A stretch of DNA of 64,000 nucleotides from Modestobacter roseus. Lineage in GTDB: Bacteria > Actinomycetota > Actinomycetes > Mycobacteriales > Geodermatophilaceae. Location of the stretch: NCBI RefSeq assembly GCF_007994135.1, contig NZ_VLKF01000001.1:248001-312000 (forward strand), read 5' to 3'. The notes beneath the pieces were generated by a model that saw nothing but the letters and a program-made list of their open reading frames with translations, ran no database searches and had not been told where the DNA came from. The stretch's first letter is position 1, and each line of letters opens with the position of its first letter. This document shows, piece by piece, positions 1 through 64,000 of this stretch. The translations under genes were made by a program, and so were the position numbers.

Positions 1-48
1 CGACGCGACGTAGCGCCACCCGGCCGGTGAGGCCGGCACCGACGCAGG

Positions 49-82
49 GAGGCCGGTCACCCCGGGTGGGGTGACCGGCCTC
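49..82 (-). terminator. Hairpin terminator after mrp
   Basis: A perfect 15-bp stem (49-63 with 68-82) closes a 4-nt loop, 18 bases beyond the mrp stop codon. It has no long T tract, as is common in high-GC actinobacteria, and could act on both strands. Bases 1-48 show no gene I can support. Confidence 0.7.
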
Positions 83-100
83 TCTGCCGTGCGGCGTCGA

Positions 101-1261
101 CTACCGGTTGACCGGGGTGAGCCCCAGGGACATGCCGGACAGGCCGCGGGAACGTGCGGTGAGCCCCTCGGCGATCGCGGTCAGCGCCTGCGCGGCCGGG
201 GCGTCGGGCTCGGCGAGCACGATGGGAGCACCGGCGTCGCCGGCCTCGCGCAGCCGGGTGTCCAGCGGCACCTGGCCCAGCAGCGGCACCCGCGCACCGA
301 GGGTCTTGGTCAGCGCGTCGGAGACGGCCTCGCCACCACCGGAGCCGAAGACCTCCATGCGGGAGCCGTCGGGCAGCTCCAGCCAGGACATGTTCTCGAT
401 GACCCCGACCACCTGCTGGTGGGTCTGCGTGGCGATCGCACCGGCGCGCTCGGCCACCTCGGCGGCGGCCTGCTGCGGGGTGGTCACCACGAGGATCTCC
501 GCGTTGGGCAGCAGCTGGGCGATGGAGATCGCCACGTCACCGGTGCCGGGCGGCAGGTCGAGCAGCAGGACGTCGAGGTCGCCCCACCACACGTCGGCGA
601 GGAACTGCTGCAGCGCGCGGTGCAGCATCGGGCCACGCCACACCACGGGGGTGTTGCCCGGGGTGAACATGCCGATGGAGATGACCTTCACGCCCAGCGC
701 CTGCGGCGGCATGATCATGTTGTCGACCTGGGTGGGCTTGTCGTCGACGCCCAGCATGCGCGGCACCGAGTGGCCGTAGATGTCGGCGTCCACGACGCCG
801 ACCGACAGGCCCTTCTTCGCCATCGCGGCGGCCAGGTTGACCGTGACGCTGGACTTGCCGACCCCGCCCTTGCCGGAGGCGACCGCGTAGACGCGGGTCA
901 GCGAGCCGGGCTGGGCGAACGGGATGACCGGCTCGGCCGCGTCGGTGCCCCGCACGGTCTTGCGCAGCTCCGACCGCTGCTCGTCGCTCATCACGTCCAG
1001 GCCGACCTGCACGGCGGTGACGCCGGGGACGGCGCCGACGGCCTGGGTGACCCGGTTGGTGATGGTCTCGCGCATCGGGCAGCCGGCCACGGTGAGGTAG
1101 ACCTCGATGCGCACCGAGCCCGGGTCTCCGCCGACCCCGATCTGCACGTCCTTGACCATGCCGAGCTCGGGCAGCGGACGGTTGATCTCCGGGTCCTGGA
1201 CGGTCGCGAGCGCCGCGTTCACGGCGTCCAGCGCCGGCGATCCGGTCAGCGTGTCGGACAT
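101..1261 (-). CDS. mrp: Mrp/NBP35-type P-loop ATPase, Fe-S cluster carrier
   Basis: A 386-residue cytoplasmic protein of the Mrp/ApbC/NBP35 family, which carries and transfers iron-sulfur clusters. Residues about 10-90 form a MIP18 (DUF59) domain with a conserved Cys61 in a GCPM motif. The ParA-like ATPase follows, with its deviant Walker A SGKGGVGKSS at 129-138 and a later LDLPPGTGD motif. The usual C-terminal CxxC after ENMS is absent: the segment reads ENMSWLELPDG, which I believe is normal for actinobacterial forms, so cluster binding may rely on other residues. The ATG is preceded by an AAGGAG ribosome site. An ACTCTA at 1334-1339 (TAGAGT on this strand) could be its -10. It is transcribed alone and ends at a strong hairpin. 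Confidence 0.93.
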   Translation of the reverse strand: MSDTLTGSPALDAVNAALATVQDPEINRPLPELGMVKDVQIGVGGDPGSVRIEVYLTVAGCPMRETITNRVTQAVGAVPGVTAVQVGLDVMSDEQRSELRKTVRGTDAAEPVIPFAQPGSLTRVYAVASGKGGVGKSSVTVNLAAAMAKKGLSVGVVDADIYGHSVPRMLGVDDKPTQVDNMIMPPQALGVKVISIGMFTPGNTPVVWRGPMLHRALQQFLADVWWGDLDVLLLDLPPGTGDVAISIAQLLPNAEILVVTTPQQAAAEVAERAGAIATQTHQQVVGVIENMSWLELPDGSRMEVFGSGGGEAVSDALTKTLGARVPLLGQVPLDTRLREAGDAGAPIVLAEPDAPAAQALTAIAEGLTARSRGLSGMSLGLTPVNR

Positions 1262-1336
1262 ACGGGATGGATCTCCTTCGACGGGTACCCGCGGGAATCG
1301 GCTCGCGGAAGAGCTCGCGCGCGGGCAGCACCCACT

Positions 1337-1912
1337 CTACGACCGGTGCACGGCGGACCTGCTGGTCGGCCGGGTCCCGCGCCAACGGACGCGGTCGACG
1401 AGTGCGGCGACGCGGGGCACCCGCGACAGCGCGCGGAACAGCCCGGCGCCGAGCGCCGCGCCCAGCACGTTGAACACCAGGTCGTTGACGTCGGCGATGT
1501 GCCCGCCGGACAGGAAGTGGTCGGTGAGCAGCTGGGTCAGCTCGATCGCCAGGCTGAGGCCGGCGCCGGCGGCCACCGCCTGCCACCAGGAGGCCGTGTC
1601 CCGCAGCAGCGGCACCAGCACCCCGACCGGGACGAGGACGAGGACGTTCACCAGCGCGTCGGCGACCTCGTAGCCGGCCAGCGGCACCAGGTTGAACGAC
1701 GTCGCCCAGGAGCCGTCGGCCACGGGCTTGTCCAGGAAGACCGGGAAGACGGTGTTCGCCACGATCCCGGCCAGGTACCCGCACAGGACCAGGGCGACGG
1801 CGGCGCGGGGCACCGTGAGCCGGTCGCGGCGGTGCAGGTGCCACAGCAGTGCCACGAACAGGACCGCGGCGGACGGGACGACCACCGGGATCACCGGTAC
1901 CTGGCGGAACAT
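1337..1912 (-). CDS. VanZ-like membrane protein
   Basis: A 191-residue membrane protein with about five hydrophobic segments. It has the VanZ signature order: a TVFP-type segment near residue 58, an NLVPL segment near 74, a LVNVLVLVPVGVLVPLL helix, an SLAIELTQLL helix, then an acidic DVNDLVFNVLGAALGA motif. VanZ proteins give low-level teicoplanin resistance in enterococci, but in actinobacteria they are widespread with no proven role. The C-terminus is Arg-rich and probably cytoplasmic. The gene lies upstream of mrp on the same strand with a 75-bp gap, so the two may share a transcript. Confidence 0.85.
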   Translation of the reverse strand: MFRQVPVIPVVVPSAAVLFVALLWHLHRRDRLTVPRAAVALVLCGYLAGIVANTVFPVFLDKPVADGSWATSFNLVPLAGYEVADALVNVLVLVPVGVLVPLLRDTASWWQAVAAGAGLSLAIELTQLLTDHFLSGGHIADVNDLVFNVLGAALGAGLFRALSRVPRVAALVDRVRWRGTRPTSRSAVHRS

Positions 1913-2051
1913 GGGGCGCTCGATCTCCTCGGGGCGTCCGGCGCGCGACGTGACTGGCGGCGCGGCAGTGGATCATGGCGCACCACGCCGCCGGTCCCGA
2001 CGGTGGGGGGCGGCAGCGGAGAGCGCGCCCCGCCCTGTCGGTGCGGCTCAC

Positions 2052-2057
2052 TAGGGT
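2052..2057 (+). promoter_or_regulatory. -10 element for leaderless azlC transcript
   Basis: TAGGGT lies 6 bases before the azlC GTG with no ribosome site between. This is the usual layout of an actinobacterial leaderless mRNA whose first base is the start codon. No -35 element is clear. Confidence 0.6.
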
Positions 2058-2063
2058 GCCCCC

Positions 2064-2762
2064 GTGCCCCGCTCCGCCCGGTCCGCCACGCTGCGGGACG
2101 CCGTGGGGCTGGGCGTCGCCGTCGGCCTCTACGGGGTGGCCTTCGGTGCCGCCGCCGCGGCCGCCGGGCTGGACACCTGGCAGGCCCTCACCCTGTCGGC
2201 GCTCATGTTCACCGGCGCCTCGCAGTTCGCGCTGGTCGGCGTGCTCGGGGCGGGCGGTGGCGCACTGGCCGCTGTCGGCAGCGCCCTGCTGCTCGGCACC
2301 CGCAACACCGTCTACGGCGTCCGGCTGGCCCCGATGCTGGCGATCCGCGGCTGGCCGCGCCGGGCCGGCGCGGCGCACCTGGTCATCGACGAGACGACGG
2401 CGATGGCGGTCGCCGCACCCGACCGGGAGCTCGGCCGGCTGGCCTTCTGGGTCACCGGCGTCACCCTCTACCTGGGCTGGAACGCCACCACGCTGGTCGG
2501 CTCGCTGAGTGCGGCGGCGCTCGGGGGGACGGCGCAGGCCGCCCTGGACTCCATCGTCCCGGCGGCGTTCCTCGCCCTGCTGTGGCCGCGGCTGCAGCGC
2601 ACCGCCCGCGAGCCGGGGGTGCAGCGCCGCGTCGCCCTCGCCGGCGCGGTGGTCGCGCTGGCGCTCACGCCGGTGGTGCCGGCCGGTGCCCAGGTGGTGC
2701 TGGCCGTCGTCGCCGTCGCGCTGGTCGGCCGGCCCCGGCCCGCCCGGGAGGGGGTGGCGTGA
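2064..2762 (+). CDS. azlC: AzlC-family amino-acid exporter, large subunit
   Basis: A 232-residue permease of the AzlC/YgaZ (LIV-E) family, which exports branched-chain amino acids or analogues together with a small AzlD partner. Family features include an early GLGVAVGLYGVAFGA helix, the FTGASQFALVGVL motif near residues 49-61, and the NTVYGVRLAP motif near residue 79. About six or seven helices are predicted. The GTG start is set by the -10 element just upstream. Its stop TGA shares bases with the azlD GTG, so the two subunits are translationally coupled. Confidence 0.9.
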   Translation: MPRSARSATLRDAVGLGVAVGLYGVAFGAAAAAAGLDTWQALTLSALMFTGASQFALVGVLGAGGGALAAVGSALLLGTRNTVYGVRLAPMLAIRGWPRRAGAAHLVIDETTAMAVAAPDRELGRLAFWVTGVTLYLGWNATTLVGSLSAAALGGTAQAALDSIVPAAFLALLWPRLQRTAREPGVQRRVALAGAVVALALTPVVPAGAQVVLAVVAVALVGRPRPAREGVA

Positions 2763-3076
2763 GCGGCGGGACGCTGTGGACCGTCGTCTTAGTCGCCTCC
2801 GTCGGCTGCTACCTGCTCAAGCTCGCCGGGCTGTCGGTGCCCGCGGCCTGGGTCGAGCAGCCCTGGGTGACCCGGGTCGTCGAGTTCGTGCCGGCCGCGC
2901 TGCTCGCGGCGCTGGTCGCGGTGCAGGCTGCCACCTCGGGCTCCGCGCTGGTGCTCGACGGGCGGCTGGTCGGGCTCGCGGTGGCGGCTCTCGCGCTGGC
3001 GCTGCGGGCGCCGTTCATCGTCGTCCTGGTGCTGGCCGGCGCCGCCGGGGCGCTGGTGCACGTGCTCACGGGCTGA
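2759..3076 (+). CDS. azlD: AzlD-family small exporter subunit
   Basis: A 105-residue hydrophobic protein with about four helices, matching AzlD/YgaH in size, position and pattern (a Lys-Leu pair after the first helix, FVPAALLAAL in the second, RAPFIVVLVLAG near the end). It pairs with AzlC to form a branched-chain amino-acid exporter in the membrane. The GTG start overlaps the azlC stop by four bases, the typical arrangement for this pair. Confidence 0.9.
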   Translation: MSGGTLWTVVLVASVGCYLLKLAGLSVPAAWVEQPWVTRVVEFVPAALLAALVAVQAATSGSALVLDGRLVGLAVAALALALRAPFIVVLVLAGAAGALVHVLTG

Positions 3077-3123
3077 CGGCGCGGCTGCCGCTCGACCTGC
3101 GCGTTCCCCGGCAGGATCACCGC

Positions 3124-3759
3124 GTGACGACGGCGACCGGCACCCGCTCGGAGACGCCCCGGGTGCTGGGCTGCGCCGGGCTGGGCCTGCTCGCCGGGGT
3201 CGCGGCGAAGGCGGGGGACGAGTCGGGCTGGCGCTGGGCCGCGGACCTGGGCACCTACCCGGCGGCCTGGGTGCTGGTGGTGGCGCTGGTCGGCTGGCTG
3301 GCGCCCTCGGTGCGCGCCGCCGCCGTCCGGGCGGCGGTCTTCTTCGCCACGATGACCGTCGCCTACTACGCGTGGGCCGCGCTCGTCCTGGACTTCGGCT
3401 GGGCCACCCGGCTGCTGCTCGCCTGGCTGCTGCTGTCGGCGACCGCGGTGCCGGCCACCGGCGCCGTCGTGCACTGGGCGACGCGGCGGTCCGGCTGGCT
3501 GCCGGGGGCGCTGCTCGGTGTCCCGGCCGGGCTGGTGCTCGGCAGCGGCGCGACGCGGGGGCTCTGGCTGACCTGGGTGCAGCCGGAGCTGTCGCTGCCC
3601 GACCGGCCGGTGCAGGTGGCCGCCGAGCTGGTCACCGCTGCGGTGCTGGTGGCGGTGCTGCCCACCGACCGACGCACCCGGCTCTGGGCCGCCGTCCTCG
3701 CGGTGCCGGCGCTGCTGGTGGCCACCGACGTGCTCGACCTGTTCCGGAGCCTGGTCTGA
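3124..3759 (+). CDS. Multi-pass membrane protein (DUF6518-like)
   Basis: A 211-residue integral membrane protein with six or so hydrophobic segments. The overall pattern (helix with GLLAGVAAKAGD, then a Trp-rich loop, then an FFATMTVAYYAW helix) resembles small actinobacterial membrane proteins annotated as DUF6518. No catalytic motif is visible and the function is unknown. The chosen GTG lies 6 bases after CAGGAT, which resembles a leaderless promoter. The next gene begins 8 bases after its stop. Confidence 0.75.
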   Translation: MTTATGTRSETPRVLGCAGLGLLAGVAAKAGDESGWRWAADLGTYPAAWVLVVALVGWLAPSVRAAAVRAAVFFATMTVAYYAWAALVLDFGWATRLLLAWLLLSATAVPATGAVVHWATRRSGWLPGALLGVPAGLVLGSGATRGLWLTWVQPELSLPDRPVQVAAELVTAAVLVAVLPTDRRTRLWAAVLAVPALLVATDVLDLFRSLV

Positions 3760-3767
3760 CCGGCACC

Positions 3768-4274
3768 ATGGCGGGCGTGCTGGTCGTGGTCGGCGGTCTC
3801 CCCGGGGTGGGCAAGACGACGGTCGCCCAGGCGGTCGCGGCGGCGCTGCCCGCCGCGCACCTGCGGATCGACGCCTTCGAGGCGGCGCTCGTCCGTCAGC
3901 AGCTGGTCACCGGCCCGGGCGACGTCGGCGCGCACGGCTACGACCTGGCGACCGCCGCCGCGGACACCTGCCTCAGCGCCGGCACCGACGTCGTGGTGGA
4001 CGCGGTGTTCGACGTCGCCGCGGCCCGCCGGCCCTTCCGGGAGCTGGCCGCCCGGCACGGCGCGCGCGTGCACTGGGTGCGGCTGATCTGCACCGATCCG
4101 GCCGAGCACCGCCGCCGGGTGGAGCAGCGGACCGCCGACCTCGCCGGTCACACCGTGCCCACCTGGGCGCAGGTGCAGGGCCGGCGGCTCGACCAGTGGC
4201 ACGAGCGGCACACCGTCGTCGACACCGCCGTCGCCGACCCGGTCGCCGCGGTGCTCGCCGCCATCCGGGGCTGA
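3768..4274 (+). CDS. Small P-loop kinase-like ATPase (AAA_33 type)
   Basis: A 168-residue cytoplasmic P-loop protein. Walker A is GLPGVGKTT at about residues 9-17. It is followed by an RIDAFEAA segment, a VVDAVFDV strand resembling Walker B, and a C-terminal RRVEQR lid-like helix. This matches the AAA_33/zeta-toxin-like small kinases that phosphorylate small metabolites or act in resistance, but the substrate cannot be read. The ATG lies 8 bases after the stop of the preceding membrane protein gene, suggesting co-transcription. No antitoxin gene adjoins it, so a toxin role is not supported. Confidence 0.82.
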   Translation: MAGVLVVVGGLPGVGKTTVAQAVAAALPAAHLRIDAFEAALVRQQLVTGPGDVGAHGYDLATAAADTCLSAGTDVVVDAVFDVAAARRPFRELAARHGARVHWVRLICTDPAEHRRRVEQRTADLAGHTVPTWAQVQGRRLDQWHERHTVVDTAVADPVAAVLAAIRG

Positions 4275-4292
4275 GCCGGGTGGGTCGGGGCG

Positions 4293-4835
4293 TCAGCCGA
4301 CCGGGTCGGCGGCCGCCTCGCGGCGCTTCTTCTCCTTCTTCTTCCGCTCCCGGTCCTCGCCCTCGTCGGGCACCAGGCGGTTCAGCTCCCCGCGGATGAA
4401 GTCCCGGGTCGCCAGCTCGCCGATCGACACCCGCAGCGAGGCCAGCTCCCGGGCCAGGTACTCGGTGTCGGCGCGGTTGGCCGCGGCGCGCGCCCGGTCC
4501 TCCTCGGCCTGCACCCGGTCGCGGTCGGCCTGCCGGTTCTGCGCCAGCAGGATCAGCGGCGCGGCGTAGGCGGCCTGGGTGGAGAAGGCCAGGTTCAGCA
4601 GGATGAACGGGTAGGGGTCCCAGCGCAGCTGCACCGCCGTCACGTTCAGCGTGATCCAGACGATGACGATGATCGTCTGCACGGCGAGGAACCGGCCGGT
4701 GCCCAGGAACCGGGCGATGCCCTCGGCGAACTTGCCCACCGCGTCGGGGTCGAGCCGCAGGAAGCTGCCCAGGCCGCGCGCCCCGCGGGGCTGGTCCAGC
4801 CGCAGGTCGGCCCGGCGGTCGGCGGACTCAGCCAC
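4293..4835 (-). CDS. DUF1003 membrane protein
   Basis: A 180-residue DUF1003 protein. A short N-terminal region with FLGTGRFLAVQ leads into two transmembrane helices (about residues 52-100) with the family's LNLAFSTQAAYAAPLILLAQNRQ motif. A charged region follows that is probably a coiled coil (residues 105-160), and the tail is Lys-rich. The function of DUF1003 is unknown. The GTG start overlaps the end of the upstream CBS-domain gene by 8 bases, so the two are translationally coupled and probably work together, with this protein possibly supplying the membrane anchor that its partner lacks. Confidence 0.87.
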   Translation of the reverse strand: MAESADRRADLRLDQPRGARGLGSFLRLDPDAVGKFAEGIARFLGTGRFLAVQTIIVIVWITLNVTAVQLRWDPYPFILLNLAFSTQAAYAAPLILLAQNRQADRDRVQAEEDRARAAANRADTEYLARELASLRVSIGELATRDFIRGELNRLVPDEGEDRERKKKEKKRREAAADPVG

Positions 4836-6066
4836 GACGGGCCCGCTCGCGCCAGTCGTCGGGCAGCAGGTGGTCCAGGACGTCGTCGACGCTGACCGCC
4901 CCGACCAGCCGGCCCTGCGCGTCGACCACCGGGGCGGCCACCAGGTTGTAGGTGGCGAAGTACCGGGTGACCTCGGCCAGCGGGGCCTCCGGGCGGAGCG
5001 GGTCCATGTCGTCGAGCACGCCGCTGACCAGCGACGACGGCGGTTCGCGCAGCAGCCGCTGGATGTGTGCCAGCCCCAGGTACCGGCCGGTGGGGGTGGC
5101 CGACGGCGGCCGGCACACGTACACCTGGCTGGCCAGCGCCGGGCTGAGCTCGGGTGTCCGGACCCGGGCCAGCGCCTCGGCGACGGTGGCGTCGGGGGAG
5201 AGGATGACCGGCTCGCTGGTCATGATGCCGCCGGCGGTGTCCTCGGAGTACTTCAGCAGCTGCCGGACGGGCTCGGCCTCGTCGGGCTCCATCAGCTCCA
5301 GCAGCCGGTCGCGGTCGACGTTGGAGAGCTCGGCGAGCAGGTCGGCGGCGTCGTCGGGGTCCATCTCCTCGAGCACGTCGGCCGCGCGGCCCTCGTGCAG
5401 GGTGCCGAGGATGGTGATCTGCTCGGACTCCGGCAGCTCACCGAGGACGTCGGCCAGCCGCTCGTCGTCCAGCGCCTCGGCCACCTCGTGGCGGCGCTTG
5501 ATCGGCAGGTCCTGCAGGGCGTGCGCCACGTCGGCGGCGTTGAGCTCTCGGTAGGTGGCGATCAGCGTCTCCGCGCTCTGCCCCGTCTCCGGCAGCGACA
5601 GCCCGCCGACCTCGTCCCAGGCCAGCTGCTGGAGCTGACCGCGCCGGCCCAGCCGGCCCGGCTCCTGCACCGCGAGGCGGGACACCACCCAGTCGCCGGT
5701 GCGGGTCTGCTCGATCGCCGCGTCGACGACGGTGGCCGGGCGGTCGGACTCGTCGATCGTCACCCGCCGGTCCAGCAGCTCGCCGAGCACCAGCGTCTCC
5801 CCGGCGCGCTGCTCGAAGCGCTTGAGGTTGACCGTGCCGGAGGCGAGCGTCACCGAGGACGCGTCCAGCCCGGTGACCCGGCCCATCGGGCAGAAGATCC
5901 GCCGCCGGGCGACCACCTCGACGATCAGCCCGAGCACGCGCGGGGCGGCGCTGCCCACCCGCAGGGCGATCAGCACGTCGCGCACCTTGCCGACCCGGTC
6001 GCCGTTGGGGTCGAAGACGGTCAACCCGGCGATCCGGGAGACGTACGCCCTCGTCACCGTGGTCAC
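4828..6066 (-). CDS. PRC-barrel / MgtE_N / CBS-pair protein without channel domain
   Basis: A 412-residue soluble protein. Residues about 5-110 resemble tandem PRC-barrel domains. Residues about 165-270 are a superhelical MgtE N-terminal domain (repeats such as ADVLEEMDPDDAADLLAEL), and residues about 275-405 are two CBS domains beginning at YSEDTAGGIMTSEPV. This is the cytosolic Mg2+-sensing half of an MgtE channel, but the five-helix pore is missing. It is a conserved actinobacterial form, not a truncation, because the reading frame ends cleanly and overlaps the DUF1003 gene. A role in sensing Mg2+ or adenine nucleotides is an inference. The gene is divergent from phzF. Confidence 0.88.
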   Translation of the reverse strand: MTTVTRAYVSRIAGLTVFDPNGDRVGKVRDVLIALRVGSAAPRVLGLIVEVVARRRIFCPMGRVTGLDASSVTLASGTVNLKRFEQRAGETLVLGELLDRRVTIDESDRPATVVDAAIEQTRTGDWVVSRLAVQEPGRLGRRGQLQQLAWDEVGGLSLPETGQSAETLIATYRELNAADVAHALQDLPIKRRHEVAEALDDERLADVLGELPESEQITILGTLHEGRAADVLEEMDPDDAADLLAELSNVDRDRLLELMEPDEAEPVRQLLKYSEDTAGGIMTSEPVILSPDATVAEALARVRTPELSPALASQVYVCRPPSATPTGRYLGLAHIQRLLREPPSSLVSGVLDDMDPLRPEAPLAEVTRYFATYNLVAAPVVDAQGRLVGAVSVDDVLDHLLPDDWRERARRG

Positions 6067-6076
6067 GGGGGGAGGC

Positions 6077-6082
6077 TACCGT
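6077..6082 (+). promoter_or_regulatory. -10 element for leaderless phzF transcript
   Basis: TACCGT sits 7 bases before the GTG of the PhzF gene, with no ribosome site, as expected for a leaderless transcript. The opposite strand carries the start of the CBS-domain gene 11 bases away, so the two promoters overlap. Confidence 0.55.
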
Positions 6083-6089
6083 CGCGCAG

Positions 6090-7001
6090 GTGAGCGCCCC
6101 GGTACCTGACGGACTGGCACCTGGTGGACCGGCACCCGATCGGCTGGCCTACGAGGTCGTCGACGTGTTCGCCCCCCACGCCTACGCAGGCAACCCGCTC
6201 GCCGTCGTCCTCGACGCCGACGCGCTGACCACCGGGCAGTGCCAAGCGCTGGCGTTCGAGTTCCACCTGTCCGAGACGTCGTTCCTGTGCGCCCCCACGC
6301 CGGGCTCGGGCGCCGACTACCGGGTGCGGATCTTCACCCCGTTCGCCGAGCTGCCCTTCGCCGGGCACCCCAGCGTCGGCGCCGCGCACACCCTGGTGCG
6401 CACCGGCCGGCTCCCGGCCGGGCGGCTGCGCCAGGAGTGCGCCGTCGGCGTGCTCGACCTGACGGTCGACGACGACGGCGCGACCCTCGGCGGCGGGGAG
6501 CCCACGCTCGCCGACGCCCCGGACCCGGTGGCCGTGGCGGTCGCGCTGGGGCTGACCGCCGACGACCTCGCCGGCCAGCCCGCGCACGTCGCCGGCTGCG
6601 GCCTGCCCTTCACCTACCTCGCCGTGCGCCCGGACGCCGTCGACCGGGCCCGGCCCGACCAGGGCGCGCTGGACCGCCTCGGCGTCGGCGAGGGCGTCTC
6701 GGTGCTCAGCTGGGACGCCGGCGCCGCGACGGCCCGCGCCCGGGTGTTCGCCGGCGACCTGCGCTGGGGCGAGGACCCGGCCACCGGCTCCGCGGCGCTG
6801 GGCGCCGGGGTGTGGCTGGCCGCCGTGGGGCTGGTGCCGGCCGACGGGACGGCGCGGTACACGGTCCGCCAGGGCGAGCAGCTCGGCCGCCCGTCGCTGC
6901 TGGAGTGCACGGTGACCACCGCCGGGGGCCGGGCCACCGCGGCCACCGTCGCCGGCGCCGTCGTCCCGGTCGCGACGGGCACCATCCGGACCCCCTCGTG
7001 A
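6090..7001 (+). CDS. PhzF-family isomerase
   Basis: A 303-residue PhzF/YddE-family protein, a two-lobed diaminopimelate-epimerase-like fold. The family catalytic Glu lies in the early LSETSFL motif (about residue 57). The FAELPFAGHPSVGAAH motif is near residues 88-103, and the late GDLRWGEDPATGSAAL motif is near residues 226-241. PhzF itself isomerises a phenazine intermediate, but no other phenazine genes are nearby, so the substrate is unknown. The stop overlaps the next gene's GTG by four bases, coupling it to an EamA exporter that could export a product or related metabolite. Confidence 0.9.
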   Translation: MSAPVPDGLAPGGPAPDRLAYEVVDVFAPHAYAGNPLAVVLDADALTTGQCQALAFEFHLSETSFLCAPTPGSGADYRVRIFTPFAELPFAGHPSVGAAHTLVRTGRLPAGRLRQECAVGVLDLTVDDDGATLGGGEPTLADAPDPVAVAVALGLTADDLAGQPAHVAGCGLPFTYLAVRPDAVDRARPDQGALDRLGVGEGVSVLSWDAGAATARARVFAGDLRWGEDPATGSAALGAGVWLAAVGLVPADGTARYTVRQGEQLGRPSLLECTVTTAGGRATAATVAGAVVPVATGTIRTPS

Positions 7002-7921
7002 GCTCGGCCGCCACGGCCGCCCCGGCGTGGGCGGTCTCCCGGCCGGGTGGGCGGGACGCGGCGCTGATGGCCGTCGCGGTCGTCGGCGTCTCCTTCTCCG
7101 GGCCGCTGACCGCGCTGGTGGCCACCTCGTTCCTGGCGATCGCCTTCTGGCGCAACGCCGCGGGGGCGGTGCTGCTGGTGCCGCTGCTGCTGCGCGACCG
7201 GCCCGCGCTGGCCGGTGTGGGCGTGCGCCAGCTGGGCAGCTCGGTGGTGGCTGGGCTGTTCCTGGCCGCGCACTTCGCCGCCTGGCTGCCCAGCCTGTCG
7301 ATGACCACGGTCGCCGCCTCCACCGCGCTGGTCACCACCACCCCGATCTGGACGGCGCTGGCCGCCCGGGTCTCGGGCGTGCACCTGCCCCGGCAGGTGT
7401 GGGCCGGGTTGGCGCTGGCGGTGCTGGGTGCGGCGCTGATCGCCGGGGTCGACGTCACGGTCTCCTGGGAGGCGCTGGCCGGTGACGGGCTGGCGCTGCT
7501 CGGCGCGATCTGCGCCGGCGGCTACATGCTCGCCGGCGCGCGGGCCCGCACCCGGCTGACCACCTCCGCCTACGCCGTCGCCTGCTACTCGACCTGTGCG
7601 CTGGCCCTCGCCGTCGCCGCGCTGGTCGCCGGGGTGCCGCTGGTCGGGTTCAGCGCCCGCGACTGGTGGCTGATCGCGGCGATCACCGTCTGCGCGCAGC
7701 TGCTCGGCCACACGATCCTGAACAAGGTGCTCTCCACGGTGGGCCCCACGGTGGTCGGCCTGGCGATCCTGCTGGAGGTGCCCGGCGCGCTGCTGGTCGC
7801 GCTGGTGCTGCTGCAGCAGGCGCCGCCGCTGCTCGCGCTGCCGGGGATGGTCGCCGTCGTCATCGGGGTGGCCCTGGTGGTCCGCGCCGGCCGCCCGGCT
7901 CCGGAGGCCGACCCGCTGTAG
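6998..7921 (+). CDS. EamA/DMT-family transporter
   Basis: A 307-residue integral membrane protein with ten predicted helices in two EamA repeats. Typical motifs are FLAIAFWRNAAGAVLLVPLLL in repeat one and AQLLGHTILNKVLSTVGPTVV in repeat two. DMT transporters move metabolites, often outward, and the substrate is unknown. The GTG overlaps the phzF stop by four bases, so the pair is translationally coupled. It ends 53 bp before the CitE-like gene. Confidence 0.9.
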   Translation: MSSAATAAPAWAVSRPGGRDAALMAVAVVGVSFSGPLTALVATSFLAIAFWRNAAGAVLLVPLLLRDRPALAGVGVRQLGSSVVAGLFLAAHFAAWLPSLSMTTVAASTALVTTTPIWTALAARVSGVHLPRQVWAGLALAVLGAALIAGVDVTVSWEALAGDGLALLGAICAGGYMLAGARARTRLTTSAYAVACYSTCALALAVAALVAGVPLVGFSARDWWLIAAITVCAQLLGHTILNKVLSTVGPTVVGLAILLEVPGALLVALVLLQQAPPLLALPGMVAVVIGVALVVRAGRPAPEADPL

Positions 7922-7974
7922 GGCGCGCCGCTAGGGTCCGGGCCTGACACCGTCGTCGGCAGGAAGAAGGCACC

Positions 7975-8928
7975 GTGGCCGAGCTCCGTTCCCGTCGTTC
8001 CAACCTCGCCGTCCCGGGCAGCAACCCCCGGTTCCTGGAGAAGGCCAAGGGCCTGCCCGCCGACCAGGTCTTCCTCGACCTGGAGGACGCCTGCGCGCCG
8101 CTGGCCAAGCCGGGCGCCCGCAAGAACATCGTCGCCGCGCTCAACGAGGGCGGCTGGGGCGAGAAGATCCGGGTGGTGCGGGTCAACGACTGGACGACGG
8201 AGTGGACCTACCGCGACGTCATCGAGGTGGTCGAGGGCGCCGGGGCGGAGCTGGACTGCCTGATGCTGCCCAAGGTGGTCGACGCCGCCCAGGTCCGGGC
8301 GCTGGACCTGCTCCTCACCCAGGTGGAGAAGGCCAACGGCCTGTCGGTGGGTCGGATCGGCATCGAGGCGCAGATCGAGAACGCGCAGGGCCTGATCAAC
8401 GTCAACGAGATCGCCGGCGCCAGCGACCGGATCGAGACGATCGTCTTCGGCCCGGCCGACTTCATGGCCAGCATCAACATGAAGTCGCTGGTGGTCGGCG
8501 CGCTCCACCCCGACTACCCGGGTGACCCGTTCCACCACATCCTGATGACCATCCTGATGGCCGCCCGGGCCCGCGGCGTGCAGGCCATCGACGGCCCGTT
8601 CCTGCAGGTGCGCGACGTCGACGGGTTCCGTGAGGTGGCCAAGCGCTCGGCGGTGCTCGGCTTCGACGGCAAGTGGGTGCTGCACCCCGGCCAGATCGAG
8701 GCGGCCAACGAGGTCTACGCGCCCTCGCAGGAGGACTACGACCACGCCGAGCTGATCCTCGACGCCTACGAGTGGTCGACGTCGGAGGCCGGCGGCGCGA
8801 AGGGGTCGGCGATGCTCGGGGACGAGATGATCGACGAGGCCAGCCGGAAGATGGCGCTGGTCGTCGCCGGCAAGGGTCGCGCCGCGGGGCTCACCCGGAC
8901 GTCGTCCTTCACCCCGCCCGAGGGCTGA
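7975..8928 (+). CDS. HpcH/HpaI aldolase / citrate lyase beta-like protein
   Basis: A 317-residue CitE-like C-C lyase, a cytoplasmic TIM-barrel enzyme. It shows the N-terminal RRSNLAVPGSNPRFLEKA motif (CoA/phosphate region), the acidic VFLDLEDACAP motif near residue 40, the EAQIENAQGLINV motif with the metal-binding Glu near residue 130, and VFGPADFMAS near residue 160. This subgroup includes L-malyl-CoA/beta-methylmalyl-CoA lyases, which split acyl-CoA substrates to glyoxylate and an acyl-CoA. The exact substrate cannot be set. The GTG follows an AGGAAGAAGG ribosome site, and a TAGGGT at 7932-7937 may be its -10. Confidence 0.88.
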   Translation: MAELRSRRSNLAVPGSNPRFLEKAKGLPADQVFLDLEDACAPLAKPGARKNIVAALNEGGWGEKIRVVRVNDWTTEWTYRDVIEVVEGAGAELDCLMLPKVVDAAQVRALDLLLTQVEKANGLSVGRIGIEAQIENAQGLINVNEIAGASDRIETIVFGPADFMASINMKSLVVGALHPDYPGDPFHHILMTILMAARARGVQAIDGPFLQVRDVDGFREVAKRSAVLGFDGKWVLHPGQIEAANEVYAPSQEDYDHAELILDAYEWSTSEAGGAKGSAMLGDEMIDEASRKMALVVAGKGRAAGLTRTSSFTPPEG

Positions 8929-8938
8929 ACCCGGCCGG

Positions 8939-9622
8939 TCAGCCGCCGACCGCGGCGGCGGGCAGCGCGGCCATCCGGGTGGCGATCGAGCGGCCGGCCG
9001 CGGCGGTGATCGCCGGGTCCTCGCCGATCAGCACCGACAGGAGCTGGCCGGTGGCCTGCGCGATCACCACCTGGGTCGTGCCGTCGGCGAGCCGGTACTG
9101 GAAGACGACGCTGGTGGGGGCCAGGCCCTCGGCGCTCGGGCCCGGCTCGAAGGTGTACTGGTCCTCCGGGCAGCGGCTGAAGGCCTGGACCAGCTCCTGC
9201 ACGGCGGCCTCGGCGGCGGCCGGCGACGCGTAGGCGATCGCCTCCGACGACAGCTGGGGCGTGCCGGCGTCGTCCAGCCCGACCACCGGCTGCTTCGACG
9301 TCCGCTGCGCCTCGGAGGCGAAGGTCTGGCCGCAGATGCCGGTCAGGCTGGGGTTGCCCGCGAGGTCGGCGTCGGCGGGGAGCGGGTTGGCCTGCACCGA
9401 CCACCCGGCCGGCAGGTCGGCGGCCCGCAGGGCGATGGCGACCGCGGCCTGGGCGGGGTCCTGCGCGGCGGCCGGGTCGGCGGTCGCGGCGGCGGCGGCC
9501 GCGTCACCGGCCGCGGTCGGCTCCGCCGTGCCCGGGCTGACGGCGGCCGGCTCCTCCGTCGACGAGCAGCCGGCCAGGGAGAGCACGACCAGTGCGGTGA
9601 TCAGGACACGGCGGAGCATCAC
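8939..9622 (-). CDS. Putative lipoprotein
   Basis: A 227-residue secreted lipoprotein. The signal peptide ends in the lipobox LAGC (Cys at about residue 19), followed by an Ala/Glu/Pro/Thr-rich linker to about residue 60. The mature domain (about 65-225) contains two cysteines, in GICGQTF and FSRCPEDQ, that could form a disulfide. It is loosely like the extracellular sensor-type domains of mycobacterial PknH-like proteins, but I do not assign it. The GTG at 9622 is favoured over the ATG three bases on because TACCGT lies exactly 7 bases upstream. It converges on the CitE-like gene with a 10-bp gap. Confidence 0.8.
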   Translation of the reverse strand: MMLRRVLITALVVLSLAGCSSTEEPAAVSPGTAEPTAAGDAAAAAATADPAAAQDPAQAAVAIALRAADLPAGWSVQANPLPADADLAGNPSLTGICGQTFASEAQRTSKQPVVGLDDAGTPQLSSEAIAYASPAAAEAAVQELVQAFSRCPEDQYTFEPGPSAEGLAPTSVVFQYRLADGTTQVVIAQATGQLLSVLIGEDPAITAAAGRSIATRMAALPAAAVGG

Positions 9623-9629
9623 CGCTGCG

Positions 9630-9635
9630 ACGGTA
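9630..9635 (-). promoter_or_regulatory. -10 element for leaderless lipoprotein transcript
   Basis: On the minus strand this is TACCGT, 7 bases before the lipoprotein GTG at 9622. It supports that start and a leaderless transcript. Confidence 0.5.
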
Positions 9636-9744
9636 ACCGCCGGCCCTGTGCCACCCGGCCGCTCGGCCTCGTAGCGGCGAGCGTGGCTTCCGCCACGTGG
9701 CCGTCCGGTGTGCCCGGCGCGGGCGATCGGGTACGCCGGAGGGC

Positions 9745-10683
9745 ATGAGAGCAGTCGGAGTGACGGAGTTCGGTGGGCCCGAAGCCCTGCAGCTGGTCGA
9801 CGTCCCGCAGGAACCCCTGGGCCCCGGGCAGGTGCGCGTGCGGGTGGCCGCGGTGGCGGTCAACCCGACCGACACCGGCCTGCGCAGCGGTCTGTACGCC
9901 GAGCGCGACCAGGTCGAGGAGTTCCCGTACGTCCCCGGCATGGACGTCGCCGGGGTGCTCGCCGAGATCGGCGAGGGCGTGGAGACCGACCTGCAGGTGG
10001 GGGACCGGGTGATGGGGATCGTGGTGCCCACGGGTGCGCACGGCGCCTACCGGGAGGACATCGTGCTCCCCGCCCGCTCGATCGCCCGGGTGCCGGCGGG
10101 CGCCGGCGACGCGGCCGCCGCGACGCTGCCGATGAACGGGCTCACCGCCCGCCAGGCGCTGGACGCGATGGCGCTGCAGCCGGGCCAGGTGCTCGCGGTG
10201 ACCGGCGCGGCCGGGGCGTTCGGCGGGTACGTGGTCCAGCTGGCCAAGGCCGAGGGGCTGACCGTCGTCGCCGATGCCGCGGAGGCCGACGAGCAGCTGG
10301 TGCGCGAGCTGGGCGCCGACGTCGTCGTCCGGCGCGGGGACGGCGTCGCCGACCGGATCCGCGAGCAGTACCCCGACGGCGTCGACGGGCTGGCCGACGG
10401 CGCGGTGCAGAACGAGGCCGTGCTGCCCGCGGTGAAGGACGGCGGCCAGGTGACCACCGTGCGCGGCTACGCCGGGGACGGGCAGCGCGACCTGCACGTG
10501 CACCCGGTGTTCGTGGGCCAGTACGCGGAGGAGCAGGAGAAGCTCGACGGGCTGCGCGCGGCGGTGGAGAAGGGGGTGCTGACCCTGCGGCTGGCGGAGA
10601 CCTTCCCGGCCTCCGGGGCCGCCGAGGCGCACCGCCGGCTCGAGGCCGGCGGGGTGCGTGGACGGCTGGTGCTCACCTTCTGA
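9745..10683 (+). CDS. NADPH:quinone reductase-like MDR oxidoreductase
   Basis: A 312-residue medium-chain dehydrogenase/reductase of the zinc-free quinone oxidoreductase group. The N-terminal GroES-like domain contains the FPYVPGMDVAGVLAEIG motif near residue 55. The nucleotide-binding domain has an AVTGAAGAFGGYVVQLAK Rossmann motif near residue 150. It probably reduces quinones or enones with NADPH, and the substrate is unknown. The ATG is preferred over an in-frame start 48 bases upstream because GGAGGG sits directly before it and homologues begin with MRA. It is a single gene followed by a strong hairpin. Confidence 0.88.
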   Translation: MRAVGVTEFGGPEALQLVDVPQEPLGPGQVRVRVAAVAVNPTDTGLRSGLYAERDQVEEFPYVPGMDVAGVLAEIGEGVETDLQVGDRVMGIVVPTGAHGAYREDIVLPARSIARVPAGAGDAAAATLPMNGLTARQALDAMALQPGQVLAVTGAAGAFGGYVVQLAKAEGLTVVADAAEADEQLVRELGADVVVRRGDGVADRIREQYPDGVDGLADGAVQNEAVLPAVKDGGQVTTVRGYAGDGQRDLHVHPVFVGQYAEEQEKLDGLRAAVEKGVLTLRLAETFPASGAAEAHRRLEAGGVRGRLVLTF

Positions 10684-10690
10684 CCGGGCT

Positions 10691-10731
10691 GCCGGTCCCC
10701 GCTCGTGCGCGGCGCGCGAGCGGGGACCGGC
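10691..10731 (+). terminator. Hairpin terminator after quinone reductase gene
   Basis: A perfect 15-bp stem (10691-10705 with 10717-10731) and an 11-nt GC loop begin 7 bases after the stop. There is no T tract. Confidence 0.75.
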
Positions 10732-10787
10732 GCGACACCGCAAGATGTCCGGGTCAGCACATCGCTGACCGACCGGAAGGACTTGTC

Positions 10788-11723
10788 GTGGCGGGTGGAC
10801 TGGTAGCGCTGCTGGACGACGTGGCGGTGCTGGCGCGTGCCGCAGCGGCCTCGATCGACGACATCGGGATGGCGGCGGGGCGGGCCAGCGCGAAGGCCGC
10901 GGGCGTGGTGGTCGACGACGCCGCCGTCACCCCGCAGTACGTGCGCGGGCTGGCGGCCGAGCGCGAGATCCCGATCGTGCGGCGCATCGCGCTGGGGTCG
11001 CTGCGCAACAAGCTGCTGATCCTGCTGCCGGTGGTGCTGCTGCTCAGCCAGTTCCTGCCGTGGCTGCTCACCCCGATCCTCATGATCGGTGGCTGCTACC
11101 TCGCCTACGAGGGCGCGGAGAAGGTGTGGGCCAAGGTCGCCGGGCACTCCGACGACCACACCACCGACGAGGGTGCGCTGCCCGACGAGGACACCATCGT
11201 CTCCGGTGCCGTGCGCACCGACTTCATCCTGTCGGCGGAGATCATGGTCATCTCGCTGAACGAGGTCGTCGACCAGGGGTTCTGGGCGCGGGCGATCATC
11301 CTGGCGGTCGTCGCGGTCCTGATCACCATCGCCGTCTACGGCTTCGTCGGGCTGCTGGTCAAGATGGACGACGTCGGCCTGAAGCTCGCCGAGCGACCGC
11401 GCGCGGGCGTGGCCCGGTTCGGGCGCGGGCTGGTGACGGCCATGCCCAAGGTGCTCACCGCGCTCACGATCGTCGGGACGGCCGCGATGCTGTGGGTGGG
11501 CGGGCACATCCTGCTCGTCGGCAGCGAGGAGCTGGGGCTGCACGCCGTCTACGACGTGGTGCACCACCTGGAGGAGGCGGCGGCCGACGCCACCGGTGCC
11601 CTCGGTGGCGTGGTGGGCTGGTCGGTCAACACCCTGGCCAGCGCGCTGATCGGGCTCGCCGTGGGCGCGCTGATCGTGCTGGTCATGAACCTCACCGTGC
11701 ACCGGGGCAAGTCCGCCCACTGA
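10788..11723 (+). CDS. DUF808 (YedI-like) membrane protein
   Basis: A 311-residue inner-membrane protein of the DUF808/YedI family. The soluble N-terminus carries GLVALLDDVAVLARAAAAS and then a DDIGMAAGRASAKAAGVVVDD region typical of the family. About four or five helices follow (near residues 75-100, 165-190, 220-240 and 275-305), with the family motif TDFILSAEIMVISL near residue 142. The function is unknown. The GTG start is preceded by GGAAGGA. It converges on the AlkD-like gene with only three bases between the stops. Confidence 0.88.
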   Translation: MAGGLVALLDDVAVLARAAAASIDDIGMAAGRASAKAAGVVVDDAAVTPQYVRGLAAEREIPIVRRIALGSLRNKLLILLPVVLLLSQFLPWLLTPILMIGGCYLAYEGAEKVWAKVAGHSDDHTTDEGALPDEDTIVSGAVRTDFILSAEIMVISLNEVVDQGFWARAIILAVVAVLITIAVYGFVGLLVKMDDVGLKLAERPRAGVARFGRGLVTAMPKVLTALTIVGTAAMLWVGGHILLVGSEELGLHAVYDVVHHLEEAAADATGALGGVVGWSVNTLASALIGLAVGALIVLVMNLTVHRGKSAH

Positions 11724-11726
11724 CCG

Positions 11727-12407
11727 TCAGGTCAGGTGCTTGGCCGCCTCCCGGCGGGAGAGCGGGCTGAGCTCGTGCTCGGCCAGGAACCGCCGGACCG
11801 AGGCCGGGTCGGTCTTCGCGTGCTCGCGCAGCGCCCAGCCGATCGCCTTGCGGACGAAGAACTCCGGGTCGGCGGCGTTGGCCTCGACCACCTCGGCCAG
11901 CAGTGCGGTGTCGGTGCGTTCCTTGGCGCCCAGCTGGGCGATGACGGCACTGCGACGCAGCCAGCGGTCGGGGTCGTGCGCCCAGCCCTGCAGCACCGGC
12001 CGCAGCGTGTGGGGGTGCGCGAGCAGCAGGTCGCGGATCCGGGGCTGCACGCCGTCGACCAGGTCCCACCAGGCGCCGGTGGTGATCATCTCCCGGTACA
12101 GCGGCAGCAACTCGAGGGCGCCCCGCGCCGCGGGGAGGCCGGTGAGCGCGATGGCGGCGTGCCGCTCCTCCCGGTGCTCGGCGCCGCGCCAGAGCAGCTG
12201 CCCCGCCGCCCCGACCTCGATGGCGGAGCCGGGCGGGTGCGCCTCGGCGGCGGCCCGGACGATCCGGCGGACGTCGGGCAGCCGCACGCCGAGGCAGGGC
12301 TCGGTGGTCTTCAGGTAGGCCTGCGTGCTGCGGGCCCGTTCCGGGTCGCCCGCTTCGGTCAGCCCGCGCCGGACGGCGTCGACGAGCGCGCTCACCTCGG
12401 CGGGCAT
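11727..12407 (-). CDS. AlkD-like DNA alkylation repair protein
   Basis: A 226-residue all-helical HEAT-repeat protein of the DNA alkylation repair (AlkD/AlkC) family, DNA glycosylases that remove alkylated purines without base flipping. Recognisable motifs are RIVRAA after the LGVRLPDVR segment, the WWDLVDGVQPRI motif near residue 115 with the catalytic-region Trp and Asp, and WLRRSAVIAQL near residue 150. A FFVRKAIGWALREHAKTDP segment near residue 185 is the strongest family match. It lies 7 bases after the stop of the membrane protein gene upstream and is probably co-transcribed with it. Confidence 0.88.
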   Translation of the reverse strand: MPAEVSALVDAVRRGLTEAGDPERARSTQAYLKTTEPCLGVRLPDVRRIVRAAAEAHPPGSAIEVGAAGQLLWRGAEHREERHAAIALTGLPAARGALELLPLYREMITTGAWWDLVDGVQPRIRDLLLAHPHTLRPVLQGWAHDPDRWLRRSAVIAQLGAKERTDTALLAEVVEANAADPEFFVRKAIGWALREHAKTDPASVRRFLAEHELSPLSRREAAKHLT

Positions 12408-12414
12408 CCGGGAC

Positions 12415-12816
12415 CTACCGGCGCCGGGCGGCCATCGGCAGCCAGACCGCGAGGCCGAGCAGCAGCATCGCCAGCGGCACGTGCAGCGGCAGGCCGGCGT
12501 CGCCGGCCCGGCCGAGGAAGTACTCGGCCACCAGCAGCACCAGCAGCAGCGCCGTCCCGATGAGCAGGTCCCGGCGGCGCCGCAGCCAGCGCACGGCGGC
12601 GATGGTGGCGATCGCGGCGAGGGTCAGGGTGATCTCGGCGCCGCGCTGGTGCAGCGTGTACCAGGTGCTGCCGTCGGCGTCCGGGCGGAGGAACAGCCCG
12701 GCCCACAGGCCCTGCAGCAGCACGCCGAGCGAGGTCAGCCCGACCAGGGCGCTCCAGATCGGGTGCGGTCGCCGGGTGGCGTCCCGGGTGGTGGCGGGGG
12801 AGTCGGTGGCGGCCAT
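12415..12816 (-). CDS. Four-helix membrane protein of unknown function
   Basis: A 133-residue protein with four hydrophobic segments (about residues 22-42, 62-80, 85-100 and 110-128) and Arg-rich cytoplasmic ends. No family is recognised. A CAGGAT 6 bases before the ATG could be a leaderless -10 element. It precedes the alkD-like gene with a 7-base gap, so the two share a transcript, though a functional link is not evident. Confidence 0.7.
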   Translation of the reverse strand: MAATDSPATTRDATRRPHPIWSALVGLTSLGVLLQGLWAGLFLRPDADGSTWYTLHQRGAEITLTLAAIATIAAVRWLRRRRDLLIGTALLLVLLVAEYFLGRAGDAGLPLHVPLAMLLLGLAVWLPMAARRR

Positions 12817-12966
12817 GCCTGGATCCTGCCGCAGCGCGCCGGCGGGACCAGGGGCGATGGACCTCCCCCCGACGAGGGACCAGTGGGCATGCCACCCGGT
12901 TGTGCGCGCTTCATCCGGGCACTGGCCGGTCCTGGCCGCTGGGGTCACTCGACATCGGAAGGCACC

Positions 12967-13350
12967 ATGCGCACTCCCTCGCTCCGCACCGCTCTCGTGT
13001 TCGCCGCCGCCACCGTCGCGCTGGCCGGGTGCGGCTCCACCGCCGCACCGGCCGGCGGGCAGCTGGACCGCAACCAGGGCGCGGCCGAACTCGCGGTGGC
13101 CCAGCGGGCTGCGCTCGCCCCGCTCGCCGTCCGGGTCGAGCTGCTGGGCCGGGCCGCGCAGCGGGCCGTGCTCGCCGGGGACGGGTCGACCGCCCGGGAG
13201 GTGCAGGGCCAGCTCGCCGCCTACCGCGAGCTGGCCGCGGCGGTCGACGGTGCAGTGGACCCGACGGAGGTGCACGTGCTGGTCGACCGGGCCGGCCTGC
13301 CGCTGACCGTGGACGGCGGGCCGACCGTCGATGGCGTACCGGCCGGCTGA
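12967..13350 (+). CDS. Small putative lipoprotein
   Basis: A 127-residue exported protein with a signal peptide ending in LAGC (Cys at about residue 21). The mature part is an Ala/Leu/Arg-rich helical segment (about residues 40-100) containing VAQRAALAPLAVRVELLGRAAQ, then a short tail rich in Gly, Val and Asp. No known domain is recognised. The ATG follows a GGAAGG ribosome site. It sits 158 bp upstream of the tad operon, but the gap holds a separate promoter, so it is probably an independent unit. Confidence 0.72.
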   Translation: MRTPSLRTALVFAAATVALAGCGSTAAPAGGQLDRNQGAAELAVAQRAALAPLAVRVELLGRAAQRAVLAGDGSTAREVQGQLAAYRELAAAVDGAVDPTEVHVLVDRAGLPLTVDGGPTVDGVPAG

Positions 13351-13490
13351 CGTCTGGATGCGGTCGCTGTAACCAGTGGCCGCCCGCGAGGCCGGAGCGG
13401 TGCCATCGCGGTCGCCTGAACGGGTGATCGTCCGGGTGAACTGGTCACGCGTTGTCCACAGCGGCGTCCCGCCGGAACGCGATCTCCCCT

Positions 13491-13496
13491 TACAGT
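13491..13496 (+). promoter_or_regulatory. Candidate -10 element of the tad operon
   Basis: TACAGT lies 12 bases before the ATG of tadA and would give a very short leader. The surrounding 158-bp gap shows no other strong signal. A GTTGTCCACA stretch is at 13451-13460. Confidence 0.4.
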
Positions 13497-13508
13497 CGCT
13501 GCACTCTG

Positions 13509-14774
13509 ATGGCATCTGGGCTGTTCGACGGGGGGATCGTGCCGGTTCTGGGTTCGGCGGTCGACGTCGTCGACGGCGAGGTGCGTGAGCTGATCCGCCG
13601 GCGCGGCCTCGATCCGTTCGCCGACCCGGCACCGGTCCGGGTGCTGGTGCGCGACGTCGTCACCGACTACTCCGAGCGGTCGCTGTCCTCGGCGCTGCCG
13701 CCGATCGGTGACCCGGAGTCCGTCGTCCGCGACGTGCTCGACCGGGTCGCCGGCTACGGGCCGCTGCAGCGGTTCCTCGACGACCCGGAGGTCGAGGAGA
13801 TCTGGGTCAACGAGCCGGGCCGGGTGTTCGTCGCCCGCCGGGGCCGCTCGGAGCTGACCACCACGGTGCTGCGCGCCGGGGAGCTGGCCGACCTGGTCGA
13901 GCGGATGCTGCGCACCTCGGGCCGGCGGATCGACATGTCGACGCCGTTCGTCGACGCGATGCTGCCCGACGGGTCGCGGCTGCACGTGGTGATCCCCGAC
14001 GTCACCCGCCGGCACATGGCGGTGAACATCCGCAAGTTCGTGCTGCAGGCGCACAGTCTCGACGAGCTGGTCGCGCTCGGCACGATCACCCCCCAGGCCG
14101 CCCGCTTCCTGGAGGCCTCGGTTGCGGCCGGGCTGAACATCCTCGTCGCCGGCGGCACCCAGGCCGGGAAGACGACGCTGCTGAACTGCCTGTGCGCGGC
14201 GATCCCGGCGCGGGAGCGGGTGGTGACCTGCGAGGAGGTCTTCGAGCTGCGCATCCCGCTGCCCGACGTGGTGGCGATGCAGACCCGGCAGGCCAACCTC
14301 GAGGGCGCCGGGGAGATCCCGCTGCGCCGGCTGGTGAAGGAGGCGCTGCGGATGCGGCCCTCCCGGCTGGTGGTCGGCGAGGTGCGACAGGAGGAGTGCC
14401 TGGACCTGCTCATCGCGCTCAACTCCGGGCTGCCGGGCATGTGCACGCTGCACGCCAACAGCGCCCGCGAGGCCGTGGTCAAGATGTGCACGCTGCCGCT
14501 GCTGGCCGGGGAGAACATCGGCCACGCGTTCGTCGTCCCGACCGTCGCCTCCAGCGTCGACCTGGTGGTGCACGTCGGCACCGACCCGTCCGGCCAGCGC
14601 CGGGTGCGGGAGATCGTCGCGCTGCCCGGCCGGGCCGAGGGCAGCGTGGTGGAGACCGCTGACGTCTTCACCTCCCGCGAGGGCCGGCTGGTGCGCGCCG
14701 ACGGCTACCCGCCGCACGCCGAGCGCTTCGCCGCCGCGGGCTTCGACCTGGCCGCCCTGCTGGGGGAGGCGTGA
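13509..14774 (+). CDS. tadA: TadA/CpaF-type pilus assembly ATPase
   Basis: A 421-residue secretion ATPase that powers assembly of Tad/Flp pili. The N-terminal domain has the DDPEVEEIWVNEPGRVFV motif near residue 95. The RecA-like domain has Walker A GGTQAGKTT (near residue 215), an Asp/Glu-box around CEEVFELRIP, Walker B-like SRLVVGEVRQEE (near 284), and the His box CTLHANSAREA (near 315). Note GGTQAGKTT in place of the common GGTGSGKTT. ATG 13509 is chosen for the TACAGT element; an in-frame GTG at 13539 after GGGGG is the alternative. It overlaps tadB by four bases. Confidence 0.9.
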   Translation: MASGLFDGGIVPVLGSAVDVVDGEVRELIRRRGLDPFADPAPVRVLVRDVVTDYSERSLSSALPPIGDPESVVRDVLDRVAGYGPLQRFLDDPEVEEIWVNEPGRVFVARRGRSELTTTVLRAGELADLVERMLRTSGRRIDMSTPFVDAMLPDGSRLHVVIPDVTRRHMAVNIRKFVLQAHSLDELVALGTITPQAARFLEASVAAGLNILVAGGTQAGKTTLLNCLCAAIPARERVVTCEEVFELRIPLPDVVAMQTRQANLEGAGEIPLRRLVKEALRMRPSRLVVGEVRQEECLDLLIALNSGLPGMCTLHANSAREAVVKMCTLPLLAGENIGHAFVVPTVASSVDLVVHVGTDPSGQRRVREIVALPGRAEGSVVETADVFTSREGRLVRADGYPPHAERFAAAGFDLAALLGEA

Positions 14775-15634
14775 CCGTCCCCGGTGGGCTGATCGGGCTG
14801 GCGCTCGGCGTCGGCCTGCTGCTGATCTGGCGCTCCGGGCCGCGCGCACCGCAGCGCCGTCCGGGTCGGGGTGGCTCAGGACGGCGGCGGCAGCTGCTGG
14901 CCGCCGCCGGGCTGACCGGCATCAACGGTGCCCAGTTGGTGGGGCTGCAGGTGGGGCTCGGGCTGGTCACTGCGCTGCTGGTGCTGCTGACCACGGCGAC
15001 GGTGAGCATCAGCGCGGTCTTCGGCGTCTTCGGCGCCGCGGTGCCGCACCTGCTGGTGCGCCGGCTGGCCGCCAAACGCCGCGCCGACCTGCGCGAGGTG
15101 TGGCCCGAGGTGGTCGACAACCTGGCGTCCGCGGTGCGGGCCGGCCTGTCGCTGCCCGAGGCGCTGGGGGCGCTGGCCGTCCGGGGACCGGAGGTGTTGC
15201 GTCCGCACTTCGCCCGGTTCGCCGCCGACCACCGTTCCAGCGGGCGGTTCGCCGATGCGCTCGACCGGCTCAAGGCCGACCTCGCCGACCCGGTCGGCGA
15301 CCGGATCGTGGAGACCCTGCGGGTGGCGCGCGAGGTCGGCGGCAGCGACCTGGGGCGGGTGCTGCGCACGCTGGCGGCGTTCCTCCGCGAGGACGCCCGC
15401 GCCCGCGCGGAGCTGGAGACCCGGCAGGGCTGGGTGGTGCAGGCGGCCCGGCTCGCGGTGGCCGCCCCCTGGGCGGTGCTGCTCCTGCTCGCCACCCAGC
15501 AGCAGACGCTCACCGCCTACGACACCCCGACCGGGATGGTGCTGCTGCTGGTCGGTGGCGCGGTGTGCGTCGTGGCCTACCGGCTGATGAAGCGGATCGG
15601 GCGGTTGCCCGAGGACGTCCGGGTGCTGCAATGA
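14771..15634 (+). CDS. tadB: TadB-type pilus assembly membrane protein
   Basis: A 287-residue type II secretion F-domain protein forming half of the inner-membrane platform of the Tad pilus. An N-terminal helix and a second hydrophobic segment near residues 60-90 precede the cytoplasmic T2SF domain (about 120-235), with the motif VVDNLASAVRAGLSLPEAL. Two C-terminal helices follow (about 230-280). The GTG start overlaps tadA by four bases and the stop overlaps tadC by four bases, giving tight translational coupling. Confidence 0.88.
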   Translation: MTVPGGLIGLALGVGLLLIWRSGPRAPQRRPGRGGSGRRRQLLAAAGLTGINGAQLVGLQVGLGLVTALLVLLTTATVSISAVFGVFGAAVPHLLVRRLAAKRRADLREVWPEVVDNLASAVRAGLSLPEALGALAVRGPEVLRPHFARFAADHRSSGRFADALDRLKADLADPVGDRIVETLRVAREVGGSDLGRVLRTLAAFLREDARARAELETRQGWVVQAARLAVAAPWAVLLLLATQQQTLTAYDTPTGMVLLLVGGAVCVVAYRLMKRIGRLPEDVRVLQ

Positions 15635-16572
15635 CGGCCGGTGTGCTGGGGATGCTGCTCGGGCTGGCCGCCGGCTGCGGGGTGCTGCTCGCGGTGTCGT
15701 TCTCCCCGCCGTTCCGGCAGGTGCGGCTGGTCGACCGGCTCGCGCCCTACGTGCACGACACCCCGGCGCCGTCCCGGCTGCTGGGCACGGTCACGCAGCC
15801 GGGCATGCTCACCGCCGCCCGGCGGGTGTTCGCCCCGGTGCTGGTCGACGGTGCCCGGCACGTCGACCGGCTGCTCGGTGGCCGCGGTGCGGTCCGCCGG
15901 CGGCTGGACGCGCTCGGCACCGAGACCACGGTGGAGGACTTCCGGGTCGAGCAGGTCGTGTGGGGTGGGCTCGGCCTGCTCGGCGGCGCGCTGCTGACCC
16001 TGGTCGGCTCGGCGCTGGCCGGTTCGGTGAACGTGCTCTCCGCTGTGCTGCTGTGCGTGGCCGGTCTGGTCGGCGGGGTGCTGGGCCGCGACTGGTGGCT
16101 GACCCAGCAGGTGCAGCGTCGCGAGGAGCTATTGCTCGCCGAGTTTCCCGTGGTGGCCGAGCTGCTGGCGCTGGCGGTGACCGCGGGGGAGAGCCCGGTC
16201 GCGGCGATCGCCCGGGTCACCCGCCTGTCCGGTGGGGAGCTGGCCCGTGAGCTGGGTGCCGCGCTGGGCCGGGCCCGGGCCGGCACGCCGCTGGTCGAGG
16301 CGCTGCAGGAGCTCGCCGACCGCACGTCGCTGGAGACGCTGGCGCGGTTCGTCGACGGCGTCGTCGTCGCCATCGAGCGCGGCACCCCGCTCGCCGAGGT
16401 GCTGCGCGCGCAGGCCGCCGACGTCCGGGAGGCCGGCAAGCGCCGGCTGCTGGAGGCCGGCGGTCGCAAGGAGATCGCCATGATGGTGCCGGTCGTCTTC
16501 CTGGTGCTGCCGGTCACCGTCCTGTTCGCCCTGTACCCGGGCCTGATCAGCATCGTCTCGCTGGCGCAGTGA
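15631..16572 (+). CDS. tadC: TadC-type pilus assembly membrane protein
   Basis: A 313-residue second F-domain platform protein. It has an N-terminal helix, a helix pair near residues 105-150, the T2SF domain (about 165-280) with FPVVAELLALAVTAGESPVAA, and a C-terminal helix rich in Val, Leu and Phe. The segment GGRKEIAMMVPVVFLVLPVTV is typical of actinobacterial TadC. The ATG overlaps the tadB stop. It ends 28 bp before the pilin gene. Confidence 0.88.
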   Translation: MTAGVLGMLLGLAAGCGVLLAVSFSPPFRQVRLVDRLAPYVHDTPAPSRLLGTVTQPGMLTAARRVFAPVLVDGARHVDRLLGGRGAVRRRLDALGTETTVEDFRVEQVVWGGLGLLGGALLTLVGSALAGSVNVLSAVLLCVAGLVGGVLGRDWWLTQQVQRREELLLAEFPVVAELLALAVTAGESPVAAIARVTRLSGGELARELGAALGRARAGTPLVEALQELADRTSLETLARFVDGVVVAIERGTPLAEVLRAQAADVREAGKRRLLEAGGRKEIAMMVPVVFLVLPVTVLFALYPGLISIVSLAQ

Positions 16573-16600
16573 CGCCGGTGACCAAGAGGAAGGACGACGG

Positions 16601-16807
16601 ATGCGCGCCTACGCGTACCTGACCGCGACACTCACCGCCCTGGCGGCACGGCTGGACGACGGGGATCCCGAGCGGGGCGACGTGCCCGGCTGGGTGATGA
16701 TCACCGTGATGACCGCGGCGCTGGTGCTGGCGATCCTGATCCCGTTCCGGACGGCGATCGTCACCGCGGTGAGCAATGCGCTGTCCTCGGTCACGACCGT
16801 CCAGTAG
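16601..16807 (+). CDS. Flp-type pilin-like small protein
   Basis: A 68-residue protein placed where Flp pilin lies in actinobacterial tad loci. A charged leader with RLDDGDPERGDVPG leads into a single hydrophobic helix starting WVMITVMTAALVLAILIPF. The Gly before Trp is a candidate prepilin cleavage site, but the usual Glu at +5 and Tyr at +6 are missing, so processing by a TadV peptidase is uncertain. The ATG follows AGGAAGGA. The downstream tadE-like gene starts inside this gene. Confidence 0.78.
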   Translation: MRAYAYLTATLTALAARLDDGDPERGDVPGWVMITVMTAALVLAILIPFRTAIVTAVSNALSSVTTVQ

Positions 16808-17204
16808 CGGGCCGGACGACGACGGCGAGCGGGGGAGCGCCGTCGTCGACTTCGTGCTGGTCGGGGTGCTGATCCTGGCGCTGTTGCTCGCGGTGCTGCA
16901 GGTGGCGGTCTACGTGCACCTGCGCAACGTCGTGGTGGCCAGCGCGGCGGAGGGCGCCCGGTACGCGGCGAACGCCGACGTACCGGCCGACGTCGGTGCG
17001 GCGCGGGCGGTGGAGGTGGTCGCCCGGGCGACGTCGGAGGGGACGGCGGCGGGGCTGGCGTGCTCGTCGTCGGAGGAGACCGACGAGTCCGGGCTGACGC
17101 TGGTCGTGGTGCGCTGCTCGGGGGCGGTGCCCTCGCTGATCGGTGGGCTGGGGAACCTGCTGCCGATCACGGTGACCGGCCGTGCGGTGGAGGAGGCCCG
17201 GTGA
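16776..17204 (+). CDS. TadE-like minor pilin protein
   Basis: A 142-residue TadE-family protein: a short basic N-terminus, a DGERGSAVVDFVLVGVLILAL motif at residues 15-35 (the Gly-Ser-Ala-x-x-(D/E)-F signature), one helix, and an extracellular domain of about 95 residues with Cys near residues 95 and 114. TadE-like pseudopilins are needed for pilus assembly or adhesion. The ATG lies 32 bases inside the pilin gene in another frame, and no later start is available in frame, so the overlap is real. The stop shares bases with the next gene's GTG. Confidence 0.85.
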   Translation: MRCPRSRPSSSGPDDDGERGSAVVDFVLVGVLILALLLAVLQVAVYVHLRNVVVASAAEGARYAANADVPADVGAARAVEVVARATSEGTAAGLACSSSEETDESGLTLVVVRCSGAVPSLIGGLGNLLPITVTGRAVEEAR

Positions 17205-17671
17205 GGTGGCTGCGGGTTCGGCTGGGGCAGGGCGGCGACGGCGAGCGCGGGTCGGCGATCGTGGAGTTCGTGTTCGTGGCGCTGGTGGTGTTCCTGCCGC
17301 TGATCTACGTGATCGCCGGGTTCTCGGCGGTGCAGCGAGGGGTGTTCGCGGCGAACGCGGCGGCGCGGGAGGCGGGGCGGGCGCTGGCGACGGCGCCGGA
17401 CCTGGCAACCAGGCAGGCGCGGGCGGAGGCCGCAGTCGCCGTCGCGGTGGAGGACCAGTCGGTGGCGGCGACCGACGTGGTGCTGGCCTACGCCCCGGCG
17501 GGCTCGGGCTGTGACGCGGCGGGGTCGTACACGCCGGCGATGGTGCCGGGGGAGGAGTTCAGCGTGTGCGTGACGGTGACCGTGCGGGTGCCGCTGCTGC
17601 CGGAGTTCATCGACGCCAACACCGCCACCGGCCAGTTCGTCGTCGAACGCGACCGCTACGTCGACGGCTGA
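17201..17671 (+). CDS. Second TadE/TadG-like protein
   Basis: A 156-residue protein with the same plan as its neighbour: a short basic start (VRWLRVRLGQ), the TadE signature DGERGSAIVEFVFVALVVFL at about residues 14-33, one transmembrane helix, then an extracellular region that contains two Cys (in GSGCDAAG and FSVCVTV). The GTG overlaps the upstream stop by four bases. It is the last gene of the tad operon and is followed by a long hairpin. The two TadE-like proteins probably arose by duplication. Confidence 0.85.
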   Translation: MRWLRVRLGQGGDGERGSAIVEFVFVALVVFLPLIYVIAGFSAVQRGVFAANAAAREAGRALATAPDLATRQARAEAAVAVAVEDQSVAATDVVLAYAPAGSGCDAAGSYTPAMVPGEEFSVCVTVTVRVPLLPEFIDANTATGQFVVERDRYVDG

Positions 17672-17677
17672 CCCCAC

Positions 17678-17733
17678 CGTTGTGCACTCGTCGTCGGTTC
17701 GCCTCGAGAGAACCGACGACCAGCGCACAACGG
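17678..17733. terminator. Bidirectional terminator between tad operon and DUF4832 gene
   Basis: A long inverted repeat (17678-17700 with 17710-17733) has a 9-nt loop, a 9-10-bp outer stem, an internal mismatch of about 4 nt, and an 11-bp inner stem. It lies 6 bases after the tad operon stop and 48 bases from the end of the convergent DUF4832 gene. Confidence 0.75.
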
Positions 17734-17781
17734 CGGCGGGACGCCGGCCGGGGGGCGTCCGCACCCCCGGCCGGCGAGAGG

Positions 17782-19338
17782 TCAGCCGTCCAGCCGGACG
17801 GCGGGGGTGCAGCCCGCCGGCTGGCTGCCGGCCACCGCGATGGTCTGGCCGAGGTCGTTCCAGCCGGTGCCGGCCTCCCAGGTGCCCTCGTTCGCCGTCC
17901 GGATCGACCAGTCCGGGTTCCCGCGCAGCGACGCCTCGGCCGACGGCAGCTCCAGGTGGGCGGCGTAGGTCCCGGCCGGGACGCCGCACGGGGTCGCGCT
18001 GATCGTGGTGGTGGTGCCCGGCGCCCAGTGCCGCGCGTCGGCCGGCCCGGACGCCGCCGCGGCGCCGCCGGCGCCCACGGAGTCCACGAACGGCACCGCC
18101 CAGGTGCCCGCGTCGCCCTGAAGGACCAGGCGCGCCGGCCGCTGCTCGTACGGTGCCGCCCAGCCCTCGTTGCGGACGGCGACCGTCACCGTGGGGACGG
18201 CCCGGCGCGGCGTCCGGACCGTGCTCTGCTCCAGCACGAACCGGTAGCCCAGCCGCCGGGCGGTCTCCGCCAGGCCCTCGGCGCCCCAGGAGTCGAGCAC
18301 GTCCTGGTGGTAGTCCCGGTTGAGGTAGCTGTAGTGGTACCGGGCCATCTCCGCCGAGGCGCTGGCCCACCCCGAGCGCGGCGCGTTCACCGTGCAGGTC
18401 TCCCCGCCCATCGGCACGAACTGCGTCTCCTGGGCCAGGTAGTCCTGGTCCAGGGCCAGCGGATAGGACAGGAAGGTGCCGTAGTCGTCGGGGCTGGCCA
18501 GGAAGCAGTCGTTGTGGTGCCCGACCCGGGCGACGTCGGACCCGTCGAAGGCCTGCTCCGCGGTCAGCGCCCCGGCGGTGCCGGTGGGCACCCCGAGCAC
18601 GTGCTGCTTGATCGCCATGGTGCGCACCTGGACCGGCACGTCCACCGGCAGCGCGTCGAGCAGGGCGTGCACGACCGCGGCCCGGTTCGCCCAGTCGGCG
18701 TCGGTCAGCACGACCGGGTTCGCCGGGTCGGCGGCGAAGTGGTCGGTGTAGTACCACTCGCCCCACAGCCCGATGAAGCCCGCCTGCACGGTGGCGATGA
18801 CGTCGCTGTTGGCCCGCAGCACCGGGGTGAGCTGGTCGATGTGGGCCAGGACGGTGTCCAGCGGGGCGTCACCGTAGGAGGGCGCGTACGGCCAGGCGCC
18901 GCCCTGGGCGTAGGCGAACCGGACGACCACCGAGACGCCGGCCTCCCGGGCGGTGTCCAGGTCGGCGTCGACCAGGGCCAGCCACGCCGGGTCCAGCGTG
19001 GGGTCGGCCGCGTACTTCTCCAGGTAGAAGACCCGCAGCACCTGGGTGATGCCCTCGGCCCGGTAGCCGCGCAGGGTGGCGGCGTCCAGCGGCGTGTAGC
19101 CGGAGCCGTCGGCCCGGTAGTGGGTCTCGGTGTGGTGGTAGAAGCCGCGGGACGGGTTGGCGATCACCCGGTCGGTCGGCGCGTACTGCACGGTCGAGGC
19201 CGTGGTGCGGGTTCCCGCCCCCGCCTCCCCGGCGAGGACCACCTGGGTCGAGCCGGCGAGACAGGCGAGGGCGAGGGCCGCGGCGGCGCGGCGTGGGGTC
19301 GAGGTGCGGGCGGAGCGCGAGCGGAGGAGCTGGGTCAC
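17782..19338 (-). CDS. Secreted DUF4874/DUF4832 protein
   Basis: A 518-residue exported protein. An Arg-rich N-terminus and hydrophobic stretch (about residues 15-37) form a signal peptide. A DUF4874-type N-terminal domain begins at VIANPSRGFYHH (about residue 58) and contains a TIM-barrel-like GFIGLWGEWYYTDH motif near 180. A DUF4832 domain follows (about 230-510). Such proteins resemble glycoside hydrolase barrels fused to a beta-sandwich and are thought to act on extracellular polysaccharide, but activity is unproven. The GTG at 19338 is chosen because it begins the signal peptide; longer in-frame extension lacks one. It is a single gene, convergent with the tad operon. Confidence 0.83.
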   Translation of the reverse strand: MTQLLRSRSARTSTPRRAAAALALACLAGSTQVVLAGEAGAGTRTTASTVQYAPTDRVIANPSRGFYHHTETHYRADGSGYTPLDAATLRGYRAEGITQVLRVFYLEKYAADPTLDPAWLALVDADLDTAREAGVSVVVRFAYAQGGAWPYAPSYGDAPLDTVLAHIDQLTPVLRANSDVIATVQAGFIGLWGEWYYTDHFAADPANPVVLTDADWANRAAVVHALLDALPVDVPVQVRTMAIKQHVLGVPTGTAGALTAEQAFDGSDVARVGHHNDCFLASPDDYGTFLSYPLALDQDYLAQETQFVPMGGETCTVNAPRSGWASASAEMARYHYSYLNRDYHQDVLDSWGAEGLAETARRLGYRFVLEQSTVRTPRRAVPTVTVAVRNEGWAAPYEQRPARLVLQGDAGTWAVPFVDSVGAGGAAAASGPADARHWAPGTTTTISATPCGVPAGTYAAHLELPSAEASLRGNPDWSIRTANEGTWEAGTGWNDLGQTIAVAGSQPAGCTPAVRLDG

Positions 19339-19415
19339 GCGGCCCAGTGTGGACGAGCGCGGCCGCCGTCCCCGGGATGCGCCGGGGACTCGCGGGCCGG
19401 GGCAGCGGGCGCCGG

Positions 19416-19661
19416 TCAGCCGGCGATGCGGCTGCACTCCGGGCAGCGGTCGGTGCCGGCGAAGGCCAGCCAGTCCTGGTCGGCGACGGCGGACACGAGC
19501 ACGCCGCAGACCGACTGGTCGAGGCCGTCGACCACGGGCCGGGCAACGGCGTGGGTGATCGCGCTGCTGCTGCGCGGGTCGTGCGCCGTGGAGGCGACAT
19601 GGCTGCCGACGAGGCGCGTGGCGGTGAGGGAGGTGCCGGTCAGGGAGAGGCTCGCCGTCAT
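19416..19661 (-). CDS. Small conserved-looking protein with C-terminal CPEC
   Basis: An 81-residue cytoplasmic protein with no recognised domain. Its first half is Ser/Thr/Ala-rich, the middle contains VVDGLDQSVCGVLVSAV, and the end reads DRCPECSRIAG, a CxxC that could bind zinc or be redox active. The protein starts at ATG 19661. The gene lies 77 bp upstream of the DUF4832 gene on the same strand. Coding potential is judged only from the sensible composition and the cysteine motif. Confidence 0.5.
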   Translation of the reverse strand: MTASLSLTGTSLTATRLVGSHVASTAHDPRSSSAITHAVARPVVDGLDQSVCGVLVSAVADQDWLAFAGTDRCPECSRIAG

Positions 19662-19856
19662 GGCGGTGAGCCTGCCGGACGAACATGACGATCAGACGTC
19701 GGTTCGGCTGTGATCGCGCGATGCTCCGTCACATCCGCACACGTGCCGGGAGAACGGCGCACCGAACCGTGAGGGTCAGCCGGTCGCGGCGGGGGTAGGG
19801 CGTCGGCAGCCCGAGCCGAGGGCACGGTCCGTCACCGCCTCCCGGGAGGTCTCCTC

Positions 19857-20141
19857 ATGACCCGCTCCACCCGCGTCTCCACGCGCAGCAGCCACCCGCT
19901 GGTCAACCAGAACGACACCGACCGCCGCACCAGCGTCGAGAAGATCAGTGCCGCCGAGGGTGAGCCCGCCGATGTCTCTCCCGCGGAGGCCGGCGAGTCG
20001 AACGCACCGCGGACGCGCGGACTGTTCCAGAGGCACAGCTGGCTGGTGCCGGTGACCGTCGTGGTGGCCATCTTCGCCGCCTTCGGGCTGATGATCGCGC
20101 TCACCCTGCTGGCCGGCGGCAGCACGCCGTTCACCTCGTGA
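19857..20141 (+). CDS. One-helix membrane protein (94 aa)
   Basis: The first 60 residues are hydrophilic, rich in Ser, Thr, Glu and Asp. A single transmembrane helix near residues 63-87 ends in the motif GLMIALTLLAGG. The ATG follows GGGAGG with spacing that suits a ribosome site. It converges on the response regulator gene with 4 bp between stops. Its helix resembles that of the small protein at 25797-26000 (GL..R..W..V..VA...F..MIALT.L.GG), so the two probably belong to one family. The function is unknown. Confidence 0.72.
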   Translation: MTRSTRVSTRSSHPLVNQNDTDRRTSVEKISAAEGEPADVSPAEAGESNAPRTRGLFQRHSWLVPVTVVVAIFAAFGLMIALTLLAGGSTPFTS

Positions 20142-20145
20142 CCGG

Positions 20146-20799
20146 TCAGCGGCGCACGGCGTCCAGGTAGCGCAGCACCGCACTGACCCGGCGGTCGGTC
20201 GCATCGGTCGGCGGCAGGTCGAGCTTGGCGAAGATGCTGCGGATGTGCTTGTGCACGGCCCCGTCGGTGACGACCAGCCGCCCGGCGATCGCCGTGTTGC
20301 CCAGCCCCTCGGCCATCAGCGCCAGCACCTCCCGCTCGCGGGCGCTGAGCCGGTCCAGCCCCGCGTCCGGCCGGGAACGGGTGAGCAGCTGGGCCACCAC
20401 CTCCGGGTCGATCGCCGTCCCGCCGTCGGCCACCCGGTGCAGCGCCCCCAGGAACTCCTCCACCCGGCCCACCCGCTCCTTCAGCAGGTAGCCCAGCCGC
20501 CGCGCGCCGCCGGCCAGCAGCTCGGTGGCGAACGCCTGCTCCACGTACGCCGACAGCACCAGCACCGCCAGCTCCGGCTGCCGGTGCCGCGCCTCGACCG
20601 CGGCCCGCACCCCCTCGTCGGTGTGCGTGGGCGGCATCCGGACGTCGACGATCGCGACGTCGGGCCGGTGCTCGTCGACCGCGGCCAGGAACCCGTCCGG
20701 CTCACCCGCGGTGGCCACCACGTCCAGGCCCTCCGCGCGCAGCAGCAGCGCCAGCCCCTCCCGCAGCAGCGCGTCGTCCTCGGCGATCACGATCCGCAC
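20146..20799 (-). CDS. NarL/LuxR-family response regulator
   Basis: A 217-residue regulator. The receiver domain (1-120) has the acidic pair in IAEDDALLREGL, the phospho-acceptor Asp in VAIVDVRMPP (about residue 54) and the Lys in GYLLKERV. The LuxR-type helix-turn-helix (about 150-210) shows LSAREREVLALMAEGLGNTAIA. It is the partner of the upstream histidine kinase: its GTG lies inside the last 13 bases of the kinase gene. The target is probably the divergent small protein/ABC operon, by analogy with similar actinobacterial loci; that is inference. Confidence 0.92.
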   Translation of the reverse strand: MRIVIAEDDALLREGLALLLRAEGLDVVATAGEPDGFLAAVDEHRPDVAIVDVRMPPTHTDEGVRAAVEARHRQPELAVLVLSAYVEQAFATELLAGGARRLGYLLKERVGRVEEFLGALHRVADGGTAIDPEVVAQLLTRSRPDAGLDRLSAREREVLALMAEGLGNTAIAGRLVVTDGAVHKHIRSIFAKLDLPPTDATDRRVSAVLRYLDAVRR

Positions 20800-22025
20800 G
20801 GCAGCTCCACCTCCAGCGTCGTCGGCCCGCCCGGCGGGCTGTCCAGGGTGAGGACGCCGTCGTGCGCCTCCACCCGCCGGCGCACCCCGGCCAGCCCCGA
20901 GCCGCCACCCTCGACCGCTCCGCCGTGGCCGTCGTCGGTGACGGTCACCGAGAGCCGGTCCCCGTACCGCCGCGCGGTCACCCGCACCGACGAGGCGCCG
21001 CTGTGCCGGGCCACGTTGGTCAGCGCCTCGGCCACCACGAACCACGCGGTCGCCTCCACCGACGCCGGGCAGCGACCCGGGACGTCGACGTCGACCGTGC
21101 ACGGCACCGGGCTGGACGCCGCCAGCCCGGTGAGCGCCCCGGCCAGCCCGCGGTCGACCAGCACCGGCGGCAGGATGCCCCGCGCCACCGACCGCAGCTC
21201 GGCCAGCGCCTGCTCGGCGGCGTCCTGGGCGCGCCCCATCAGCTCGCCGGCCGCGGCCGGGTCCCGGTCCATCGACCGCCGCGCCGCGCCCAGCAGCACG
21301 GTGACCGCGACCAGCCGGTTCTGCGTGCCGTCGTGCAGCGACCGTTCGATCCGCCGCAGCTCCGCCACGTGCGCGTCCAGCGCTGCGGCCCGGGTGGCGG
21401 TCAGCTCGGCCACCCGCAGCGACAGGTCGGTGCCCGGTGGGGGGCCGAGCAGCCGGCCCACCCCCCGCCGCTGGGACCGCGCCATCAGCGGCGTCAGCCC
21501 CACGGTCAGCGCCGCGAAGCCCAGGCCCAGCAGCGACACCGCCACCGCGCCGGTCCAGTCGGACACCGACCACCACCAGGGCGAGCCGAAGGTCTCCGGG
21601 GCCAGCGCCCGCCAGTACAGCGGGTAGGTGAGGTCCCGCACCGCGTAGACCGGCAGCGCGATGCCCGCCAGGTCGTAGACCAGGCCGACCGTGCCGTGCC
21701 CGGCCACCCACGCCAGCTCCCGCCGGGTGGCGGCGTCGCCCAGCGCGGCCCGCCAGGAGTCCGGCGCCGGGCCGGGGCCGAGCACGTCGGGACCCCACCG
21801 GCTCAGCCGCGCGCGTTCCCGGTCGGCCAGCCAGCGCACGCCGCGCAGCGCCGCCGGTGCCAGCAGCAGCCCCACCCCGACCAGCGACAGCACGGCCACC
21901 ACGACCAGCCAGAGCAGCAGGCAGAACGCCAGCAGCGCGGTCCCCAGGCCGCCACCGAGCTGCTCCAGCGCGCCCAGCACCGGGCGGACGCCGCCCCAGC
22001 GGGCGGAGGAGACGGGGCGCGGCAC
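20787..22025 (-). CDS. Sensor histidine kinase, HisKA_3 (DesK/NarL) type
   Basis: A 412-residue membrane kinase. Four or so hydrophobic segments in the first 190 residues form two helix pairs (about 20-50 and 120-185). They are followed by a dimerisation/phospho-acceptor helix with ELRRIERSLHDGTQNRL (His near residue 233) and a HATPase_c domain with VVAEALTNVARHSGAS and a GSGLAGVRRRVEAHDG G-box. The GTG at 22025 is supported by a TAGCGT element exactly 7 bases upstream; an ATG 132 bases further upstream would run into the divergent promoter region. Its stop overlaps the regulator gene. Confidence 0.9.
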   Translation of the reverse strand: MPRPVSSARWGGVRPVLGALEQLGGGLGTALLAFCLLLWLVVVAVLSLVGVGLLLAPAALRGVRWLADRERARLSRWGPDVLGPGPAPDSWRAALGDAATRRELAWVAGHGTVGLVYDLAGIALPVYAVRDLTYPLYWRALAPETFGSPWWWSVSDWTGAVAVSLLGLGFAALTVGLTPLMARSQRRGVGRLLGPPPGTDLSLRVAELTATRAAALDAHVAELRRIERSLHDGTQNRLVAVTVLLGAARRSMDRDPAAAGELMGRAQDAAEQALAELRSVARGILPPVLVDRGLAGALTGLAASSPVPCTVDVDVPGRCPASVEATAWFVVAEALTNVARHSGASSVRVTARRYGDRLSVTVTDDGHGGAVEGGGSGLAGVRRRVEAHDGVLTLDSPPGGPTTLEVELPCGS

Positions 22026-22032
22026 GGCCCAG

Positions 22033-22038
22033 ACGCTA
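22033..22038 (-). promoter_or_regulatory. -10 element for the leaderless kinase transcript
   Basis: Read on the minus strand this is TAGCGT, 7 bases before the kinase GTG. It fixes that start. The rest of the 152-bp divergent spacer (22026-22177) probably holds the promoter of the ABC operon, but I see no clear element in it. Confidence 0.55.
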
Positions 22039-22177
22039 GGGCGGCGGGAGCCCGGCGTCACGCGCACGCGGCCAGGAGTACAGCAGGCACTACCTCGAAA
22101 AGGCCAGGTGAGGGGATCGGAAAGCGGTCCGGGCCGGACGAACCTCGACGGGGACACCGCACCCCCAGGAGGACACC

Positions 22178-22402
22178 GTGCCCGATCCCTACCGCCTCGA
22201 CGGCGCCCCGCAGACCCCTACGACGTCCGCGTCCGTGGCCCGCCCGCTGCGCACCCTGCTGTGGGTGCTGCTCGCGCTCAGCGTGGCCGGCAACAGCCTG
22301 GCCTCGCTCGGCGTGCTGCCGCTGGCGCTGAACATCGCCTTCGGCCTGGTCACCGCGGCCTGCGTCGCCGCGCTCGTCGTCGACCACCTCCGCCGGCGAT
22401 GA
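22178..22402 (+). CDS. Two-helix membrane protein leading the ABC operon
   Basis: A 74-residue protein. A 20-residue hydrophilic start is followed by two transmembrane helices (about residues 23-45 and 47-68) and a VVDHLRRR tail. No known family is recognised. It has a strong AGGAGGA site before its GTG, and its stop overlaps the ATG of the ABC ATPase by four bases, so the ATPase is translationally coupled to it. A role as a small accessory subunit or regulator of the transporter is plausible but unproven. Confidence 0.75.
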
Positions 22403-23163
22403 GCGCCCCCCTGACCGCGCCCGGCGCGCGCCGCGCGGAGCAGTCCGAGCCGGCCGTGGTGCTGCGCTCGGTGAGCAAGCTGCACCCCGGCGGCGTCCGC
22501 GCCCTCGACGACGTCTCCCTCACCGTGCGGCGCGGCACCTTCCTCGCCGTCATGGGCCCCTCCGGCTCGGGCAAGAGCACCCTGCTGCACTGCGCAGCGG
22601 GCCTGGACACCCCCACCAGCGGCGAGGTGCTGCTGGCCGGGCAGGAGATCGGCCGGCTGGACGAGGCGCGCCGCACCGAGCTGCGCCGCGACCGGATCGG
22701 CTTCGTCTTCCAGTCCTACAACCTGCTGCCGGCGCTCACCGTCGCCGACAACGTCACCCTCCCGCTGCGGCTGGCCGGCGCCCCGCTGGACCGCGACTGG
22801 GTGCAGCACCTGCTCGACCGGGTCGGCCTCGGACAGCACCTGGACCGCCGGCCGGCCGAGCTGTCCGGTGGGCAGCAGCAGCGGGCCGCCATCGCCCGCG
22901 CCCTGGTCGCCCGGCCCGCCGTCGTCTTCGCCGACGAGCCCACCGGCGCGCTCGACCGGGCCAGCGCCGCGGGCGTGCTCGGGCTGCTGCGCGAGCTGGT
23001 CGACGAGCTGCAGCAGACCGTCGTGATGGTCACCCACGACCCGGCGGCCGCCGCCGAGGCCGACCGCACCGTGGTCATGGCCGACGGCCGGATCGTCGAC
23101 ACCCTGGACTGGCCGACCGCGTCGGCCCTGGCCGCGCGCCTGGTCGCGCTCGGGGAGGGCTGA
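22399..23163 (+). CDS. ABC transporter ATPase (MacB/LolD/BceA type)
   Basis: A 254-residue ABC ATPase with Walker [10 protein letters not shown] (near residue 54), the Q-loop [18 protein letters not shown], signature [15 protein letters not shown] (near 156), Walker [13 protein letters not shown] and the H-loop VTHDP. The SYNLLP and [13 protein letters not shown] segments place it with the MacB/BceA group, which partners FtsX-type permeases in peptide or lipid export or antibiotic detoxification. The ATG overlaps the small membrane protein gene, and the permease GTG starts 3 bases after its stop. Confidence 0.93.
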
Positions 23164-23166
23164 GCC

Positions 23167-25677
23167 GTGCTCGGACTCGCCACCGCGATGGCCCGCCGCC
23201 GGCTCGCCGCACTCGTCGCGGTCTTCTGCGCGGTGCTCGGGGCGGCGGCGATCGTCACCGGCACCGGCGTGCTGATGGAGTCCGGACTGCGGTCGGAGCT
23301 GCCCGCCGGCCGGCTCGCCGGCGCCGACGTCCTCGTCTCCGCCGACCAGACCGTGCGGCCGCCCGAGGACCTGCCGATCGCGCTCCCCGAGCGCGCGCCG
23401 CTCCCCGCCGACCTGGCCGGCCGGCTCGCCGACCTGCCCGGGGTCACCGCCGTCGCCACCGACGTCAGCTTCCCCGCCGCGCTGCTCACCGGCGACGACG
23501 CCGTCGTCGGTGCCGCCGACCCGGCGCAGGGCGGGCACGGCTGGTCGTCCGTGGACCTGCTGCCCGGTGCGGAGGTGACCGGCACCGCGCCCGACGGACC
23601 CGGTGAGGTCGCGCTCGGCGCCGACCTGGCCACCGCCGCCGGCGTCGCCCCCGGCGACCGGGCTCGGGTCGTGGTCGACGGCGGCCCGCCGACGGACGTC
23701 CGGGTCACCGCCGTGGTGCGCCCCGAGGGCGCCGGCATCCTGCTCCCGGACGACGCCGCCGCGACGCTGCGCGACGAGGGGCCGCGAGCCGGCACCGTCG
23801 ACCTGATCGGCCTGCGGGTCGAGCCCGGCACCGCCGACGACGTGGCTGCGGCCGCCCGCCGGCTCGTGGGGTCCGACGTCGAGGTGGCCACCGGCGACGC
23901 CCGCGGGGAACTGCTGCAGCCCGAGGCGGCCGCCGGTCGTTCGCTGCTCGTGGTGCTGGCCGGCTCACTGGCCGGGGTGCCGCTGCTGGTGGTCGGCTTC
24001 ATCGTCGCGGGGGCGCTCAGCGTGAGCATCGCCGGCCAGCGCCGCGAGCTGGCGCTGCTGCGCGCGGTCGGCACCACCCCGCGCCAGGTGCGCCGGCTGG
24101 TCGCCACGCAGGCGTCCCTGGTCGGCGCGGTCGCCGCCGTCCCCGGGCTGGCGCTGGGGTACCTGGTGGCCGGCCAGCTCCGCCGGCTGCTGGTGCACCT
24201 GGGCATGCTGCCGGCCGAGCTGCCGCTGACCTTCTCCCCGCTGCCCGCCCTGGCGGCAGTGCTGCTGGTGCTCGCCGTCGTCCAGGTCGCGGCCCGCTCG
24301 GCCGCCTGGCGGGTCTCCCGGGAGCCGGTGACCACCGCGCTCGGGGAGTCCCGCACCGGGCCGAGGACGCCCTCGCGCGGCCGCACCGTGGCCGGGCTGG
24401 CGCTGCTCGCCGCCGCCGTCCCGCTCGCGGTGGCCCCGCTGCTGGACCGCACGGTGCTCGGCGCGGCCGGCACCTCGCTGGCCGGCATCGTCGCCGCCAT
24501 CGGGCTGGCGATGGCCGGGCCGGCGCTGCTGCGCGCGGTCAGCGGCCGGGTCGTCCGGGCGCTGCCCGCGGGCACGTCGGCGCCCAGCTGGCTCGCGGTG
24601 GCGAACCTGCACGGCTACGCGCTGCGCTCGGCCGGGGCGATCACCACGCTGGCGATGGCGGTGGTCTTCACGCTGACCTACGCCTTCTCCCAGACCACGG
24701 TCAGCGGGGCCGCCGCGCGGGAGGCCGAGGCCGGCACGCGGGCCGACACCGCCGTCGCCGCACCGGCCCTGGGCGGGGTGCCCGCGGGCCTCGCCGACTC
24801 GGTCGCGGCGGTGCCCGGGGTGGACGCATCGGCGCCGGTGAGCACCACCACCGTCCTGCTCGGCACCCGGCTGTTCGGTGACGTGACCGTCGAGCCCGAG
24901 CCGGCGCTCGTGCTCACCCCGGACGCTGCCGGGGTGCTCGACCTGGACGTGCGCGACGGCGACCTGGCCGACCTGCGCGGCCCGACCGTGGCCGTCGCCC
25001 GCGGGGTCGCCGACGTGGGGGAGGACCTGCCGCTCACGCTGGGCGACGGCACCGACGTCGACGCCCGGGTGGTCGCCGTCTACGAGCGGGCCCTCGGGTT
25101 CGGTGGGGTGGCGGTGTCGGCCGACCTCGTCGCCGGGCACCGCACCACCGACCTCGCCGACCAGGTGCTGGTGCGCACCGACGGCAGCCCGGCGACCGCG
25201 GACCGGCTCGCGGCGCTGGCCGGCGACCGCCCCGGCGTGGTGGTGGCCGACGCGGCGGCCGGGGCCGAGCGGGGGGTGGCGCCCGAGGTGTGGCTCAACA
25301 TCGCCGTCCTCGGGGTGCTGCTGGGCTACGTGCTGCTGGGCATCGCCAACTCGCTGGTCGCGGCCACCTCCCAGCGCGGCGACGAGCTGGCCGCGCTCCG
25401 GTTGACCGGCACCACCCCGGCGCAGGTGCGGTCGATGATGCGCCGGGAGGCCGGGCTGGTGTCGGCCGCCGCGATCGCGGCGGGCACGCTCGTCGCCGCC
25501 GTCCCGCTGGCGCTGCTCGGGATCGGCTTCCTCGGCCACCCCTGGCCGGCCGGGCCCTGGTGGTTGCTGCCGGCGACCGTGGCCGTCGTCGTCGGGGTCG
25601 CGTTCGCCGCGATCGAGGTGCCGACCCGGCTGGCGCTGCGCACCGGCCCGGCGGAGACGCTCGCCCGGGCCACCTGA
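23167..25677 (+). CDS. FtsX/MacB-type ABC permease
   Basis: An 836-residue permease with two FtsX domains. It has an N-terminal helix (about 15-40), a large extracytoplasmic region (about 45-255), three helices (about 260-380), a second N-terminal-like helix region near 410-515, another extracytoplasmic domain (about 520-690), and three final helices (about 700-825). Motifs are RRELALLRAVGTTPRQVRRLV in domain one and GDELAALRLTGTTPAQVRSM in domain two. This is the type III ABC exporter/mechanotransmission fold. With the ATPase it likely removes or senses a membrane-active compound detected by the adjacent kinase. Confidence 0.9.
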   Translation: MLGLATAMARRRLAALVAVFCAVLGAAAIVTGTGVLMESGLRSELPAGRLAGADVLVSADQTVRPPEDLPIALPERAPLPADLAGRLADLPGVTAVATDVSFPAALLTGDDAVVGAADPAQGGHGWSSVDLLPGAEVTGTAPDGPGEVALGADLATAAGVAPGDRARVVVDGGPPTDVRVTAVVRPEGAGILLPDDAAATLRDEGPRAGTVDLIGLRVEPGTADDVAAAARRLVGSDVEVATGDARGELLQPEAAAGRSLLVVLAGSLAGVPLLVVGFIVAGALSVSIAGQRRELALLRAVGTTPRQVRRLVATQASLVGAVAAVPGLALGYLVAGQLRRLLVHLGMLPAELPLTFSPLPALAAVLLVLAVVQVAARSAAWRVSREPVTTALGESRTGPRTPSRGRTVAGLALLAAAVPLAVAPLLDRTVLGAAGTSLAGIVAAIGLAMAGPALLRAVSGRVVRALPAGTSAPSWLAVANLHGYALRSAGAITTLAMAVVFTLTYAFSQTTVSGAAAREAEAGTRADTAVAAPALGGVPAGLADSVAAVPGVDASAPVSTTTVLLGTRLFGDVTVEPEPALVLTPDAAGVLDLDVRDGDLADLRGPTVAVARGVADVGEDLPLTLGDGTDVDARVVAVYERALGFGGVAVSADLVAGHRTTDLADQVLVRTDGSPATADRLAALAGDRPGVVVADAAAGAERGVAPEVWLNIAVLGVLLGYVLLGIANSLVAATSQRGDELAALRLTGTTPAQVRSMMRREAGLVSAAAIAAGTLVAAVPLALLGIGFLGHPWPAGPWWLLPATVAVVVGVAFAAIEVPTRLALRTGPAETLARAT

Positions 25678-25753
25678 CCGCCGCGCAGGGTCCTCCGGCC
25701 CGGCGCGCGGGACCGTCGGCCCTGCCCCGGTGGTCGCGCCGTCCCGAGCATGG

Positions 25754-25781
25754 GAGGCGGGCGCCGTCCGGCGCCCGCCTC
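25754..25781 (+). terminator. Hairpin between ABC permease and small membrane protein
   Basis: A perfect 12-bp GC stem (25754-25765 with 25770-25781) and a 4-nt loop lie 76 bases after the permease stop and 15 bases before the next start. It could terminate the operon or attenuate the small gene. Confidence 0.6.
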
Positions 25782-25796
25782 GCAGAGGGAGTGGTC

Positions 25797-26000
25797 ATGA
25801 GCGTCGACACCGGGCAGCGTCCCGACACGGTGGAGCAGCCGGCCGAGCAGCCGCCGGCCCCGCAGCCCCCGGCCGGGAGGTCGGGGCTGGAGGACCGCGG
25901 GTGGGTCCTCGTCGTGGGCGTGCTGGTGGTGGCGCTGCTGGTGTTCGCGGCGATGATCGCGCTGACGGCGCTGGGTGGCGGGGACGGCTACCGGCCCTGA
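25797..26000 (+). CDS. One-helix membrane protein (67 aa)
   Basis: A Pro/Gln/Glu-rich N-terminus of about 35 residues leads to a single helix (about 38-58) ending in AAMIALTALGGG, then a short tail. The helix is similar to that of the 94-residue protein at 19857-20141, and the two bracket the kinase/regulator/ABC cluster. The ATG follows AGAGGGAG. A hairpin separates it from the permease gene, so it may have its own promoter. Confidence 0.68.
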   Translation: MSVDTGQRPDTVEQPAEQPPAPQPPAGRSGLEDRGWVLVVGVLVVALLVFAAMIALTALGGGDGYRP

Positions 26001-26039
26001 GTCACCCGGGCCGCGGCCCCGGACCGGGCCCGCTGCCGG

Positions 26040-26270
26040 TCACTGGCCCAGGTCGCGGTTCTGGCTGTGCTCGCTGAGCTGGGGCGCTGCGGGGTCCGGG
26101 CACGGCCGCGGTGGTGCGGCGGTCACGTGCGCCCAGCAGAGCCGGCACAGCTGGGTGGGCTCCGGTTCGACCAGCGGACGACCACCCAGCGCGCGCACCT
26201 CCACCCACCCCACGGCGGACTCTGCGGGAGACTGGGCCCCGCACTGGTCGCAGCGGTACAGCACGGTCAT
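26040..26270 (-). CDS. Small zinc-ribbon-like protein
   Basis: A 76-residue protein with two CxxC pairs, YRCDQCGAQS at residues 5-14 and QLCRLCWAH near residue 43, suggesting one bound zinc ion. The C-terminus is Pro- and Gln-rich. The ATG is preceded by GGAGG with good spacing, which overrides a longer in-frame reading. The function is unknown; such ribbons often mediate protein or nucleic-acid contacts. The stop is 39 bases beyond the end of the convergent one-helix protein gene. Confidence 0.7.
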   Translation of the reverse strand: MTVLYRCDQCGAQSPAESAVGWVEVRALGGRPLVEPEPTQLCRLCWAHVTAAPPRPCPDPAAPQLSEHSQNRDLGQ

Positions 26271-26341
26271 CGTGGTGCCTCCAGGACGAGGAACGCCGGT
26301 GGTCCTCGGTGGGGTGCGCAGGTGTCTGCGCGGGGAGGGGC

Positions 26342-26455
26342 TCAGGCGGTGGGCAGCAGCTCGGCCAGCTCCGCCTCGAACCACGCGTCGTCGAGGTCCT
26401 CGACCTCGTGCAGTTCGAGTTCGGCGAGCAGGGCGCGGGCGGTGGCGAGGTCCAT
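26342..26455 (-). CDS. Possible 37-residue acidic protein
   Basis: A very short reading frame with an acidic, strongly helical product (ALLAELELHEVEDLDDAWFE in the middle). It lies 71 bp upstream of the zinc-ribbon gene on the same strand. A GGTCGGGG stretch sits before the ATG. The balanced Leu/Glu/Asp/Ala composition argues for coding, but there is no family match, and a longer overlapping frame exists. Confidence 0.4.
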   Translation of the reverse strand: MDLATARALLAELELHEVEDLDDAWFEAELAELLPTA

Positions 26456-26528
26456 GCCCCGACCCTGCGAGGCCGGCCGCACGGACGCCTCCAGCGTTCC
26501 GCAAGGGAACCGCAATCCACCGCCGGGT

Positions 26529-26765
26529 TCAGCCGCCGCGGTCGACCTCCGCGCGCACCACGCCCAGCAGCGCCGTCTGCGGCGCCGGGTCGGTGTGCTC
26601 GCCGCGGTCCAGCGCCTCCCGGGCCGGCCCGGGCAGCAGGCTCGCGGCCACGTCGTCCAGCCACACGGTGTCCCCGCGCAGCTGGCGACCCAGCCGGAGC
26701 ACCTCGCCCTCGCGGTGCACCAGGTACTCCTCGCCGCCGAGCTCGATCGTCGTCGATCCACTCAT
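26529..26765 (-). CDS. Small conserved-type hypothetical protein
   Basis: A 78-residue cytoplasmic protein. A beta-rich start (STTIELGGEEYLVHREGEVLRLG) is followed by a helical tail (QTALLGVVRAEVDRGG). The ATG has AGGGGC upstream. No family is recognised. It is the first of three small genes on this strand (26040-26765), and its start is divergent from the PAS-GGDEF-EAL gene. Confidence 0.62.
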   Translation of the reverse strand: MSGSTTIELGGEEYLVHREGEVLRLGRQLRGDTVWLDDVAASLLPGPAREALDRGEHTDPAPQTALLGVVRAEVDRGG

Positions 26766-26950
26766 GCGCCAGCCCCTACCCGGGGCCGGGAACCGGCTAC
26801 ACGCGGCACCGCCGCCCGGGCGCGTCGTCCCTCACTCTTTCCGGGCGTTTCGGCGCGGCGTGCCTCATGCTCGGAACGGTGCCGCCGATGGTGTCGGTGA
26901 CACCGGGTCCGGATCCGCGGCGCCCGACGACCCTCAGCCCGGAGGTGCAC

Positions 26951-28720
26951 GTGCCCCCAGCGACCAGGGTCTCCCTCCTCCCCGCCGACGTGCACGCAGG
27001 CCGGCACGGCGACCAGCTGGAGGCCGGCCTGCTCGCCGGCGTCCTCGACGCCCTGCCCTCGCCCACCGTCCTCATCGACACCGACGGCACCATCCTGCTG
27101 GCGAACTCCGGCTGGACCGAGGTCGCCGACGTGCTCGGCGTCGAGGAGCTGCGGGTCGGCGTCGGCGGCAACTACTTCCGCCTGATCCTGGGCCTCGGCG
27201 ACGACGCCCGGAACCGGCAGCGGATCGCCGAGCTGCACGCCCTGATGGAGGGTCGGCGGGAGACCGTCGCCGCCGACTACGCCCTGCCGACCCCGGCCGG
27301 GGTGCGCTGGTACCACCTGCAGGCCGCGCGGGCCGACCAGGCCGGCCGCGTGGTGGTCACCCACACCGACGTCACCTCCCGCGTCCGGGCCGAGCGCGAC
27401 TCCGCCTGGCAGGCCCGGCACGACCACCTCACCGAGCTGCCCAACCGGGCCCACCTGCACGAGCTCATCACCGCCGAGCTCGCCCGGCCCGACCACGGGC
27501 CGGTCACCGTGCTCTTCCTCGACGTCGACGGGTTCAAGGACGTCAACGACACCCTCGGCCACGAGGTCGGCGACCACCTGCTGCGGCAGCTGTCCGCCCG
27601 GCTGACCGCGCGCACCCGGTCCGAGGACACCGTCGGCCGGCTGGGCGGCGACGAGTTCGTCGTGCTGTGCCGGGACTGCGACGTCGAGGGCGCGCTGACC
27701 CTCGCCGAACGTTTCCGCCGCACCTTCGACGAGCCCTTCCAGCTGGCAGGGGAGCGGATCACCGGGCTGAGCGTGAGCATCGGGATCGCCACCGCCGCCG
27801 ACGGCGAGGTGCGCTCCACCGACCTGGTCCGCGACGCCGACCTGGCCATGTACGCGGCCAAGGCCGGCGGACGCGACCGGGTCCGGGTCTTCACCCCGGA
27901 GCTGCGCTCGGCGGTCCGGCAGAAGGTGCTGGTCGCCGGGGAGCTGCGGGACGCCATCGACGCCGGGCAGCTGGTGCTGCACTACCAGCCGGTGCTGCAC
28001 CTGGCCAGCGGCGAGGTCAAGGGCGTCGAGGCGCTGGTCCGCTGGCAGCACCCCGAGCGGGGCCTGCTCATGCCGGCGGACTTCATCCCGGCCGCCGAGC
28101 AGAACGGCGTGGTGGTGCGGCTCACCCAGTGGGTGCTGGCCGAGGCCACCCGCCAGGCCGTCGCCTGGGACGCGCTCGGCCTGCCGCTGGTCGTCGGCGT
28201 CAACATCAGCGCCGCCCACTTCGCCACCGGCACGCTCGTCGCCGACGTCGACGACGCGCTGACCGCCGCCGGGCTGCCGCCGGAACGGCTGCTGCTGGAG
28301 CTCACCGAGACCAGCGTCGCCGAGGACCCGCTGCGCGCCGCGGCGCAGTTCGCGCAGCTGCGGGTGGCCGGCGTCGAGGTCTCCATCGACGACTTCGGCA
28401 GCGGCTTCTCCTCGCTCAGCCAGCTGGTCTCCATCCCGGCCGGGCTGCTCAAGCTCGACCGCAGCCTGATCGCCGGCACCCGGGTCCGCCGCAGCGAGTC
28501 GGCCGCGGCCATCGCCGCCGTCGTCGGCCTCGCCGCGGCCTGCGGGATGCGCAGCCTCGCCGAGGGCGTGGAGACCGCCGACCAGCTCGCGCTGGTCACC
28601 GAGCTGGGCTGCACCCACGCGCAGGGCTTCCACATCGGGCGGCCGATGCCCGCCGACGAGCTCACCGCGTGGCTGCACCGGCGGGCGTCGGCCCGGACCG
28701 CCGAGCACCCGCCGGGCTGA
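26951..28720 (+). CDS. PAS-GGDEF-EAL cyclic-di-GMP enzyme
   Basis: A 589-residue protein. A PAS-like sensor domain spans about residues 20-145, with a [15 protein letters not shown] motif. The GGDEF domain (about 150-310) has an intact RLGGDEFVV active site. The EAL domain (about 325-575) retains [28 protein letters not shown] and EGVET. Both cyclase and phosphodiesterase activity are therefore possible. No transmembrane segment is seen, so it is probably cytosolic. The GTG at 26951 follows GGAGG with 5-base spacing and is preferred to an ATG at 26867, which lacks a ribosome site. Confidence 0.9.
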
Positions 28721-28729
28721 CCGCCGGGC

Positions 28730-29041
28730 TCAGCCGGGCTCGCCGCGCGCCTTCCGCCGCGCCACCACGCCCAGGTCGACCAGTGCGACCACCGCCAGCA
28801 CGCACAGCACGACGGGGATGAACACCGGGACGTCGGAGGCGAACGCCAGGACGGCGAGCACGGCGCACAGCACCAGCCCGAAGGCGGCCAGCACCAGCCG
28901 CAGGGTCAGCGCGCTGCGCGCTTCACCCGCGCCACCCTCCACCGCCCGGGGCTGGGACTCGGGGATGCCGTGCGGGAAGTCGTCGCGCTCGTACTCGGTG
29001 AGGTCGTCGGGGGTGCGCCGGTCGTCGCGGGGCTCGCTCAT
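28730..29041 (-). CDS. Two-helix membrane protein with acidic N-terminus
   Basis: A 103-residue protein: a charged N-terminus ([20 protein letters not shown]), two hydrophobic helices (about residues 45-67 and 71-93), and a short basic tail. The pattern is common among small actinobacterial proteins next to prfB, but no function is known. The ATG lies 46 bases from the divergent prfB start. It converges on the GGDEF-EAL gene with 9 bases between the stops. Confidence 0.7.
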
Positions 29042-29073
29042 GCCTCGTGCAGGTACCCGGGGCCCGGGCGCAC

Positions 29074-29079
29074 TACCCT
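29074..29079 (+). promoter_or_regulatory. -10 element for leaderless prfB transcript
   Basis: TACCCT lies 8 bases before the prfB GTG with no ribosome site, supporting a leaderless transcript from about 29087. Confidence 0.5.
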
Positions 29080-29087
29080 GGATCGAC

Positions 29088-30197
29088 GTGGCCGCTGACT
29101 TCTCCGTCGTCCTGGACGAACTGAACACGACCCTCGCGTCGATCGAGGCCGTCCTGCGCGTCGACGACCTCCGGCAGGAGATCGCCGAACTGGAGGAACA
29201 GGCCGCCGCCCCGGACCTCTGGAACGACGTCGAGGCCGCGCAGGCGCTGACCTCCAAGCTCTCCTACCTGCAGGGCGACCTGCGCCGGGTCGAGGACCTC
29301 CGCAGCCGGCTGGACGACGTCGCGGTGCTGCACGAGATGGCCGCCGAGGAGGACGACCCCGCCGTCACCGCCGAGGCCGAGCGCGAGCTGACCGGCATCC
29401 GCACCGCCATCGAGGAGCTGGAGGTGCGCACGCTGCTCTCGGGCGAGTACGACGCCCGCGAGGCGCTGGTCACCATTCGCTCCGAGGCCGGGGGCGTCGA
29501 CGCCGCCGACTTCGCCGAGATGCTGCTGCGCATGTACCTGCGCTGGGCCGAGCGGCACAAGTACCCGACCGAGGTCTACGACGTCTCCTACGCCGAGGAG
29601 GCCGGCATCAAGTCGGCCACCTTCGCGGTCAAGCAGCCCTACGCCTACGGCACCCTCTCGGTCGAGCAGGGCACCCACCGGCTGGTGCGCATCTCGCCCT
29701 TCGACAACCAGGGCCGCCGGCAGACCTCCTTCGCCGGCGTCGAGGTGCTGCCGGTCGTCGAGCAGACCGACCACGTCGACATCCCCGAGAACGAGATCCG
29801 GGTCGACGTCTTCCGCTCCTCCGGTCCGGGTGGGCAGAGCGTCAACACCACCGACTCCGCCGTCCGGATGACGCACATCCCGACCGGCATCGTCGTCTCC
29901 TGCCAGAACGAGAAGTCCCAGATCCAGAACCGCGCCGCGGCGCTGCGCGTGCTGCAGGCCCGGCTGCTCGTCGTCCGGCAGCAGGAGCAGCGGGCCGAGA
30001 TGGACGCGCTCAAGGGGGAGGGGAGCAGCTGGGGCAACCAGATGCGCTCCTACGTGCTGCACCCGTACCAGATGGTCAAGGACCTGCGGACCGAGGTGGA
30101 GAGCGGCAACCCGTCCAGCGTCCTGGACGGCGACCTCGACTCCTTCATCGAGGCCGGCATCCGCTGGCGGCGGCAGCAGGACGCCGAGGTCTCCTGA
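29088..30197 (+). CDS. prfB: Peptide chain release factor 2
   Basis: A 369-residue class I release factor that ends translation at UGA and UAA. It has the RF2-specific SPF tripeptide (VRISPFDN, near residue 204) and the universal GGQ motif ([10 protein letters not shown], near residue 247) that triggers peptidyl-tRNA hydrolysis. The reading frame is continuous: the programmed +1 frameshift seen in many bacteria is absent. The GTG is set by the -10 element and matches the usual N-terminus. It heads a conserved group with ftsE, ftsX and smpB. Confidence 0.97.
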
Positions 30198-30205
30198 GGT
30201 CCTGA

Positions 30206-30246
30206 CCCGCGCGGCGCTCGCACAGCTTCGAGGCGCGCCGCGCGGG
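30206..30246 (+). terminator. Hairpin after prfB
   Basis: A 12-bp stem (30206-30217 with 30235-30246) with a 17-nt loop lies 8 bases after the prfB stop and upstream of the ftsE promoter. Confidence 0.6.
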
Positions 30247-30272
30247 GGGATCGTGCCGGGGCCCGCGGCAGG

Positions 30273-30278
30273 TACCGT
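30273..30278 (+). promoter_or_regulatory. -10 element for ftsE
   Basis: TACCGT lies 8 bases before the ftsE GTG, with no ribosome site between, consistent with a leaderless ftsEX transcript. Confidence 0.5.
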
Positions 30279-30286
30279 GGCGCCTC

Positions 30287-30976
<690 letters not shown>

Positions 30977-31042
30977 GATGCCGGCCGCTGAGATGCGGGC
31001 CGCCGAGCCCGCCGTGCAGCTGAACGACACGACAGGGAACTG

Positions 31043-31927
31043 ATGCGCGTCAACTTCGTCCTCTCCGAGGTGGCCGCCGGGCTGCGCCGGAACCTCACCA
31101 TGACGGTGGCCATGATCCTGACCACGGGCATCTCGCTCGGGCTCATGGGCACCGGCCTGCTGATCGCCAACATGATCAGCGACATGCGCGAGATCTACTA
31201 CGACAAGGTGCAGGTCTCGATCTACCTCACCGACGACGTCACCGAGGAGCAGCGCGACTCGATCGCCGCCACCCTCGAGGGCTCGCCGGAGGTGGCCAGC
31301 TACCTCTACGAGTCCAAGGCCGAGGCCTACGAGCGCTTCACCCAGCAGTTCCAGGAGCAGCCGGCGCTGATCGCCAACACCCCGGAGGACGCGCTCCCGG
31401 AGAGCTTCCGGGTCGAGCTGGTCAACCCCGAGCGGTACGAGGTCATCGCCGAGCAGTTCCCGGTCGGGCAGAACGGCGTGGAGGACGTCCGCGACGAGGG
31501 CGACTTCCTCGACCGGCTGTTCAGCCTGCTCAACGGAGCGCGGAACGCCACCATCGCGGTGGCGGTGGTCCAGGCGCTCGCGGCGCTGCTGCTGATCTCC
31601 AACACCATCCAGCTGGCCGCGTTCAACCGGCGCAACGAGACCAACATCATGCGGCTGGTCGGCGCCTCGCGCTGGTACACCCAGCTCCCGTTCATCCTCG
31701 AGGCGGCGCTGGCCGGCCTGATCGGCGCGGGGCTGGCGATCGGCGGCCTGGTGCTCACGAAGATCCTGTTCGTCGACAAGACGCTGGCCGGGCCGATCAA
31801 AGCCGGGATCATCCCACCGGTCGACTGGTCGGCGATCGCCGCGATCTCACCGATCATCGCCGCGGCCGGCGTTGGCCTGGCCGCCATCGCCGCCTACGTC
31901 ACCCTGCGGCTCTACGTCCGGCTGTAG
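31043..31927 (+). CDS. ftsX: Cell-division permease FtsX
   Basis: A 294-residue membrane protein with four helices. One lies near residues 20-45, followed by an extracytoplasmic domain (about 48-165) with the YLTDDVTEEQRDS motif, and three helices near 175-195, 215-245 and 265-290. The segment NIMRLVGASRWYTQLPFILEA is the FtsX signature. With FtsE it transmits ATP hydrolysis to a cell-wall hydrolase. The ATG follows an AGGGAACTG stretch. The gene ends in a long hairpin. Confidence 0.96.
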   Translation: MRVNFVLSEVAAGLRRNLTMTVAMILTTGISLGLMGTGLLIANMISDMREIYYDKVQVSIYLTDDVTEEQRDSIAATLEGSPEVASYLYESKAEAYERFTQQFQEQPALIANTPEDALPESFRVELVNPERYEVIAEQFPVGQNGVEDVRDEGDFLDRLFSLLNGARNATIAVAVVQALAALLLISNTIQLAAFNRRNETNIMRLVGASRWYTQLPFILEAALAGLIGAGLAIGGLVLTKILFVDKTLAGPIKAGIIPPVDWSAIAAISPIIAAAGVGLAAIAAYVTLRLYVRL

Positions 31928-31943
31928 CCGCACGCTCGCACGA

Positions 31944-31990
31944 TCTGCGACGTCGTGGCTTCCCGGCCCGGGAAGCCACGACGTTGCAGA
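31944..31990. repeat. Inverted repeat A, GGCCC loop, between ftsX and the decayed gene
   Basis: Arms 31944-31964 and 31970-31990 pair over 21 bases with one G-T mismatch, which becomes G-U in RNA. The loop is GGCCC (31965-31969). It lies between convergent genes and could end both transcripts. Its core CGTGGCTTCCC closely matches the second hairpin at 32918-32972, which has the same loop. Confidence 0.8.
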
Positions 31991-31992
31991 AG

Positions 31993-32861
31993 TCACCGCG
32001 CAAGGGCACGGCGGACGGCGGTCACCACCTCGTGCGGCCGACCCAGGACGTCGGCGGAGGTGAAGCGCAGCACGACCCAGCCCGCCAGGACCAGCCGGTT
32101 CTGCCGCCGCAGGTCGTCGACGAAGACGTCGCGCTCCCGGTGCACGTTGCCCTGAAGGACCCGCCTGCTCCCCACGCCTCGCATGCTCGCCGCGGGCCCC
32201 TGCACGCGGGCCGGCGAAGGCGGTACTGCAGCGTCGGGCGGGGCAGCCCTGCCTCGTGCAGCAGCCACCGGGTCCCCGACTCCATCGGTGAGTCGACCCG
32301 GGGGTCGGCCACCGCCAGCACCCGCCGAGCCCGGGCCGCACCGTGTCCGGTGGGCCGCCGGCGCAGCGCCTCCTCCAGCTCGGCCGGCCGGCAGAGGACG
32401 TCGAGCAGCTGGTCGGTCACCGCGAGCAGAGCCGCGGGCGCCAGCTCGGCCGCGAGGTCGCGCCAGGTGCGGGCGGGGGAGGTCACGGGCATGCCCCAGC
32501 GCCGTTCGACGTCCTCGGGTGACAGGGGTGTCCGGTGCAGGTGCCGGTCGGCCCGGTTCCTCGCCTTCGAGCGGGGAGGCACCGTCAGGTGGGCCACGGA
32601 CGACGCGGCGGCCAGCGGGATCTCCACCCGCCACATCGCGGCAGCGGTGTGGTGGCTGACCACGGCACCGGCCGGCGCGGTCAGCAGGACCGCCGGCAGC
32701 CGGGAGCGCAGGTCGGCGTCGTCCCCGCGGGGGAGGTACGTGTCCCGCGACAGCCGGACGACGTCGGGGTGCCGCAGCCGCCAGTCGCTCACGCCACGGG
32801 CGAGGGCGCCGGCCCGGGTGCTCGGCCCCGGCAGCTCGGACGGACGACGGCGGCGGGGCAC
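31993..32861 (-). pseudogene. Decayed AbiEi/DUF559-type protein gene
   Basis: The N-terminal part (from GTG 32861 down to about 32215) reads as one frame with the AbiEi-antitoxin-type winged region ([11 protein letters not shown], a [11 protein letters not shown] segment, and TSPARTWRDLA) and ends at RWLLHEAGLPRPTLQYRLR. From about 32160 the expected C-terminal DUF559 endonuclease-like sequence continues in a different frame (HRERDVFVDDLRRQNRL, GWVVLRFTSADVLGRPHEVV). The stretch between them, where the family has its EYDG catalytic core, is missing. The product is therefore frameshifted and internally deleted. Intact homologues are common in Geodermatophilaceae, often in many copies. A sequencing error could explain the shift but not the lost core. 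Confidence 0.75.
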
Positions 32862-32917
32862 CGGCAGAGGGTGACGGTTTGGCGGCCTGGTCCGCTCCCG
32901 TCGTCCACAGGTGCGGT

Positions 32918-32972
32918 GAGGTCTGCGGTCTCGTGGTCTCCCGGCCCGGGAGACCACGAGACCGCAGACCTC
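32918..32972. repeat. Inverted repeat B, GGCCC loop, before smpB
   Basis: Arms 32918-32942 and 32948-32972 form a perfect 25-bp stem around the same GGCCC loop as repeat A. It sits in the divergent spacer between the decayed gene's start (32861) and smpB (33018), a position where a terminator is not expected unless it blocks antisense read-through. The stem ends 33 bases before the smpB -10 element. Confidence 0.8.
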
Positions 32973-33004
32973 GCGGCGAGGAGTCCCCGGTTGCCGCCGC
33001 TTCG

Positions 33005-33010
33005 TAGACT
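33005..33010 (+). promoter_or_regulatory. -10 element for leaderless smpB transcript
   Basis: TAGACT lies 7 bases before the smpB ATG and there is no ribosome site, so smpB is probably leaderless. Confidence 0.55.
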
Positions 33011-33017
33011 GGTCGGC

Positions 33018-33494
33018 ATGCCGCGTGAACAAGGGCGCAAGCTCATCGCCCAGAACAAGAAGGCGCGGCACGACTACTCGATCCTCGACACCTACGAGGT
33101 GGGCCTGGTGCTCACCGGCACCGAGGTGAAGAGCCTGCGCGCCGGTCGTGCCTCGCTGGCGGACGGTTTCGCCACGGTCGACCAGGGCGAGGTGTGGCTG
33201 CAGCACGTCCACATCCCCGAGTACACCGAGGGCACGTGGACCAACCACGCCCCGCGGCGCAAGCGGAAGATCCTCATGCACCGCGCCGAGATCGAGAAGC
33301 TGATCGGCAAGACCAAGGAGGGCGGGCTCTCGCTCGTCCCGCTGGACCTGTACTTCAAGGACGGCAAGGTCAAGGCCACCCTCGCCCTGGCGAAGGGCAA
33401 GAAGGCCTACGACAAGCGTCAGGACCTCGCCGAGCGCGACTCGCGCCGGGAGATGGAACGCGCCTTCGGGCGCTACGTGAAGGGACGGCGCTGA
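33018..33494 (+). CDS. smpB: SsrA-binding protein SmpB
   Basis: A 158-residue beta-barrel RNA-binding protein that brings tmRNA to stalled ribosomes. It shows the family sequence [29 protein letters not shown] near the N-terminus and the basic C-terminal tail ([18 protein letters not shown]) that mimics the codon-anticodon region. Its RNA partner ssrA lies about 5.5 kb downstream at 38946. The following quinone oxidoreductase gene starts 4 bases after its stop. Confidence 0.97.
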
Positions 33495-33498
33495 CTCC

Positions 33499-34422
33499 GT
33501 GCGCGGCATCGCCTACGACCGGTTCGGGGACGTCGACGTCCTGCAGTTGCGCGACGACCTGCCCGAGCCGCCGGTGGGGCCGGACACGGTCCTGGTCCGC
33601 GCCCGCGCGGCCGGGGTCAACCCGGTGGACATGGGCATCCGGCAGGGGGGCCTGGCCGGTTTCTTCCCGCACCACTTCCCGATCGTGCCCGGCTGGGACC
33701 TGTCCGGCGTCGTCGAGCAGGTCGGCCCGGCGGTGGTCGACTTCGCCCCCGGTGACGAGGTGTTCGGGTACCTGCGACGGGACGACGTCCAGTGGGGGAC
33801 GACGGCCGAGCTCGTGCCCGCCCCGCAGCGGTGCATCGCGCACAAGCCCGACTCGCTGGGGTTCACCGAGGCCGCCGCACTGCCGCTGGCCGGGCTGACC
33901 GCCTACCAGGCGCTGACCGAGGCGCTGGACGTCGGCGAGGGCGACCGGGTGCTGGTGCACCGGGCCGCCGGCGGCGTGGGCTTCTTCGCCGTGCAGATCG
34001 CCGCCGCGCTCGGCGCGCACGTCATCGGCACCGCCAGCCCGCGCAACCACGGCTTCCTGCGGGACGCCGGCGCCGCCGAGGTGCTGGACTACGCCGCCGG
34101 CCCGATCTCCGGGCAGCTGTCCGAGCCGGTCGACGCCGTCCTCGACCTGATCGGCGGGCCGGCGCTGGGCGACGCCCCCGACCAGGTGCGCGACCCGCGG
34201 CGGATCGCCAGCGTCGTCGACCCGGTCGTGCGCGAGCTCGGCGGTCGCTACGTCTTCGTCCGCCCCGAGCGGCACGACCTCGAGGAGCTCGGCCGGATGG
34301 CCGACGCCGGTCAGCTGCGGGTGGCGATCGCCAAGGCCTTCCCGCTGGAGCAGACCGCCGATGCCCAGGAGCTGGTGGCCGGCGGGCACGTCCGCGGCAA
34401 GGTCGTCGTCACCCTCGACTGA
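33499..34422 (+). CDS. MDR-family quinone oxidoreductase-like protein
   Basis: A 307-residue medium-chain reductase. The GroES-like domain has FPIVPGWDLSGVVEQVG (near residue 58), and the nucleotide-binding domain has VLVHRAAGGVGFFAVQIAA (near 152). Zinc ligands are absent, placing it in the quinone-reductase branch. It is distinct from the paralogue at 9745, with low overall similarity outside the family motifs. The GTG lies 4 bases after smpB, so it is probably co-transcribed. It converges on a membrane-protein gene with a 14-base overlap. Confidence 0.85.
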   Translation: MRGIAYDRFGDVDVLQLRDDLPEPPVGPDTVLVRARAAGVNPVDMGIRQGGLAGFFPHHFPIVPGWDLSGVVEQVGPAVVDFAPGDEVFGYLRRDDVQWGTTAELVPAPQRCIAHKPDSLGFTEAAALPLAGLTAYQALTEALDVGEGDRVLVHRAAGGVGFFAVQIAAALGAHVIGTASPRNHGFLRDAGAAEVLDYAAGPISGQLSEPVDAVLDLIGGPALGDAPDQVRDPRRIASVVDPVVRELGGRYVFVRPERHDLEELGRMADAGQLRVAIAKAFPLEQTADAQELVAGGHVRGKVVVTLD

Positions 34423-34855
34423 CCCTGGCGCGCCGGCGCCGCCCCGCCGCGAGCGCGCTCGGCAGCACCAGGACGCCGCCGCCGACCACCCTCGTGCCAG
34501 CGGAGACGGCCAGCTGCCAGAGCGGGTTGCCACTGCCTACCACCGTGCCGCGCGTGCCGCCGGCCGCAGCGGGGAGCGTGGGGACCGCGACCAAAAGAGC
34601 GACGAGCACTGCCCGGCCCCGCCGGCCCCGCACCCGCATCGCCCAACGGGCGAGCGGGGGCGCGCCCGCGGCCAGGACCAGGGTGACGAGCGTCGGTCCC
34701 AGTTGGCTGCCGCGGGAGCCGCGCGCGAGGCGAACCAGCGCCACGACCAGGTCGGACAGCGTGCCCGCGAGCACGACCGTCTGGCTCAACAGGGCGTCCT
34801 GCTGACGCGGCGTCAGGTCGCGGGAGGTGAGGCGGGCGGGCGTCGGTCGGTCCAC
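34409..34855 (-). CDS. Putative small membrane protein
   Basis: A 148-residue protein with three or four hydrophobic segments (near residues 25-45, 52-70, 82-100 and 118-138) and an Arg-rich C-terminus. It matches no family I can name. The GTG at 34855 is the best start before the divergent acetyltransferase promoter. Its end overlaps the convergent oxidoreductase gene by 14 bases. Confidence 0.58.
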   Translation of the reverse strand: MDRPTPARLTSRDLTPRQQDALLSQTVVLAGTLSDLVVALVRLARGSRGSQLGPTLVTLVLAAGAPPLARWAMRVRGRRGRAVLVALLVAVPTLPAAAGGTRGTVVGSGNPLWQLAVSAGTRVVGGGVLVLPSALAAGRRRRARVSRG

Positions 34856-34914
34856 GGGGCGAGGTTCCCACCTGCCGGCCTGCGGTAGCTGACCAACAGG
34901 CTCGGCGCACCGGC

Positions 34915-34920
34915 TAGCGT
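34915..34920 (+). promoter_or_regulatory. -10 element for leaderless acetyltransferase transcript
   Basis: TAGCGT lies 8 bases before the GTG at 34929 with no ribosome site. Confidence 0.5.
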
Positions 34921-34928
34921 CGACCCTC

Positions 34929-35924
34929 GTGCCCGACCTCTCCCTCCCCGCCGGACTGACCGCCCGACCCATCCACCCGGACGACGTGCCGGCGCTCGCC
35001 GAGCTGCTGGCCGCCGCGGAGGCCGTCGACGACACGGGGGAGCACGAGGGGGCCGAGGACCTGCGCGGCTGGTGGGTGAACGAGCTGGTCGACCTGGACC
35101 AGGACACCCGCGTGGTGCTGGACGGGGACGGCGCCCCCGTCGCCTTCGCCACCGCGATCGCCCCGCCCACCTTCCGCGACGCCTACGGCGTGCACCTGGA
35201 GGGCCGGGTGCACCCGGACCGGCGGGGCCGCGGCATCGGCCGGGCGCTGCTGGACTGGCAGCTGGCCCGCGGTGCGCAGGTGCACGCGGAGCGGCACCCG
35301 GAGGCACCGGCCCGGCTCACGGTGACCGCGTACACCTCGATGCCCGACCTGGAGGCGTTGGCCCGCCGGGCCGGGTTGCAGCCGGTGCGCTGGTTCCACC
35401 ACATGGAGCGCCCCCTGACCGACCTGCCGGAGCCGCGCGCGGTGCCCGGCGTCGACCTGGTGCCCTTCACCTGGGACCGCGACGACGAGGTGCGCCGCGC
35501 GCACAACGCGGCCTTCACCGAGCACTACGGCTCCAGCGAGCGCGACGAGGCGTCCTGGCGGGTGATGTTCACCGGCCAGCAGGGCTTCCGCCCGGACCTG
35601 TCGGTGCTCGCGGTGGAGGACGGCGCGGTGCTCGCCTACGCGCTGTCCTACGTGTCGGAGACCGCCGCGGCGGCGACCGGCTCCCGGGAGAGCTACTTCG
35701 GCCAGATCGGCGTCGTCCCCCAGGCGCGGGGCCGTGGGCTGTCCAAGGCGGTCATCGCGCAGGCGCTGCGGGCTGCCGCGGCGGGGGGCTGCCAGACCGC
35801 GGGACTGCAGGTCGACAGCGAGAACGTGACCGGCGCGCTGGGGCTCTACGAGAGCCTCGGCTTCGCCACCGCCCGCACCCAGGTCTCCTGGTCGCGGCTG
35901 CTCGGACCCGTCGCCGGGGGCTGA
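34929..35924 (+). CDS. Tandem GNAT-family acetyltransferase
   Basis: A 331-residue protein with two GNAT folds, as in mycothiol synthase-like and related actinobacterial enzymes. The first half has the acetyl-CoA-binding loop RRGRGIGRALLDW (near residue 99). The second has a clearer one, VVPQARGRGLSKAVI (near 262), followed by the ENVTGALGLYESLGF motif typical of active N-acetyltransferases. The substrate is unknown. The product is cytoplasmic. It stands alone with its own promoter, ending 20 bases before the next gene. Confidence 0.88.
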   Translation: MPDLSLPAGLTARPIHPDDVPALAELLAAAEAVDDTGEHEGAEDLRGWWVNELVDLDQDTRVVLDGDGAPVAFATAIAPPTFRDAYGVHLEGRVHPDRRGRGIGRALLDWQLARGAQVHAERHPEAPARLTVTAYTSMPDLEALARRAGLQPVRWFHHMERPLTDLPEPRAVPGVDLVPFTWDRDDEVRRAHNAAFTEHYGSSERDEASWRVMFTGQQGFRPDLSVLAVEDGAVLAYALSYVSETAAAATGSRESYFGQIGVVPQARGRGLSKAVIAQALRAAAAGGCQTAGLQVDSENVTGALGLYESLGFATARTQVSWSRLLGPVAGG

Positions 35925-35931
35925 ACCCGCG

Positions 35932-35937
35932 TACCGT
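35932..35937 (+). promoter_or_regulatory. -10 element before the GH25-like gene
   Basis: TACCGT lies 7 bases before ATG 35945 (or 4 before GTG 35942). It favours the ATG as the start of a leaderless transcript. Confidence 0.5.
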
Positions 35938-35944
35938 CGAGGTG

Positions 35945-36889
35945 ATGCGGACAACTCTGCGCGTCCTCGTGGCCACCGGCCTGACGGTCGGCACTGCCCT
36001 GGTCGCGCCGACCGCCGCGGCCGCCGCCGCCGAGCGGCCGGAGCGCGAGACGCCCGCTCGGGAGACCACCGCGCGGGAGACGCCCGGGCGGGAGACCGCG
36101 AACCGTGCCGCCCCGGTCGGGTACGACGTGTCGTACCCGCAGTGCCGCACCGAGCTGCCCGACGACGCCGCGTTCGCCGTCGTCGGCGTCAACGGTGGGC
36201 TGGCCACCACGCCGAACCGGTGCCTGCCCGAGCAGTGGGTGTGGGCGACCGAGGCCGGCGGCGACGTGCCCGGCCAGCCGCCGGTGCAGTTCTACGTGAA
36301 CACCGCCAACCCCGGCCAGGTGCGCGACCAGGTCACCACCTGGCCGGAGCTGGGCAGCAACCGATACGGCGTCTGCGACGGCGGGAACACCGCGGCCTGC
36401 TCCTACGAGTACGGCGTGGACCGGGCCGCGGGCGACGTGCGGATCGTGCTCGCCGCCGCCCGGGAGCTGAGGAGCGAACTCGGCGACGAGGTCCCCGCCG
36501 AGATCGATGCGGTGGACGACGTGTCCGACCTCGCCGGGTACCGCTGGTGGCTCGACGTCGAGACGATGAACACCTGGCAGGTCGGCGGCGCCGACGCCGA
36601 GCGGAACAACCGCGCCACGCTGGAGGGCATGGCCGACCACTTCACGGCGCTCGGCGGCGAGGTGGGCATCTACTCGACCGGGTACCAGTGGGGTCGGATC
36701 GCCGGCTCGGTGCCGGCGGGCAGCAGCCTGACCGGCCTGGACAGCTGGCTGGCCGGCGCCGACGACCGCACCGACGCCGCCCGCAGGTGCGGCCGGGAGC
36801 CGCTGGTCGACGGCGGTGAGGTGACGCTCGTGCAGTACGTCGTCGACGACCTGGACCACAACCGGGCCTGCACCCCCGCCGGGAGCTGA
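35945..36889 (+). CDS. Secreted GH25-like (DUF1906-type) protein
   Basis: A 314-residue exported protein. It has a Sec signal peptide (about residues 1-30), then a linker with the repeated unit RET (ERETPARETTARETPGRET), then a TIM-barrel-like domain beginning GYDVSYPQC. Family motifs are VVGVNGGLATTPNRC, FYVNTANPG, YRWWLDVET (the acidic pair expected in the active site, near residue 203), and VGIYSTGYQWG. Related domains cleave peptidoglycan, but lytic activity is unproven. Several Cys suggest disulfides. It is followed by a short hairpin. Confidence 0.85.
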   Translation: MRTTLRVLVATGLTVGTALVAPTAAAAAAERPERETPARETTARETPGRETANRAAPVGYDVSYPQCRTELPDDAAFAVVGVNGGLATTPNRCLPEQWVWATEAGGDVPGQPPVQFYVNTANPGQVRDQVTTWPELGSNRYGVCDGGNTAACSYEYGVDRAAGDVRIVLAAARELRSELGDEVPAEIDAVDDVSDLAGYRWWLDVETMNTWQVGGADAERNNRATLEGMADHFTALGGEVGIYSTGYQWGRIAGSVPAGSSLTGLDSWLAGADDRTDAARRCGREPLVDGGEVTLVQYVVDDLDHNRACTPAGS

Positions 36890-36899
36890 ACCGGCGGCG

Positions 36900-36918
36900 C
36901 CGGGTGTTCATCACCCGG
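36900..36918 (+). terminator. Short hairpin after the GH25-like gene
   Basis: A 7-bp stem (36900-36906 with 36912-36918) with a 5-nt loop lies 10 bases after the stop. It is followed at once by two GGTGCACC palindromes 10 bp apart (36921-36928, 36931-36938), a possible regulator site for corA. Confidence 0.5.
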
Positions 36919-37018
36919 ACGGTGCACCGGGGTGCACCACCTGCGGCAGGCGTGTCACGATGGACGACGGCCCGCTGATCCACGCCGGCCCCGTGGGACC
37001 CCCGGGAGGTGACTGGTC

Positions 37019-37066
37019 GTGCGCACCGAACCACCCAGTTGCAGTCCCCAGGTCCCCACCTGCTGA
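37019..37066 (+). CDS. Possible Pro-rich leader peptide before corA
   Basis: A 15-codon reading frame (MRTEPPSCSPQVPTC) with a GGAGG ribosome site 9 bases upstream lies 83 bp before corA in a different frame. Four Pro and two Cys in 15 residues recall the Pro-rich leaders that control Mg2+ transporter genes in enterobacteria. There is no comparative evidence here, so this is a suggestion. Confidence 0.35.
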   Translation: MRTEPPSCSPQVPTC

Positions 37067-37149
37067 CCCGCCCGGTCACCGATCGACCCGGCGGCGTCGC
37101 GGCGGGGACCTGCTCGGCGTCCTGATCCAGCAGCCCCCGGGAGTCCCTC

Positions 37150-38322
37150 GTGACCGACCGTCGCCGTGCGTCCCGCACCGGCCACCGCAGCGCGTCGCGC
37201 AGCGCGCTGGCCACCCTCGCCCGCCTGCCCCGCCCCGTGGTCGTGCCCCCGCCCCCGCCGGCGCGGGAGACCCCCGCCGCTCCCGAGCCGGTGCGCACCT
37301 CGAAGATCATGGACAACGCCGTCTACGCGGCCGGGCGCCGGATCGCCACCCCCGGCTCGGCGGCCGAGAGCCACGAGTGGCTCACCGAGGGCTTCGACGA
37401 CCGCATGGTCTGGCTCGGCCTCTACCGCCCGCAGCCGGCGGAGCTGGGAGAGCTGGCCGAGCAGTACGAGCTGCCCGACCTGGCCGTCGAGGACGCCATC
37501 CAGGCCCACCAGCGGCCCAAGTTCGAGCGGTACGGCGACACCCTGTTCGTCGTCCTCAAGGCCGCCCGCTACATCGACGCCACCGAGGAGGTGGAGTTCG
37601 GTGAGCTGCACCTGTTCCTCGGCAAGGACTTCGTGGTCACGGTGCGGCACAGCGAGTCGCCGGACCTGGCCCGGGTGCGGCGCCGGCTGGAGAGCACCCC
37701 GGAGCTGCTGGCCCGGGGGAGCGAGGCGGTGCTCTACGCGATCCTCGACGCGGTCGTCGACGGCTACGTCCCGGTGGTCAACGGGCTGGACAAGGACATC
37801 GACGAGATCGAGGCCGAGGTGTTCCGCGGTGACCCGCAGGTGTCCCGGCGCATCTACGAGCTGTCCCAGGAGGTCGTGGACTTCCAGCGGGCCTGCCAGC
37901 CGCTGACCGGCATCCTCGCCGCGATCACCGCGGGGTTCGAGAAGTACGGCGTCGACGAGGAGCTGCGCAGCTACCTGCGCGACGTCGCCGACCACGTCAC
38001 CGGGGTGAACGAGCGGATCGAGGGCTTCCGGCTCCAGCTGCGCGACATCCTGACGGTGAACGCGACGCTGGTGGCGCAGCGGCAGAACGACGAGATCCGC
38101 GAGCTGACCATCACCAGCCTCGCCCAGGGCGAGGAGGTCAAGAAGATCTCCGCCTGGGCGGCCATCCTGTTCGCGCCCAGTCTGGTCGGCGGCGTCTACG
38201 GGATGAACTTCGACCACATGCCGGAGACCGACTGGTACTACGGCTACCCGTTCGCGCTGGTGCTGATGTTCATGGTCAGCCTCACGCTGTACCTGGTGTT
38301 CAAGCGCCGCGACTGGATCTGA
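37150..38322 (+). CDS. corA: CorA-family Mg2+/Co2+ channel
   Basis: A 390-residue CorA channel. The N-terminal ~75 residues are Arg/Pro-rich and probably disordered. The cytoplasmic alpha/beta domain and long helix (about 80-325) contain the acidic DKDIDEIEAEVFRG region. Two C-terminal helices follow (about 333-352 and 366-385) with the selectivity motif YGMNF (near residue 354) and an acidic HMPETDW loop. It takes up Mg2+, possibly Co2+. GTG 37150 with a preceding GGGAG is chosen; later in-frame starts would still keep the whole domain. It is followed 2 bases later by an acetyltransferase gene. Confidence 0.93.
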   Translation: MTDRRRASRTGHRSASRSALATLARLPRPVVVPPPPPARETPAAPEPVRTSKIMDNAVYAAGRRIATPGSAAESHEWLTEGFDDRMVWLGLYRPQPAELGELAEQYELPDLAVEDAIQAHQRPKFERYGDTLFVVLKAARYIDATEEVEFGELHLFLGKDFVVTVRHSESPDLARVRRRLESTPELLARGSEAVLYAILDAVVDGYVPVVNGLDKDIDEIEAEVFRGDPQVSRRIYELSQEVVDFQRACQPLTGILAAITAGFEKYGVDEELRSYLRDVADHVTGVNERIEGFRLQLRDILTVNATLVAQRQNDEIRELTITSLAQGEEVKKISAWAAILFAPSLVGGVYGMNFDHMPETDWYYGYPFALVLMFMVSLTLYLVFKRRDWI

Positions 38323-38324
38323 GG

Positions 38325-38870
38325 GTGACCGGCCTGCTGCACGCCGCCCCGCCGGCGCGCCTGGCGGACGACGGCGTCGTCCTCCGGGCGATGACGGAGG
38401 ACGACTGGGTGCTGGAGCAGGCGCTGTCCCGCGACCCGGAGGTCCTCCGGTGGACGACGCACCCGCCGCACCTGGACGAGGCGGCCGCGCGGCAGCGGAT
38501 GCTCGACGTCGCCGACCGGGCGCACCGGCGGCTCGGCCAGCGGTACGCGGTGCGCCCCGTCGAGGGTGGGGTCGAGGGCCCGGCCGTCGGGATGGCGGCG
38601 CTCACCGTCGAGCGCTCGCCCGAGCCGTCGGTCGGGTACGCGCTGCTGCCGGCCGGGCGGGGCCGCGGGCTGGCCGTCGCGGCGGTGCGGCTGATGACCG
38701 ACTGGCTGCTGTCGGTGGGCCACCCGTGCGTCCGGCTCGGGATGCTGCCGGACAACGAGGCCAGCGCCGCCGTGGCCGCCCGGGCCGGCTACCGCGACCT
38801 GGGGGTCCAGGCCGCGCCGCGGCCGGACGGGTCGGTGGGCCGGGTGCGCTGGTGGGAGCGCCGGGCCTGA
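38325..38870 (+). CDS. GNAT-family acetyltransferase
   Basis: A 181-residue RimJ/RimL-type N-acetyltransferase. It shows an early LRAMTEDDWVLEQALSRDPE segment, an acetyl-CoA loop LPAGRGRGLAVAAVRL (near residue 110), a VRLGMLPDNEASAAVAARAGY motif (near 139), and an RVRWWERRA tail. The substrate is unknown. GTG 38325 lies 2 bases after the corA stop, so the two form an operon. Confidence 0.88.
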   Translation: MTGLLHAAPPARLADDGVVLRAMTEDDWVLEQALSRDPEVLRWTTHPPHLDEAAARQRMLDVADRAHRRLGQRYAVRPVEGGVEGPAVGMAALTVERSPEPSVGYALLPAGRGRGLAVAAVRLMTDWLLSVGHPCVRLGMLPDNEASAAVAARAGYRDLGVQAAPRPDGSVGRVRWWERRA

Positions 38871-38921
38871 CCTGCACGGGCGGGTCGGGACGGCGGGGAA
38901 CACGAGCGGCCCGGCAGCCGT

Positions 38922-38927
38922 TACCCT
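38922..38927 (+). promoter_or_regulatory. Candidate -10 element for ssrA
   Basis: TACCCT lies 18 bases before the mature tmRNA 5' end. That would leave a short leader for RNase P to remove. Confidence 0.35.
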
Positions 38928-38945
38928 GGCTGCACAACTACACAG

Positions 38946-39319
38946 GGGGGCGATTGGTCTCGACTGCGGTCGTTTGACCAGGGGAAGCGAGCCGAGGAAG
39001 GCAACGATGATCTCGTTAACCATCCGTTGCAAAAACACAAGCGCCGATTCCAATCAGCGCGACTTCGCTCTCGCTGCCTGACGGCAGCTAGGCGAGTCTG
39101 TCAGCCCGGGTTCGTCATCGGCCCGGATCCTGGCATCAGCTAGATGACTCACCGCACGTGCCGGTCACGGGTACGTGTGGGACACCAAACAGTGACTGGG
39201 CCCGTCATCCTGACTCGTTCGTGAGATCAGGAGGGTCGAGCAGAGGCAGAGCGAACTGCGCTCGGAGAAGCCCTGGTGATGCGTCGCAGGACGCGGGTTC
39301 GATTCCCGCCGCCTCCACC
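38946..39319 (+). ncRNA. ssrA: tmRNA (ssrA)
   Basis: About 374 nt. The 5' GGGGGCG (38946-38952) pairs with CGCCTCC (39310-39316) to form the tRNA-like acceptor stem, and GGTTCGATTCC at 39296-39306 is the T-arm. The tag frame runs from GCC 39043 to TGA 39081 and encodes ADSNQRDFALAA, very close to the mycobacterial tag ADSHQRDYALAA. The 3' end reads ACCC, so the CCA is not fully encoded and must be completed after processing. With SmpB it rescues stalled ribosomes and marks their products for proteolysis. Confidence 0.95.
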
Positions 39320-39484
39320 CCCCGCAGTACGGCGAACCGCCCCGGACCCCACGGTCCGGGGCGGTTCGTCGTCCCACGGGCAGCGGGCTCCGGCAGCCGA
39401 GCCGCCCGGGTGCTGGCATCCTCTCCCCGATGGCAGGACGCCGACCGGTGCGCCGGTCCGGTGGCACACGACGCGGGAGGGCAC

Positions 39485-41086
39485 ATGAGCGCGAGGGCGG
39501 AGCAGCCCACGGGGCAGCCGGACCAGGAGCGCCGCCGCGGTGGGTTCAGCTCCCGGCGCGTGTTCATCCTGGCCGCGATCGGCTCGGCGGTCGGGCTGGG
39601 CAACATCTGGCGCTTCCCCTACGTCGCCTACGAGAACGGCGGCGGCGCCTTCCTGCTGCCCTACCTCGTCGCGCTGCTGACCGCCGGCATCCCGTTCCTG
39701 CTGCTCGACTACGCGCTCGGCCACCGGCACCGCGGGTCCGCGCCGCTGTCGTTCGCCCGGCTGCGCCGGGGCGCCGAGGGGCTGGGCTGGTGGCAGGTCG
39801 GCATCTGCTTCGTCATCGCCGTCTACTACGCCGCGGTCATCGCCTGGGCGCTGCGCTACACCTTCTTCTCCCTCGACGAGGCCTGGGGGGCCGACCCCGA
39901 GGGCTTCTTCTTCGGCGAGTTCCTCCAGGCCGGCGACGTCCGGGTCACCGCCGACGTCGTGCCCGGGGTGCTCGTGCCCCTCGCGCTCGTCTGGGTGGCC
40001 GTCCTGGTGATCATGGCGCTCGGTGTGCAGCGGGGGATCGGTGCGACGTCGCTGTTCTTCATCCCGGTGCTGGTGCTCGCCTTCGCCGCCCTGGTCGTGC
40101 AGGCGGTGCTGCTGCCCGGCGCCGGCACCGGGCTCGACGCGCTCTTCACGCCGGACTGGTCGGCCCTCGCCTCGGGGTCGGTCTGGGCCGCCGCGTTCGG
40201 GCAGATCTTCTTCTCGCTCTCGATCGGCTTCGGCATCATGATCACCTACGCCTCCTACGTGGGCCGGCGCGAGGACATGATCGGCTCGGGTCTCGTCGTC
40301 GGCTTCGCGAACTCCAGCTTCGAGCTGCTCGCCGGCATCGGGGTCTTCGCCGCGCTGGGCTTCATGGCGCAGGCCAACGGGGTCGCGGTCGACCAGGTCG
40401 CCAGCGACGGGATCGGGCTGGCGTTCGTCGCCTTCCCGGCGATCATCAGCGAGGCCCCGGCCGGCGCCCTGCTGGGCGTGCTGTTCTTCGGCTGCCTGGT
40501 GCTCGCCGGCATCACCTCGCTGGTCAGCGTCATCGAGGTGGTCATCTCCGCGGTCCGCGACAAGCTCGACACCGGCCGCCTCACCGCGACCCTGCTGGTC
40601 GGCGTCCCCGCCGCGGTGCTGAGCCTGGTGCTGTTCAGCACGACCAGCGGCATCTACGTGCTCGACGTCGTCGACCACTTCGTCAACCAGTACGGCATCC
40701 TCGTGGTCGCGCTGATCAGCATGCTGGTCGTCGCCTGGCTGCTGCGGGCGCTGACCCGGCTCGGGGACCACCTCAACGTCCACGGCCGGCCCCGGGTGGG
40801 CACCGGCTGGCGCCTGCTCACCAGCGTCGTCGCCCCGGTGGGCCTCGCCGTCGTGCTCGTGCTGGCGCTCCGCGACGACCTGACCGCGCCCTACGAGGAC
40901 TACCCGACGTGGCTGCTGGTGGTCTGCGGCTGGGGGATGGTGGTGGCGCTGCCCGTCATCGGGTTCCTGGTCGCCCGGCTGCCGTGGCGGGCCGGGACGC
41001 ACCTGGACGGTCCGCCACCCGGCTCCGACCCGGTGACGCCGCTGGGTGCGGCCACCACCGGACACGACGAGGGGGGCACCCGATGA
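39485..41086 (+). CDS. Sodium-dependent transporter, NSS (SNF) family
   Basis: A 533-residue membrane protein with about twelve helices in the LeuT fold. Helix one has AAIGSAVGLGNIWRFPYV (near residue 36), containing the Na+- and substrate-binding unwound region. The FSLSIGFGIMITYASY motif (near 250) forms helix six. Members import amino acids or related amines with Na+. It starts at ATG 39485, 165 bp after ssrA. Its stop overlaps the MetS-type small subunit gene, a conserved pairing for methionine/alanine importers of Corynebacterium type. The substrate remains an inference. Confidence 0.92.
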   Translation: MSARAEQPTGQPDQERRRGGFSSRRVFILAAIGSAVGLGNIWRFPYVAYENGGGAFLLPYLVALLTAGIPFLLLDYALGHRHRGSAPLSFARLRRGAEGLGWWQVGICFVIAVYYAAVIAWALRYTFFSLDEAWGADPEGFFFGEFLQAGDVRVTADVVPGVLVPLALVWVAVLVIMALGVQRGIGATSLFFIPVLVLAFAALVVQAVLLPGAGTGLDALFTPDWSALASGSVWAAAFGQIFFSLSIGFGIMITYASYVGRREDMIGSGLVVGFANSSFELLAGIGVFAALGFMAQANGVAVDQVASDGIGLAFVAFPAIISEAPAGALLGVLFFGCLVLAGITSLVSVIEVVISAVRDKLDTGRLTATLLVGVPAAVLSLVLFSTTSGIYVLDVVDHFVNQYGILVVALISMLVVAWLLRALTRLGDHLNVHGRPRVGTGWRLLTSVVAPVGLAVVLVLALRDDLTAPYEDYPTWLLVVCGWGMVVALPVIGFLVARLPWRAGTHLDGPPPGSDPVTPLGAATTGHDEGGTR

Positions 41087-41217
41087 GCACCGAGGCGATC
41101 GTGATGATGGTGGTGGCGATGCTCGTGATCTGGGGCGGGCTCGCCCTGGCCATGGTCAGCCTGGTCCGCCACGGAGCCGTCGAGGACCGCAGCGAGAACG
41201 TCCGCCGGGACCTCTGA
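41083..41217 (+). CDS. MetS-family NSS transporter small subunit
   Basis: A 44-residue protein: one transmembrane helix (about residues 6-28), then a charged tail (RHGAVEDRSENVRRDL). The size, the IVMMVVAMLVIWGGLALAM helix and the 4-base overlap with the NSS gene match MetS-type small subunits, which in Corynebacterium are required for the MetP methionine importer to work. Confidence 0.88.
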   Translation: MSTEAIVMMVVAMLVIWGGLALAMVSLVRHGAVEDRSENVRRDL

Positions 41218-41442
41218 CCCCGCGCTCGCCGGCCGGGCCGGCCGCCGCTCGCCACCGTCGGTCACGGACCGTCATCGGGCTCCGGGCGGGCTCCTGCGCT
41301 GTGCGCACGCGCCCTGGATTGGCGGTGGTTGTGTTGTGCGTGGTTAAACTGCTGCTCTCTTGACCAGAAGCTGGTGTTCGCTCGCTGTTCACCCACGGGA
41401 TCTCCGTGTCGTGCCGGCGTCCGGGCCAGCACAGGGAGTGAC

Positions 41443-42354
41443 ATGTTGACGAGCCTCAGCACCCCGGCCCGGAGGTCGCTGTCCGTCCGGCGGCCACTGC
41501 ACGCGACCGTGGCCGCCGTCGATCGGGACGCGGCCCGCGACGGGCTGCCCCGGTCGCTCGCGCGCGCCGTCGCCTGGACGCCGGTGGTCGGGATCGTCGT
41601 CGGCGTGGTCCTCCTGGCGGTCGCCCGGCCGCTGTACTACACGGTGCTCCGCGAGGACAACGTGGTCGAGTGGCTGCAGTTCGCCGTCTGCCTGCTCGCG
41701 GCCGTGCTGGCCGGCGCGGCGGCGGTCCGGCTGGGCCGCCGGCGCGAGCTGCTGCCGGCCGTGCTGATGATCGCGGTGGCGCTCGGCGCCCTCCTGCTGG
41801 CCGGCGAGGAGATCTCCTGGGGGCAGCGGGTGTTCGCGTTCACCACCCCCGAGGACCTCGCCGCGGTGAACCAGCAGGCCGAGGTGAACGTCCACAACGT
41901 GCGGGTGGCGGGGGAGTTCAGCCTGCAGGCCGTGTTCAAGGTCGTCTCCTGGCTGATGGGTGTGGCGGGGCTGGCGCTGGCGCTGCTCGTCCGCGGTCCC
42001 CGCCCGGTGCTCCGCGGCCCGTTCTGGGCCCGGGTCACCCCGCCGCTGTGCGCCGTCCCCGGCTTCCTCGGCATGGCGCTGTACTGGCCGGTCGCGGTGG
42101 TCCTGCCCGTGCTGCCGCCGCTGACCCGCTTCCAGGAGTGGGTCGAGTTCGGGCTGCACCTGGCGATCGCGGTCACCGTGCTGTGCGTGTACCTGCGGGC
42201 CACGCGGCCGGCCGACGCCGCGACCGACGCGGCTCCCACCCGGGGCGGCTGGGTGCTCCCGGTGACGGTGTTCGCGGTCATCGCCGTCCTCACGCTCGTC
42301 TTCGCGGCACTGACCGTCCACCACGGCATCATCCCGGTCAACGCCCGCAGCTGA
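41443..42354 (+). CDS. Multi-pass membrane protein with EEISWGQR motif
   Basis: A 303-residue integral membrane protein with seven or eight helices. The motif AGEEISWGQRVFAF (near residue 122) lies after the third helix and recurs in uncharacterised membrane proteins of polysaccharide or envelope loci. The last helices are followed by a short tail. The function is unknown. The ATG is preceded by AGGGAG with good spacing, which beats a longer in-frame start at 41329. The 225-bp gap upstream (41218-41442) is less GC-rich around 41320-41370 and may hold its promoter. It converges on adhE with 16 bases between stops. Confidence 0.78.
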   Translation: MLTSLSTPARRSLSVRRPLHATVAAVDRDAARDGLPRSLARAVAWTPVVGIVVGVVLLAVARPLYYTVLREDNVVEWLQFAVCLLAAVLAGAAAVRLGRRRELLPAVLMIAVALGALLLAGEEISWGQRVFAFTTPEDLAAVNQQAEVNVHNVRVAGEFSLQAVFKVVSWLMGVAGLALALLVRGPRPVLRGPFWARVTPPLCAVPGFLGMALYWPVAVVLPVLPPLTRFQEWVEFGLHLAIAVTVLCVYLRATRPADAATDAAPTRGGWVLPVTVFAVIAVLTLVFAALTVHHGIIPVNARS

Positions 42355-42370
42355 CCGGCCCCGTCGCGGC

Positions 42371-45028
42371 TCAGCCGTAGTACGCCGCGCGCATGATCCG
42401 CTCCATGTCCGCCAGCATCGGCATCCGCGGGTTGGCGGGGGCGCACTGGTCCTCGTAGGCGTTCATCGCCTGCTGGGGCAGTGCCGCCAGGTACTCGGCC
42501 TCGTCCACCCCGGCCTCCCGGAACGACGCCGGCACACCGATCCGCGCCCGCAGCTCCTCGACCGCCCGGGGGTAGGACTCCACCCCTTCCTCGGGGGTCG
42601 AGGCCGGCAGCCCGAGCGCCCGGGCGATGTCCTGGAACCGTTCGGGTGCGGTGTAGACCCCGTACTTGGGCCAGCCGGTCAGCTTGGTGGGGACGCTGCC
42701 GTTGTAGCGGATGACGTGCGGCAGCAGCACAGCGTTGGTGCGCCCGTGTGCCAGGTGGAAGGTCAGCCCCAGGGTGTGCGCCATCGCGTGCACGATGCCC
42801 AGGAACGCGCTGCCGAACGCCATCCCGGCGATGGTGCCGGCGTTGTGCATCTTCTCCCGGGCCTCGGCGTCGTCGGCCCCGTGGGTCACCGCCCGCTCGA
42901 GGTGGGCGAAGACCAGCCGGATGGCCTGCAGGCACAGCCCGTCGGTGAAGTCGTTGGCGTAGACGGACACGTAGGCCTCGGTGGCGTGGGTCAGCGCGTC
43001 CATCCCGCTGTCCGCGGTCACGGTGGCCGGCATGTCGTGGGTGAGCACCGGGTCGACGATGGCCACGCTCGGCGTCAGCGCGTAGTCGGCCAACGGGTAC
43101 TTGCGGCCGGTCGCCGTGTCGGTGATGACGGCGAAGGGGGTCACCTCGGCGCCGGTGCCCGAGGTCGTCGGGATGCAGACCAGCCGGGCCCGCGTCCCGA
43201 GCGTGGGGAAGGTGAAGGCCCGCTTGCGGACGTCGAAGAACTTCTCCCGCAGGTCGGCGAACTCGACCTCCGGGTGCTCGTACCGCAGCCACATCACCTT
43301 GGCGGCGTCCATCGGGGAGCCGCCACCCAGCGCGATGATGGTGTCCGGCGCGAACTCGCGCATCAGTGCGGCGCCATGGTCGACGGTGGCCACGCTCGGC
43401 TCCGGCTCGACGCCGTCGATGATCTGCACGGCGACCCGCTCGTGCCGCTGCTCCAGCACCGAGATCAGCCGGTCGACGAAACCGAGGCGGGTCATCGTGG
43501 GGTCGGTGACGATGGTGGCCCGGTGCAGCCCGGGCATGTCGGCCAGGTAGCGGATGGCGTTCGGCTCGAAGTAGACCTTCGCCGGCACCTTGAACCACTG
43601 CATGTTGTTGGTGCGGCGCCCGACCCGCTTGACGTTGATCAGGTCCAGCGCCGAGACGTTGTTCGACACCGAGTTCCGCCCGTAGCTGCCGCAGCCCAGG
43701 GTCAGGGACGGGATGAAGGCGTTGTAGATGTCGCCGATGCCGCCCTGCGACGACGGCGCGTTCCAGATGATGCGGACCGCCTTGACCCGCGTGCCGTAGG
43801 CCTCGGCGAGGGCAGCGTCCTCGGTGTGGATGACGGCGCTGTGGCCCAGGCCGTCGAACTCGACCATCGCCTCCGCGAGTGCGAACCCCTCGGCGGCGTC
43901 CTGGGCGCGCAGCACCGCCAGCACCGGGCACAGCTTCTCGCGGGTCAGCGGCTCGGCCGGCCCGACCCCGGCCACCTCGACGAGGATGATCGAGGTGTCC
44001 GGGGCGACGGAGAAGCCGGCCTGCTCGGCGATCCACACCGGTGACTGCCCGACGGCGGCGGCGTTGAGCCGGGCCCCGGCGCAGTTGGCGTCGGCGGCGG
44101 TCACCCCGAACAGGAATCGCTCCAGCAGGGCCTTCTCGTCGGGGGTGGCCCGGTGGGCGTGGAGTCGTGCCAGCCCCGCCATCGCCCGCTCGTAGACCGG
44201 TTCGTCGAGGATCACCGCCTGCTCGGAGGCGCAGATCATGCCGTTGTCGAACGACTTCGACAGCACCAGGTCGTGCACGGCCCGGGCGACGTCCGCGTCC
44301 CGGTGGACGTACGCCGGCACGTTCCCGGCACCCACGCCGAGTGCGGGCTTGCCGGTCGAGTAGGCGGCGGTGACCATCGCGTTGCCCCCGGTGGCCAGCA
44401 CCGTCGCCACCCCGGGGTGGTTCATCAGTGCGCCGGTCGCCTCGATCGAGGGCTGCTCGACCCACTGGATGCAGTGCTCCGGCGCGCCGGCGGCGACCGC
44501 CGCGTCGTGCACGATGCGCGCGGCGGCCGCGCTGCACCGCTGGGCGGCCGGGTGGAACGCGAAGATGATCGGGTTGCGCGTCTTGAGCGCCAGCAGGGCC
44601 TTGAAGACGGTCGTGCTCGTCGGGTTGGTCACCGGGGTGATGCCGGCGACGACGCCGACCGGCTCGGCGATCTCGGTGATGCCGGTGATCTCGTCACGGC
44701 TGATCACCCCGACGGTGCGCATGTCCTTCATCCGGTGCGTCACGTGCTCGCAGGCGAACACGTTCTTCACCGCCTTGTCCTCGAACACCCCACGGCCGGT
44801 CTCCTCCACCGCGAGCGCGGCCAGGGCGCCGTGCTGGGCGAGCGCGGCGAGCGAGGCCTTCCCGACGATGTGGTCGATCTGCGCCTGGTCGTAGGCGTCG
44901 TAGGCGCCGAGCGCCGTCAGCCCGTTGCGCACCAGCTGGTCGATGCCGGCCTCGGGCGCCGGCGACGGTGGGCCGTCGGCCCGCTCGGCGGCCGTGGTCG
45001 TGGTGGGGGTGCGGTCGATGACGGACAT
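42371..45028 (-). CDS. adhE: Bifunctional acetaldehyde-CoA/alcohol dehydrogenase
   Basis: An 885-residue two-domain enzyme converting acetyl-CoA to acetaldehyde and then ethanol with NADH. The N-terminal aldehyde dehydrogenase domain (about 20-450) has the catalytic Cys in FDNGMICASEQAVI. The C-terminal iron alcohol dehydrogenase domain (about 465-880) has the NAD motif IALGGGSPMDAAK and iron-binding His residues in the TEAYVS and HAMAHTLGLTFHLAHG segments. AdhE forms spirosome filaments. The ATG follows GGGAGAGGA. The upstream spacer contains DosR/DevR-like sites, which would fit induction under low oxygen. It is unusual in aerobic actinobacteria but known in this order. Confidence 0.95.
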   Translation of the reverse strand: MSVIDRTPTTTTAAERADGPPSPAPEAGIDQLVRNGLTALGAYDAYDQAQIDHIVGKASLAALAQHGALAALAVEETGRGVFEDKAVKNVFACEHVTHRMKDMRTVGVISRDEITGITEIAEPVGVVAGITPVTNPTSTTVFKALLALKTRNPIIFAFHPAAQRCSAAAARIVHDAAVAAGAPEHCIQWVEQPSIEATGALMNHPGVATVLATGGNAMVTAAYSTGKPALGVGAGNVPAYVHRDADVARAVHDLVLSKSFDNGMICASEQAVILDEPVYERAMAGLARLHAHRATPDEKALLERFLFGVTAADANCAGARLNAAAVGQSPVWIAEQAGFSVAPDTSIILVEVAGVGPAEPLTREKLCPVLAVLRAQDAAEGFALAEAMVEFDGLGHSAVIHTEDAALAEAYGTRVKAVRIIWNAPSSQGGIGDIYNAFIPSLTLGCGSYGRNSVSNNVSALDLINVKRVGRRTNNMQWFKVPAKVYFEPNAIRYLADMPGLHRATIVTDPTMTRLGFVDRLISVLEQRHERVAVQIIDGVEPEPSVATVDHGAALMREFAPDTIIALGGGSPMDAAKVMWLRYEHPEVEFADLREKFFDVRKRAFTFPTLGTRARLVCIPTTSGTGAEVTPFAVITDTATGRKYPLADYALTPSVAIVDPVLTHDMPATVTADSGMDALTHATEAYVSVYANDFTDGLCLQAIRLVFAHLERAVTHGADDAEAREKMHNAGTIAGMAFGSAFLGIVHAMAHTLGLTFHLAHGRTNAVLLPHVIRYNGSVPTKLTGWPKYGVYTAPERFQDIARALGLPASTPEEGVESYPRAVEELRARIGVPASFREAGVDEAEYLAALPQQAMNAYEDQCAPANPRMPMLADMERIMRAAYYG

Positions 45029-45095
45029 GCGGGTCCTCTCCCGGGTGCTCGCTGCTCTCCCGCCCCACCTTGGCCGTCCCGGTCCCCCCCGCACG

Positions 45096-45139
45096 GGGGT
45101 CGTAGGTCCCCTGCTGCTGCGCCGGTGGTCCGTGGGACC
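45096..45139. promoter_or_regulatory. DosR/DevR-like sites in the adhE / aldo-keto reductase spacer
   Basis: GGGGTCGTAGGTCCCC at 45096-45111 reads GGGGACCTACGACCCC on the adhE strand, close to the GGGAC...GTCCC hypoxia box of DosR/DevR regulators. GGTCC-GTG-GGACC at 45127-45139 is a perfect short palindrome. Both lie in the 165-bp divergent spacer, 68-111 bases upstream of adhE. The assignment is by eye. Confidence 0.4.
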
Positions 45140-45180
45140 GGGTTGCCGGGCCGGGTGCGTGAGAGCGCTCCCCGGCCGGG

Positions 45181-45186
45181 TAGGAC
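45181..45186 (+). promoter_or_regulatory. -10 element for leaderless aldo/keto reductase transcript
   Basis: TAGGAC lies 7 bases before ATG 45194 with no ribosome site. Confidence 0.45.
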
Positions 45187-45193
45187 GTGCGGC

Positions 45194-46195
<1,002 letters not shown>

Positions 46196-46204
46196 CGGAG
46201 CGGT

Positions 46205-46256
46205 CCTGACGTCGGGGGTCCCCGCTCCATGCGGGGCGGGGACCCGTGACGTCAGG
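46205..46256. terminator. Bidirectional terminator between aldo/keto reductase and SodC-like gene
   Basis: A 21-bp stem (46205-46225 with 46236-46256) has a two-base internal mismatch and a 10-nt loop. It lies between two convergent genes. Confidence 0.75.
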
Positions 46257-46268
46257 GCGGTACCCGGC

Positions 46269-46802
46269 TCAGCCGCCGACGGGCGCGCAGGCCAGGGCCT
46301 CGGTGTCCTCCCCGTCGGCGCCGACGGCGTGCACCAGCAGGGCCGTGCCGTCCTCGTCCAGCAGGGTGTCCAGGTCCACGTTCGCGACGACCGCGCTGAC
46401 CTCGCCGGTGCCGTCCTCGCCGACGACGAGCTGCGGCAGTTCGATGCCGGGCAGCGCCGCACCCACGCCGGTCCAGTCGCCGACCAGCGTCGGGTCGTCG
46501 GGGGTGGCCGGCGCATCGCAGTCCGCGGTCTCGTGGAGCGACAGCGGGTGCTCCCCGGCCGGCAGCCCGGTCGCCTCGGCGACCACCTCCATGCCGGTCT
46601 CCGCGTCGGTGAAGGTGACCCGACCGGCGCTGCTGCCCTCGGGGTCGACCAGGTAGGCGCTCTCCTCGACCGGGACCGCCAGGTCGTCGGGGAGCGCGCC
46701 CTCCTCCTCGGTGAACGAACCACCCACGCCGGTCGGGTTGTCGCCGCACGCGGCGAGCAGCAGCAGTGCGGTGGCGGCCGGGACGAGGTACCTGCGCGGC
46801 AC
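46269..46802 (-). CDS. SodC-like lipoprotein lacking most metal ligands
   Basis: A 177-residue exported lipoprotein. The signal peptide ends in LLAACG (Cys near residue 19). Residues about 55-175 resemble the Cu/Zn superoxide dismutase barrel: AGRVTFTD, then GLPAGEHPLSLHETADC where SODs have GxHGFHxHExGDC, and LLVHAVGADG. Two Cys could form the conserved disulfide. One copper His of the HxH pair is replaced by Ser, and the zinc-loop His and Asp residues are absent, so classical dismutase activity is unlikely. The GTG follows GAGGAG and is preferred over a longer frame that lacks a signal. Confidence 0.78.
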   Translation of the reverse strand: MPRRYLVPAATALLLLAACGDNPTGVGGSFTEEEGALPDDLAVPVEESAYLVDPEGSSAGRVTFTDAETGMEVVAEATGLPAGEHPLSLHETADCDAPATPDDPTLVGDWTGVGAALPGIELPQLVVGEDGTGEVSAVVANVDLDTLLDEDGTALLVHAVGADGEDTEALACAPVGG

Positions 46803-46913
46803 GGGGAACTCCTCAGGAGGGCGACGGTGGGGCGGGTGGGTTGTGCCCGCCCGACCGTCGGGTGCACCCCGTCCGCCCGCTTTCGTCACCGGATCGTCAT
46901 CCGGCTCGCGCGG

Positions 46914-48437
46914 TCAGCCCGGTCGCTGCTGCGGCTGCGGGCGCGTCGCCGGGCCGTGGCCGTGCGCCGGCCGGTGGCCGGCCGCCCGCTGGTGCTGCGC
47001 TGCCTGGTGCGCGGCGCGCTGCGCCGGGGTGATCCGGGGCAGCTCGCTGGTCAGCCACCGCACCGGACGTCGCTGGGCCGGCCGGCGGGCGGCCAGGAAG
47101 TCCAGCGCGATCGCCGCCGTCCACGACTGGTCGCGGCTGCCGAGGGTCTCGCCGGTGACCGGCTCGTAGTACTCGGCGAAGTCGCAGTCGATGAGCTGGG
47201 ACAACCCGGCCAGCCGCAGCTGGTTGGCCGCCTCCTGCTCCCCGGAGCGGTTCAGCGCCCAGGCCATCAGCCAGTTCAGCACCGGCCACTGCGGCCCGCG
47301 CCAGTAGGTGCGTTCGCGGAAGTCCGCCGACGCCGGGGACACGGAGGGCACCACGGGCCAGCGCAGCCGGGAGTGCCCGCACCAGCGCGGCCCCAGCAGC
47401 AGGTCGCGCTGCCGCCGGGTGACCGCCTCGTCGCCGCCGCACAGCAGCGGTGCGAAGCCCGCGGCGCTCTCCACCTCCAGCCAGTTACCGGTGCGCAGGT
47501 CCAGGTCGCGGGCCAGGCCGGTGTCGGGGTCGACGGAGCGCAGCACCCCGGTGCGGAACCGCCGGGCGATCGCCCGGGACTGCTCCACGCCGCCGGACGA
47601 GCCCCCGCCGATGCCCAGCTCCTCGCCCATGTCGGCGAGCAGGTCGCTGGCGGCCGCCAGCAGCGCCGAGACCAGCACGTCGCCGACGACGAAGTCCCCG
47701 GTCGACCGGTAGGCGGCGTCGTCGTAGCGGACCCGGACCTTCTGCTCCAGCAGCCACAGGTAGCGGGCGTACTCGGCGTCGGAGGGGCGCTGCGAGGGGT
47801 CGGCGACGTGGGCGAGGTCGGCGCGGACGAACGGCGGCATGTCCGGCTGCGGGTGCACGTTGGCGTAGGGGACGTCCCAGCGCGGCGAGTCGTCCATGCC
47901 CGACTCCCAGCCGTGGTGGATCTCCACCAGCCCGTAGCTGTAGGGGTCGCGGGCGGTGGCCAGGTACTGGTGCCAGGCCAGCCACTGGTCGAAGGTCTCC
48001 CGGACGAAGTCCTCGGCCAGCTGCTGGTCGGTGCCGCCGCGGCGCCGGGCGTCGTGCAGGATCCGGGACAGCGCGATCACGTGGATCGGCGGCTGGCAGA
48101 TGCCCGAGGTGAGCACCTCGGGCGGGCGCGCGGCGGCCACCTGGGTGCGCCAGCGCTCCGGACCGGGGAAGTAGTCGCTGGGGGAGTGGAACAGGATGTG
48201 CGGGATCATCCCGGTCGCCCACTGCCCGGTCAGCAGCGTGCGCAGCTCGTCCAGCGCCCGGGGCACCGACACGGTGGCGATGCCCAGCGCGACGAACCCG
48301 GCGTCCCAGCTCCACATGTGCGGGTAGAGGGTGGGGGAGGCGACCGTGAACCGGCCACGGTCGTTGGCCCGGAGCACGTAGCCGGCCCGCCCCGCCATCA
48401 GGCCGACCTCCACCGCGCTGGGCTGGGACACGGTCAT
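46914..48437 (-). CDS. GH63-family glucosylglycerate hydrolase-like enzyme
   Basis: A 507-residue (alpha/alpha)6-barrel glycoside hydrolase. Motifs match the mannosyl-/glucosylglycerate hydrolase group of GH63: YPHMWSWDAGFVALG (near residue 38), HHGWESGMDDSPRWD (with the likely acid Asp, near residue 175), and FRERTYWRGPQWPVLNWLM and EYYEPVTGE (with the likely base Glu, near 425). The final ~45 residues are His/Gln/Arg-rich and atypical. It would hydrolyse glucosylglycerate or a related osmolyte in the cytoplasm. The ATG follows GAGGAGCG. It is divergent from the EAL gene. Confidence 0.87.
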   Translation of the reverse strand: MTVSQPSAVEVGLMAGRAGYVLRANDRGRFTVASPTLYPHMWSWDAGFVALGIATVSVPRALDELRTLLTGQWATGMIPHILFHSPSDYFPGPERWRTQVAAARPPEVLTSGICQPPIHVIALSRILHDARRRGGTDQQLAEDFVRETFDQWLAWHQYLATARDPYSYGLVEIHHGWESGMDDSPRWDVPYANVHPQPDMPPFVRADLAHVADPSQRPSDAEYARYLWLLEQKVRVRYDDAAYRSTGDFVVGDVLVSALLAAASDLLADMGEELGIGGGSSGGVEQSRAIARRFRTGVLRSVDPDTGLARDLDLRTGNWLEVESAAGFAPLLCGGDEAVTRRQRDLLLGPRWCGHSRLRWPVVPSVSPASADFRERTYWRGPQWPVLNWLMAWALNRSGEQEAANQLRLAGLSQLIDCDFAEYYEPVTGETLGSRDQSWTAAIALDFLAARRPAQRRPVRWLTSELPRITPAQRAAHQAAQHQRAAGHRPAHGHGPATRPQPQQRPG

Positions 48438-48757
48438 CTGCGGTCTCGCTCCTCTCGCCGGTCGGTGCGATCCTCCCCCGCGGGGTGCGGGTCGCGCCGC
48501 TGTTCACGCAGAAGTCACGAACGAGTCGTTGACCGCTCCGCTCGGGGTCCGTGGCCCCGCTTCCCGCACCAGGGTGCCCGGCCGGGCCCGCGGGCGCGCC
48601 GCCCGGCCCACCTCCGGGGCGACGCCGGGCCCGCGTGCCCCGACGGGGTGAGCCGCCCCGGCTGCGGCTCGCCCCCGCCGCCCGGGCCGGGGCAGGCTCA
48701 TGGCCACGGCGAACGGTCCAGGGACGGGCCCCCCGCCGCTTCCAGGAAGAGGGCCCG
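48438..48757. other. 320-bp divergent spacer without a supported gene
   Basis: This region separates the GH63 and EAL genes and probably carries both promoters. A less GC-rich stretch at 48500-48535 ends in TTGACC (48529-48534), a possible -35. I see no RNA gene, and the reverse reading frames look like chance. Confidence 0.4.
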
Positions 48758-49996
48758 GTGACCGCAGCGACCAGCGACCTCGCGGACGCGCGTGCGGCGG
48801 TGGCGCCCGCGGGTGGCTGGGCCGCGGCGCTGACCGCCGTGCTCGCCGACCCCGCGCAGCCGCGACTAGTCTTCCAGCCCATCGTCGACCTGCGCCGCGG
48901 CGTCGTCGCCGGCTACGAGGCGCTCTCCCGCTTCGACGCCGCGCCCGGGATCGGCCCGGACCGCTGGTTCGCCGCGGCCGACGAACTGGGCCTCGGCGCC
49001 CGCCTGGAGGGCCAGGTCGTCGCCGCCGCCCTGCGCGCCCGGGAGGAGCTGCCGGCGGGCCGCTTCCTGTCGGTGAACGTCAGCCCCCACCTGCTCACCG
49101 AGCCCGAGCTCGCCGACGTGCTGCTCGCCGCCCCCGACCTGGGCAGCCTGGTGCTCGAGCTGACCGAGCACGTGCCCGTCGACGACCACGAGCGCCTCAC
49201 CGGGCTGCTCGCCCGGCTGCGCGCGGCCGGTGCTGCCGTCGCACTGGACGACGCCGGGTCCGGCTACTCCGGCCTGCAGCAGCTGGCGTTGCTGCGCCCG
49301 CAGTTCGTCAAGCTGGACCGGGCGCTGGTCGACCACGCCGACCGGGACGAGGCCAAGCTCGCCCTGGCCGAGCTGCTGGGCACCTACGCCGGGCGGCTGG
49401 ACGCCTGGCTGCTGGTGGAGGGGATCGAGCGGCCCGAGGAGCTCGCCGCGTTCGTCCGGCTGGGGGTGCCGCTCGCCCAGGGCTACCTGCTGGCCCGGCC
49501 GGCCCCCGGCTGGCCGGAGCTGGACCCGGCCGCCGCCGAGCTGCTGCAGACGATGGCCGGCCGCAGCGGCCAGGCCGACACGGTGGCCCCGCTGGTCGAG
49601 ACGGTTCCCGCGGTGGCCGTCGGCGACCTGGCCGGGGACCCGGCGGGGGAGCTGGCGATGGACCTGACCGCGGCCCGGGCGCGCTTCGCCGCCGACGCCG
49701 GGCTCGACGTCGTCGTCACCGTCGACGCCGCGGGCTGCCCCACCCACCTGGTCCGGCCGGGCCTGCGGGACGGCGACGACGAGCTGCAGGTCGTGCCGGT
49801 GAGCCTGCGGGTGCGGCCGGGCGCCCCGCTGGTGGAGGTGGTCACCCGCGCGATGACCCGGGTCGCCGCCCGGCGCTTCGACCCGGTGCTCTGCGTGGAC
49901 CCGGGCGGGCGGCTGCTCGGCCTGGTCCGCCCCGAACGGATGACCCTGCGGCTCGCCGAGCTCCAGGGAGGGTCGTCGCCGGTCGACGTCCCCTGA
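48758..49996 (+). CDS. EAL-domain phosphodiesterase with C-terminal extension
   Basis: A 412-residue cytosolic protein. The EAL domain spans about residues 30-265: AGYEALSRF, NVSPH, ELTEH, DDAGSGYS, VKLDR, LVEGIER and LAQGYLL retain the expected catalytic residues, although the loop reads DDAGSG instead of DDFGSG. Residues about 290-412 resemble a CBS-like extension, with VSLRVRPGAPLVEVVTRAM and CVDPGGRLLGLVRPE. It probably degrades cyclic-di-GMP. The GTG follows AGGAAGAG. It is the second cyclic-di-GMP protein in the window. Confidence 0.87.
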   Translation: MTAATSDLADARAAVAPAGGWAAALTAVLADPAQPRLVFQPIVDLRRGVVAGYEALSRFDAAPGIGPDRWFAAADELGLGARLEGQVVAAALRAREELPAGRFLSVNVSPHLLTEPELADVLLAAPDLGSLVLELTEHVPVDDHERLTGLLARLRAAGAAVALDDAGSGYSGLQQLALLRPQFVKLDRALVDHADRDEAKLALAELLGTYAGRLDAWLLVEGIERPEELAAFVRLGVPLAQGYLLARPAPGWPELDPAAAELLQTMAGRSGQADTVAPLVETVPAVAVGDLAGDPAGELAMDLTAARARFAADAGLDVVVTVDAAGCPTHLVRPGLRDGDDELQVVPVSLRVRPGAPLVEVVTRAMTRVAARRFDPVLCVDPGGRLLGLVRPERMTLRLAELQGGSSPVDVP

Positions 49997-50062
49997 GCAC
50001 ACCGTCCTCGACAGGACACGACGCCGCACGGCTGCGGCCGAGAGAGACCACGGAGGAACCCG

Positions 50063-50242
50063 GTGAAGGAGTTCGACTGCGCCGACGTCGTCCCCGGTTG
50101 CGGAGCCAGCTTCCGCGCCCCGACGGCGGAGGAGCTGCTGCTGCACGGCCGCGTGCACGCCGAGCACGGCCACGGCAAGGTGGCCGCGGACATGCCCGCG
50201 GTCGACGTGGCCGTGGGCCGCGCGATCCGCGACGTCGCCTGA
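50063..50242 (+). CDS. DUF1059 small protein
   Basis: A 59-residue protein (VKEFDCADVVPGCGASFRAP at the start), matching DUF1059: Cys in FDC and GC, then a helix-forming ELLLHGRVHAEHGHGK stretch. Cys and His spacing suggests metal binding. The GTG follows GGAGGAAC. It is 66 bp downstream of the EAL gene and converges on the K+ channel gene with a 9-bp gap. The function is unknown. Confidence 0.85.
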   Translation: MKEFDCADVVPGCGASFRAPTAEELLLHGRVHAEHGHGKVAADMPAVDVAVGRAIRDVA

Positions 50243-50251
50243 GGCGACCGC

Positions 50252-51280
50252 TCAGCTGCCCTCGGGGCCGCGGTGGGCCTTGACGACGACGAGCACGTCC
50301 TCGCTCTGCAGCGTCCCGATCAGCGGGTCGTCGAAGCGCAGGGTGCGCCCGCCGCGGGTCACCGACAGCACCACGTCCCGGAGCTGACGGGGGCTCAGGC
50401 CGACCTCGGAGTGGGTCACCGTGCGCTGCTGCAGGTCCAGGCCGCGGCCGCTGGTGAGCAGGTCCTCGACCGCGGCCACCACGCGCGGCTGGTCGGTGGA
50501 GAGGCCGAGCAGCCGGCCCGACGTCGCCGCGGTGGTGATCACCGTGTCGGCGCCGGACTGGCGCAGCAGGCTGGCGTTCTCCTCCTCGCGGACGCTCGCG
50601 GTGATCGGCACGGTCGGGTTGAGCTGCCGCACGGTGAGGGTGATCAGCACCGAGGCGTCGTCCCGGTGCGCGGCCACGATGACCGCCCGTGCCTTCTCCA
50701 CCGCCGACCGGCGCAGCACCTCGGTCCGGCCGGCGTCGCCGAGGATGCCGGTCAGCCCGGCCGCCGTCGCCTCCTCGATCATCCGGGCGTCGGTGTCGAC
50801 CACCACGATGTGGTCGGCGTCGGTGCCGGTGGTGAGCAGCGCCCGGATGGCGCTCCGGCCCTTGGTGCCGTACCCGCAGACGACGACGTGCTGGCGCACG
50901 TGGGACCTCCAACGTCGGAGCCGGAACTCCTCCCGGGACCGCGCGGTGAGCGCCTCCAGGGTGGTTCCGATGAGCACGATGAGGAACATGATCCGCAGCG
51001 GCGTGATCACGAGGATGTTGACCAGGCGGGCACCGGGGGTGACCGGGGTGATGTCTCCGTAGCCGGTGGTGGAGAGGCTCACGGTGGCGTAGTAGGTGGC
51101 GTCCAGGACGCTGATGTCGCCGCCCTGGCTGTCCCGGTAGCTGTCCCGGTGGAGCCAGACGATCAACACGGTCAGCGCCAGGACGATGGCGGCGATGATC
51201 ACCCGGCGGCCCACCTGCCGGGCCGGTGACGCCTCGACGTGGGCGAGCTGGACGCCGGTGTGGTCGCCGTGGTTCAGCAC
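50252..51280 (-). CDS. Two-helix K+ channel with TrkA-N domain
   Basis: A 342-residue membrane channel. Two transmembrane helices (about residues 26-46 and 85-107) flank the pore loop with the selectivity filter TTGYGD (near 71). A RCK/TrkA-N domain follows (about 128-245), with VVCGYGTKGRSAIRALL binding NAD or a nucleotide, and then a TrkA-C-like region. It conducts K+ under ligand control. The GTG start follows AGGAAG, and an ACGATA at 51311-51316 (TATCGT on this strand) is a likely -10. It is a single gene. Confidence 0.92.
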   Translation of the reverse strand: MLNHGDHTGVQLAHVEASPARQVGRRVIIAAIVLALTVLIVWLHRDSYRDSQGGDISVLDATYYATVSLSTTGYGDITPVTPGARLVNILVITPLRIMFLIVLIGTTLEALTARSREEFRLRRWRSHVRQHVVVCGYGTKGRSAIRALLTTGTDADHIVVVDTDARMIEEATAAGLTGILGDAGRTEVLRRSAVEKARAVIVAAHRDDASVLITLTVRQLNPTVPITASVREEENASLLRQSGADTVITTAATSGRLLGLSTDQPRVVAAVEDLLTSGRGLDLQQRTVTHSEVGLSPRQLRDVVLSVTRGGRTLRFDDPLIGTLQSEDVLVVVKAHRGPEGS

Positions 51281-51340
51281 GGGGCCGGCATCTTCCTGGT
51301 CACCGGGGGCACGATAGCGACCGCCGGTGGCCGGAGCCGG

Positions 51341-51871
51341 TCAGGCGGGGGGCCCGTCGTCCCCGGCCGCTGCCGAGGGGCCGACGTCGTGGCCGGGGGA
51401 CACGTGCGCGAGCACCCGTTCCAGCAGCCCGTGCAGGGTGGCCGCCTCCGTCGCGGACAGGCCCAGCGCCTCCGGACGGTTGAGCTCGGCGAGCAGCGGT
51501 CCGGCGGCGGCGAGGGCGGCGTGGCCGGCCTCGGTGAGCCGCACGTCGATCCGCTGCCCCCGGCGGACCTCCTCCTGCCGCTCGATCCACCCCTCGTCGG
51601 CCAGGGTGCGCAGCAGCGCGCTCATGCTCTGCGGGGTGAGCTCGAGGCGCCGGGCAAGCTCGGCGGAGGTCAGCACCCGGTCCCGGGAGAGGTGCACCAG
51701 CACGAAGAACGTGTGCGTCCGCAGGCCCACCCGGGCCAGCTGCCGGGCGAACAGGTCGCTGACGGCGGCACCGGCGCGGGCCAGGGCGTAGGCGGGGATG
51801 CCGCCGGGGTCCTGGGCGACCCAGCCGGGGGGCCGGTGACGCGGGCCGTCGCCGTCCGGTGGGTGCTCCAT
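51341..51871 (-). CDS. MarR-family transcription regulator
   Basis: A 176-residue winged-helix regulator. The recognition helix lies in LTSAELARRLELTPQSMSALLRTLADEGW (near residues 67-95) and the wing in the QEEVRRGQRIDVRLTEAGHAAL segment. It is divergent from the patatin gene, which may be its target. The ATG start is leaderless (a TACGGT 8 bases upstream). The C-terminus is short and Asp/Gly-rich. Confidence 0.9.
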   Translation of the reverse strand: MEHPPDGDGPRHRPPGWVAQDPGGIPAYALARAGAAVSDLFARQLARVGLRTHTFFVLVHLSRDRVLTSAELARRLELTPQSMSALLRTLADEGWIERQEEVRRGQRIDVRLTEAGHAALAAAGPLLAELNRPEALGLSATEAATLHGLLERVLAHVSPGHDVGPSAAAGDDGPPA

Positions 51872-51879
51872 GGGAGGAG

Positions 51880-51885
51880 ACCGTA
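51880..51885 (-). promoter_or_regulatory. -10 element for leaderless marR transcript
   Basis: On the minus strand this is TACGGT, 8 bases before the ATG at 51871. The divergent patatin start lies 69 bases away with CAGGAT 6 bases before its GTG. Confidence 0.5.
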
Positions 51886-51953
51886 GGTGGCGCGCGGACC
51901 GACAGCCGACCGATGGCCCTGCGTGGCGGGCGTCGGCAGGCCAGGATGGCCGG

Positions 51954-52805
51954 GTGAGCGAGCAGCGCAGGGCCCTGGTCCTCGGTGGCGGCGGCGTCAC
52001 CGGCATCGCCTGGACGACCGGGGTGCTCACCGGCCTCGCCGACGCCGGCCTCGACCTGACCGACGCCGACCTGGTGGTCGGCACCTCCGCCGGGTCGATC
52101 GTCGGCACCCAGCTGCGCAGCGGCGTCCCGGTCGCCGAGCTGTTCGACACGGAGATCGCCCCGCCGGCCCCCGGGCCGACGGCGCGGCTGGGGCGGCGCA
52201 CGCTCGCCCGCTACGGGCTGGCCATGCTGATGGCCCGTCGGGACGACGCCGCGTTCCGACGCCGCGTGGGCGCGCTGGCCCTGGCCGCCGCCGACGCCGG
52301 GGCCACCCCGTCGGAGGAGGACTGGCGGCAGCTGATCGCGGTCCGGCTGCCCGGCCCGGACTGGCCGGAGCAGCCGCTGGTGCTCACCGCCGTCGACGCG
52401 CAGAGCGGGGAGTTCCGCACGTTCGACCGTGACTCGGGCGTGGACCTGCTCGCCGCGGTGGCGGCCAGCTGCGCCGTCCCCGGGGTGTACCCGCCGGTGA
52501 CCGTCGACGGCCGCCGCTACATCGACGGCGGGATGCGGTCGGTGGCCAACGCCGACCTGGCCACCGGCTGCGACCGGGTGGTCGTCATCGCCCCGATCGT
52601 GCGCGGGGTCGGGCCGATGGCCGGCGTCGACGCGCAGGTCACCGGCATGGTCAGCCGGGTCGCCGTCGTGGCGCCGGACCAGGGCAGCCGGACGGCGATC
52701 GGCAAGAACGTGCTCGACCCGGCGGCACGCCCGGCGTCCGCCCGGGCCGGTCGCGCCCAGGCCGCCGCGGTCGCCGCGGAGGTCGCCGAGGCCTGGCAGG
52801 GCTGA
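51954..52805 (+). CDS. Patatin-like phospholipase
   Basis: A 283-residue lipid acyl hydrolase. The oxyanion hole glycine-rich motif is LVLGGGGVTGIAWTTG (near residue 7), the nucleophile Ser is in VGTSAGSIVG (near residue 46), and the catalytic Asp is in YIDGGMRSVANADLA (near residue 187). It is a cytosolic or membrane-associated esterase for phospholipids. GTG 51954 is chosen over an upstream ATG because the motif should begin near residue 10. It is divergent from a MarR regulator. Confidence 0.92.
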   Translation: MSEQRRALVLGGGGVTGIAWTTGVLTGLADAGLDLTDADLVVGTSAGSIVGTQLRSGVPVAELFDTEIAPPAPGPTARLGRRTLARYGLAMLMARRDDAAFRRRVGALALAAADAGATPSEEDWRQLIAVRLPGPDWPEQPLVLTAVDAQSGEFRTFDRDSGVDLLAAVAASCAVPGVYPPVTVDGRRYIDGGMRSVANADLATGCDRVVVIAPIVRGVGPMAGVDAQVTGMVSRVAVVAPDQGSRTAIGKNVLDPAARPASARAGRAQAAAVAAEVAEAWQG

Positions 52806-52826
52806 CGCCGGGCGCGCGGACTCCCG

Positions 52827-52867
52827 CCGGTGGTGACACGCCGTCGGGGTCGACCGGCGTCACCCGG
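52827..52867. terminator. Imperfect hairpin between patatin and marR genes
   Basis: Left arm 52827-52843 and right arm 52855-52867 pair with a small bulge and an 11-nt loop, between two convergent genes. Confidence 0.5.
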
Positions 52868-52873
52868 TGCGGG

Positions 52874-53404
52874 TCACTGCTCGTGCAGGTGGCGGAGCAG
52901 CGTCTCGCCGATGTCGCGCATCGCGGCGATCTGGGCCGGGCTCAGCTGGTCGAACAGGTGGCTGCGCACGCCCTCGACGTGCACCGGCGCGGCGGCCTCC
53001 AGGGCGGCGAAGCCCTCGTCGGTGAGGACGGCGAGCTGGCCGCGGCCGTCCTCGGCGCAGACCTGCCGGCGCACCCACCCACGCTCCTCCAGCCGGGACA
53101 CCGCGTGCGACAGCCGGCTGCGGGAGGACAGGCAGCGCTGGGCGAGCTCGCTCATCCGCAGCTGGCGGCCCTCGGTCTCCGACAGCTGGACCAGGATCTC
53201 GTAGTAGGCGTGCGAGATGCCGGTCTCCCGGGTGAGCTCGCGGTCCAGCAGGTCGTCGAGGATCATCCAGCTGTACATGTAGGCCCGCCAGGAGCGCTGC
53301 TCCTCCGCGTCGAGCCAGCGCGGCGCGGCCGGCGGGACGTCGGCGGCGCCGGCCGGGGCGCCGTCCGCGGCCGGCGGGCGCTCGGGGGACACGTCGGTGG
53401 TCAC
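52874..53404 (-). CDS. MarR-family regulator, divergent from yceI
   Basis: A 176-residue winged-helix protein with an Ala/Pro-rich N-terminus of about 27 residues. The helix-turn-helix is in LRMSELAQRCLSSRSRLSHAVSRLEERGW (near residues 80-108), followed by the acidic EDGRGQ wing. It is probably the repressor of the divergent yceI gene: the 90-bp spacer carries an inverted repeat over its own -10 element. A TACCCT 6 bases before the GTG gives a leaderless transcript. Confidence 0.9.
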   Translation of the reverse strand: MTTDVSPERPPAADGAPAGAADVPPAAPRWLDAEEQRSWRAYMYSWMILDDLLDRELTRETGISHAYYEILVQLSETEGRQLRMSELAQRCLSSRSRLSHAVSRLEERGWVRRQVCAEDGRGQLAVLTDEGFAALEAAAPVHVEGVRSHLFDQLSPAQIAAMRDIGETLLRHLHEQ

Positions 53405-53406
53405 CC

Positions 53407-53447
53407 CTTGAGGGTACTGGCGGAATACTCAAGCTCTCAACTACGCT
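53407..53447. promoter_or_regulatory. Operator and promoters in the marR-yceI spacer
   Basis: CTTGAG (53407-53412) and CTCAAG (53428-53433) form an inverted repeat with a 15-bp spacer. The left arm overlaps the marR -10 (TACCCT on the minus strand, 53411-53416). TACGCT at 53442-53447 is the candidate yceI -10. Further CTCAA copies occur at 53434-53438 and 53473-53477. A MarR site controlling both genes is likely. Confidence 0.5.
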
Positions 53448-53494
53448 GCCGCCCGACGACATCGGTCAAACGCTCAACCAGTTGGAGGGTCACC

Positions 53495-54052
53495 ATGGCC
53501 AGCACCACCCAGATCCCCGGATACGTCGTCGGCACGTGGGACATCGACGCGTCCCACTCGACCGTCGGCTTCGCCGTCCGCCACATGATGGTCAGCAAGG
53601 TCCGCGGCTACTTCCGCGAGTTCTCCGGCGTGATCGTCACCGCCGAGGACCCCTCGCAGTCGACCGTCACCGCCACCGTCGACATGGACTCCATCGACAC
53701 CCGCCAGGAGCAGCGCGACGCCCACATCAAGTCCGCCGACTTCTTCGACGTCGGCAACCACACCGTGATGGAGTTCCGCTCCACCGGCGTGCGCAACAAG
53801 GGCGAGGACTGGGTCGTCGAGGGTGACCTCACGATCAAGGGCATCACCAAGCCGGTGACCCTGGACCTGGAGCTCAACGGCTTCGGCCCCGACGCCTACG
53901 GCGGCACCCGCGCCGGCTTCTCCGGCAAGACCTCCATCTCCCGCAAGGAGTACGGCGTCGACATCGACATGCCGATGGACGGCGGCGGCGTCGTCGTCGG
54001 CGACAAGATCGAGGTCGAGCTCGAGATCGAGGGCGTGCTCCGCACCGCCTGA
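53495..54052 (+). CDS. YceI-family protein
   Basis: A 185-residue lipocalin-like YceI protein. It has IDASHSTVGFAVRHMMVSKVRG at the start, SIDTRQEQRDAHIKSADFFD (near residues 66-85), the GDLTIKGITKPVTLD strand, and GRKEYG-type TSISRKEYGVDIDMPMDGGG near the end. YceI proteins bind long-chain isoprenoids or polyprenyls. There is no signal peptide, so it is cytoplasmic, as usual in actinobacteria. The ATG follows GGAGG. It is probably repressed by the adjacent MarR protein and ends at a strong hairpin. Confidence 0.93.
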   Translation: MASTTQIPGYVVGTWDIDASHSTVGFAVRHMMVSKVRGYFREFSGVIVTAEDPSQSTVTATVDMDSIDTRQEQRDAHIKSADFFDVGNHTVMEFRSTGVRNKGEDWVVEGDLTIKGITKPVTLDLELNGFGPDAYGGTRAGFSGKTSISRKEYGVDIDMPMDGGGVVVGDKIEVELEIEGVLRTA

Positions 54053-54064
54053 TCCGCGACACCA

Positions 54065-54105
54065 GACGACGAAGGTCCCGGGCGCTGCCCGGGACCTTCG
54101 TCGTC
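54065..54105 (+). terminator. Strong hairpin after yceI
   Basis: A perfect 19-bp stem (54065-54083 with 54087-54105) with a 3-nt loop, 12 bases after the stop. Confidence 0.85.
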
Positions 54106-54178
54106 TCCCGGCCCCGTCCGGGTGAAGTCACAGCCGGTCGGCAGGAACTGCCCGTGGTCCGGGGACGACAGTTGAGCC

Positions 54179-54673
54179 GTGCGTGTTCGGTACGGCGCGG
54201 TGGCGCCCTGGCTGGCGACGGCGGCGCGGTTGCTGCTCGGTGTCGTCCTGGTGGTCGCCGGGGCGCTGAAGATGCCCGACCCGGCCGCGGCCGAGCGCGC
54301 GGTGCGGGCCTACCGGCTGCTGCCCGAGGAGCTGGTCTCCCTGGTCGCGTTCGGCCTGCCGGTGCTGGAGATCGCCGCCGGTCTGGCCTTGCTGGCCGGG
54401 GTCTTCGTGCGCACCGCGGCCATCGCCGGAGCGGTGCTGATGGCCGTGTTCATCGCCGCCATCGCCTCGGCGTGGGCGCGCGGCCTGCAGATCGACTGCG
54501 GCTGCTTCGGCGGTGGGGGCGAGGTGGCCGCCGGCCAGACCGCCTACCCCGGCGAGATCGCGCGGGACACCGCGCTGCTGCTCGTCGCCCTCGCGCTGGC
54601 GTGGCGGCCGCGGTCGCGGCTGGCCCTCGGCGCCCCACGTGTCGACAGGACGGAGAACGCCGGTGTCCGGTGA
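54179..54673 (+). CDS. MauE/DoxX-family membrane protein
   Basis: A 164-residue membrane protein with four helices (about residues 10-32, 52-75, 78-100 and 128-145), matching MauE/DoxD-type proteins. The motif QIDCGCFGG (near residue 104), with two Cys at the end of helix three, recalls the redox Cys pair used by MauE to pass electrons for disulfide formation. The next gene encodes a thioredoxin-fold DsbA-like protein and overlaps by 11 bases, so the two likely form one envelope redox system. Confidence 0.88.
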   Translation: MRVRYGAVAPWLATAARLLLGVVLVVAGALKMPDPAAAERAVRAYRLLPEELVSLVAFGLPVLEIAAGLALLAGVFVRTAAIAGAVLMAVFIAAIASAWARGLQIDCGCFGGGGEVAAGQTAYPGEIARDTALLLVALALAWRPRSRLALGAPRVDRTENAGVR

Positions 54674-55433
54674 GAACAAGCGGGACGCCGCACGGCGGCG
54701 GATCGCGGAGAAGCGGGCGGCGGAGGCCGCGGCCCGGGCCGCCGCCGAGCGACGCCGGCGCACGGTGATCGGCGGGGTGGTGGCCGCGGCGGTCCTGGTC
54801 GTCGCGCTGGTGGTCGTCGTCGTCGTGCAGACGCAGCGGACGTCGACGGCGGCCGACGCCGGCGCGCCCGCCGGGACGGTGGCCGACAGCACCGCCTTCC
54901 CGGTCGGGGACGCCGGCGCCCCGGTGACGGTGACCGTGTACGAGGACTTCCAGTGCCCGGTGTGCCGGAGCTTCGAGGAGGCCAACGGCGACACCCTGGA
55001 CCAGCTCGTCGCCGACGGGGACATCGTGCTGCAGTACCGGCCGGTCGCGATCCTCGACCGGTTCTCCACCACCGACTACTCGACCCGGGCGCTGAACGCC
55101 GCCGCGGTGGTGGCCGACGAGGCCGGCATCGACGCGTTCGAGCAGTTCCACGACCTGCTGTTCGCCGACCAGCCGGCGGAGAACGGGCCGGGGCTGTCCG
55201 ACGACCAGTTGATCGACTACGCCGCCCGGGCCGGCGCCACCGGCGAGGCGGTCGAGCAGGGCATCACCGAGCTGCGGTTCGAGGACTGGACCGCCCAGGT
55301 CACCGAGGCCTTCAGCCAGGCCGGGATGACCGGGACGCCGACCGTGCTGGTCGACGGTGAGCCGCTGGACAACGGCACGCAGCTGACGCCGCAGGGCATC
55401 ACCGCCGCGGTCGAGGCCGCCGCGCAGCCGTAG
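54663..55433 (+). CDS. Membrane-anchored DsbA-like thiol-disulfide oxidoreductase
   Basis: A 256-residue protein with an Arg/Ala-rich cytoplasmic start, one transmembrane anchor (about residues 36-57) and an extracytoplasmic DsbA fold (about 75-255). The active site is FQCPVCRSFE (near residue 99) and the cis-Pro loop is TGTPTVLVDG (near 222). It probably introduces disulfides in exported proteins, being reoxidised by the MauE-like partner. GTG 54663 follows GGAGAAC and overlaps the MauE gene by 11 bases. Confidence 0.92.
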   Translation: MSGENKRDAARRRIAEKRAAEAAARAAAERRRRTVIGGVVAAAVLVVALVVVVVVQTQRTSTAADAGAPAGTVADSTAFPVGDAGAPVTVTVYEDFQCPVCRSFEEANGDTLDQLVADGDIVLQYRPVAILDRFSTTDYSTRALNAAAVVADEAGIDAFEQFHDLLFADQPAENGPGLSDDQLIDYAARAGATGEAVEQGITELRFEDWTAQVTEAFSQAGMTGTPTVLVDGEPLDNGTQLTPQGITAAVEAAAQP

Positions 55434-55445
55434 GAGACTGGGGGC

Positions 55446-55790
55446 ATGTCGACCACGACCCTCGCCCGCGTGCAGACCCGTTTCCCGTCGGCCGTGGCGG
55501 CCGCCGTCGGACTGGCCGCCGGGTTCGGCGTCGCGCAGGGCACCGGCGTGCGCGCGCTGGGCGGCATCGTCTTCGCCGCGGGCGGCCTGGCCGCCGGCTG
55601 GCTCTGGTACCGCCGCCGCGGGGCCGCCGTCGCCGCCGGGCTGGCGGTCGCCTACGTGGCCGCGTTCGTGCTCGCGCACGTGCTGGCCCTGGGCGTCGGC
55701 TGGCCGGCGTGGCTGGCGGTCGGCCTGGTCACCGTGGCCGTCGCCGCGCTGTCCTGGGCGGTCGCCGACCGGCCCGCGTCCACCCTCTGA
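55446..55790 (+). CDS. Small membrane protein after dsbA-like gene
   Basis: A 114-residue protein with three or four hydrophobic helices rich in Ala, Gly and Val. No family is recognised. The ATG follows GGAGACTGGG. It lies 12 bases after the dsbA-like stop and may be the third gene of that operon. Confidence 0.72.
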   Translation: MSTTTLARVQTRFPSAVAAAVGLAAGFGVAQGTGVRALGGIVFAAGGLAAGWLWYRRRGAAVAAGLAVAYVAAFVLAHVLALGVGWPAWLAVGLVTVAVAALSWAVADRPASTL

Positions 55791-55835
55791 GTGGGGGACC
55801 GGTCACAGCGGGCCTGTCCGGAGCCCGGCGTCGCC

Positions 55836-55841
55836 TACCAT
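55836..55841 (+). promoter_or_regulatory. -10 element for typA
   Basis: TACCAT lies 88 bases before the typA ATG and would give a leader of about 80 nt. Confidence 0.45.
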
Positions 55842-55929
55842 GGGAAGGTCTCTGCCGCACTCGCGGTTGAGTCCTGATGTGCGCGCCGCTGCGCGCAGAC
55901 TCCCGCGACCCCCTGAGGTGCCTCTCCGC

Positions 55930-57819
55930 ATGCCCACCCGCAACGACCTGCGCAACGTGGCGATCGTCGCCCACGTCGACCACGGCAAGACGACCCTCGT
56001 CGACGCCCTGCTCCGGCAGGCGGGTGCCCTGGGCCGCGCCAAGGGCGAGGGCACGGACAACGACTCGACTCAGGACCGGGTCATGGACTCGATGGACCTG
56101 GAGCGCGAGCGCGGGATCACCATCCTCGCCAAGAACACCGCGATCCGGCTGGCCGACGACGAGGGCAATCCCGTCGTCGTCAACATCGTCGACACCCCCG
56201 GCCACGCCGACTTCGGCGGTGAGGTCGAGCGCGGCCTGTCGATGGTCGACGGCGTCGTCCTGCTCGTGGACGCCTCCGAGGGCCCGCTGCCGCAGACCCG
56301 CTTCGTGCTCCGCAAGGCGCTGGGCAAGGGGATGCCGGTCATCCTCGCGGTCAACAAGACCGACCGCGCCGACGCCCGCATCGAAGAGGTCGTCGACGAG
56401 TGCTACGAGCTGTTCCTGGAGCTGCTCGAGGACGCGGGCTCCGACGCCGACGCGCTCGAGTTCCCGATCGTCTACTGCAACGGCCGCACCGGTCAGGCCT
56501 CGCTCAACCGCCCGGAGAACGGCACCGTCCCGGACAGCCCGGACCTCGGACCGCTGGTGAAGACCCTGCTGGACACCATCCCGGCGCCGGAGTACGACGC
56601 CGAGGAGCCGCTGCGCGCGCAGGTCACCAACCTCGACGCCTCACCGTTCCTCGGCCGGCTGGCGCTGCTGCGCATCCACTCCGGTGAGATGAAGCGCGGC
56701 CAGCAGGTCGCCTGGTGCAAGGTCGACGGCACCATCCAGCGGGTCAAGATCACCGAGCTGCTGGTCACCGAGGGCCTCACCCGCACCCCGGCCGACAGCG
56801 CCGGCCCCGGCGACCTGGTCGCCATCGCCGGCATCGAGGACATCATGATCGGCGACACCCTCGCCGACCCGAACGACCCGCGCCCGCTGCCGCCGCTGAC
56901 CGTCGACGAGCCGTCGATCTCGATCACCATCGGGATCAACACCTCGCCGATCTCGGGCAAGAGCGGCAAGAAGCTGACCGCCCGGCTGATCAAGAACCGC
57001 CTCGACCAGGAGCTGGTCGGCAACGTGTCGGTGCGCATGCTGCCCACCGAGCGCCCCGACACCTGGGAGATGCAGGGCCGGGGCGAGCTGGCGCTGGCCA
57101 TCCTCGTCGAGCAGCTGCGCCGCGAGGAGTTCGAGCTCACCGTCGGCCGCCCGCAGGTGGTCACCAAGGAGATCGACGGCAAGCTGCACGAGCCGGTCGA
57201 GCGGGTCACCATCGACACCCCGGGGGAGTACGTCGGCACGCTCACCCAGGCGCTGGCCACCCGGCGGGCGCGGCTGGAGAACCTGGTGCACCACGACACC
57301 GGCTGGGCGCGGATGGAGTACATCGTCCCGTCCCGTGGCCTGATCGGGTTCCGCACCGAGTTCCTCACCGAGACCCGCGGCACCGGCGTGCTGAACCACA
57401 ACCTCGAGGGCTACGAGCCGTGGCTGGGCGACATGCGTGCCCGCCCGACCGGCTCGCTGGTCGCCGACCGCAGTGGTGTGGCGACGACGTACTCGATGTT
57501 CTCGCTGCAGGAGCGCGGCCAGATGATGGTCGAGCCGGGCACCGAGGTCTACGAGGGCATGATCGTCGGTGAGAACTCCCGTCCGGACGACATGGACGTG
57601 AACATCACCAAGGAGAAGAAGCTCACCAACATGCGCAAGTCCACCTCCGAGGAGCTGGAGCGGCTCATCCCGCCGCGGATCCTCAACCTGGAGCAGGCGC
57701 TGGAGTTCTGCGCCGAGGACGAGTGCGTGGAGGTCACCCCGGGCGCCGTGCGGGTGCGCAAGGTCGAGCTGGACCAGACGATCCGCGGCCGGTCGAAGAA
57801 CCGGAAGCCCAAGCCCTGA
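55930..57819 (+). CDS. typA: Ribosome-associated GTPase TypA/BipA
   Basis: A 629-residue translational GTPase with G1 AHVDHGKTT (near residue 14), the effector region DRVMDSMDLERERGITILAKN, G3 DTPGHADFGGEVERGL, and G4 NKTD (near residue 141). The C-terminal BipA domain is complete, ending in a Lys/Arg tail. TypA acts in 50S assembly and stress growth. The ATG at 55930 matches homologous N-termini (MPTRNDLRNVAIVAHVDHG); an upstream in-frame ATG at 55840 has no ribosome site. The gene ends at a 20-bp hairpin. Confidence 0.97.
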   Translation: MPTRNDLRNVAIVAHVDHGKTTLVDALLRQAGALGRAKGEGTDNDSTQDRVMDSMDLERERGITILAKNTAIRLADDEGNPVVVNIVDTPGHADFGGEVERGLSMVDGVVLLVDASEGPLPQTRFVLRKALGKGMPVILAVNKTDRADARIEEVVDECYELFLELLEDAGSDADALEFPIVYCNGRTGQASLNRPENGTVPDSPDLGPLVKTLLDTIPAPEYDAEEPLRAQVTNLDASPFLGRLALLRIHSGEMKRGQQVAWCKVDGTIQRVKITELLVTEGLTRTPADSAGPGDLVAIAGIEDIMIGDTLADPNDPRPLPPLTVDEPSISITIGINTSPISGKSGKKLTARLIKNRLDQELVGNVSVRMLPTERPDTWEMQGRGELALAILVEQLRREEFELTVGRPQVVTKEIDGKLHEPVERVTIDTPGEYVGTLTQALATRRARLENLVHHDTGWARMEYIVPSRGLIGFRTEFLTETRGTGVLNHNLEGYEPWLGDMRARPTGSLVADRSGVATTYSMFSLQERGQMMVEPGTEVYEGMIVGENSRPDDMDVNITKEKKLTNMRKSTSEELERLIPPRILNLEQALEFCAEDECVEVTPGAVRVRKVELDQTIRGRSKNRKPKP

Positions 57820-57835
57820 TCAGCTGAGCTGCACA

Positions 57836-57880
57836 CGACGGACGCCGCCGTCCCCGCACCGGGGACGGCGGCGTCCGTCG
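57836..57880 (+). terminator. Strong hairpin after typA
   Basis: A perfect 20-bp stem (57836-57855 with 57861-57880) with a 5-nt loop, 16 bases after the stop. Confidence 0.9.
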
Positions 57881-58126
57881 TTCCCGGGTTGGGCGTGACG
57901 CGCGGGCAGGGCTGACGAGACGGATGGGTCCGCTGTGGCAACTGTTGTTGTGTCGCCACGGAGCGTGATGACGAGCCGCGGTCGCCGGACACGTGGCGCA
58001 ACGCTGCCCGCAGGTGGTCGGGGTGTCGCGCGCGTCGGCCTACCTTCCGCTCGGGAGACGACCGTCTGCGCAGGGGAAGGCCGGGCGGCGTCTGGGGGAA
58101 CGGTGCGGAAGGTGGTCGGAGGACCG
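57881..58126 (+). promoter_or_regulatory. Upstream region of the DUF5994 gene
   Basis: The terminator is followed by about 245 bp with no convincing gene. A less GC-rich stretch at 57933-57959 contains GTGGC and GCCAC arms around AACTGTTGTTGTGTC and could be a promoter or operator. An in-frame ATG at 57935 exists but lacks a ribosome site. Confidence 0.35.
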
Positions 58127-58600
58127 ATGACGGTGCAGCGGGCAGCAGGCTTCCGGAACGGGATCGACGTGCGGGTGCGCCTGCGGCGGGAGGGGACCCG
58201 CGCGGACGTGCCGGTGGACGGCGCCTGGTGGCCGCGCAGCCGGGACCTCGCCGCGGAGCTCCCCGAGCTGGTGGCGGCCCTGGCCGGCCTGGGCGTGCGG
58301 GTGGAGCGGTTCACCTACCCGTCCACCGTGTGGCAGCCGGTCGAACGCCGGATCGCGGTGGCCGGGCGGATCGTGCGCACCGGCGCCTTCACCAGCATGG
58401 ACCCGCAGCTGGTGTCGCTGACCGTGGAGGACGACCGCCGGCTGGACCTGCTGGTGGTGCCGCCGGAGGCCGACGCGCTGACCGGCGTCCGGGCGCTTCG
58501 GCTGGCCGGGCTGAAGGAGAACTCCGGCACCGCGCAGCGGGTGTTGGCCACCGCCGGCGCCCGCCCCGGCCCGGAGGTCGTCCCGCTCCGCGCCGGCTGA
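58127..58600 (+). CDS. DUF5994 protein
   Basis: A 157-residue cytoplasmic protein of the actinobacterial DUF5994 family: DGAWWPRSRDLAAELPELVAAL (near residues 34-55), a WQPVERRIAVAGRIVRTGAF segment (near residue 75), and LDLLVVPPEADA (near residue 108). Function unknown. The ATG follows a strong GGAGGA site, which is why it is preferred to longer in-frame starts. It lies 73 bp upstream of the epimerase-like gene. Confidence 0.85.
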   Translation: MTVQRAAGFRNGIDVRVRLRREGTRADVPVDGAWWPRSRDLAAELPELVAALAGLGVRVERFTYPSTVWQPVERRIAVAGRIVRTGAFTSMDPQLVSLTVEDDRRLDLLVVPPEADALTGVRALRLAGLKENSGTAQRVLATAGARPGPEVVPLRAG

Positions 58601-58673
58601 GCCGCCCGGGTGTCGGCTGCGCCGGCAGCGAACCGCGTGGACGCGAAGCGCTCCGGTGCGGTGGGCTCGGCGC

Positions 58674-59657
58674 ATGCGACTCCTCGTCCTGGGCGGCACC
58701 CACTTCCTCGGCCGGCACGTGGTGGCCGCCGCACTCGCGCGCGGGCACGAGGTGGCCACCTTCACCCGCGGGGTCTCCGGCGAGCCGCCGGCCCGCGTCC
58801 GCGTGCTGCACGGGGACCGGGACGACCCCGGCGCGCTGCCCGCGGCGCTGGCCGGCTGGACGCCCGACCTCGTGGTGGACACCTCCTGCCAGGGGCGCGC
58901 CGCGGCCGAGCACGCCGCTGCCGCCCTGGCCGACGTCGCGGGCTACGTCTTCGTCAGCAGCCTGAACGCCTACCGGAGCTGGCCGCCCGGGCCGGTCACC
59001 GGCGAGGACGATCCCACCTGGGACACCGAGGACGACGAGTACGGCCCGATCAAGGCCCACGCCGAGCGGGTGCTCGCCGCCGCTCTGGGCGACCGGTTCC
59101 TCACCGCGCGGGCCGGGCTGATCGTCGGCCCGCACGACCCGCTGTACCGGGTGGGGTGGTGGCTGGACCGGATCGCCGCCGGTGGCCGGGTCGTCGTCCC
59201 GGCCGACACGCTCGACCAGCCGATCGCGCTGGTCGACGCCCGCGACCTCGCCGGCTGGCTGGTGGAGATGGCCGAGGCGCGGCCCGGCGGCGCGGTCAAC
59301 GCGACCGGCCCGGCCGGGATGACGACGTTCGGCGGCCTGCTGGAGACCTGCCGGGAGGTCACCGGGAGCGACGCCGAGTGGGCGCCGGTGACCGACGCCG
59401 ACCTGCTCGCGACCGGCGTCCAGGAGTGGACCCACCTGCCGCTGTGGCTGACCGCCGACCAAGCCCGCACCGCCTGGGACGTCGACACCACGCGCGCCCG
59501 GGCGCTCGGCCTGCCGTCCCGGCCGGTGCGCGACTCGGTCGCCGACACCTGGGCGTGGATGCGGTCCTCGCCGCGGCCCGCACCTCCGCCCGGGCGGACG
59601 CTGCCCGGCCTGCCTCCGGAGCTGGAGCGGGCGCTGCTGTTCGCCGCCGCGGGGTGA
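58674..59657 (+). CDS. NAD-dependent epimerase/reductase-like protein
   Basis: A 327-residue SDR-fold protein. The Rossmann motif LVLGGTHFLGRHVV is at residues 3-16, the VVDTSCQGRAA segment is near 62, and the VFVSSLNAYRSW motif near 88 provides the catalytic Ser and Tyr region. It lacks a classic YxxxK at the standard place (EYGPIKAHAERVL supplies Tyr and Lys with a 3-residue gap), which still fits YxxxK. It resembles isoflavone-reductase/epimerase-like reductases of uncertain substrate. A clean hairpin ends the gene. Confidence 0.85.
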   Translation: MRLLVLGGTHFLGRHVVAAALARGHEVATFTRGVSGEPPARVRVLHGDRDDPGALPAALAGWTPDLVVDTSCQGRAAAEHAAAALADVAGYVFVSSLNAYRSWPPGPVTGEDDPTWDTEDDEYGPIKAHAERVLAAALGDRFLTARAGLIVGPHDPLYRVGWWLDRIAAGGRVVVPADTLDQPIALVDARDLAGWLVEMAEARPGGAVNATGPAGMTTFGGLLETCREVTGSDAEWAPVTDADLLATGVQEWTHLPLWLTADQARTAWDVDTTRARALGLPSRPVRDSVADTWAWMRSSPRPAPPPGRTLPGLPPELERALLFAAAG

Positions 59658-59668
59658 GCCGCGTCGGC

Positions 59669-59704
59669 GTCGGTGGAGCCGGGTCGTACCCCGGCTCCAC
59701 CGAC
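59669..59704. terminator. Bidirectional hairpin between epimerase-like and methyltransferase genes
   Basis: A perfect 15-bp stem (59669-59683 with 59690-59704) and a 6-nt loop lie between convergent genes. Confidence 0.8.
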
Positions 59705-59715
59705 GGCCGAGTGGC

Positions 59716-60342
59716 TCAGCCCCGGCGGCGGAGCCGCAGGATCTCGTCGGCGTGGTGGTGGCCGCCCTCGTCGCCGGACCGCGGGCGGGACTCGGCGGTC
59801 ACCACGTCCCACTGCGCCGGGTCGAGGTCGGCGAGCACCTGGGCGGCGGTGGCGAACCGGTCCCCGCCCCACCGGGCGGCCCGCTCCTCGTCGTACGGGT
59901 GCCCGACCCACAACAGCGTGCCGCTCGCGGCGACGCCCGACGCCAACCGCGGCACCAGCTCGTGCCGCAGCGCCTCCTGCGGGTGCAGGAAGTGCGCGGT
60001 GACCAGGTCGTAGGCGCCGTCCGGCGGCTGCCACGTGGCGACGTCGCCGCGCACCCACTCGACGCGCTCGGTGAGGCCCGCCGCAGCCGCGTGCTCGGCC
60101 GCGCGGGCGAGGGCCACCTCCGACCAGTCCAGCCCGGTCGCCTGCCAGCCCCGGCCGGCGAGCCACAGCACGTCGCCGCCCTCGCCGCAGCCGACGTCCA
60201 GCGCACGCCCCGGCGGCAGGTCGGCGGCCTCGGCCACCAGTGCCGCGTTGGCCCGGCCGCTCCAGAGAGCAGGGGAGTCGCGGTAGCGCTCCTCCCACGA
60301 CGCCAGGTCGTGCCCGTCGGGCTGCGCGCTGTGCTCGTGCAC
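59716..60342 (-). CDS. Class I SAM-dependent methyltransferase
   Basis: A 208-residue methyltransferase. The SAM motif I is ALDVGCGEGGDVLWLAGRG (near residue 49), preceded by SWEERYRDSPALWSGRAN, the start seen in TehB/thiol methyltransferase-like enzymes. The late HFLHP and TLLWVGHPYDEE motifs support this group, but the substrate is not proven. The GTG follows AAGGAGGA. It lies 29 bases after the stop of the flavoenzyme gene and is its operon partner. In other actinobacteria, proteins annotated as bifunctional FAD oxidoreductase/class I methyltransferase fuse these two domains. Confidence 0.9.
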   Translation of the reverse strand: MHEHSAQPDGHDLASWEERYRDSPALWSGRANAALVAEAADLPPGRALDVGCGEGGDVLWLAGRGWQATGLDWSEVALARAAEHAAAAGLTERVEWVRGDVATWQPPDGAYDLVTAHFLHPQEALRHELVPRLASGVAASGTLLWVGHPYDEERAARWGGDRFATAAQVLADLDPAQWDVVTAESRPRSGDEGGHHHADEILRLRRRG

Positions 60343-60371
60343 CGGTCCTCCTTCGGCTGTGGTGCCCGCGG

Positions 60372-61373
60372 TCACCGGGCACCTGCCCCGGCCGGGGCTC
60401 CGACCTGGATCTCGGCAGAGGATGCCGCTCGGCGGGCCGCCACGGCCAGCCGGGTCTCCTCCATGATCAGCTCGCCGTTGATGCCGGCGCCGGCCTTCAG
60501 CCCGGCGGCGGCCGCGCCGATCACCTGCGCCATCAGGTCGGTGACGTTGCCGGCCACCCAGACCCCGGGGACGTCGGTCGAGCCGACCGGGGTCGACGGG
60601 ACGGCGTGGCCGACGACGGTGCCCATCGCCTCCACCGGCTCCACGGGCAGGCCGAGGGACTCCAGCACGGCGGAGCGGGCGGTGAACGTGGGGGCGACGA
60701 CGAGCGCGTCGCGGGCCACCACCTGCCCGGAGGCCAGCCGGACGCCGGTCAGCCGGTCGCCGTCGGACTCGACGGCGGTGACCTCGCCCACGACCACCGA
60801 GACGCCACGGGCGGCCAGCTGCTCCCACTCCTCGTCGGTGGGCTCGGCCTGGCCGTGCACGAAGAGCGTGACGTCCGCGCTCCACTGCCGCCACATCAGC
60901 GCCTGGTGCATCGACATCGGGCTGGTCGCCAGGATGCCGATGGCCTGGTCGCGCACCTCCCAGCCGTGGCAGTAGGGGCAGTGCAGGACGCCGTGTCCCC
61001 ACTGCTCGCGCAGGCCCGGCACGTCCGGCAGGTCGTCGACCAGGCCGGTGGTCACCAGCAGCCGGCGGGCGGCCACGGTGCGCCCATCGGCCAGGGACAC
61101 CGTGAACCCGTCGCCCTCGCGCGCGGCGGACACCACCTCGCCGCTGACCACCTCGCCGCCGTAGCCGACCACCTCGGCTCGGCCGGCGGCCAGCAGCTCA
61201 CCGGGCGGGGTGCCGTCCCGGCCCAGGTAGTTGTGCATCTCGGCGGCGGGGGCGTTGCGCGGCTCCCCGCCGTCCACCACCAGCACCGACCGGCGGGCCC
61301 GGCCCAGCGCCAGCGCCCCGCTCAGCCCGGCGGCGCCGCCGCCGACCACCACCACGTCGTACCGCTCGCCCAT
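60372..61373 (-). CDS. FAD-dependent oxidoreductase with CPYC motif, thioredoxin-reductase-like
   Basis: A 333-residue flavoprotein. The FAD motif VVVGGGAAGLSGALAL is at residues 8-23, with the adjacent redox motif HCPYCHGWE near residue 133 and the C-terminal WVAGNVTDLMAQVIGAAAAG FAD loop near 282. The central NAD(P)H-binding region reads GILATSPMSMHQALMWRQ and lacks the GGGDSA glycine motif, so it may be an oxygen-using dithiol oxidase (GliT/HlmI-like) and not a reductase. The ATG follows GAGGAG. It heads an operon with the methyltransferase gene. Confidence 0.9.
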   Translation of the reverse strand: MGERYDVVVVGGGAAGLSGALALGRARRSVLVVDGGEPRNAPAAEMHNYLGRDGTPPGELLAAGRAEVVGYGGEVVSGEVVSAAREGDGFTVSLADGRTVAARRLLVTTGLVDDLPDVPGLREQWGHGVLHCPYCHGWEVRDQAIGILATSPMSMHQALMWRQWSADVTLFVHGQAEPTDEEWEQLAARGVSVVVGEVTAVESDGDRLTGVRLASGQVVARDALVVAPTFTARSAVLESLGLPVEPVEAMGTVVGHAVPSTPVGSTDVPGVWVAGNVTDLMAQVIGAAAAGLKAGAGINGELIMEETRLAVAARRAASSAEIQVGAPAGAGAR

Positions 61374-61449
61374 GGTCGCGCTCCTCGTGCCCGGGCGGCC
61401 GGGGATCGGCCGCCGTCGCGATCGAGGGTGCGACCGCCACCGTCGTCCT

Positions 61450-61477
61450 GACAAACTTCTTTGCCGATTCGACAAAC
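61450..61477. repeat. GACAAAC direct repeats upstream of the flavoenzyme
   Basis: GACAAAC occurs at 61450-61456 and 61471-61477, a 21-bp (two-turn) spacing on the same face of the helix, 77-104 bases upstream of the flavoenzyme start. Such spacing suits a regulator dimer, but no regulator gene adjoins. Confidence 0.45.
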
Positions 61478-61488
61478 TCCCTGCAGTT

Positions 61489-61521
61489 CGCTTTTTGATC
61501 AGGTGCCCTGATCAAAAAGCG
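61489..61521. repeat. TGATCAGG palindrome, copy 1
   Basis: Arms 61489-61503 and 61507-61521 form a perfect 15-bp palindrome around TGC, with A5/T5 tracts outside a GATCAGGTGCCCTGATC core (61497-61513). The A5 tract is also the T tract of the terminator at 61519-61554 on the minus strand. Confidence 0.7.
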
Positions 61522-61554
61522 TCCCCCCGAACCGCATTCGGTGCAGGGGGACGC
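61519..61554 (-). terminator. Terminator of the TauE/SafE gene
   Basis: On the minus strand a 9-bp stem (61546-61554 with 61519-61527), with a further CCGAA/TTCGG inner stem, is followed directly by TTTTT (61518-61514). This is the only classical T-tract terminator in the window. Confidence 0.75.
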
Positions 61555-61559
61555 CGTTG

Positions 61560-61576
61560 GATCAGGGCACCTGATC
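61560..61576. repeat. TGATCAGG palindrome core, copy 2 (inverted)
   Basis: GATCAGGGCACCTGATC is the exact reverse complement of the core of copy 1, and its centre is 63 bp away (six helical turns). It lies 28 bases after the TauE/SafE stop. Confidence 0.65.
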
Positions 61577-61603
61577 GAAGCCGAGCGCCGGCTGGCGGGC
61601 CGG

Positions 61604-62623
61604 CTACCCGCGGGGTGCGCTCGGGCGGCCGGCGCGGACGCCGGCCTGCGGCTCGGCGTCGTGCGACTCGGTGACGCTCGGCTCGGTGACGTTCGGCTCG
61701 CGCTCGGCGCGGGCGAGCTCCTCGGCCTCGGCGGCCAGCGCGTCGGCCGACTCCTGGGCGCGGTCCTTGCGGTACTCGCGGAACGAGTGCGCGACCGCGG
61801 CGGCCCAGACCAGGTAGATGACCACGTAGACGCCGTAGCGCACCGGGTCGGCGGCGTCGATCCAGTCGCTGCGCAGCAGGGTGCGGGTGTTGGTCAGCAC
61901 GATCATGCCGCCGACCAGCGACCCGAGCAGCCGTGGCGGGACGTGCCGGACGAGCCACGCCGCGATCGGCGCGGCCAGCAGACCACCGGCGAGCAGGACC
62001 CCAACCCAGGCGAAGTCGATGCCCTGGCTGCCGAGGGCGAGCAGGAAGCCCAGGCTCGCGGCGATGGCGACCAGGAACTCGGACGTGTCGATGGAGCCGA
62101 TCACCTTGCGCGGCTCCATCCGGCCGCTGGCCAGCAGGGCGGGGGTGCCCACCGGACCCCAGCCGCCGCCGCCGGTGGCGTCGACGAAGCCGGCGACGAG
62201 GCCGAGCGGGCCCAGGAAGCGCTTGCGCACCGGCTTGCCCAGGTTGCGCCGGTCGATGCCGCGCAGGGTGAACCGGACGAGCAGGTAGACGCCCAGCGAC
62301 AGCAGGATCAGCGACATGACCGGCGCGGCGAGCTCGGTGGAGAGGTTGGACAGCACGGTGGCGCCGACGAACGCGCCGATCGCGCCGGGCAGGCCGACCT
62401 TGGCGACGACCTTCCAGTCGACGTTGCCGAACTTCCAGTGCGACAGGCCGGAGGCGAGGGTGGTGCCGATCTCCGCCAGGTGGATGGTGGCCGACGCCGC
62501 GGCAGGGTTGGTGCCGATGGCCAGCAGCATGGTCGTCGACGTGACGCCGTAGGCCATGCCGAGGCTGCCGTCGACGAGTTGTGCGCCGAACCCGACGAGG
62601 GCGAGCAGGACGAGGGTCTTCAC
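61604..62623 (-). CDS. TauE/SafE-family sulfite exporter-like permease
   Basis: A 339-residue membrane protein with eight or so helices and a hydrophilic Glu/Pro-rich C-terminal tail (about residues 285-339). Helix one is followed by QLVDGSLGMAYGVTSTTML, and later FVDATGGGGWGPVGTPALLASG (near residue 145) is the second family signature. TauE/SafE proteins export sulfite, sulfoacetate or related organosulfonates. The GTG lacks a strong ribosome site. An upstream leader peptide (62711-62818) of the type linked to sulfur genes supports a sulfur role. Confidence 0.9.
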   Translation of the reverse strand: MKTLVLLALVGFGAQLVDGSLGMAYGVTSTTMLLAIGTNPAAASATIHLAEIGTTLASGLSHWKFGNVDWKVVAKVGLPGAIGAFVGATVLSNLSTELAAPVMSLILLSLGVYLLVRFTLRGIDRRNLGKPVRKRFLGPLGLVAGFVDATGGGGWGPVGTPALLASGRMEPRKVIGSIDTSEFLVAIAASLGFLLALGSQGIDFAWVGVLLAGGLLAAPIAAWLVRHVPPRLLGSLVGGMIVLTNTRTLLRSDWIDAADPVRYGVYVVIYLVWAAAVAHSFREYRKDRAQESADALAAEAEELARAEREPNVTEPSVTESHDAEPQAGVRAGRPSAPRG

Positions 62624-62710
62624 GGGAGGGTGCTCCGGGATGGTGGCGCCGGGCGCGACGGGACGCGCGTCAGGCTGGCTGGACGGGGGACGCCGCGAAC
62701 GGCGCGGAGG

Positions 62711-62818
62711 TCAGCGGCCCGGACAGGTTGCGGTGGCGACCCGGAGCAGGTCGACGTGCAGACGGCTCACCAGGAGCTCGCCCGGCAGGGTGGCCGGGAG
62801 CAGGGCCGTCGTCGTCAC
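62711..62818 (-). CDS. Putative sulfur-type leader peptide upstream of the TauE/SafE gene
   Basis: A 35-codon reading frame (VTTTALLPATLPGELLVSR at the start, then LHVDLLRVATATCPGR) ends 87 bases before the exporter start on the same strand. The RxHVDLxRVxxxxC ending matches the leader peptides that NCBI annotates as putative leader peptides upstream of sulfate, cysteine and other sulfur genes in actinobacteria. The single late Cys codon would allow cysteine-dependent ribosome pausing to control the downstream gene. GC-rich inverted sequences lie in the gap (62624-62710), but a precise attenuator hairpin is not certain. Confidence 0.75.
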   Translation of the reverse strand: MTTTALLPATLPGELLVSRLHVDLLRVATATCPGR

Positions 62819-62876
62819 GGCGACATTCCTACCACTTTGGTGCAGATTGCGTGCAACCCGCTCCCATGCAGTGGGA

Positions 62877-64000
62877 TCAGGGGCGCAGGACGTCGTTGCG
62901 GATGGTCGCCCAGGCGGTCAGCCCGCCCACGAGCATGACCCCCGCGCACGCCCACAGGGCGCGCTGGTAGCCGGCGCTGAAGCTCACCTCGTCGACCTGG
63001 CCGCCGGCGGCGAGCCCCACCGCCACCGGCAGCGCCGCGACCGCCAGCAGGCCGGCGGCCCGGGCCACCGCGTTGTTCACCCCGCTGGCCACGCCGGCCA
63101 GGTGGTCGGGGGCGGCGGCCAGCACGGTCGCGGTCAGCGGCGCCACCAGCGCCGACATGCCCAGCCCGAACAGCACCGACCCGGGGAACACCGCCGTCCA
63201 GTACCCGCTCCCGGCGTCCACGGCCGACAGCCAGAGCAGCCCGGCCGCGGCGACCACCGGGCCCACCGTCATCGGCAGCCGGGGGCCGATCCGCTGGGCG
63301 AGCGCGCCGGCCCGCGCCGAGAGCAGGGTGAGCAGGATGCTCGGCGGCAGCGACGCCGCGCCGGCGAGGGTGGCGCTGTAGCCGAGCACCGTCTGCAGCT
63401 GGAGCACCAGGAAGAAGGAGAAGCCGCCGAGCGCGCCGTAGACGGTGAGGGTGCTCAGGTTGGCGCCGGTGAACTGGCGGTCGGCGAAGACGCCCAGCGG
63501 CAGCATCGGGTGGGCGGCCCGCCGCTCCCGGACGACGAACGCGGCCGCCGAGGCCACCCCGATCGCGGCCGCCGTCCACACCGCGGCGCTGCCCGGGTCG
63601 TCCCCGGCGGCGATCAGCGCGTAGGTCACCCCGCCCAGCGCCACGGCGCCGGTGGCCGCGCCCAGCACGTCGAACCGGCCGGAGGCGTCCGGGTCCCGGC
63701 TCTCCGGCACGTGCCGGACGGCGACCACGACGACCGCGACCGCCAGCGGCACGTTCACCCCGAACACCCACCGCCAGCTCACGGCGTCCACCAGGAACCC
63801 GCCGACGAACGGCCCGACCAGGCCGGCGATGCCGCCGAGTGCCGACCAGAGACCGATGGCGCGGGCCCGGTCGTGCGGGCGGAAGGAGGACTGCAGGATG
63901 GCCAGGCTGCCGGGGGTGAGCAGCGCGCCGCCCACGCCCTGCAGCGCCCGGGCGGCCACCAGTTGCGCGGTGTCCTGCGCGAGCCCGCACAGCAGGGAGG
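62877..64000 (-). CDS. MFS transporter, DHA2-like, truncated by window end
   Basis: At least 374 codons are visible. The start lies beyond 64000, and the reading frame continues to the last base without a stop. The visible part has about nine or ten helices and DHA2-type motifs: ARALQGVGGALLTPGSLAIL, RARAIGLWSALGGIAGLVGP, then a WRWVFGVNVP segment, and a RRAAHPMLPLGVFADRQF loop between halves. It resembles drug/proton antiporters of the EmrB/QacA type. The substrate is unknown. It is followed by the leader-peptide gene of the exporter, 58 bases downstream. Confidence 0.9.
   Translation of the reverse strand, partial: SLLCGLAQDTAQLVAARALQGVGGALLTPGSLAILQSSFRPHDRARAIGLWSALGGIAGLVGPFVGGFLVDAVSWRWVFGVNVPLAVAVVVVAVRHVPESRDPDASGRFDVLGAATGAVALGGVTYALIAAGDDPGSAAVWTAAAIGVASAAAFVVRERRAAHPMLPLGVFADRQFTGANLSTLTVYGALGGFSFFLVLQLQTVLGYSATLAGAASLPPSILLTLLSARAGALAQRIGPRLPMTVGPVVAAAGLLWLSAVDAGSGYWTAVFPGSVLFGLGMSALVAPLTATVLAAAPDHLAGVASGVNNAVARAAGLLAVAALPVAVGLAAGGQVDEVSFSAGYQRALWACAGVMLVGGLTAWATIRNDVLRP

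Follow-up and report, generated by a model that had tools for sequence, protein, structure and literature searches.

A conserved leader peptide with a fixed TGT cysteine codon precedes the tauE transporter gene in Geodermatophilaceae and is a putative cysteine-responsive attenuator

A short open reading frame belonging to a known family of leader peptides lies upstream of a TauE/SafE-family transporter gene (hereafter tauE) in Modestobacter roseus, and it precedes nearly every tauE orthologue examined in the Geodermatophilaceae. The frame was found in a 64,000-nucleotide stretch of the M. roseus genome, referred to as the window. Its C-terminal part, with the conserved motif HVDLLRV, is held at the level of the peptide, and the cysteine that follows at a fixed position is encoded by TGT against the codon usage of the surrounding genes. 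We consider it probable, on the strength of these sequence patterns, that the leader would serve as a cysteine-responsive, ribosome-mediated attenuator of tauE. The leader family itself is known; what is new here is tauE as a target throughout one bacterial family, together with the rule that the fixed cysteine is a TGT codon.

Table 1. Features of the leader–tauE locus, in coordinates of the window.
Feature	Position	Strand	Basis
TauE/SafE-family (PF01925) membrane transporter gene, 339 codons, GTG start at 62623	61604..62623	-	Pfam
C-rich, G-poor spacer from leader stop to tauE, 47 C and 23 G of 87 nt; candidate Rho-loading region	62624..62710	-	composition; role inferred
GGAG Shine-Dalgarno of tauE, 13 nt before GTG	62633..62636	-	sequence
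Leader peptide ORF, GTG start, TGA stop, 35 codons, MTTTALLPATLPGELLVSRLHVDLLRVATATCPGR	62711..62818	-	ORF list and NF042934 match over cut-off
Invariant Cys codon TGT, 12th residue (motif His = 1), 32nd of ORF; proposed stall codon	62723..62725	-	codon counts
Conserved HVDLLRV codons	62738..62758	-	pN/pS 0.12 over 93 leaders
CUCC in LLR codons, predicted pairing with tauE Shine-Dalgarno	62743..62746	-	pairing P>0.8 in 16/21 genus members
GTAGGAAT box, a possible extended -10 element, its T followed at 13 nt by the first start codon	62825..62832	-	box conservation; promoter role inferred

The leader stop and the tauE GTG are separated by 87 nt on the minus strand, which is the arrangement that an earlier note on this DNA had described. 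The interval 62624–62876 considered there takes in the ORF, its promoter side and the spacer, the ORF proper being the interval in Table 1. The note had also read the HVDLxRV...C ending as that of a putative leader-peptide family. In agreement with that reading, the NCBIfam profile NF042934 (cis_reg_atten, 'putative leader peptide') matches the frame with an E value of 7e-8 and 31.9 bits against a curated cut-off of 27; judged by this score, the leader ORF is beyond chance. The product of the downstream gene matches PF01925 with an E value of 4.3e-42 and 144.8 bits (gathering score 32.6). The observation made in the earlier note is confirmed, and its interpretation of a leader before tauE is supported.

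That interpretation had been staked on the frame being kept in close relatives and on its substitutions being biased toward synonymous ones, and both were found. All 23 genomes of the genus that were searched contain NF042934 matches over the cut-off. Twenty-one of them have a tauE orthologue (the two without it are ~70% complete), and in each of the 21 the leader stands 72–92 nt upstream. Across the family, tauE is present in 95 of 112 genomes, and the leader precedes 93 of the 95 orthologues examined, in eight genera, with 67–129 nt between leader stop and tauE start. The family search gave 96 tauE matches; one at a contig edge (G083) was dropped before the count. Named loci of Geodermatophilus, Blastococcus, Modestobacter and Klenkia carry the leader in 27 of 28 cases. 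Outside the Geodermatophilaceae it precedes tauE in 4 of 52 named loci, three of them in Gordonia, and in a separate set, which may overlap with the former, in 2 of 29 orthologues. Since most orthologues outside the family lack the leader (48/52 and 27/29), tauE can do without it. In one of the two family members without the leader (G059, locus L102), the tauE GTG stands 13 nt after a promoter-like box, where the start codon of the leader would normally be. Leader loss with the same 13-nt arrangement applies to locus L311.

Substitutions in the 93 tauE leaders are strongly biased toward synonymous changes in the HVDLLRV codons (pN/pS 0.12), and the ratio is 0.46 over residues 1–12. It is 1.08 for the N-terminal codons just before the LLVxR block, and the other two reading frames of the wider block give 1.18 (+1) and 2.67 (+2). 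As the ratio is low in the leader frame only, these results argue that the frame is translated and that its end is constrained as a peptide. Selection of this kind would be expected as well of a small functional protein acting on its own; we find this very hard to credit, because its N-terminal part shows no constraint, its place before sulfur genes is the sole long-range feature, and searches of the leader peptide gave neither a Pfam domain match nor a transmembrane match.

The constraint on the cysteine reaches down to the codon. Residue 12 is encoded by TGT in 90 of the 93 tauE leaders, while the other cysteines of these leaders are TGC without exception, at residue 8 (69/69), residue 11 (7/7) and residue 15 (51/51); genes of the window, taken as a crude ORF set, use TGC and TGT in a ratio of 263 to 28. 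The same holds across the class. There, 128 loci were drawn from the top-scoring matches, hence not a random sample, and 127 of them were located (L180 was not) in 94 genomes and 39 genera, the genus tally resting on a locus-to-genome list compiled by hand. Residue 12 is cysteine in 123 of these 127 leaders, it is TGT in 122 of the 123, and TGT is fixed there in 38 of 39 genera. Genes downstream of the class-wide leaders contain 243 TGC and 31 TGT codons (TGT, 31/274), and comparison of residue 12 with this usage gives G = 520. A binomial count with genera collapsed gives a log10 P of about -34, a value that ignores shared descent.

Other cysteines of the class-wide leaders are TGC in 160 cases and TGT in 49. 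Residue 5, taken as an internal control, is TGC in 66 of 69, and TGT makes up 13 of 21 codons at residue 13 and 12 of 22 at residue 14. Where at least three cysteines occur from residue 9 on (30 leaders), residue 12 is TGT in all 30 and residue 11 is TGC in 13 of 15. The distance from this cysteine to the stop is 0–7 codons in 120 of 123 class-wide leaders and 2–3 codons in all 93 tauE leaders. A pyrimidine directly follows TGT in 114 of 123 class-wide leaders, and G in only three, which points to a small context effect, but the TGC codons of residue 5 stand in similar contexts, as judged by eye. Codons starting with G seem to be avoided after the TGT. A change from TGT to TGC is a single step, easy in GC-rich genomes, and yet TGT is kept; this argues for selection on the codon. 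The invariant TGT lends independent support to a putative role of the leader in cysteine decoding.

Codon choice was also inspected elsewhere in the motif. Class-wide, usage at H1, A10 and R13 is near background, and the idea that the histidine codons CAC/CAT mirror GTG/ATG starts was dropped, as these codons are at background (8 CAT vs 10.1 expected). An excess of AGC at serine 9 (71 vs 20.1 expected) was set aside because AGC to TCN takes two changes, so that inertia can explain it. Aspartate at residue 3 is GAT in 32 of 126 codons vs 7.4 expected, an effect below that of TGT. In the tauE leaders the valine at residue -3 (62768–62770 in the window) is GTG in 89 of 93, though at residues 2 and 7 the favored valine codon is GTC; considered as a possible internal start, this codon has a Shine-Dalgarno-like 4-mer ahead of it in only 2 of 93.

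TnaC is an arrest peptide that acts with Rho control of tna, and UGU is decoded by a G34–U3 wobble of the single tRNA-Cys. Two further views concern how peptide and codon might work. In the first, the leader would be an arrest peptide of the TnaC kind: the nascent HVDLxR would by itself halt the ribosome at codon 12, and the signal would be a small molecule, either free cysteine or a different sulfur compound, instead of tRNA charging. The retention of HVDLxR as amino acids, with near-background codons at H1, A10 and R13 and at a fixed distance from the cysteine codon, counts for this view because an attenuator based on a hungry codon alone could work with any peptide. A stop codon lies exactly at the cysteine position in two class-wide leaders (L151 and L254, among the 4 of 127 in which this cysteine is absent) and in locus L004 of the M. 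roseus genome, and a C-rich spacer adjoins the leader stop, as in the tna-type Rho control mentioned in the excerpted text of PMC1262725. Were the peptide alone to be read, though, the choice of TGT over TGC should be indifferent, and extra cysteine codons are frequent around position 12. The codon-level constraint on cysteine separates the window leader from TnaC, and both arrest and ligand are only putative here; we regard this view as unlikely. The second view is a two-layer sensor, which we put forward tentatively as a possibility of some weight: nascent xVDLxR would set the site at which the ribosome hesitates, and selection would have frozen UGU at residue 12 class-wide against GC pressure, the wobble reading making UGU the hungrier codon.

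The region upstream of the frame suggests how the leader may be expressed. A GTAG(A/G)(C/A)AT box accompanies 87 of the 93 tauE leaders, and in 80 of these the first in-frame start codon follows at 12–14 nt. This spacing fits a leaderless mRNA, with the reservation that the hexamer of the box, TAGACA or TAGGAA, is without the final T of TAnnnT, the Streptomyces consensus (PMC8079986, in excerpt). This spacing is equally consistent with a leaderless ribosome-loading or re-initiation module that would set basal tauE translation only, with no sensing, and a leader ahead of a gene can increase that gene's translation, according to the excerpted text of PMC4833913. Gaps of 67–129 nt are nevertheless long for coupling, and such a module leaves the fixed TGT, the sulfur regulon and the conserved peptide unexplained, which makes it in our estimation very improbable.

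The earlier note had further suggested a possible attenuator, and a structure for it was not confirmed. No intrinsic terminator or terminator-like site was found between leader and tauE, the fold energy is not unusual (z -0.17), and an Rfam scan of 62300–63100 returned nothing near a gathering score. RNAalifold consensus folds computed per genus gave no hairpin common across genera, as judged by eye. One complementarity is present: TGCTCCGGG in the window leader is complementary at every base to CCCGGAGCA, which lies around the tauE Shine-Dalgarno. The high predicted pairing probability in most members of the genus (Table 1) would suit an RNA-level switch in which the LLRV codons pair with the Shine-Dalgarno, any ribosome on the leader relieves the pairing, and the peptide is a by-product. 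The complementarity is, however, not above a null of synonymous-codon shuffles (genus mean z -0.34; other genera about 0 to +1.1), 58 of the 93 tauE leaders have CTG as the leucine codon, so that CUCC is missing from most other genera, and what is conserved is the peptide and not the nucleotide sequence. We judge a switch of this type improbable at the locus. An anti-Shine-Dalgarno RNA as the general reason for the conservation of HVDLLRV was rejected in view of the synonymous-codon null and the CTG codons of the other genera. Folds computed with a ribosome masking the leader freed the Shine-Dalgarno no more at the cysteine than at the stop (genus 0.08 vs 0.09), and cysteine-specific release appeared in no genus with more than one member; these folds neither support nor locate the output step.

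Over the 60 nt after the leader stop, the tauE set averages 54% C and 28% G, with C exceeding G in 93 of 93, and the class-wide set 44% C and 29% G, with C exceeding G in 121 of 127; at the matching distance, tauE orthologues outside the family that lack a leader have 29% C and 26% G. Upstream of the class-wide leaders C exceeds G in 53 of 127, but in the downstream coding sequence it does so in 113 of 126. This is the composition that a Rho site would have, which makes the spacer a candidate for that role.

The tie between the leader family and sulfur genes, asserted in the earlier note, is borne out by the neighbors of sister leaders. The whole 4.5 Mb genome contains four NF042934 matches at E<=1e-3 (scores were obtained for 150 of 164 first-look candidates), the window leader included. 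The other three precede a sulfite reductase–PAPS reductase pair, a rhodanese, and an ABC system with an NlpA-type lipoprotein. Class-wide, 110 of 126 downstream ORFs were submitted to Pfam, 16 apparent wrong-frame picks having been set aside by eye ahead of counting. Rhodanese (34), nitrite/sulfite reductase (15) and PALP, CysM-type (12) dominate, followed by luciferase-like monooxygenase (8), SBP_bac_5 (7), PAPS reductase (4), 2-oxoacid-ferredoxin oxidoreductase (4), sodium:dicarboxylate symporter (3), cysteine dioxygenase (3), sulfatase (2), TauD (1) and others. Sulfur metabolism accounts for most of the named enzymes, but for some of them, the oxidoreductase included, the connection is not obvious.

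Several sister loci deserve separate mention. In M. roseus, an Rrf2-family regulator gene (L258:14638-15459) lies directly upstream of the leader of the sulfite reductase–PAPS reductase genes. Locus L004 of the same genome (C1:4152985-4153026) keeps the motif with TGA at the cysteine position and precedes an ABC system of NIL-domain ATPase, permease and NlpA lipoprotein, and a similar ORF with TGA at that position (G021:C5:192005-192046) likewise precedes ABC-system genes for a NIL-domain ATPase and an NlpA lipoprotein. These may be a stop-codon version of the leader or its decay. Leaders before luciferase-like monooxygenases and ABC binding proteins (L133, L147, L148 and similar) probably relate to organosulfur use. 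Those before 2-oxoacid:ferredoxin oxidoreductase alpha subunits (POR; L227, L229, L232 and L237) could be linked by iron-sulfur demand.

For the cysteine-responsive attenuator that we favor, the steps would be as follows. Transcription probably starts at the GTG or a few bases from it, as the promoter spacing suggests, and the leader would thus be translated from the 5' end of the mRNA. HVDLLRV would be in the exit tunnel when the ribosome reaches UGU at codon 32, in this reading a hungry codon decoded by wobble at a fixed distance behind the conserved nascent peptide. With charged tRNA-Cys scarce, the ribosome would pause there, three codons before the stop, and the pause would raise tauE expression, most likely by one of two routes. 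A ribosome halted at this codon would extend to about the stop and might cover the beginning of the C-rich spacer, which would keep Rho off; or it would prevent pairing of the ribosome-binding site of tauE. When cysteine is abundant, the ribosome would complete the leader and depart, and tauE would be turned down. Weighing against this scheme are the absence of a terminator, the unremarkable fold, the negative outcomes of the synonymous-codon null and of the masked folds, the frequency of C over G in downstream coding sequence, the four class-wide leaders in which residue 12 is not cysteine, L004 with its TGA there, and the tauE orthologues outside the family that have no leader.

Comparison with known systems places the window leader within the NF042934 family, whose features it shares in its score over the cut-off, its HVDLxRV...C core and its form as a short ORF before sulfur genes; the family-wide tauE target and the TGT rule are additions of this analysis. 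Neither the TGT rule nor the HVDL leader peptide was found in the literature searched, a partial collection; Canestrari 2020 may mention the rule. Leaderless uORFs with cysteine codons in M. smegmatis are cysteine-dependent attenuators (Canestrari 2020, as cited in excerpts of PMC9031893, PMC13236596 and PMC9094748), and leaders with cysteine runs, including the cysA2 uORF, were seen translated in mycobacteria (PMC4633059, in excerpt). The window leader resembles these polycysteine attenuators, among which we count NF042936 (Ms4527A), in having a putatively leaderless transcript and a cysteine near the stop and in standing before sulfur genes, and leaders of the mycobacterial polycysteine type within our class-wide sample share the xVDLxR core and the TGT at residue 12. 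It differs in having a single cysteine and no contiguous cysteine tract, in its NF042936 score of 16.7 bits vs a cut-off of 45, and in that sequestration of the ribosome-binding site, although predicted in most members of the genus, is not supported beyond the null; tauE leaders in other genera of the family have 2–4 cysteines.

Leaders with cysteine-codon runs before cys operons were predicted by Seliverstov et al. 2005, who proposed Rho-dependent termination (PMC1262725). In the excerpted text of that work they are, like ours, without an obvious terminator, but they carry runs of cysteine codons and concern other species and genes (Mycobacterium, Propionibacterium, Bifidobacterium). The uORFC-8-2 motif before cysS in Rhodobacterales likewise has conserved cysteine codons in a uORF for which attenuation is proposed, with the differences that UGC dominates there and that an intrinsic terminator is part of the motif (PMC8632094, in excerpt). 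The lack of such a terminator between the window leader and tauE also sets the locus apart from a classical terminator attenuator. A reannotation of S. lividans lists eight leader peptides, none for cysteine in the excerpted text (PMC8079986).

As for what tauE may transport, 'exporter' is a family name only for this protein, and export of sulfite or sulfonate is putative. CysZ, a DUF81 protein, is described as the probable high-affinity importer of sulphate in Corynebacterium glutamicum (PMC1266029, in excerpt). A CysZ-like role judged from gene neighbors is not supported: for the flanking ORFs of the 29 tauE orthologues outside the family (61 of 84 ORFs, by Pfam), no sulphate-assimilation family appears among the 25 of 37 families listed. 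The M. roseus genome contains no CysT/W-type permease over the cut-off and one SulP-type ORF, so tauE need not be the sole sulphate route. Among PDB chains nothing matched the TauE protein meaningfully, the best hit being RibD with an E value of 0.0035.

A linkage of a TauE/SafE transporter to cysteine status across one bacterial family would give a lever on what the transporter moves, and if cysteine shortage switches tauE on, an importer would fit better than an exporter. Because a single codon is held at TGT in 38 of 39 genera next to a motif conserved as amino acids, it can be tested directly whether the cysteine attenuators of actinobacteria respond to the codon, to the peptide or to the two together. 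If the two-layer sensor is true, synonymous codon identity at one position would be the regulatory element, with the peptide as its amplifier.
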